Made by a program: the position numbers and the translations under genes. This document shows, in pieces, positions 1 through 12,910 of a DNA stretch of 12,910 nucleotides; the stretch's first letter is position 1; each line of letters begins with the position of its first letter. Below the pieces are notes generated by a model. The model was not told the DNA's origin, did not search any database, and worked only from the letters and a program-made list of their open reading frames with translations. This DNA comes from Pseudomonadales bacterium (GTDB lineage Bacteria > Pseudomonadota > Gammaproteobacteria > Pseudomonadales > Litorivicinaceae), in assembly GCA_012269655.1 (NCBI GenBank), contig JAAXJV010000238.1, forward strand, positions 1-12,910. The letters run 5' to 3'.

Positions 1-57
1 TATAGTTTTGGGGGCATAAGTTCGACAAGACAGTGCCGGAAGGTTTAAAGTCAAAAC

Positions 58-1272
58 ATGAACGCCGCCTCGCTAAATTTCAAACATCTTTATTGCTTGC
101 TATCGGTCGCAGAACACGAATCGATTAGCCGTGCTGCTGAAATTGTTCACTTGTCTCAACCGGCGGTCACTCAAGCAGTCACCAAAATTGAGAAACTCAT
201 CGACCAGCGTCTGTTCGACCGATCCGGTCGAGGGCTACACCCCAATGAGGCGGGGCAAATATTTATTCGCCGAACAAAGCGGGCCATTTCATTGCTAACA
301 GAAGGGTTCTCTCAGGCTTCCAGAGAGCAACGGTTGAACCCTTCCCGATTGCTGCGAAGTTTGAACACGACACAGCTACGAGCCCTAATTCAACTGGCTG
401 AATCCGGAAGTTACGCGCTGGCGGGTCGTCAGTTGGGCATCTCGCATAGCTCAGTGCACCGCTCAATTCGCGAACTTCAGGCCTGGAGCGGCATCGAGAT
501 TACACAGCCAGGTCGCACGGGCATCCGCGTAACCGCTCGGGCGAACAGGCTGGCCAACCAAGCCAAGTTAGCCTTTGGCGAGTTACGCCAAGGCATCGAA
601 GAAATACGAATGCTGAGCAGTCAGTCTCAAGTCAGTTTGACGCTCGGCTGCTTGCCTTTGGCACGACATCGATTGATCGCAAAGTGCTTAACCGAATTTT
701 TAGGCCAATACCCCGACGCCAACGTACGCTTGGATGAAGGTCCGTATGAAGATCTTTTCAATCGACTGTTGCGTGGCGATCTAGACGTGCTGGTCGGTGC
801 GTTGCGGGGCAATTTAAGCGAAGCCAAGGTGAAGGAAATTCCCCTGTTTGAATCCGAGGTGGCCTGGGTCGTGGGTAGCCAACACCACTTGGCAAAATCC
901 AGTGAATTAACTTTACGTGAGATCAAGGATGAGTGCTTTTGGATCAACCGTCCTGGCACACCCATGCGCAATATCTTCGAACGCCAATTCATCGACAGCG
1001 ACCTACCACTGCCTGAGCGCATTATTCAATCAAGTTCGCATGAAGTGATGCTGGATCTGTTAAAAAACACCGAAATGGTCGCCATGGTGTCCTATCACAT
1101 GGTGACCGCAGAAATTCGCAACGGGGATTTGCATCTTCTGCCCATTGAGGTGGCCGGTGCCTATCGTCAAATTGGCTACACGGTGCGTGACAACTTTATC
1201 CCGACTGCGGCACAACAACGTTTTCTGACCCTGCTTACCGAGCAGGCAAATCGATTTAATTCAGGAGTCTAA
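58..1272 (+). CDS. LysR-type transcriptional regulator with two tandem HTH domains
   Basis: A 404-residue LysR-family regulator, about 100 residues longer than the usual 300. The extra length is a second DNA-binding domain. Residues about 7-75 form a normal LysR winged HTH (helix pair around SISRAAEIVHLSQPAVTQAV), and residues about 102-172 repeat the pattern (SYALAGRQLGISHSSVHRSI). A LysR effector-binding domain follows from about 190 to 395, including the typical GDLDVLVGAL strand. It presumably senses a pathway metabolite in the cytoplasm and controls the adjacent oxidoreductase gene, which begins 4 bp after its stop, or the facing ligABC operon. ATG 58 is the only start that keeps the full first HTH; the ribosome site is weak (GGAAGG lies about 14 bases upstream). 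The last 12 codons lie inside a 242-bp tandem duplication. The family assignment is secure; the inducer and targets are inferred only. Confidence 0.93.
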   Translation: MNAASLNFKHLYCLLSVAEHESISRAAEIVHLSQPAVTQAVTKIEKLIDQRLFDRSGRGLHPNEAGQIFIRRTKRAISLLTEGFSQASREQRLNPSRLLRSLNTTQLRALIQLAESGSYALAGRQLGISHSSVHRSIRELQAWSGIEITQPGRTGIRVTARANRLANQAKLAFGELRQGIEEIRMLSSQSQVSLTLGCLPLARHRLIAKCLTEFLGQYPDANVRLDEGPYEDLFNRLLRGDLDVLVGALRGNLSEAKVKEIPLFESEVAWVVGSQHHLAKSSELTLREIKDECFWINRPGTPMRNIFERQFIDSDLPLPERIIQSSSHEVMLDLLKNTEMVAMVSYHMVTAEIRNGDLHLLPIEVAGAYRQIGYTVRDNFIPTAAQQRFLTLLTEQANRFNSGV

Positions 1273-1721
1273 CCCAATGTTTAATATTACATTAATCGGG
1301 TGCGGTGAGGCAGCCGAGGCGCTGAGTGAACCGTTGCGCGAGCAGATCCAGGGTGTCTGGGACATCAAGCTGCTGGATGATTCACATGGCATGCGCGAAC
1401 GCATTGAAAGCTTGAATATGCGCCCGGCCGACTCTGTTGAGGACGCAGTATCTGGAGCTGACCTCGTGATTAGCTTGGTCCGAGCAGGCAAAACGATTTA
1501 ATTCAGGAGTCTAACCCAATGTTTAATATTACATTAATCGGGTGCGGTGAGGCAGCCGAGGCGCTGAGTGAACCGTTGCGCGAGCAGATCCAGGGTGTCT
1601 GGGACATCAAGCTGCTGGATGATTCACATGGCATGCGCGAACGCATTGAAAGCTTGAATATGCGCCCGGCCGACTCTGTTGAGGACGCAGTATCTGGAGC
1701 TGACCTCGTGATTAGCTTGGT
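1238..1721. repeat. 242-bp near-perfect tandem duplication
   Basis: Copy 1 is 1238-1479 and copy 2 is 1480-1721, head to tail. By eye they differ at one base (T1251 against A1493). Each copy holds the last bases of the double-HTH regulator, a ribosome-binding site AGGAG, the ATG and the first 68 codons of the oxidoreductase gene. Only a single C (1480 and 1722) can be called shared junction sequence, so the duplication seems to have arisen with almost no homology. The unit length is not a multiple of three, so the upstream copy of the gene is broken. Near-identity implies a recent event, or an assembly artefact. Confidence 0.95.
1277..1501 (+). pseudogene. Truncated upstream copy of the DUF1932 oxidoreductase gene
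   Basis: This 74-codon reading frame is identical to the first 68 residues of the intact gene at 1519. It then runs out of frame into the duplicated tail of the regulator, adding RAGKTI before TAA at 1499-1501. It keeps the ribosome site (AGGAG at 1263-1267) and the nucleotide-binding GCGEAA motif, but lacks the rest of the Rossmann fold and the whole catalytic domain, so an enzyme is very unlikely. It may still be translated. Its stop lies just before the AGGAG (1505-1509) of the intact gene, so ribosomes leaving it could re-initiate there. Confidence 0.88.
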
Positions 1722-2373
1722 CACGGCGGATCAAGCACAGCCAGCCTGCGAAGCGGCCGCACCGCATTTAAAGAAAGGCGCCGTCTATTTGGAGTGCAAC
1801 TCCTGCTCACCAGGCACAAAAAAACGCAACGCAGCGATCATCGAACAGCATGGCGGCAAATTGGTGGATGTGGCGATTATGAGCCCCGTCAATCCCGCTA
1901 GGATCAACACACCGCTGCTGCTCTCAGGTCAGCAGGCGGCCGAACTGTGCGACTGGCTGTCGTCACATGGCTACAACGCCAAGTATTTTGCAAGCGAGAT
2001 CGGCCAGGCCAGCGCGGTCAAGATGACCCGCTCAATTATGATCAAGGGCATGGAGGCCTTGACCGCTGAGTGCTTATTAACAGCCAAAAAACTCGGCATC
2101 GATGACACCATTATCGCGTCACTAGACGGAAGTTTCCCGGGTTTCGATTGGATGAAGCGAGGCGGTTACAACCTAGAGCGCATGGCGCAACACGGAATCC
2201 GCCGAGCAGCCGAAATGCGCGAGGTTGCCATAACGGTTGCTGAAGCAGAATTGCCCAACGAAATGACTCAGGCGACGGTCGCCTGGCAACAACGATTGGG
2301 TGAGCTGGCGTTGCAGGTTGATGGCGAAGATTTCACCCAGCTCAGCGAAGAAATTCTGTCCAGAAGAGTTTAG
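1519..2373 (+). CDS. NAD(P)-dependent oxidoreductase, 6PGDH-like with DUF1932 C-terminal domain
   Basis: A 284-residue dehydrogenase of the 6-phosphogluconate / 3-hydroxyisobutyrate dehydrogenase superfamily. The N-terminal Rossmann domain (about 1-160) has the G-x-G-x-x-A loop at residues 8-13 (GCGEAA) and a CNSCSPGTK segment at 93-101, where the family usually has its DxST-x-P-like substrate loop. Lys168, in GQASAVKMTRS, fits the conserved catalytic lysine. The C-terminal helical part (about 190-260, with WMKRGGYNLERMAQHG) resembles DUF1932. It would be a cytoplasmic NAD(P)-linked hydroxyacid oxidoreductase. Position beside ligABC and a LysR gene suggests a role in aromatic-ring-cleavage metabolism, but no specific substrate can be assigned. 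Start ATG 1519 has AGGAG at 1505-1509. The first 68 codons are the second copy of the tandem duplication, so this gene, not the upstream fragment, is the functional one. Confidence 0.9.
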   Translation: MFNITLIGCGEAAEALSEPLREQIQGVWDIKLLDDSHGMRERIESLNMRPADSVEDAVSGADLVISLVTADQAQPACEAAAPHLKKGAVYLECNSCSPGTKKRNAAIIEQHGGKLVDVAIMSPVNPARINTPLLLSGQQAAELCDWLSSHGYNAKYFASEIGQASAVKMTRSIMIKGMEALTAECLLTAKKLGIDDTIIASLDGSFPGFDWMKRGGYNLERMAQHGIRRAAEMREVAITVAEAELPNEMTQATVAWQQRLGELALQVDGEDFTQLSEEILSRRV

Positions 2374-2374
2374 A

Positions 2375-2411
2375 AAAACGAGGCCCGGCCGGCGAGGCTC
2401 AGGCCTCTATG
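2375..2411. terminator. Possible bidirectional Rho-independent terminator between convergent genes
   Basis: The 45-bp gap between the two convergent stop codons contains GAGGCC at 2380-2385 and its complement GGCCTC at 2402-2407, plus a tighter hairpin GAGGC (2394-2398), loop TCAG, GCCTC (2403-2407). Read leftwards, out of ligC, the outer hairpin is followed by GTTTTT, as expected of an intrinsic terminator. Read rightwards the trailing T-tract (TATGTTT) is poor. Termination of the ligABC transcript is therefore better supported than termination of the oxidoreductase transcript. Confidence 0.5.
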
Positions 2412-2418
2412 TTTATCG

Positions 2419-3366
2419 TTACCCTTCCAACTGGGTTTCAAGCGCACCCAGCACTCTCATCGCCGCGGCAGCTTGATGAACGCTGGCATTCGGCTCGCGG
2501 TTTTCGCGAATGGCGCTCAAGAATTCTCGATCCTGCAGCTCAATCCCGTTCATTGAAACATCCACCTGACTGACATCAATGGGATTTTCTCGCCCATCGA
2601 CCAGATCATCGTAACGGGCAATGTAGGTTCCGTTGTCACAGATGTAGCGGAAGAACGTGCCCAGCGGGCCATCGTTATTAAACGACAGCGACAGTGTACA
2701 GATCGCCCCGCTGGCCGACTTGAGCTGGATTGACATGTCCATCGCGATTCCAAGTTCAGGATGCTTAGGCCCTTGAATGGCTTGCGCCTGTACAATTTCT
2801 TCGCCGGTCTGATAGGCAAACAGATCGACGGTGTGGCAAGCATGGTGCCACAGCAAGTGGTCCGTCCACGAACGCGGCTCGCCCTTGGCATTGGTATTGG
2901 TCCGGCGGAAAAAGTACGTCTGCACATCCATTTGTTGAATGTTCAAATCTCCAGCTACGATCTTGTTATGTACCCACTGATGGCTGGGGTTAAAGCGACG
3001 GGTATGTCCAGCCATTGCGACCATCCCCGTTTCTTTTTGCACTTCACACAGAGCCTCGGCATCCGTCACGCTGTCGCACATAGGAATTTCGATCATGACG
3101 TGCTTACCGGCACGCATCGCGGCAATGCCCTGTTGCGCGTGCAACTGTGTTGGTGACGCAATGATGACGGCGTCAACGCCGGGCGTGTTAATCGCCTCGT
3201 CAAAATCGGTGGTGTAATTGGCAATCCCGAACTGCTCTGCGATACCGCGAATCTGCTCCTCGCGACGCCCCATAATGGTGATGACCTCAGCATCATCAAT
3301 TTGGGCGATGGCATCCATGTGCTTTTGACCAAAGGCGCCTGCCCCAATAACCGCTATGCCTATCAT
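2419..3366 (-). CDS. ligC: 4-carboxy-2-hydroxymuconate-6-semialdehyde dehydrogenase (LigC/PmdC)
   Basis: A 315-residue Gfo/Idh/MocA-family oxidoreductase, the usual length of LigC. It oxidises 4-carboxy-2-hydroxymuconate-6-semialdehyde (as its cyclic hemiacetal) with NAD(P)+ to 2-pyrone-4,6-dicarboxylate. The Rossmann loop GAGAFG is at residues 8-13. EIP at 93-95 stands where many family members have EKP; from memory, LigC-type enzymes share this. HTRRFNPSHQWVHNKIVAG (from 121) and LLWHHACHTVDLF (from 171) are characteristic, the latter carrying the catalytic-region histidines. The ATG follows directly on the ligB stop, with GGGGAA upstream inside ligB, so the two are probably translationally coupled. 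Position after ligA and ligB strongly supports the assignment. Confidence 0.94.
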   Translation of the reverse strand: MIGIAVIGAGAFGQKHMDAIAQIDDAEVITIMGRREEQIRGIAEQFGIANYTTDFDEAINTPGVDAVIIASPTQLHAQQGIAAMRAGKHVMIEIPMCDSVTDAEALCEVQKETGMVAMAGHTRRFNPSHQWVHNKIVAGDLNIQQMDVQTYFFRRTNTNAKGEPRSWTDHLLWHHACHTVDLFAYQTGEEIVQAQAIQGPKHPELGIAMDMSIQLKSASGAICTLSLSFNNDGPLGTFFRYICDNGTYIARYDDLVDGRENPIDVSQVDVSMNGIELQDREFLSAIRENREPNASVHQAAAAMRVLGALETQLEG

Positions 3367-4215
3367 TTATAGTTCCCCATTCTTCAAAATTGTGACCCCA
3401 TACGAGGTGTTCGAAACCGGTCGATGCATAAACCGGTATTGTTCTTGTACTTCGAGCGGTAATGCACCGCGCATAATCATCCACATAGCCAATTCAACGC
3501 CTTCAGAACCGGTTTCACGCAGCAGCTCGGTATAGGTTAAACCTTCTAACGAGTCGGGGTTATTGACCAGATCTTCGATAAATTGCGCGTCGTATTCGAC
3601 ATTCAACAAACCCGCACGCTCACCTTGCAATTGATGACTCATGCCGCCGGTTCCCCACACGGCTACGTTGCGTTCGCCGGGAAAACTAGCCACGGCTCGG
3701 GCGATGGCCTTACCCAACGCATAGCAGCGTTTCACACTCGGCTGCGGGGCTTGAACCATATTGACGGCTAACGGAATCACCTTAACGGGCCAAGCGTCCG
3801 GGCGATTGTAGGCAATCGACAAGGGAACCGTGAGCCCATGATCCACGTCCAATTCGTTACACAAGGTCAGGTCGAATCCCTCGTCGGAGACCAGTACGTT
3901 TGCTAAGTGCCAGGCTAACTCAGGGTCGCCCTTTACTACCGGCACAGGGCGCGGGCCATACCCTTCGTCTGCCGGTTCGAATTCATCGGCCAGGCCTAAC
4001 GCAAAGGTTGGAATGGTTTGCAAACTAAAGGTGCTTGCGTGGTCGTTGTAAACCAAAATGATGGTGTCCGGGAGATTGTTTTTGTGCCAATCGCGTACCG
4101 GCTCAATTCCGTCAAAAAAGGGCTTCCAGTATTCCTCGGCTTCCTTGTGGTGATCGATCGCGGCGCCGATTGAGGGGACATGGGGGCTCCCCATGCCATG
4201 TACGATTTTCGCCAT
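3367..4215 (-). CDS. ligB: Protocatechuate 4,5-dioxygenase beta (catalytic) subunit
   Basis: The iron-bearing subunit of a class III extradiol dioxygenase that opens the ring of protocatechuate, or possibly a relative such as gallate, between carbons 4 and 5. The chosen ATG (4215) gives 282 residues and puts the first iron ligand at His12, as in Sphingobium LigB. His59 (in VYNDHAS), the base His194 (in GTGGMSHQLQG) and Glu241 (in GSEGVE) fit the other iron ligands and catalytic base. A GTG at 4230 would add five residues, but GGGAG sits eight bases before the ATG, and the ATG overlaps the ligA stop by one base (TGATG). The C-terminus is about 20 residues shorter than in LigB, past the conserved core. 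Separate alpha and beta genes argue against the fused gallate dioxygenase type (GalA/DesB), but substrate preference is not fixed by the sequence. Confidence 0.95.
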   Translation of the reverse strand: MAKIVHGMGSPHVPSIGAAIDHHKEAEEYWKPFFDGIEPVRDWHKNNLPDTIILVYNDHASTFSLQTIPTFALGLADEFEPADEGYGPRPVPVVKGDPELAWHLANVLVSDEGFDLTLCNELDVDHGLTVPLSIAYNRPDAWPVKVIPLAVNMVQAPQPSVKRCYALGKAIARAVASFPGERNVAVWGTGGMSHQLQGERAGLLNVEYDAQFIEDLVNNPDSLEGLTYTELLRETGSEGVELAMWMIMRGALPLEVQEQYRFMHRPVSNTSYGVTILKNGEL

Positions 4216-4610
4216 CAGTTTTGCTCCCACTCAGAAACGTAACGGTTGCCTTCAATCGAGCGTCCACCGTCCAGCATCATTTTTCTAAACTCGTCCCCGC
4301 TCATCCCTTCACGAGACATGGCTGCGCCTAAATCTTGCATGGTCATACCGTCAAATGCAGCGAGCTTGAAGGTGAAATAGACATTTCCACCTAAGCGCAA
4401 CATCTCGAGCCATTGACGCTTTAGAATCGCATCGCGTTGCGGTTCGGTCAGCTTGAAGCCCGCTAAATAGGCCGCTTCATCGGCACGAAAGGCCTCCCGA
4501 CAATGGGCTTTGTTCAACGTCATTAAGCATTGATTTAAGTGATATCCCTTGCGGCAATGTTCACCGTCCTGAACATAAGTGCCCGGGATATCTTGATAAC
4601 CGGTTTCCAT
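4215..4610 (-). CDS. ligA: Protocatechuate 4,5-dioxygenase alpha subunit
   Basis: A 131-residue LigA-type small subunit, which caps the active site of the catalytic LigB subunit in the heterodimer. Recognisable segments are DIPGTYV (7-13), RKGYHLNQCLMTLNKA (20-35), GGNVYFTFKL and MMLDGGRS near the C-terminus, all in the order seen in LigA proteins (about 139 residues). It is the first gene of the minus-strand ligA-ligB-ligC operon and overlaps ligB by one base. ATG 4610 is preceded by GGTGAG/GAGTGG, a moderate ribosome site. The promoter should lie in the 81-bp gap shared with the divergent LysR gene. Confidence 0.93.
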   Translation of the reverse strand: METGYQDIPGTYVQDGEHCRKGYHLNQCLMTLNKAHCREAFRADEAAYLAGFKLTEPQRDAILKRQWLEMLRLGGNVYFTFKLAAFDGMTMQDLGAAMSREGMSGDEFRKMMLDGGRSIEGNRYVSEWEQN

Positions 4611-4691
4611 AACTCACCACTCAATTTTTTCGCCAGCATAGTTCGATTGTTTGGTTGCATAAAGATTAATAATTAGAAATCATTGTTGCAT
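4611..4691. promoter_or_regulatory. Divergent ligA / lysR promoter-operator region
   Basis: An AT-rich 81-bp gap between two divergent genes, the classic arrangement for a LysR regulator controlling its neighbour. The heptamer TTGCATA occurs twice in the same direction, at 4655-4661 and 4686-4692, 31 bp apart (about three helical turns); the second touches the lysR start codon. The imperfect symmetry element TAATAATTA lies between them. On the minus strand a TATGCT could be the -10 box of ligA, with only a poor -35 match 17 bases upstream, as is common for activator-dependent promoters. No binding data exist, so this is inference from arrangement and repeats. Confidence 0.5.
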
Positions 4692-5585
4692 ATGAGCAAC
4701 ACTGAAGATCTTCGAAATTTTGTCCACATCGTGCGCGCTGGCAATATTTCCAACGCCGCAGTTCAGTTAGACGTGCCCAAATCAAAGCTATCCCGAAGCC
4801 TCAAGCGTTTAGAAGAAAGCTTGGGCTGTGGTTTGTTCATTCGAAACACTCGAGCCATGCATTTAACTGAAGACGGGGCGACTTTGTATCGGGATATCGC
4901 TCCTGCATTACAAACCCTAGAAACCAGTCTGGAGAAGTTGGCATCCCAATCATCTGGACCCACCGGATTACTGCGAGTCAGCATCCCGCTTGCGTTTGGG
5001 CGAGAAGTTTTGATTCCTGAGCTACCTAAATTTAGAAAGCAGTTTCCCAATGTTCAGCTAGACATCCGATTAGCCCCGCAAAGCACGAATCCGGTGCGCG
5101 ATGGCATTGATCTGAGTATTGAAGTGGGAGAGCTCAATTCATCTCAGCTGATCGCACAACGCTTTTTGACCGTCGAGCAATGGTTAGTCTGCCATCCAAG
5201 GTTTGACCGCACACTGCCCTACAACAGCCTATGGATGGATCGGCGCCACCGCCCTGCTACGGGGATAGAGGCAGATACAAGCACAGAGAAATCAACGGTT
5301 AATCCGAGTTGGCATGAGGCTCAAATAGTCGATGACCCACTAAGCATTCGTGAATTTATCGCCAGCAATGCGATTCAAGACATAGCCCTAATTCCAGATC
5401 TCTACGCAAGGCCCTGGATTGCAAAGGGCTGGTTGCAGCGAATCTCAACTGAGATCAACTTACCCACCCAAACCCCCGTATATTTCGTTTCAAATCGAAT
5501 CAGCTTAAGTCAACCCAAAAGTCAGGCGTTTATTGAGTTCGCCAAAGTGTGTGTGTTGGATTACCAAAGCCAAAGCCGAGATTAG
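4692..5585 (+). CDS. LysR-type transcriptional regulator, probable regulator of ligABC
   Basis: A 297-residue LysR regulator of normal architecture. The N-terminal winged HTH covers about residues 1-62 (ISNAAVQLDVPKSKLSRSLKRLEE), and the effector domain about 85-290 begins LRVSIPLAFGREVL, as in the CrgA/AaeR-like subgroup. It is divergent from ligA with 81 bp between, so it most likely senses protocatechuate or a cleavage product and controls ligABC and itself. The ATG at 4692 is preferred over TTG 4683, since the extra three residues (MLH) lie outside the conserved domain. Neither start has a good ribosome site, which suggests low expression. Its stop overlaps the stop of the convergent permease gene by four bases (5582-5585). 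Confidence 0.9.
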   Translation: MSNTEDLRNFVHIVRAGNISNAAVQLDVPKSKLSRSLKRLEESLGCGLFIRNTRAMHLTEDGATLYRDIAPALQTLETSLEKLASQSSGPTGLLRVSIPLAFGREVLIPELPKFRKQFPNVQLDIRLAPQSTNPVRDGIDLSIEVGELNSSQLIAQRFLTVEQWLVCHPRFDRTLPYNSLWMDRRHRPATGIEADTSTEKSTVNPSWHEAQIVDDPLSIREFIASNAIQDIALIPDLYARPWIAKGWLQRISTEINLPTQTPVYFVSNRISLSQPKSQAFIEFAKVCVLDYQSQSRD

Positions 5586-6331
5586 GCAATCAGGGCCGTC
5601 ATTGAATTCAATAGCGCCAGGCTAATCAGACTGATCACAAGCCATCTAATCCACGACTCGGGCAATAAGCGAACAGCCAATATCCCTAAGGGTATTGCAA
5701 CAACTGCCCCTAAAGTCATTGCGCCTAGTGTCGCCAAAGAAACAAAGCCTCCCTGACTCAGCATCAGGCCGGTCGCCGCAGATAGAACCAATCCAATCGG
5801 GATCGACGCTGCTACTGCAATTTTTATTGATGTTGAGTATTGAGACAGAATTAAAGGAATGACGAAAACTCCACCTCCCACGCCCGTTAAGCCGACTAGG
5901 CTGCCTGTAGCTGCACTCCCGAGCGTTCCCGACTGTCGGTTCACCCAGTTTGAAAACCGGGCGTCAAACATTGCCCAAAGTGCTAAACCCGTAGCTAAGA
6001 CCAATAAACCTTTGATGAAGGTGTCGGTTTGAAGCGGAAAAGCATGTCGGGCCTGCATGGCGATAAAGGCCGCTAAAAGACAAGCCGGTAGTGCCCATTT
6101 CAGAAAGCCGAAGATGATCTCTTTATTGGCCGAAATTGCCTTTCGCTGAACGGCCAAGATCAACACCTTGGTAATGACCGCAAAAATCGAACCGGTGGCC
6201 ACAGCTTCGAGCGGATCAATTCCCAATAGCGACACCATCATTGGAATGATGATGACGCCCGCACCGACGCCTGAACACATAATCAACACCAGTGACGCGG
6301 CACCTAACCAGAGGGCAGGATCAAGAAACAT
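5582..6331 (-). CDS. TauE/SafE family membrane permease
   Basis: A 249-residue integral membrane protein with about seven to eight hydrophobic helices and the two-fold internal repeat of the TauE/SafE (DUF81) family: a glycine-rich motif GVGAGVIIIP at 21-30 and GVGGGVFVIP at 150-159, each followed by an amphipathic helix and a hydrophobic segment. Members move anions such as sulfite, sulfoacetate or organic acids across the inner membrane. It is the last gene of the minus-strand operon and follows a sulfatase by 50 bp, so export of sulfite or sulfate, or movement of a sulfated compound, is a reasonable inference. Direction and substrate are not known. The ribosome site before ATG 6331 is weak. 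Confidence 0.88.
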   Translation of the reverse strand: MFLDPALWLGAASLVLIMCSGVGAGVIIIPMMVSLLGIDPLEAVATGSIFAVITKVLILAVQRKAISANKEIIFGFLKWALPACLLAAFIAMQARHAFPLQTDTFIKGLLVLATGLALWAMFDARFSNWVNRQSGTLGSAATGSLVGLTGVGGGVFVIPLILSQYSTSIKIAVAASIPIGLVLSAATGLMLSQGGFVSLATLGAMTLGAVVAIPLGILAVRLLPESWIRWLVISLISLALLNSMTALIA

Positions 6332-6381
6332 GGCGATTGAGTTTTGCCAACTTAGTGCAGTAGCCCGTCATCATGATCATC

Positions 6382-7941
6382 CTATGCCCGGCGAATTGAA
6401 CGAGGGCTTTCGTCCATTGTGGCAGTGATTTCTAAGGCGAGTTGTTCCAACAACTCCCCTTTCTTTAACGCAAACTCTGTATCAAACCAAAGATTTTTTC
6501 TATGGTGAGGATCAGCCGCGGTGTGATAAAGCTCGCCCCAGTCCTCACCAGGATAAATGGTGAGACGCCACTCTTTCTGATAAAGCGTTCGGCTCCTCGA
6601 TGGAGCCGTTAAACCCATTCGCGGCACATTGTCGTTATGTTCAATCAGCAATTGTTGACGACCTTGGCCAGTCTTTACATCCTGCAGTAAGTCACGCCCC
6701 TGTATTCCAAAGTAAGGGGGCACACCGGCTCGGGCAAGAATTGTTGGGGCAATATCAATCGCACTACTCATCACATCGGTCTTTTGCCCGTTAGGCGCCT
6801 CTGGATCTCGCCATACAAAAGGCACTTGGTGGGTACTGGTACGTATCCACGGGCCCTTTAACAGCAAGTTTGCATCGCCTAAATAATCGCCATGGTCAGA
6901 GGTATAAATGAATACCGTGTTCTCATCGAGCCCCGCTTCTCTCAAAGCCGTATGAATAGAGCCTACGGCATCGTCTACCATCTCGATCATTCCCGCGGTT
7001 AGAGCCATCGCCTCTTTGCAATGGCGTGTCGTCGCCATAAAACTTTCTTGACTCGTATTGGGATACAGCCCTTGTGAAAGTCGATCATAAGCGTATTGCA
7101 ACATCGGCGGTTTTTCTTCGATGTCTTCGGCGGGATTATCCAAATCGAACTGCTCCGGTCTGTAACGATCCCAATACTTGCCGGGTGGATTGAATGGGTG
7201 ATGTGGATCAGGGAACGACACAAAAAGAAAAAAAGGTTGCTCAGGATCCGCTGAATGCTTAAGCCATTCCACCGTCTGATTTTCAATGTATCGGGTGGGG
7301 TATAGCGCCTCGGGCATGATCGTTCGGCAAGCTTGTGGCACACCGTAGTCATGCTCTAATTGTTGTGTCGGGTCAGTCAACTCAGCTGCGTTAGCAGTCT
7401 GTTCATTTAACCATTGCCGATAGTGACCACTGCATTCAATACCATGGCCGGTGACCATATCGACATGATCATAGCCATAGTAAGGCTTGGGGAAACTATA
7501 CCGGCCACTGCTATTGTAACGGCCAGGCTCCTCATGCACGTACGGTGCTAACGTCTCCTTCCAGGCTTCTGTGAAGCTTTCGTTGAAATGCTGATGACTT
7601 CTGTCTATCGAAAACGGAGTGAAGGGTTGCAAATGACTCTTCCCAATTGCTGCCGTTTGATATCCAGACTGCCGTAACAATTCAACAAAGGTGTTGGCTC
7701 GAGTGGACAATGCACAACCGTTGTATCGCAGACCATGCACACTAGGATAACGACCCGTCATAATGCTGGCTCGGTTTGGCATACATACAGGAGAAGCGGT
7801 ATGAAAATCCGTGAAACGTAATCCTTGTTCTGCTAGGGCATCAATATGAGGCGTCTTGATCACCTCATGGCCATAGCAACCAAGCCAATCGGCACGTTGT
7901 TGATCAGAAACGATCATCACGAAATTAGGCTGTTTTCTCAT
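6382..7941 (-). CDS. Cys-type sulfatase / phosphonate monoester hydrolase family enzyme, cytoplasmic
   Basis: A 519-residue alkaline-phosphatase-superfamily hydrolase. The signature C-x-P-x-R (Cys53-Met-Pro-Asn-Arg57, in ASIMTGRYPSVHG context) is the site where Cys is converted to formylglycine. Asp13, Lys101 and His103 (GKSHL), His247/248 (PDPHHPF), Asp349-His350 (TSDHGDYLGD) and Lys362 fit the metal and sulfate ligands. Asp14 of the common DD pair is Gln here, as in some phosphonate monoester hydrolase relatives. There is no signal peptide, so it acts in the cytoplasm on an imported ester. No formylglycine-generating enzyme gene is in the window, so one must be elsewhere. Placement between a tautomerase and a TauE/SafE permease suggests desulfation of an organic sulfate feeding the pathway. 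Phosphodiester or phosphonate ester substrates cannot be excluded. Confidence 0.9.
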   Translation of the reverse strand: MRKQPNFVMIVSDQQRADWLGCYGHEVIKTPHIDALAEQGLRFTDFHTASPVCMPNRASIMTGRYPSVHGLRYNGCALSTRANTFVELLRQSGYQTAAIGKSHLQPFTPFSIDRSHQHFNESFTEAWKETLAPYVHEEPGRYNSSGRYSFPKPYYGYDHVDMVTGHGIECSGHYRQWLNEQTANAAELTDPTQQLEHDYGVPQACRTIMPEALYPTRYIENQTVEWLKHSADPEQPFFLFVSFPDPHHPFNPPGKYWDRYRPEQFDLDNPAEDIEEKPPMLQYAYDRLSQGLYPNTSQESFMATTRHCKEAMALTAGMIEMVDDAVGSIHTALREAGLDENTVFIYTSDHGDYLGDANLLLKGPWIRTSTHQVPFVWRDPEAPNGQKTDVMSSAIDIAPTILARAGVPPYFGIQGRDLLQDVKTGQGRQQLLIEHNDNVPRMGLTAPSRSRTLYQKEWRLTIYPGEDWGELYHTAADPHHRKNLWFDTEFALKKGELLEQLALEITATMDESPRSIRRA

Positions 7942-7970
7942 AATTCTTTAGATTCGCTAGGCGCCCTAAG

Positions 7971-8168
7971 CTATTCCAGACCCTGTTTTTCAGCCACGGT
8001 GATCCCGCCCACACCCAAATCGAATGGCGACACCTCTCGAATGACTACCATGACTCGTTCGTGACTGCATCCAGTGCTGTCTACCATGGCTTGAGTAACG
8101 TTTCTCACAATGGATGCTTTTTGCTCCTTGGTGCGACCCTCTTTCATTTCCACATGAACAATTGGCAA
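7971..8168 (-). CDS. 4-oxalocrotonate tautomerase family protein
   Basis: A 65-codon gene (64 residues after Met removal) whose true start is the TTG at 8168. That start gives Met-Pro-Ile-Val-His, with the catalytic N-terminal Pro1 of the family, and lies seven bases after AGGAG. Arg11 (in KEGRTKEQK) and the GVGG turn at 51-54 are conserved. The position of Arg39 in the classic enzyme is Met39 here, with Arg43 nearby, and Phe50 is Leu, so activity may differ from true 2-hydroxymuconate tautomerase. These small homohexameric or related enzymes move keto-enol double bonds in ring-cleavage products, which fits an operon with a hydroxymuconic-semialdehyde-type dehydrogenase. Gaps are 20 bp to the hydrolase upstream and 29 bp to the sulfatase. 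Confidence 0.88.
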   Translation of the reverse strand: MPIVHVEMKEGRTKEQKASIVRNVTQAMVDSTGCSHERVMVVIREVSPFDLGVGGITVAEKQGLE

Positions 8169-8188
8169 AACATTACTCCTGGTTCTGT

Positions 8189-8884
8189 TTAGTCTTGCAA
8201 CCAAGCATTGAGCACTTGGTTCACTGCGAAAGGCTGCTCAAATGGAGCAAAATGGCCTGCGTCAGGTATGACTTCTAGTCGACTCCCGCTAATTCGCTCA
8301 TGCATCCGTTGATGCTGCTCCACTGGGCTCCAGGCATCTTCCCGGCCGACAACGATTAGCGTTTTGCATTTGATGGTCGTAAGCACACTGTCCGCTTCTT
8401 GACGGTTAATCAATGCTTCTATTTGATTGCGATGGATCACGCTATTCATGCGGCCTAACATGCCTACCAATGGCGATAAAATTGAATCGTCACGATGGAA
8501 TTTAGGGTGAAGCATAGGAAGCAACCAAGGTTCCACAAGAGACCTCATTCCTTTTTTTTCACCAAGCTCGACCAAGGCCAAACGCTTTTCACCCTCGCCT
8601 TCCCTGTAGTCGTGCGTTCCAGTATCCAGTAACGCCAAACGATCAACCCGATCTGGTGCAGAACGAATGATCTCCAGAGCTACCCGGGCCCCCATCGAGT
8701 GCCCCGCAACCATGATTGGCCCACTGACAGACTGCAAGATGTGCTCAGCCATGCCAGCCAAACTCTTGAACTCATCCAAAGAAGGTATAAAAACCTTTTG
8801 ACTTGACGGCAATTGCTCCACGAATGGCTGCCAAACCAATTCGTCGCAAAGCAGACCCGGAATTAACACCAGTGTTGATGACAT
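8189..8884 (-). CDS. Alpha/beta hydrolase, ring-cleavage or lactone hydrolase type
   Basis: A 231-residue alpha/beta-fold hydrolase. The nucleophile elbow GHSMG holds Ser63. The acid is probably Asp183 (VGREDAWSP) and the base His211 (DAGHFAPFEQP), giving a complete catalytic triad. LVLIPGLLCDELVW at 5-18 supplies the oxyanion-hole region. Relatives include enol-lactonases, meta-cleavage product hydrolases and esterases; the exact reaction cannot be told. ATG 8884 is chosen because it begins directly with MSSTLVLIPG, lies one base after the stop of the upstream decarboxylase-like gene and has GGCGAG before it; an upstream in-frame ATG at 8923 would overlap that gene and add 13 unconserved residues. 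Translational coupling with the upstream gene is likely. Confidence 0.88.
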   Translation of the reverse strand: MSSTLVLIPGLLCDELVWQPFVEQLPSSQKVFIPSLDEFKSLAGMAEHILQSVSGPIMVAGHSMGARVALEIIRSAPDRVDRLALLDTGTHDYREGEGEKRLALVELGEKKGMRSLVEPWLLPMLHPKFHRDDSILSPLVGMLGRMNSVIHRNQIEALINRQEADSVLTTIKCKTLIVVGREDAWSPVEQHQRMHERISGSRLEVIPDAGHFAPFEQPFAVNQVLNAWLQD

Positions 8885-8885
8885 C

Positions 8886-10571
8886 TTATTTCTCGCCGTC
8901 ATCCTGCCCAATGCTGACATCAAGCAAGACTGGACGTTGTTCTTCCCGAATCACCTTTAGAGCCCGATCTAGGGCGGCAGGCAAATCCTCCGCGCGCTGA
9001 ATAGTCTCTGCGTAACACCCTGCTGCGGCCGCAATGTCTCCGTATCTTGGCGCTGGCGAAAACGGCACCATAGGCACATGTGGCGCAGCAGATGCCTGTC
9101 CATCGGGATACACGTCTAGCGTAGAGATACGCACTGCGTCGTAACTGCCGTTATTCAATACCACCGTCAAGACTGGTAATTCGTATGCATTGGCCACTTG
9201 ATGCGAGGCAACTGGATTGGCAAACATATAACTGCCGTCACCGATCATGCAAACCACCAGCTTTTCCCGGTTAGCAAGCTGATATCCTAAGGCGGCTGGC
9301 AATCCCCAACCCAAGCCTCCAGCTTGTGTATTGCCAAACCACTGGTTGGGCCCCTCCAACTCGAACAAACCCAGGGGACCGCCTCGCTCTGAGAAAACTA
9401 CGCCATCCCCCAAAATCTTAGATATACATTTACCAATCCAAGGCTTATTGGCCACTCCCACGCATCCAGCCTCAACTTTACTGTTAATTCGCTGCCGAAA
9501 CGCAAGATGTTTATTGACGATTTCTGCTCGACGTTGTTCGTTAACTGAACCAGGTAACGCCGCCTGTAAGGCTTCAAGGGCCTCCACGGGATCACTGATG
9601 ATCGCGTCTGTGGTCAGGTAGCCTCGAACCGGAATTCGATTGAAAAGTGGATCAGCACCGAGATGGATCACCCTTGCATCAGGCGCAGGTGTCGCTTTGT
9701 GTTCGATCCATGCTACTGGAGTGTCGACGACTAACACCACGTCCGCATTGGGCAAATGAGCGGCAATGTTGCCTCCTACTCCGTGGTCAAAATTAGTCGG
9801 TAAGACGTTTCGGGTTACAAACACTTCACTGACAGCAATACTGTTTTCCTTGGCAATCGTCTGGATCAGTCGACTTAATTTGCCGTCTTTATCTCCACGA
9901 GAACAGATAATTAATGGGTTTTTCGCTTCAGCAATTAACTTTGCAACCTTTTCAATCTCGCCAAGATTCGGTGCTGAGGGTGCTGCCGGTACTTGAGTGA
10001 CTCGGACGGGCTCGGCAGTTTGCTCGCACAAAGGTTCACGTGGTAAGGACAAGTACACGGATCCAGGTGGTTGGGTATTGGCAATCGCGCACCCACGACT
10101 GACAAGATGTACCGCTTGTTCAGGATATCGGAGCTCATAATCCCACTTGACAGTCTCTCGAACCATGGCTGTCTGATCGAACATTTCCTGGCCATATTGA
10201 ATGGGGGTATGCCGACTGCCCATGCGATCACCCTCAGTTAGAGGATTCCTTCCGGACATCAAAAATACTGGCACATTATCTGAATGTGCGTTGATCATTC
10301 CCATGGTGGAATTGGCTAAGCCCACATTGACATGAACTGCCGCTGCGGCCATGTCTCCCGTGGCCAAATAATAGCCATGCGCCATGGTGACCGCTAAGTT
10401 CTCAAAAGGCACCACTACGGGCTTGGGAATATACTGTGCTTCCACGCCGGCATAAGCTTCAATAATTGGTGCAAAGTCACTGCCCGGATTAGTAAATAAG
10501 TAATCAACGCCGTTCATTTTGAGCGAACGTAAAATCGCCTCACCAGCGGACATATCAGTACTTTTTATCAT
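8886..10571 (-). CDS. Thiamine-diphosphate-dependent enzyme, 2-oxoacid decarboxylase / acetolactate synthase-like
   Basis: A 561-residue enzyme of the pyruvate oxidase / acetolactate synthase / benzoylformate decarboxylase superfamily. The N-terminal PYR domain (about 8-175) has the cofactor-activating Glu57 in VPFENLAVTMAHGYY. A central Rossmann-like domain spans about 200-340. The C-terminal PP domain binds thiamine diphosphate through GDGS at 444-447 and Asn-Asn at 473-474 (VVLNNGSYDAV). It would decarboxylate or otherwise cleave a 2-oxoacid in the cytoplasm; the adjacent aldehyde dehydrogenase could oxidise the aldehyde formed, as in the benzoylformate branch of mandelate catabolism. ATG 10571 is preferred over TTG 10577 because AAGGAT lies eight bases before it. 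The gap to the dehydrogenase is 12 bp. The acetolactate-synthase role is less likely in this context; substrate unknown. Confidence 0.87.
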   Translation of the reverse strand: MIKSTDMSAGEAILRSLKMNGVDYLFTNPGSDFAPIIEAYAGVEAQYIPKPVVVPFENLAVTMAHGYYLATGDMAAAAVHVNVGLANSTMGMINAHSDNVPVFLMSGRNPLTEGDRMGSRHTPIQYGQEMFDQTAMVRETVKWDYELRYPEQAVHLVSRGCAIANTQPPGSVYLSLPREPLCEQTAEPVRVTQVPAAPSAPNLGEIEKVAKLIAEAKNPLIICSRGDKDGKLSRLIQTIAKENSIAVSEVFVTRNVLPTNFDHGVGGNIAAHLPNADVVLVVDTPVAWIEHKATPAPDARVIHLGADPLFNRIPVRGYLTTDAIISDPVEALEALQAALPGSVNEQRRAEIVNKHLAFRQRINSKVEAGCVGVANKPWIGKCISKILGDGVVFSERGGPLGLFELEGPNQWFGNTQAGGLGWGLPAALGYQLANREKLVVCMIGDGSYMFANPVASHQVANAYELPVLTVVLNNGSYDAVRISTLDVYPDGQASAAPHVPMVPFSPAPRYGDIAAAAGCYAETIQRAEDLPAALDRALKVIREEQRPVLLDVSIGQDDGEK

Positions 10572-10583
10572 GTCCAAAAATCC

Positions 10584-12056
10584 TTATTGATCGAATAAAC
10601 GTACAGTTACGGTTTGTGGTTGAGAACAAAACTCCAATGAGTCACGACCCCCATCGCGGCCTAACCCACTGGCGCCGACCCCACTTATTGGGCTCAACAA
10701 GTCCCTTAATTGCCAAGAGTTAACCCATGCGTGTCCAACTCGAACTTGAGGAGCAACTCGATGAGCCCGGCTAATGTTCTCAGTCCAGATCGAGGTGGCT
10801 AAGCCGTATTGCGTGTCGTTTGCTAAATCAATTGCTTCTTGCTCGTCGTCAAACGGCGCAATGTGTAGCACTGGACCAAAGGCCTCTTGTTTAACAAACC
10901 GCGCAGTTTCAGGCAGGCCAATAGCAATAGAAGGGAGAATGAAAGCGCCGTTATCCCTCTCGTCTCCGAATTTTGGGATGTCGCCGCCGGCGACAAATTC
11001 ACCGCCATCTTCAACGACGGTATCCAACAGGTTCTTTACTTTGTCTCGATGAGCATGGCTTACCAAAGGCCCAATACTGAATCCTTCGTGATGGAGGTCG
11101 CCGATCACAATGTCGCTGGCTGCCTTGGCCATTTTTTCAATGAACTCGTCATAACGAGATCGGTGCACGTAGGCCCGCTCTGTACAAAAACAGATCTGAC
11201 CCGCATTAAAGAATGACGAGCGACGGACACCATCGATCACGTGATCCATGTTGGCATCTTGAAAGATTAATGCAGCATTCTTCCCGCCTAGCTCTAAAGA
11301 AACCTCACGTAATCCGACAGATGCGGCCTGCATGATTTGGACGCCCGTCGCACTTTCGCCGGTAAAATTAAATGCATTTACCAGAGGATGACGGGTGAGA
11401 TACTCGCCAGTGGATCCCGCGCCAAATCCGTGGACCAAGGAAAACACACCATCAGGAATGTCAGACTCAGCAATGACTTCGGCCAAAATGGCACTGGAAG
11501 ATGGCGTTTCTTCGGAGGGCTTAGCAACTACACCGTTACCCATAACGAGAGCGGGTGCAATTTTCATACACATCATTAATAGAGGCATGTTCCATGGGGT
11601 AATGCATCCGATTACACCTTTGGGACGGCGATTGGTGTACCACATCGCTTTACCCATAGCCCCAGAGAAACTCTTGCTTCGGTCCTCTAAATTTTCTGCA
11701 GCCGCGGCATAAGCTCGAAATAATTTTGCCGCTCGTGCCCCGTCAAAATTACATGCCTGCCAATAACTCCGACCTGTATCTTGAACTTCTGCTTCCACGA
11801 GATCGTCTACTCGCGCCATCAGCCGACCGGCAAAATCCTCAACGATTGCCAATCGTTGAGTCATTGCTAGATTGCCCCAAGCACTTGCTCGGTCACCAAT
11901 AGAAACGCGATGAGCCGCCCTAACCGCCTCGTCCACCATCGATTCAGTGGCTTCGTGCACGGTAGCAATCGCTTGGCCGTGAAAAGGGCTGGTTTTTACA
12001 AACGTTCGTTCCCCGACTTGCCATTGGCCCGCAATATAATTAGTTAGCTCTTGCAC
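10584..12056 (-). CDS. Aldehyde dehydrogenase, 2-hydroxymuconic-semialdehyde dehydrogenase-like
   Basis: A 490-residue NAD(P)+-dependent aldehyde dehydrogenase of full family length. Asn156 (PWNMP), Lys179 (AKPSEE), Glu255 (LELGGKN) and nucleophile Cys289 (NAGQICFCTER) are all in place. The segments NAGQICFCTERAYV and KPSEETPSSSA resemble the DmpC/XylG/AmnC subgroup that oxidises semialdehydes of catechol meta-cleavage, but the subgroup is judged by eye. It could oxidise such a semialdehyde, or the aldehyde made by the neighbouring thiamine-diphosphate enzyme. The start is GTG 12056, with AAGGAA six bases upstream. It lies 35 bp after the TRAP permease gene and 12 bp before the decarboxylase gene, in one apparent operon. 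Confidence 0.9.
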   Translation of the reverse strand: MQELTNYIAGQWQVGERTFVKTSPFHGQAIATVHEATESMVDEAVRAAHRVSIGDRASAWGNLAMTQRLAIVEDFAGRLMARVDDLVEAEVQDTGRSYWQACNFDGARAAKLFRAYAAAAENLEDRSKSFSGAMGKAMWYTNRRPKGVIGCITPWNMPLLMMCMKIAPALVMGNGVVAKPSEETPSSSAILAEVIAESDIPDGVFSLVHGFGAGSTGEYLTRHPLVNAFNFTGESATGVQIMQAASVGLREVSLELGGKNAALIFQDANMDHVIDGVRRSSFFNAGQICFCTERAYVHRSRYDEFIEKMAKAASDIVIGDLHHEGFSIGPLVSHAHRDKVKNLLDTVVEDGGEFVAGGDIPKFGDERDNGAFILPSIAIGLPETARFVKQEAFGPVLHIAPFDDEQEAIDLANDTQYGLATSIWTENISRAHRVAPQVRVGHAWVNSWQLRDLLSPISGVGASGLGRDGGRDSLEFCSQPQTVTVRLFDQ

Positions 12057-12091
12057 AGTATTTTCCTTAAAGCTTTTGATTGGGCCATGAA

Positions 12092-12910
12092 CTACGCTAG
12101 CTCGCGCTTTTCAGATTTGCTGTGGAACAGCCAATGAGCCAACAACAGTCCAGTACTGACGGCAAAGGCCGGTAAGCTAATAATTAAATCTGGGTGAATC
12201 ATCAAGAGCGCGGCTCCAATTCGGACGAGTACTTCCCAAAGCGACAAAGCATGGCGATCGTAGCGACTGGCCGCAGATGCCAGCAGATAGATCAGCATGG
12301 CCAGGCGAATCAAAATCCAGCCGAAGCCCAACCAACTAAAATCACCTCCCGCCTCTGCAACAATCAACATTTCTGGATTGAAGGCAAACATAAAAGGTAT
12401 GGCAAAGATCACGATGCCAATTCGCGTGGCCTGAACTGCGGTTGAAATGGCGCCAGCACCACTGATTGAAGCTGCAGCGAAGGCAGCCATGGCGACTGGC
12501 GGAGTGATGGCCGAAGCCACACCAAAATAGAATACGAAAAAATGCGCAGTGAGTTGGGATAGCCCTAAAGCGATGAGCGCAGGCCCCAAAATAATCACGA
12601 TCGTCAGATATGCTGGCAACGTAGGCATACCCATGCCCAACGCCAAAGCCGAAATACCGGCAAGGCACAGAGCGAATAACAGATTGTCACCGGCACTAGC
12701 GCTTATCACTTTGGCAAACTCTAATGGTAAGCCTGTTGCACTCAGAACTGCGACGATCAGACCAACGGTACCGATCGCCATCAATAAACGCCCAAATGTC
12801 ATTCCACCACCGGCGAATGCTTTGGCCAACAAAATGGGGCGTTGACGAATTTCAGGATTCAGAAAGCTCAACGCCATTAGGAAGGACAAAGCCAACATGG
12901 CTGAACCAGC
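12092..12910 (-). CDS. TRAP transporter fused permease (4TM/12TM type), C-terminal part
   Basis: The last 272 residues of a membrane protein that continues beyond the right edge; the frame is open to 12910, so the start is missing. Several hydrophobic helices are visible with the DctM-type signatures ALGMGMPTLPAYLT and YFGVASAITPPVAMAAFAAA, followed by FMFAFNPEMLI as in fused DctQM permeases of the TAXI subclass. The full protein would use a sodium gradient and a periplasmic binding protein to import an organic acid. It is the first visible gene of the leftward operon, 35 bp before the aldehyde dehydrogenase, and so is a good candidate for the uptake system of the pathway substrate. The binding-protein gene is probably just outside the window. 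Confidence 0.88.
   Translation of the reverse strand, partial: AGSAMLALSFLMALSFLNPEIRQRPILLAKAFAGGGMTFGRLLMAIGTVGLIVAVLSATGLPLEFAKVISASAGDNLLFALCLAGISALALGMGMPTLPAYLTIVIILGPALIALGLSQLTAHFFVFYFGVASAITPPVAMAAFAAASISGAGAISTAVQATRIGIVIFAIPFMFAFNPEMLIVAEAGGDFSWLGFGWILIRLAMLIYLLASAASRYDRHALSLWEVLVRIGAALLMIHPDLIISLPAFAVSTGLLLAHWLFHSKSEKRELA

Follow-up and report, generated by a model that had tools for sequence, protein, structure and literature searches.

A sulfatase-containing operon beside ligABC with a possible role in the catabolism of sulfated aryl-C2 acids

Background

Among known systems, the operon described here comes closest to the bzf cluster of Pseudomonas sp. LLC-1 and to the P. putida mandelate (mdl) pathway (PMC7760541). 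In the part of that source considered here, these systems are like our operon in combining a ThDP-dependent 2-oxo acid decarboxylase with an aldehyde dehydrogenase, a LysR regulator and a transporter, flanked by vanillate demethylation genes. Unlike bzf and mdl as described in that part, the operon has a ThDP enzyme of another family (NF006203), a dehydrogenase of the hydroxymuconate-semialdehyde subfamily, a TRAP importer and a built-in sulfatase. In the part of PMC6801914 considered here, the decarboxylase work appears as a citation only.

A second relevant system is the syringate pathway (mgaABCD, galBCD) of Pseudomonas sp. NGC7, whose methyl-ester hydrolase is MgaC. Two putative enzymes, an alpha/beta hydrolase and a tautomerase, there process the 3-O-methylgallate ring-fission product (PMC12314914). 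Like our window, it includes a LigAB-type dioxygenase, an alpha/beta hydrolase and a tautomerase, which lead there to 4-oxalomesaconate. However, its putative tautomerase is SnoaL-like, whereas that of the window is 4-oxalocrotonate tautomerase (4-OT)-like. The part of the source considered describes no sulfatase or ThDP enzyme in the pathway (PMC12314914).

Marine plants, algae and animals produce sulfate esters of phenolic acids. Searches of the open-licence literature gave no gene set that supports growth on such esters, which does not imply that none is in print. Arylsulfatases were proposed to act on lipids in the part of a SAR86 study considered here (PMC11582366).

Results

Operon layout and neighbouring genes

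The window, i.e., the whole stretch of DNA that was analysed, is one whole contig (JAAXJV010000238.1, 12,910 nt) of a genome that is 78% complete and consists of 310 contigs. Family-model searches of the window matched each of seven minus-strand genes at 5582–12910 to its named family. In the order of transcription they encode a TRAP permease, an aldehyde dehydrogenase, a ThDP enzyme, an alpha/beta hydrolase, a tautomerase, a sulfatase and a TauE/SafE permease. The successive intergenic gaps are 35, 6, 1, 20, 29 and 50 bases if the hydrolase is counted from ATG 8884 and the tautomerase from TTG 8168; with the ThDP enzyme starting at ATG 10571 the gap between the dehydrogenase and ThDP genes is 12 rather than 6. 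The gene positions and family matches confirm the earlier note, which had described a seven-gene leftward operon with gaps of 1–50 bp. From the spacing we infer co-transcription. A scan of the window for promoters and terminators gave no excess over shuffled sequence (7 vs 11.1 and 12 vs 11.9).

A LysR regulator gene (4683–5585, plus strand; PF00126, PF03466) points away from ligA and towards the operon, sharing 4 bases with the end of the TauE gene. It separates the operon from ligABC (2419–4610, minus strand), which is a unit of its own. The genes ligA (protocatechuate 4,5-dioxygenase alpha subunit, 4215–4610; TIGR02792, 126.3 vs 108.6) and ligB (beta subunit, 3367–4230; NF009903, 396.4 vs 317; structure match 1b4u) both exceed their cut-offs, which places the product among protocatechuate 4,5-dioxygenases. 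They are adjoined by a ligC-type dehydrogenase gene (2419–3366; PF19858, PF01408), as they are in two members of the source organism's family (L117 and L118). The lig clusters of these two relatives lack the operon, which was seen next to ligABC in the window alone. LigB occurs in 10 of the 25 genomes of the family.

The source genome also has LigI, LigJ, LigK and LigU of the 4,5-cleavage pathway, as well as PobA and a VanA-domain oxygenase; no LigM was found in it over the cut-off. LigA, LigB, LigC-type, LigI, LigJ, LigK and LigU all have counterparts in the lig pathway of Sphingobium sp. SYK-6, and in this respect the lig part of the genome is ordinary.

Conservation in other genomes

We kept 79 loci out of 92 confirmed: 16 close ones, with a ThDP relative 67–72% identical to that of the window, and 63 distant ones. 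In 14 of the 16 close loci an HMSD-type dehydrogenase gene precedes the ThDP gene, directly in 13 of them and with one intervening gene in L034. TRAP and TAXI genes are present in 11 close loci, and a sulfatase gene is present in 11 close loci vs none of the distant ones. In nine of those 11 it sits between the TRAP and dehydrogenase genes. Comparison of gene order, which had been suggested as a check, therefore bears out a conserved operon core.

A LigM-type O-demethylase gene is present in 9/16 close and 10/63 distant loci; the sole member of this protein group scored against the LigM model NF047885, from L017, exceeds its cut-off (614.3 vs 580). Locus L020 adds a LigK-like gene (over the cut-off of one of two LigK models) and an over-cut-off 4-oxalomesaconate tautomerase gene, and L081 has the order hydrolase-ligA-ligB-ThDP-TAXI-TRAP. 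Related gene sets were found in alphaproteobacteria, many of them marine; one carrier, at locus L013, is the culturable, non-pathogenic Rhodobacteraceae strain HIMB11. More distant ThDP relatives lie near PobA, a LigK-type aldolase and 4-oxalomesaconate tautomerase on a Nitratireductor plasmid, near an alpha-hydroxy acid oxidase in Sagittula, and near a 2,4'-dihydroxyacetophenone dioxygenase family gene in Sulfitobacter. These neighbours would fit aryl-C2 chemistry. Several genes were named by eye: TctA, TctC and thiolase in L114–L116, IclR-like regulators in distant loci and the DctP-type TRAP set in L098.

ThDP enzyme

The ThDP enzyme (8886–10571, minus strand; alternative start TTG 10577) scores 576 bits against NF006203, whose cut-off is 456. 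Its closest solved relatives by sequence are benzoylformate decarboxylases, and the best PDB match, 6qsi, is titled 4-hydroxybenzoylformate decarboxylase. It falls below the benzoylformate decarboxylase model NF005485 (mdlC/bzfA type; 151.9 vs 493). The catalytic residues of benzoylformate decarboxylase are S26, E47, H70 and H281. S33, E59 and H82 of the ThDP enzyme align with the first three (19/19 rows of alignment A1), and the serine position is threonine in 8/8 distant rows. E292 stands at the H281 position, and thus the catalytic set of benzoylformate decarboxylase is incomplete. A profile search of alignment A1 against PDB at E 1e-60 gave no match.

Only one of the 369 genomes examined in the class, the source genome itself, has a close ThDP gene at E 1e-150. 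At E 1e-60 there are matches in five of 96 related genomes, i.e., in four besides the source genome, with 35–41% identity. The enzyme may be an arylglyoxylate decarboxylase. If the peripheral-route reading discussed below holds, the ThDP enzyme family NF006203, which is not named for any function, would gain a substrate class.

Aldehyde dehydrogenase, hydrolase and tautomerase

The aldehyde dehydrogenase (10584–12056, minus strand) is of the hydroxymuconate/aminomuconate-semialdehyde subfamily. Its nearest solved structure is 4i1w, and its R108 and R451 align with R120 and R464 of that enzyme, an aminomuconate enzyme in which these are the substrate-carboxylate arginines. R451 is kept in 14/14 relatives and R108 in 13/14, the 14th being truncated there; both are absent from all six distant-locus dehydrogenases. 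Three pocket positions of the aminomuconate enzyme are altered in all members of the operon group: W177 is replaced by M, Y462 by Q and F470 by L or I. At E 1e-130 the dehydrogenase occurs in one of the 25 genomes of the family, again the source genome itself.

The earlier note had assigned semialdehyde oxidation to this gene, which is now uncertain. The protein resembles 2-hydroxymuconate semialdehyde dehydrogenase (TIGR03216), but its 589.9 bits are below the cut-off of 693.25, and its gene pairs with the ThDP gene. Since this pairing is seen in 14 of the 16 close loci, an aryl aldehyde would be the favoured substrate.

The alpha/beta hydrolase (8189–8884, minus strand; PF12697) may act as a methyl-ester hydrolase on the ring-fission product of 3-O-methylgallate. 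Its relatives are neighbours of the ThDP gene (L015, L041), of ligA (L081) and of a sulfatase (L116), and in L029 one shares a gene run with LigM. The small tautomerase of 4-OT type (7971–8168, minus strand; PF01361) starts with TTG, and proline follows directly after the start. It exceeds the cut-offs of TIGR00013 (58.0 vs 56.9) and NF002571 (62.2 vs 55) and is below those of four other models. Having P1 and R11, it belongs to the 4-OT family. It falls outside 4-OT proper, with methionine at the position of arginine 39, a functional residue of that enzyme.

The dehydrogenase and the tautomerase could instead act after LigAB, in parallel to LigC and LigI, with 4-carboxy-2-hydroxymuconate-6-semialdehyde oxidized to 4-carboxy-2-hydroxymuconate and then tautomerised; a separate step further upstream would then fall to the ThDP enzyme and sulfatase. 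We regard this as unlikely. It agrees with the dehydrogenase subfamily and both kept arginines, with a tautomerase from families named for 2-hydroxymuconate, and with the adjoining ligABC. However, the dehydrogenase accompanies the ThDP gene, whereas neither a tautomerase nor LigAB was detected in any of the 16 close loci (several on short contigs); the three pocket positions are changed throughout the operon group; and LigC and LigI already cover the job in this genome.

Sulfatase

The type I (formylglycine) sulfatase (6382–7941, minus strand) scores 175.8 bits vs 25 for PF00884 and carries the C-x-P-x-R motif as CMPNR at residue 53, which makes it a member of S1. Its N-terminus is not hydrophobic, with no obvious signal sequence. 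The nearest solved relative by sequence is 4upi. All five NCBIfam models that it matches (arylsulfatase, choline-sulfatase, PehA and others) are below cut-off, the arylsulfatase models NF010322 and NF052527 with 241 vs 481 and 151.8 vs 850, respectively.

Sulfatases paired with the dehydrogenase-ThDP module fall into three lineages. The window sulfatase groups with the source organism's family, apart from the alphaproteobacteria that share the other operon genes, whereas the window dehydrogenase and TRAP permease are placed among alphaproteobacterial sequences. Sulfatases therefore probably joined the module more than once. Within the family, the sulfatase occurs in 4 of 25 genomes. Locus L114 has LysR, TAXI, TRAP and sulfatase genes, and L116 has a partial ThDP gene, a TctA/TctC-like importer, an alpha/beta hydrolase and a sulfatase.

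It is conceivable, though quite improbable in our opinion, that the sulfatase has an unrelated substrate, a sugar or choline sulfate ester, and is in an aromatic operon by chance. The diversity of S1 sulfatases, the sub-threshold scores of all five models and a family locus, L115, with a sulfatase and no importer or ThDP gene would fit this. Against it, three lineages share one module, and the sulfatase recurs in 11 of the 16 close loci, mostly at the same place.

Transporters

The TRAP transporter fused permease (12092–12910, minus strand; PF06808, TIGR02123) is represented by its C-terminal 272 codons only and is cut at the contig end, since the genome is incomplete and the window is one of its contigs in full; its TIGR02123 score of 184.5 vs 320.65 refers to this fragment. 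Neither the rest of the gene nor a matching binding protein turned up elsewhere in the assembly, where the searches gave only other genes, 28–39% identical. The fragment is 67–73% identical to 10 of the 11 close-locus permeases that come after a TAXI binding protein, and 52% identical to the remaining, damaged-looking one in L022. Judged by these relatives, it is of TAXI type.

The TauE/SafE-family permease (5582–6331, minus strand; PF01925) is a putative sulfate exporter, and no relative of it was detected in the loci searched. A ThDP enzyme, an aldehyde dehydrogenase and TauE/SafE together resemble sulfoacetate export systems. In a sulfonate reading, the three would convert sulfopyruvate via sulfoacetaldehyde to sulfoacetate and export this C2 sulfonate, and the sulfatase would be incidental; the ThDP enzyme does weakly match sulfoacetaldehyde acetyltransferase (109.9 bits vs a cut-off of 620). 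We consider this highly improbable: sulfatases act on esters, not sulfonates, the module relatives are accompanied by LigM-type, LigAB or 4-oxalomesaconate genes, and the loci searched showed no relative of the window TauE.

Discussion

We give about an even chance to the operon being a peripheral catabolic route of the benzoylformate type that ends in LigAB cleavage. Its substrate would be a sulfate ester of a hydroxylated and probably methoxylated aryl-C2 acid, either an arylglyoxylate or the preceding mandelate. It would enter through the TAXI-TRAP importer and lose its sulfate to the cytoplasmic sulfatase, with sulfate leaving through TauE. The ThDP enzyme would decarboxylate the 2-oxo acid to the aldehyde, and the dehydrogenase would oxidize it to the benzoate. 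LigAB may then cleave this benzoate, either protocatechuate after demethylation or 3-O-methylgallate. In the latter branch, ring fission would give a methyl ester; the alpha/beta hydrolase would hydrolyse it, and the small tautomerase would turn the result into 4-oxalomesaconate. From this, LigU, LigJ and LigK would yield pyruvate and oxaloacetate.

The earlier note had linked catabolism of a sulfated aromatic compound to LigABC. The recurrence of the sulfatase with the importer and the dehydrogenase-ThDP pair speaks for the first part, as does the aromatic 4,5-cleavage context (LigM-type genes, L081, the Nitratireductor plasmid, and LigI, LigJ, LigK and LigU). The link to the neighbouring ligABC is weakened by the L117 and L118 lig clusters and by the close loci, where LigAB was not detected. 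Zosteric acid, named as a plausible substrate, finds no support, because the operon has no cinnamate-type step and CoA-type genes are on another contig (C103); a cinnamic acid sulfate would require no ThDP decarboxylase.

If the peripheral-route reading is true, the operon core would be a marker for turnover of phenolic acid sulfate esters in the source lineage as well as in Rhodobacteraceae and their relatives. Because one decarboxylase-dehydrogenase module pairs with different sulfatases, the idea of a sulfated substrate can be put to a direct test.

A doubtful variant of this route has desulfation as the last step, the ThDP decarboxylase and the dehydrogenase acting on the still-sulfated compound. 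R108 and R451, inherited from a muconate-semialdehyde dehydrogenase, would now grip the aryl sulfate, and sulfate would be a carrier group, like CoA or phosphate elsewhere, until the sulfatase frees the benzoate for LigAB. As estimated from standard bond lengths, the aldehyde-anion distances are similar, with 6.3 Å in extended hydroxymuconate semialdehyde and 6.6 Å in 4-sulfooxybenzaldehyde.

Organization of the operon

The window is one contig (C87) of a genome that is 78% complete and consists of 310 contigs. Seven genes on the minus strand, from 12910 to 5582, encode a TRAP fused permease (C-terminal part only), an aldehyde dehydrogenase, a thiamine-diphosphate-dependent (ThDP) enzyme, an alpha/beta hydrolase, a small tautomerase, a type I sulfatase and a TauE/SafE permease. 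The gaps between them are 35, 6, 1, 20, 29 and 50 bases, in agreement with the range of 1-50 that had been claimed earlier, and the seven-gene operon is real. An opposite-strand LysR gene sits between the operon and ligA, ligB and a ligC-type gene. At 58-1272 the window encodes a 404-aa LysR-type regulator in which HTH_1 is matched twice; a comparably long LysR gene (1329 bases) adjoins lower-pathway genes on a Nitratireductor plasmid (L123).

Among the kinds of substrate considered, sulfated aromatic acids have the best support, and we regard the operon as a new form of benzoylformate-type pathway. No description of such an operon was found in the open-licence papers searched. The order of steps, the roles of the hydrolase, tautomerase and TauE and any specific compound are inferences.

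Conservation of the operon core

The genome collection was scanned with an alignment of 19 ThDP proteins (that of the window and 18 of 120 listed relatives). The scan confirmed 92 stretches, and the best 80 of them gave 79 loci. In 16 close loci (L013-L025, L028, L034, L074), all on records with alphaproteobacterial names, the ThDP enzyme is 67-72% identical to that of the window; in 63 distant loci the identity is 45-50%.

The earlier note had proposed a search for the same gene order in other genomes, and the operon core is indeed conserved. In 14 of the 16 close loci the ThDP gene is preceded by a dehydrogenase of the window's subfamily, which directly adjoins it in 13 and is separated from it by one gene in L034; only 61 residues of the dehydrogenase survive in L014 and none in L024. 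TRAP permease and TAXI binding protein occur in 11/16, a sulfatase in 11/16, LysR genes that all belong to one cluster in 10/16 and a LigM-cluster gene in 9/16 (one of them scored against the LigM model). Among the five close loci without sulfatase, a contig end falls where the gene could be in L015, L019 and L022; L014 and L024 are true exceptions. The sulfatase cluster was found in none of the 63 distant loci, two of which carry a different sulfatase (25-33% identical); the LigM cluster occurs in ten and TauE from a different subfamily in 21.

Distant loci among L026-L091 have a second conserved gene set around the ThDP gene: TAXI-TRAP, an IclR-like regulator (by eye), Amidohydro_2 protein (27/63), FAD monooxygenase (31/63), aldehyde dehydrogenase and TauE (21/63).

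Origin of the sulfatase

In an unrooted tree the closest partners of the window sulfatase are the enzymes from three genomes of the same family (59-61% identical), a grouping with support 1.000. A separate group holds ten alphaproteobacterial sulfatases (48-49% to the window), split from all others with support 1.000. The L020 sulfatase is set apart (42% to the window, placed with the outgroup at 0.960), unlike the ThDP and dehydrogenase genes of L020, which cluster with those of L022 among the others. L034 is nearest to the window's dehydrogenase (support 0.976) and TRAP permease (0.807); the window ThDP enzyme is weakly placed (0.665). The sulfatase gene also varies in its position: in 9 of the 11 close loci that have one it is flanked by the TRAP and dehydrogenase genes, in L016 it is the first gene on the contig, and it follows LigM in L020 and the tautomerase in the window. 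Repeated recruitment of sulfatases to the module is the simplest reading, and an ancient duplication with loss could also have left this pattern.

Family relatives place the sulfatase differently. In L114 it comes after LysR, TAXI and TRAP genes; its neighbours in L116 are an alpha/beta hydrolase, a TctA-TctC-looking importer and an incomplete ThDP gene (25% identical); in L115 neither importer nor ThDP gene is beside it. The L114 set (genome G006, 7565-13390) runs TAXI-TRAP-sulfatase, then a thiolase-like gene (by eye), with no decarboxylase, and perhaps serves another sulfated substrate.

Predicted steps of the pathway

Since its N-terminus is not hydrophobic, the window sulfatase is expected to work on the imported substrate in the cytoplasm. 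Sulfate may leave the cell through TauE, or through SulP in L014 and L034.

The dehydrogenase is of the hydroxymuconate/aminomuconate semialdehyde type, with a score under the family cut-off. In the solved aminomuconate-type enzyme two arginines hold the carboxylate of the substrate. Both are retained in the operon-group dehydrogenases and absent from all six distant-locus dehydrogenases compared; three further pocket positions differ as a group. Because both arginines are kept, the aldehyde substrate probably bears an anionic group at its far end. This group can be a carboxylate, if dehydrogenase and tautomerase act after LigAB, or a sulfate, if the substrate is still sulfated and desulfation comes last.

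LigM demethylates vanillate or 3-O-methylgallate, and the LigM-type protein of L017 was confirmed by the family model and by 5x1i. In L015 an alpha/beta hydrolase fills the slot after the ThDP gene that LigM holds elsewhere. L081 (8045-14840, a Rhodospirillales genome) has consecutive alpha/beta hydrolase, ligA, ligB, ThDP, TAXI and TRAP genes. The TRAP permeases of L060, L068, L069 and L081 are 60-65% like that of the window. For Pseudomonas NGC7, MgaC, an alpha/beta hydrolase, is reported as the likely enzyme that hydrolyses the methyl ester formed when 3-O-methylgallate is cleaved, with a putative tautomerase acting next (PMC12314914). This precedent and the hydrolase placement in L015 and L081 weakly suggest, by analogy, that the window hydrolase might likewise hydrolyse the methyl-ester ring-fission product of 3-O-methylgallate and that the small tautomerase, which lacks R39 of the classical enzyme, might catalyze the following step.

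Lower pathway and the LigABC genes

The window's genome encodes LigJ (a relative of 2gwg and 6dwv), LigK, 4-oxalomesaconate tautomerase, LigI (a relative of 4d8l) and PobA on contig C180, and a VanA-domain oxygenase on contig C103; with these genes the organism can use the products in full. LigM was not found in this genome. Two findings speak against a fixed connection of the operon with LigABC: LigB occurs in 10 of 25 genomes of the family, and both family Lig clusters inspected (L117, L118) are without the operon.

A DUF1932 dehydrogenase-like gene (window 1519-2373) has homologues in the lig clusters of L118 (56%, between ligC-type and LigJ-type genes) and L117 (37%) and also in L020 and L034, and may therefore be part of the 4,5-cleavage pathway. 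Downstream of the operon in L020, among LigK-like and 4-oxalomesaconate tautomerase genes, is a gene for a type I extradiol enzyme that resembles catechol 2,3-dioxygenase (11818-12771; 293.7 bits against a cut-off of 320.2). On C103 (locus L098, genome G000, that of the window) the VanA-domain oxygenase is accompanied by a 2Fe-2S reductase, an acyl-CoA synthetase, an enoyl-CoA hydratase and TRAP genes that by eye are of the DctP type; together they look like a ferulate-type route.
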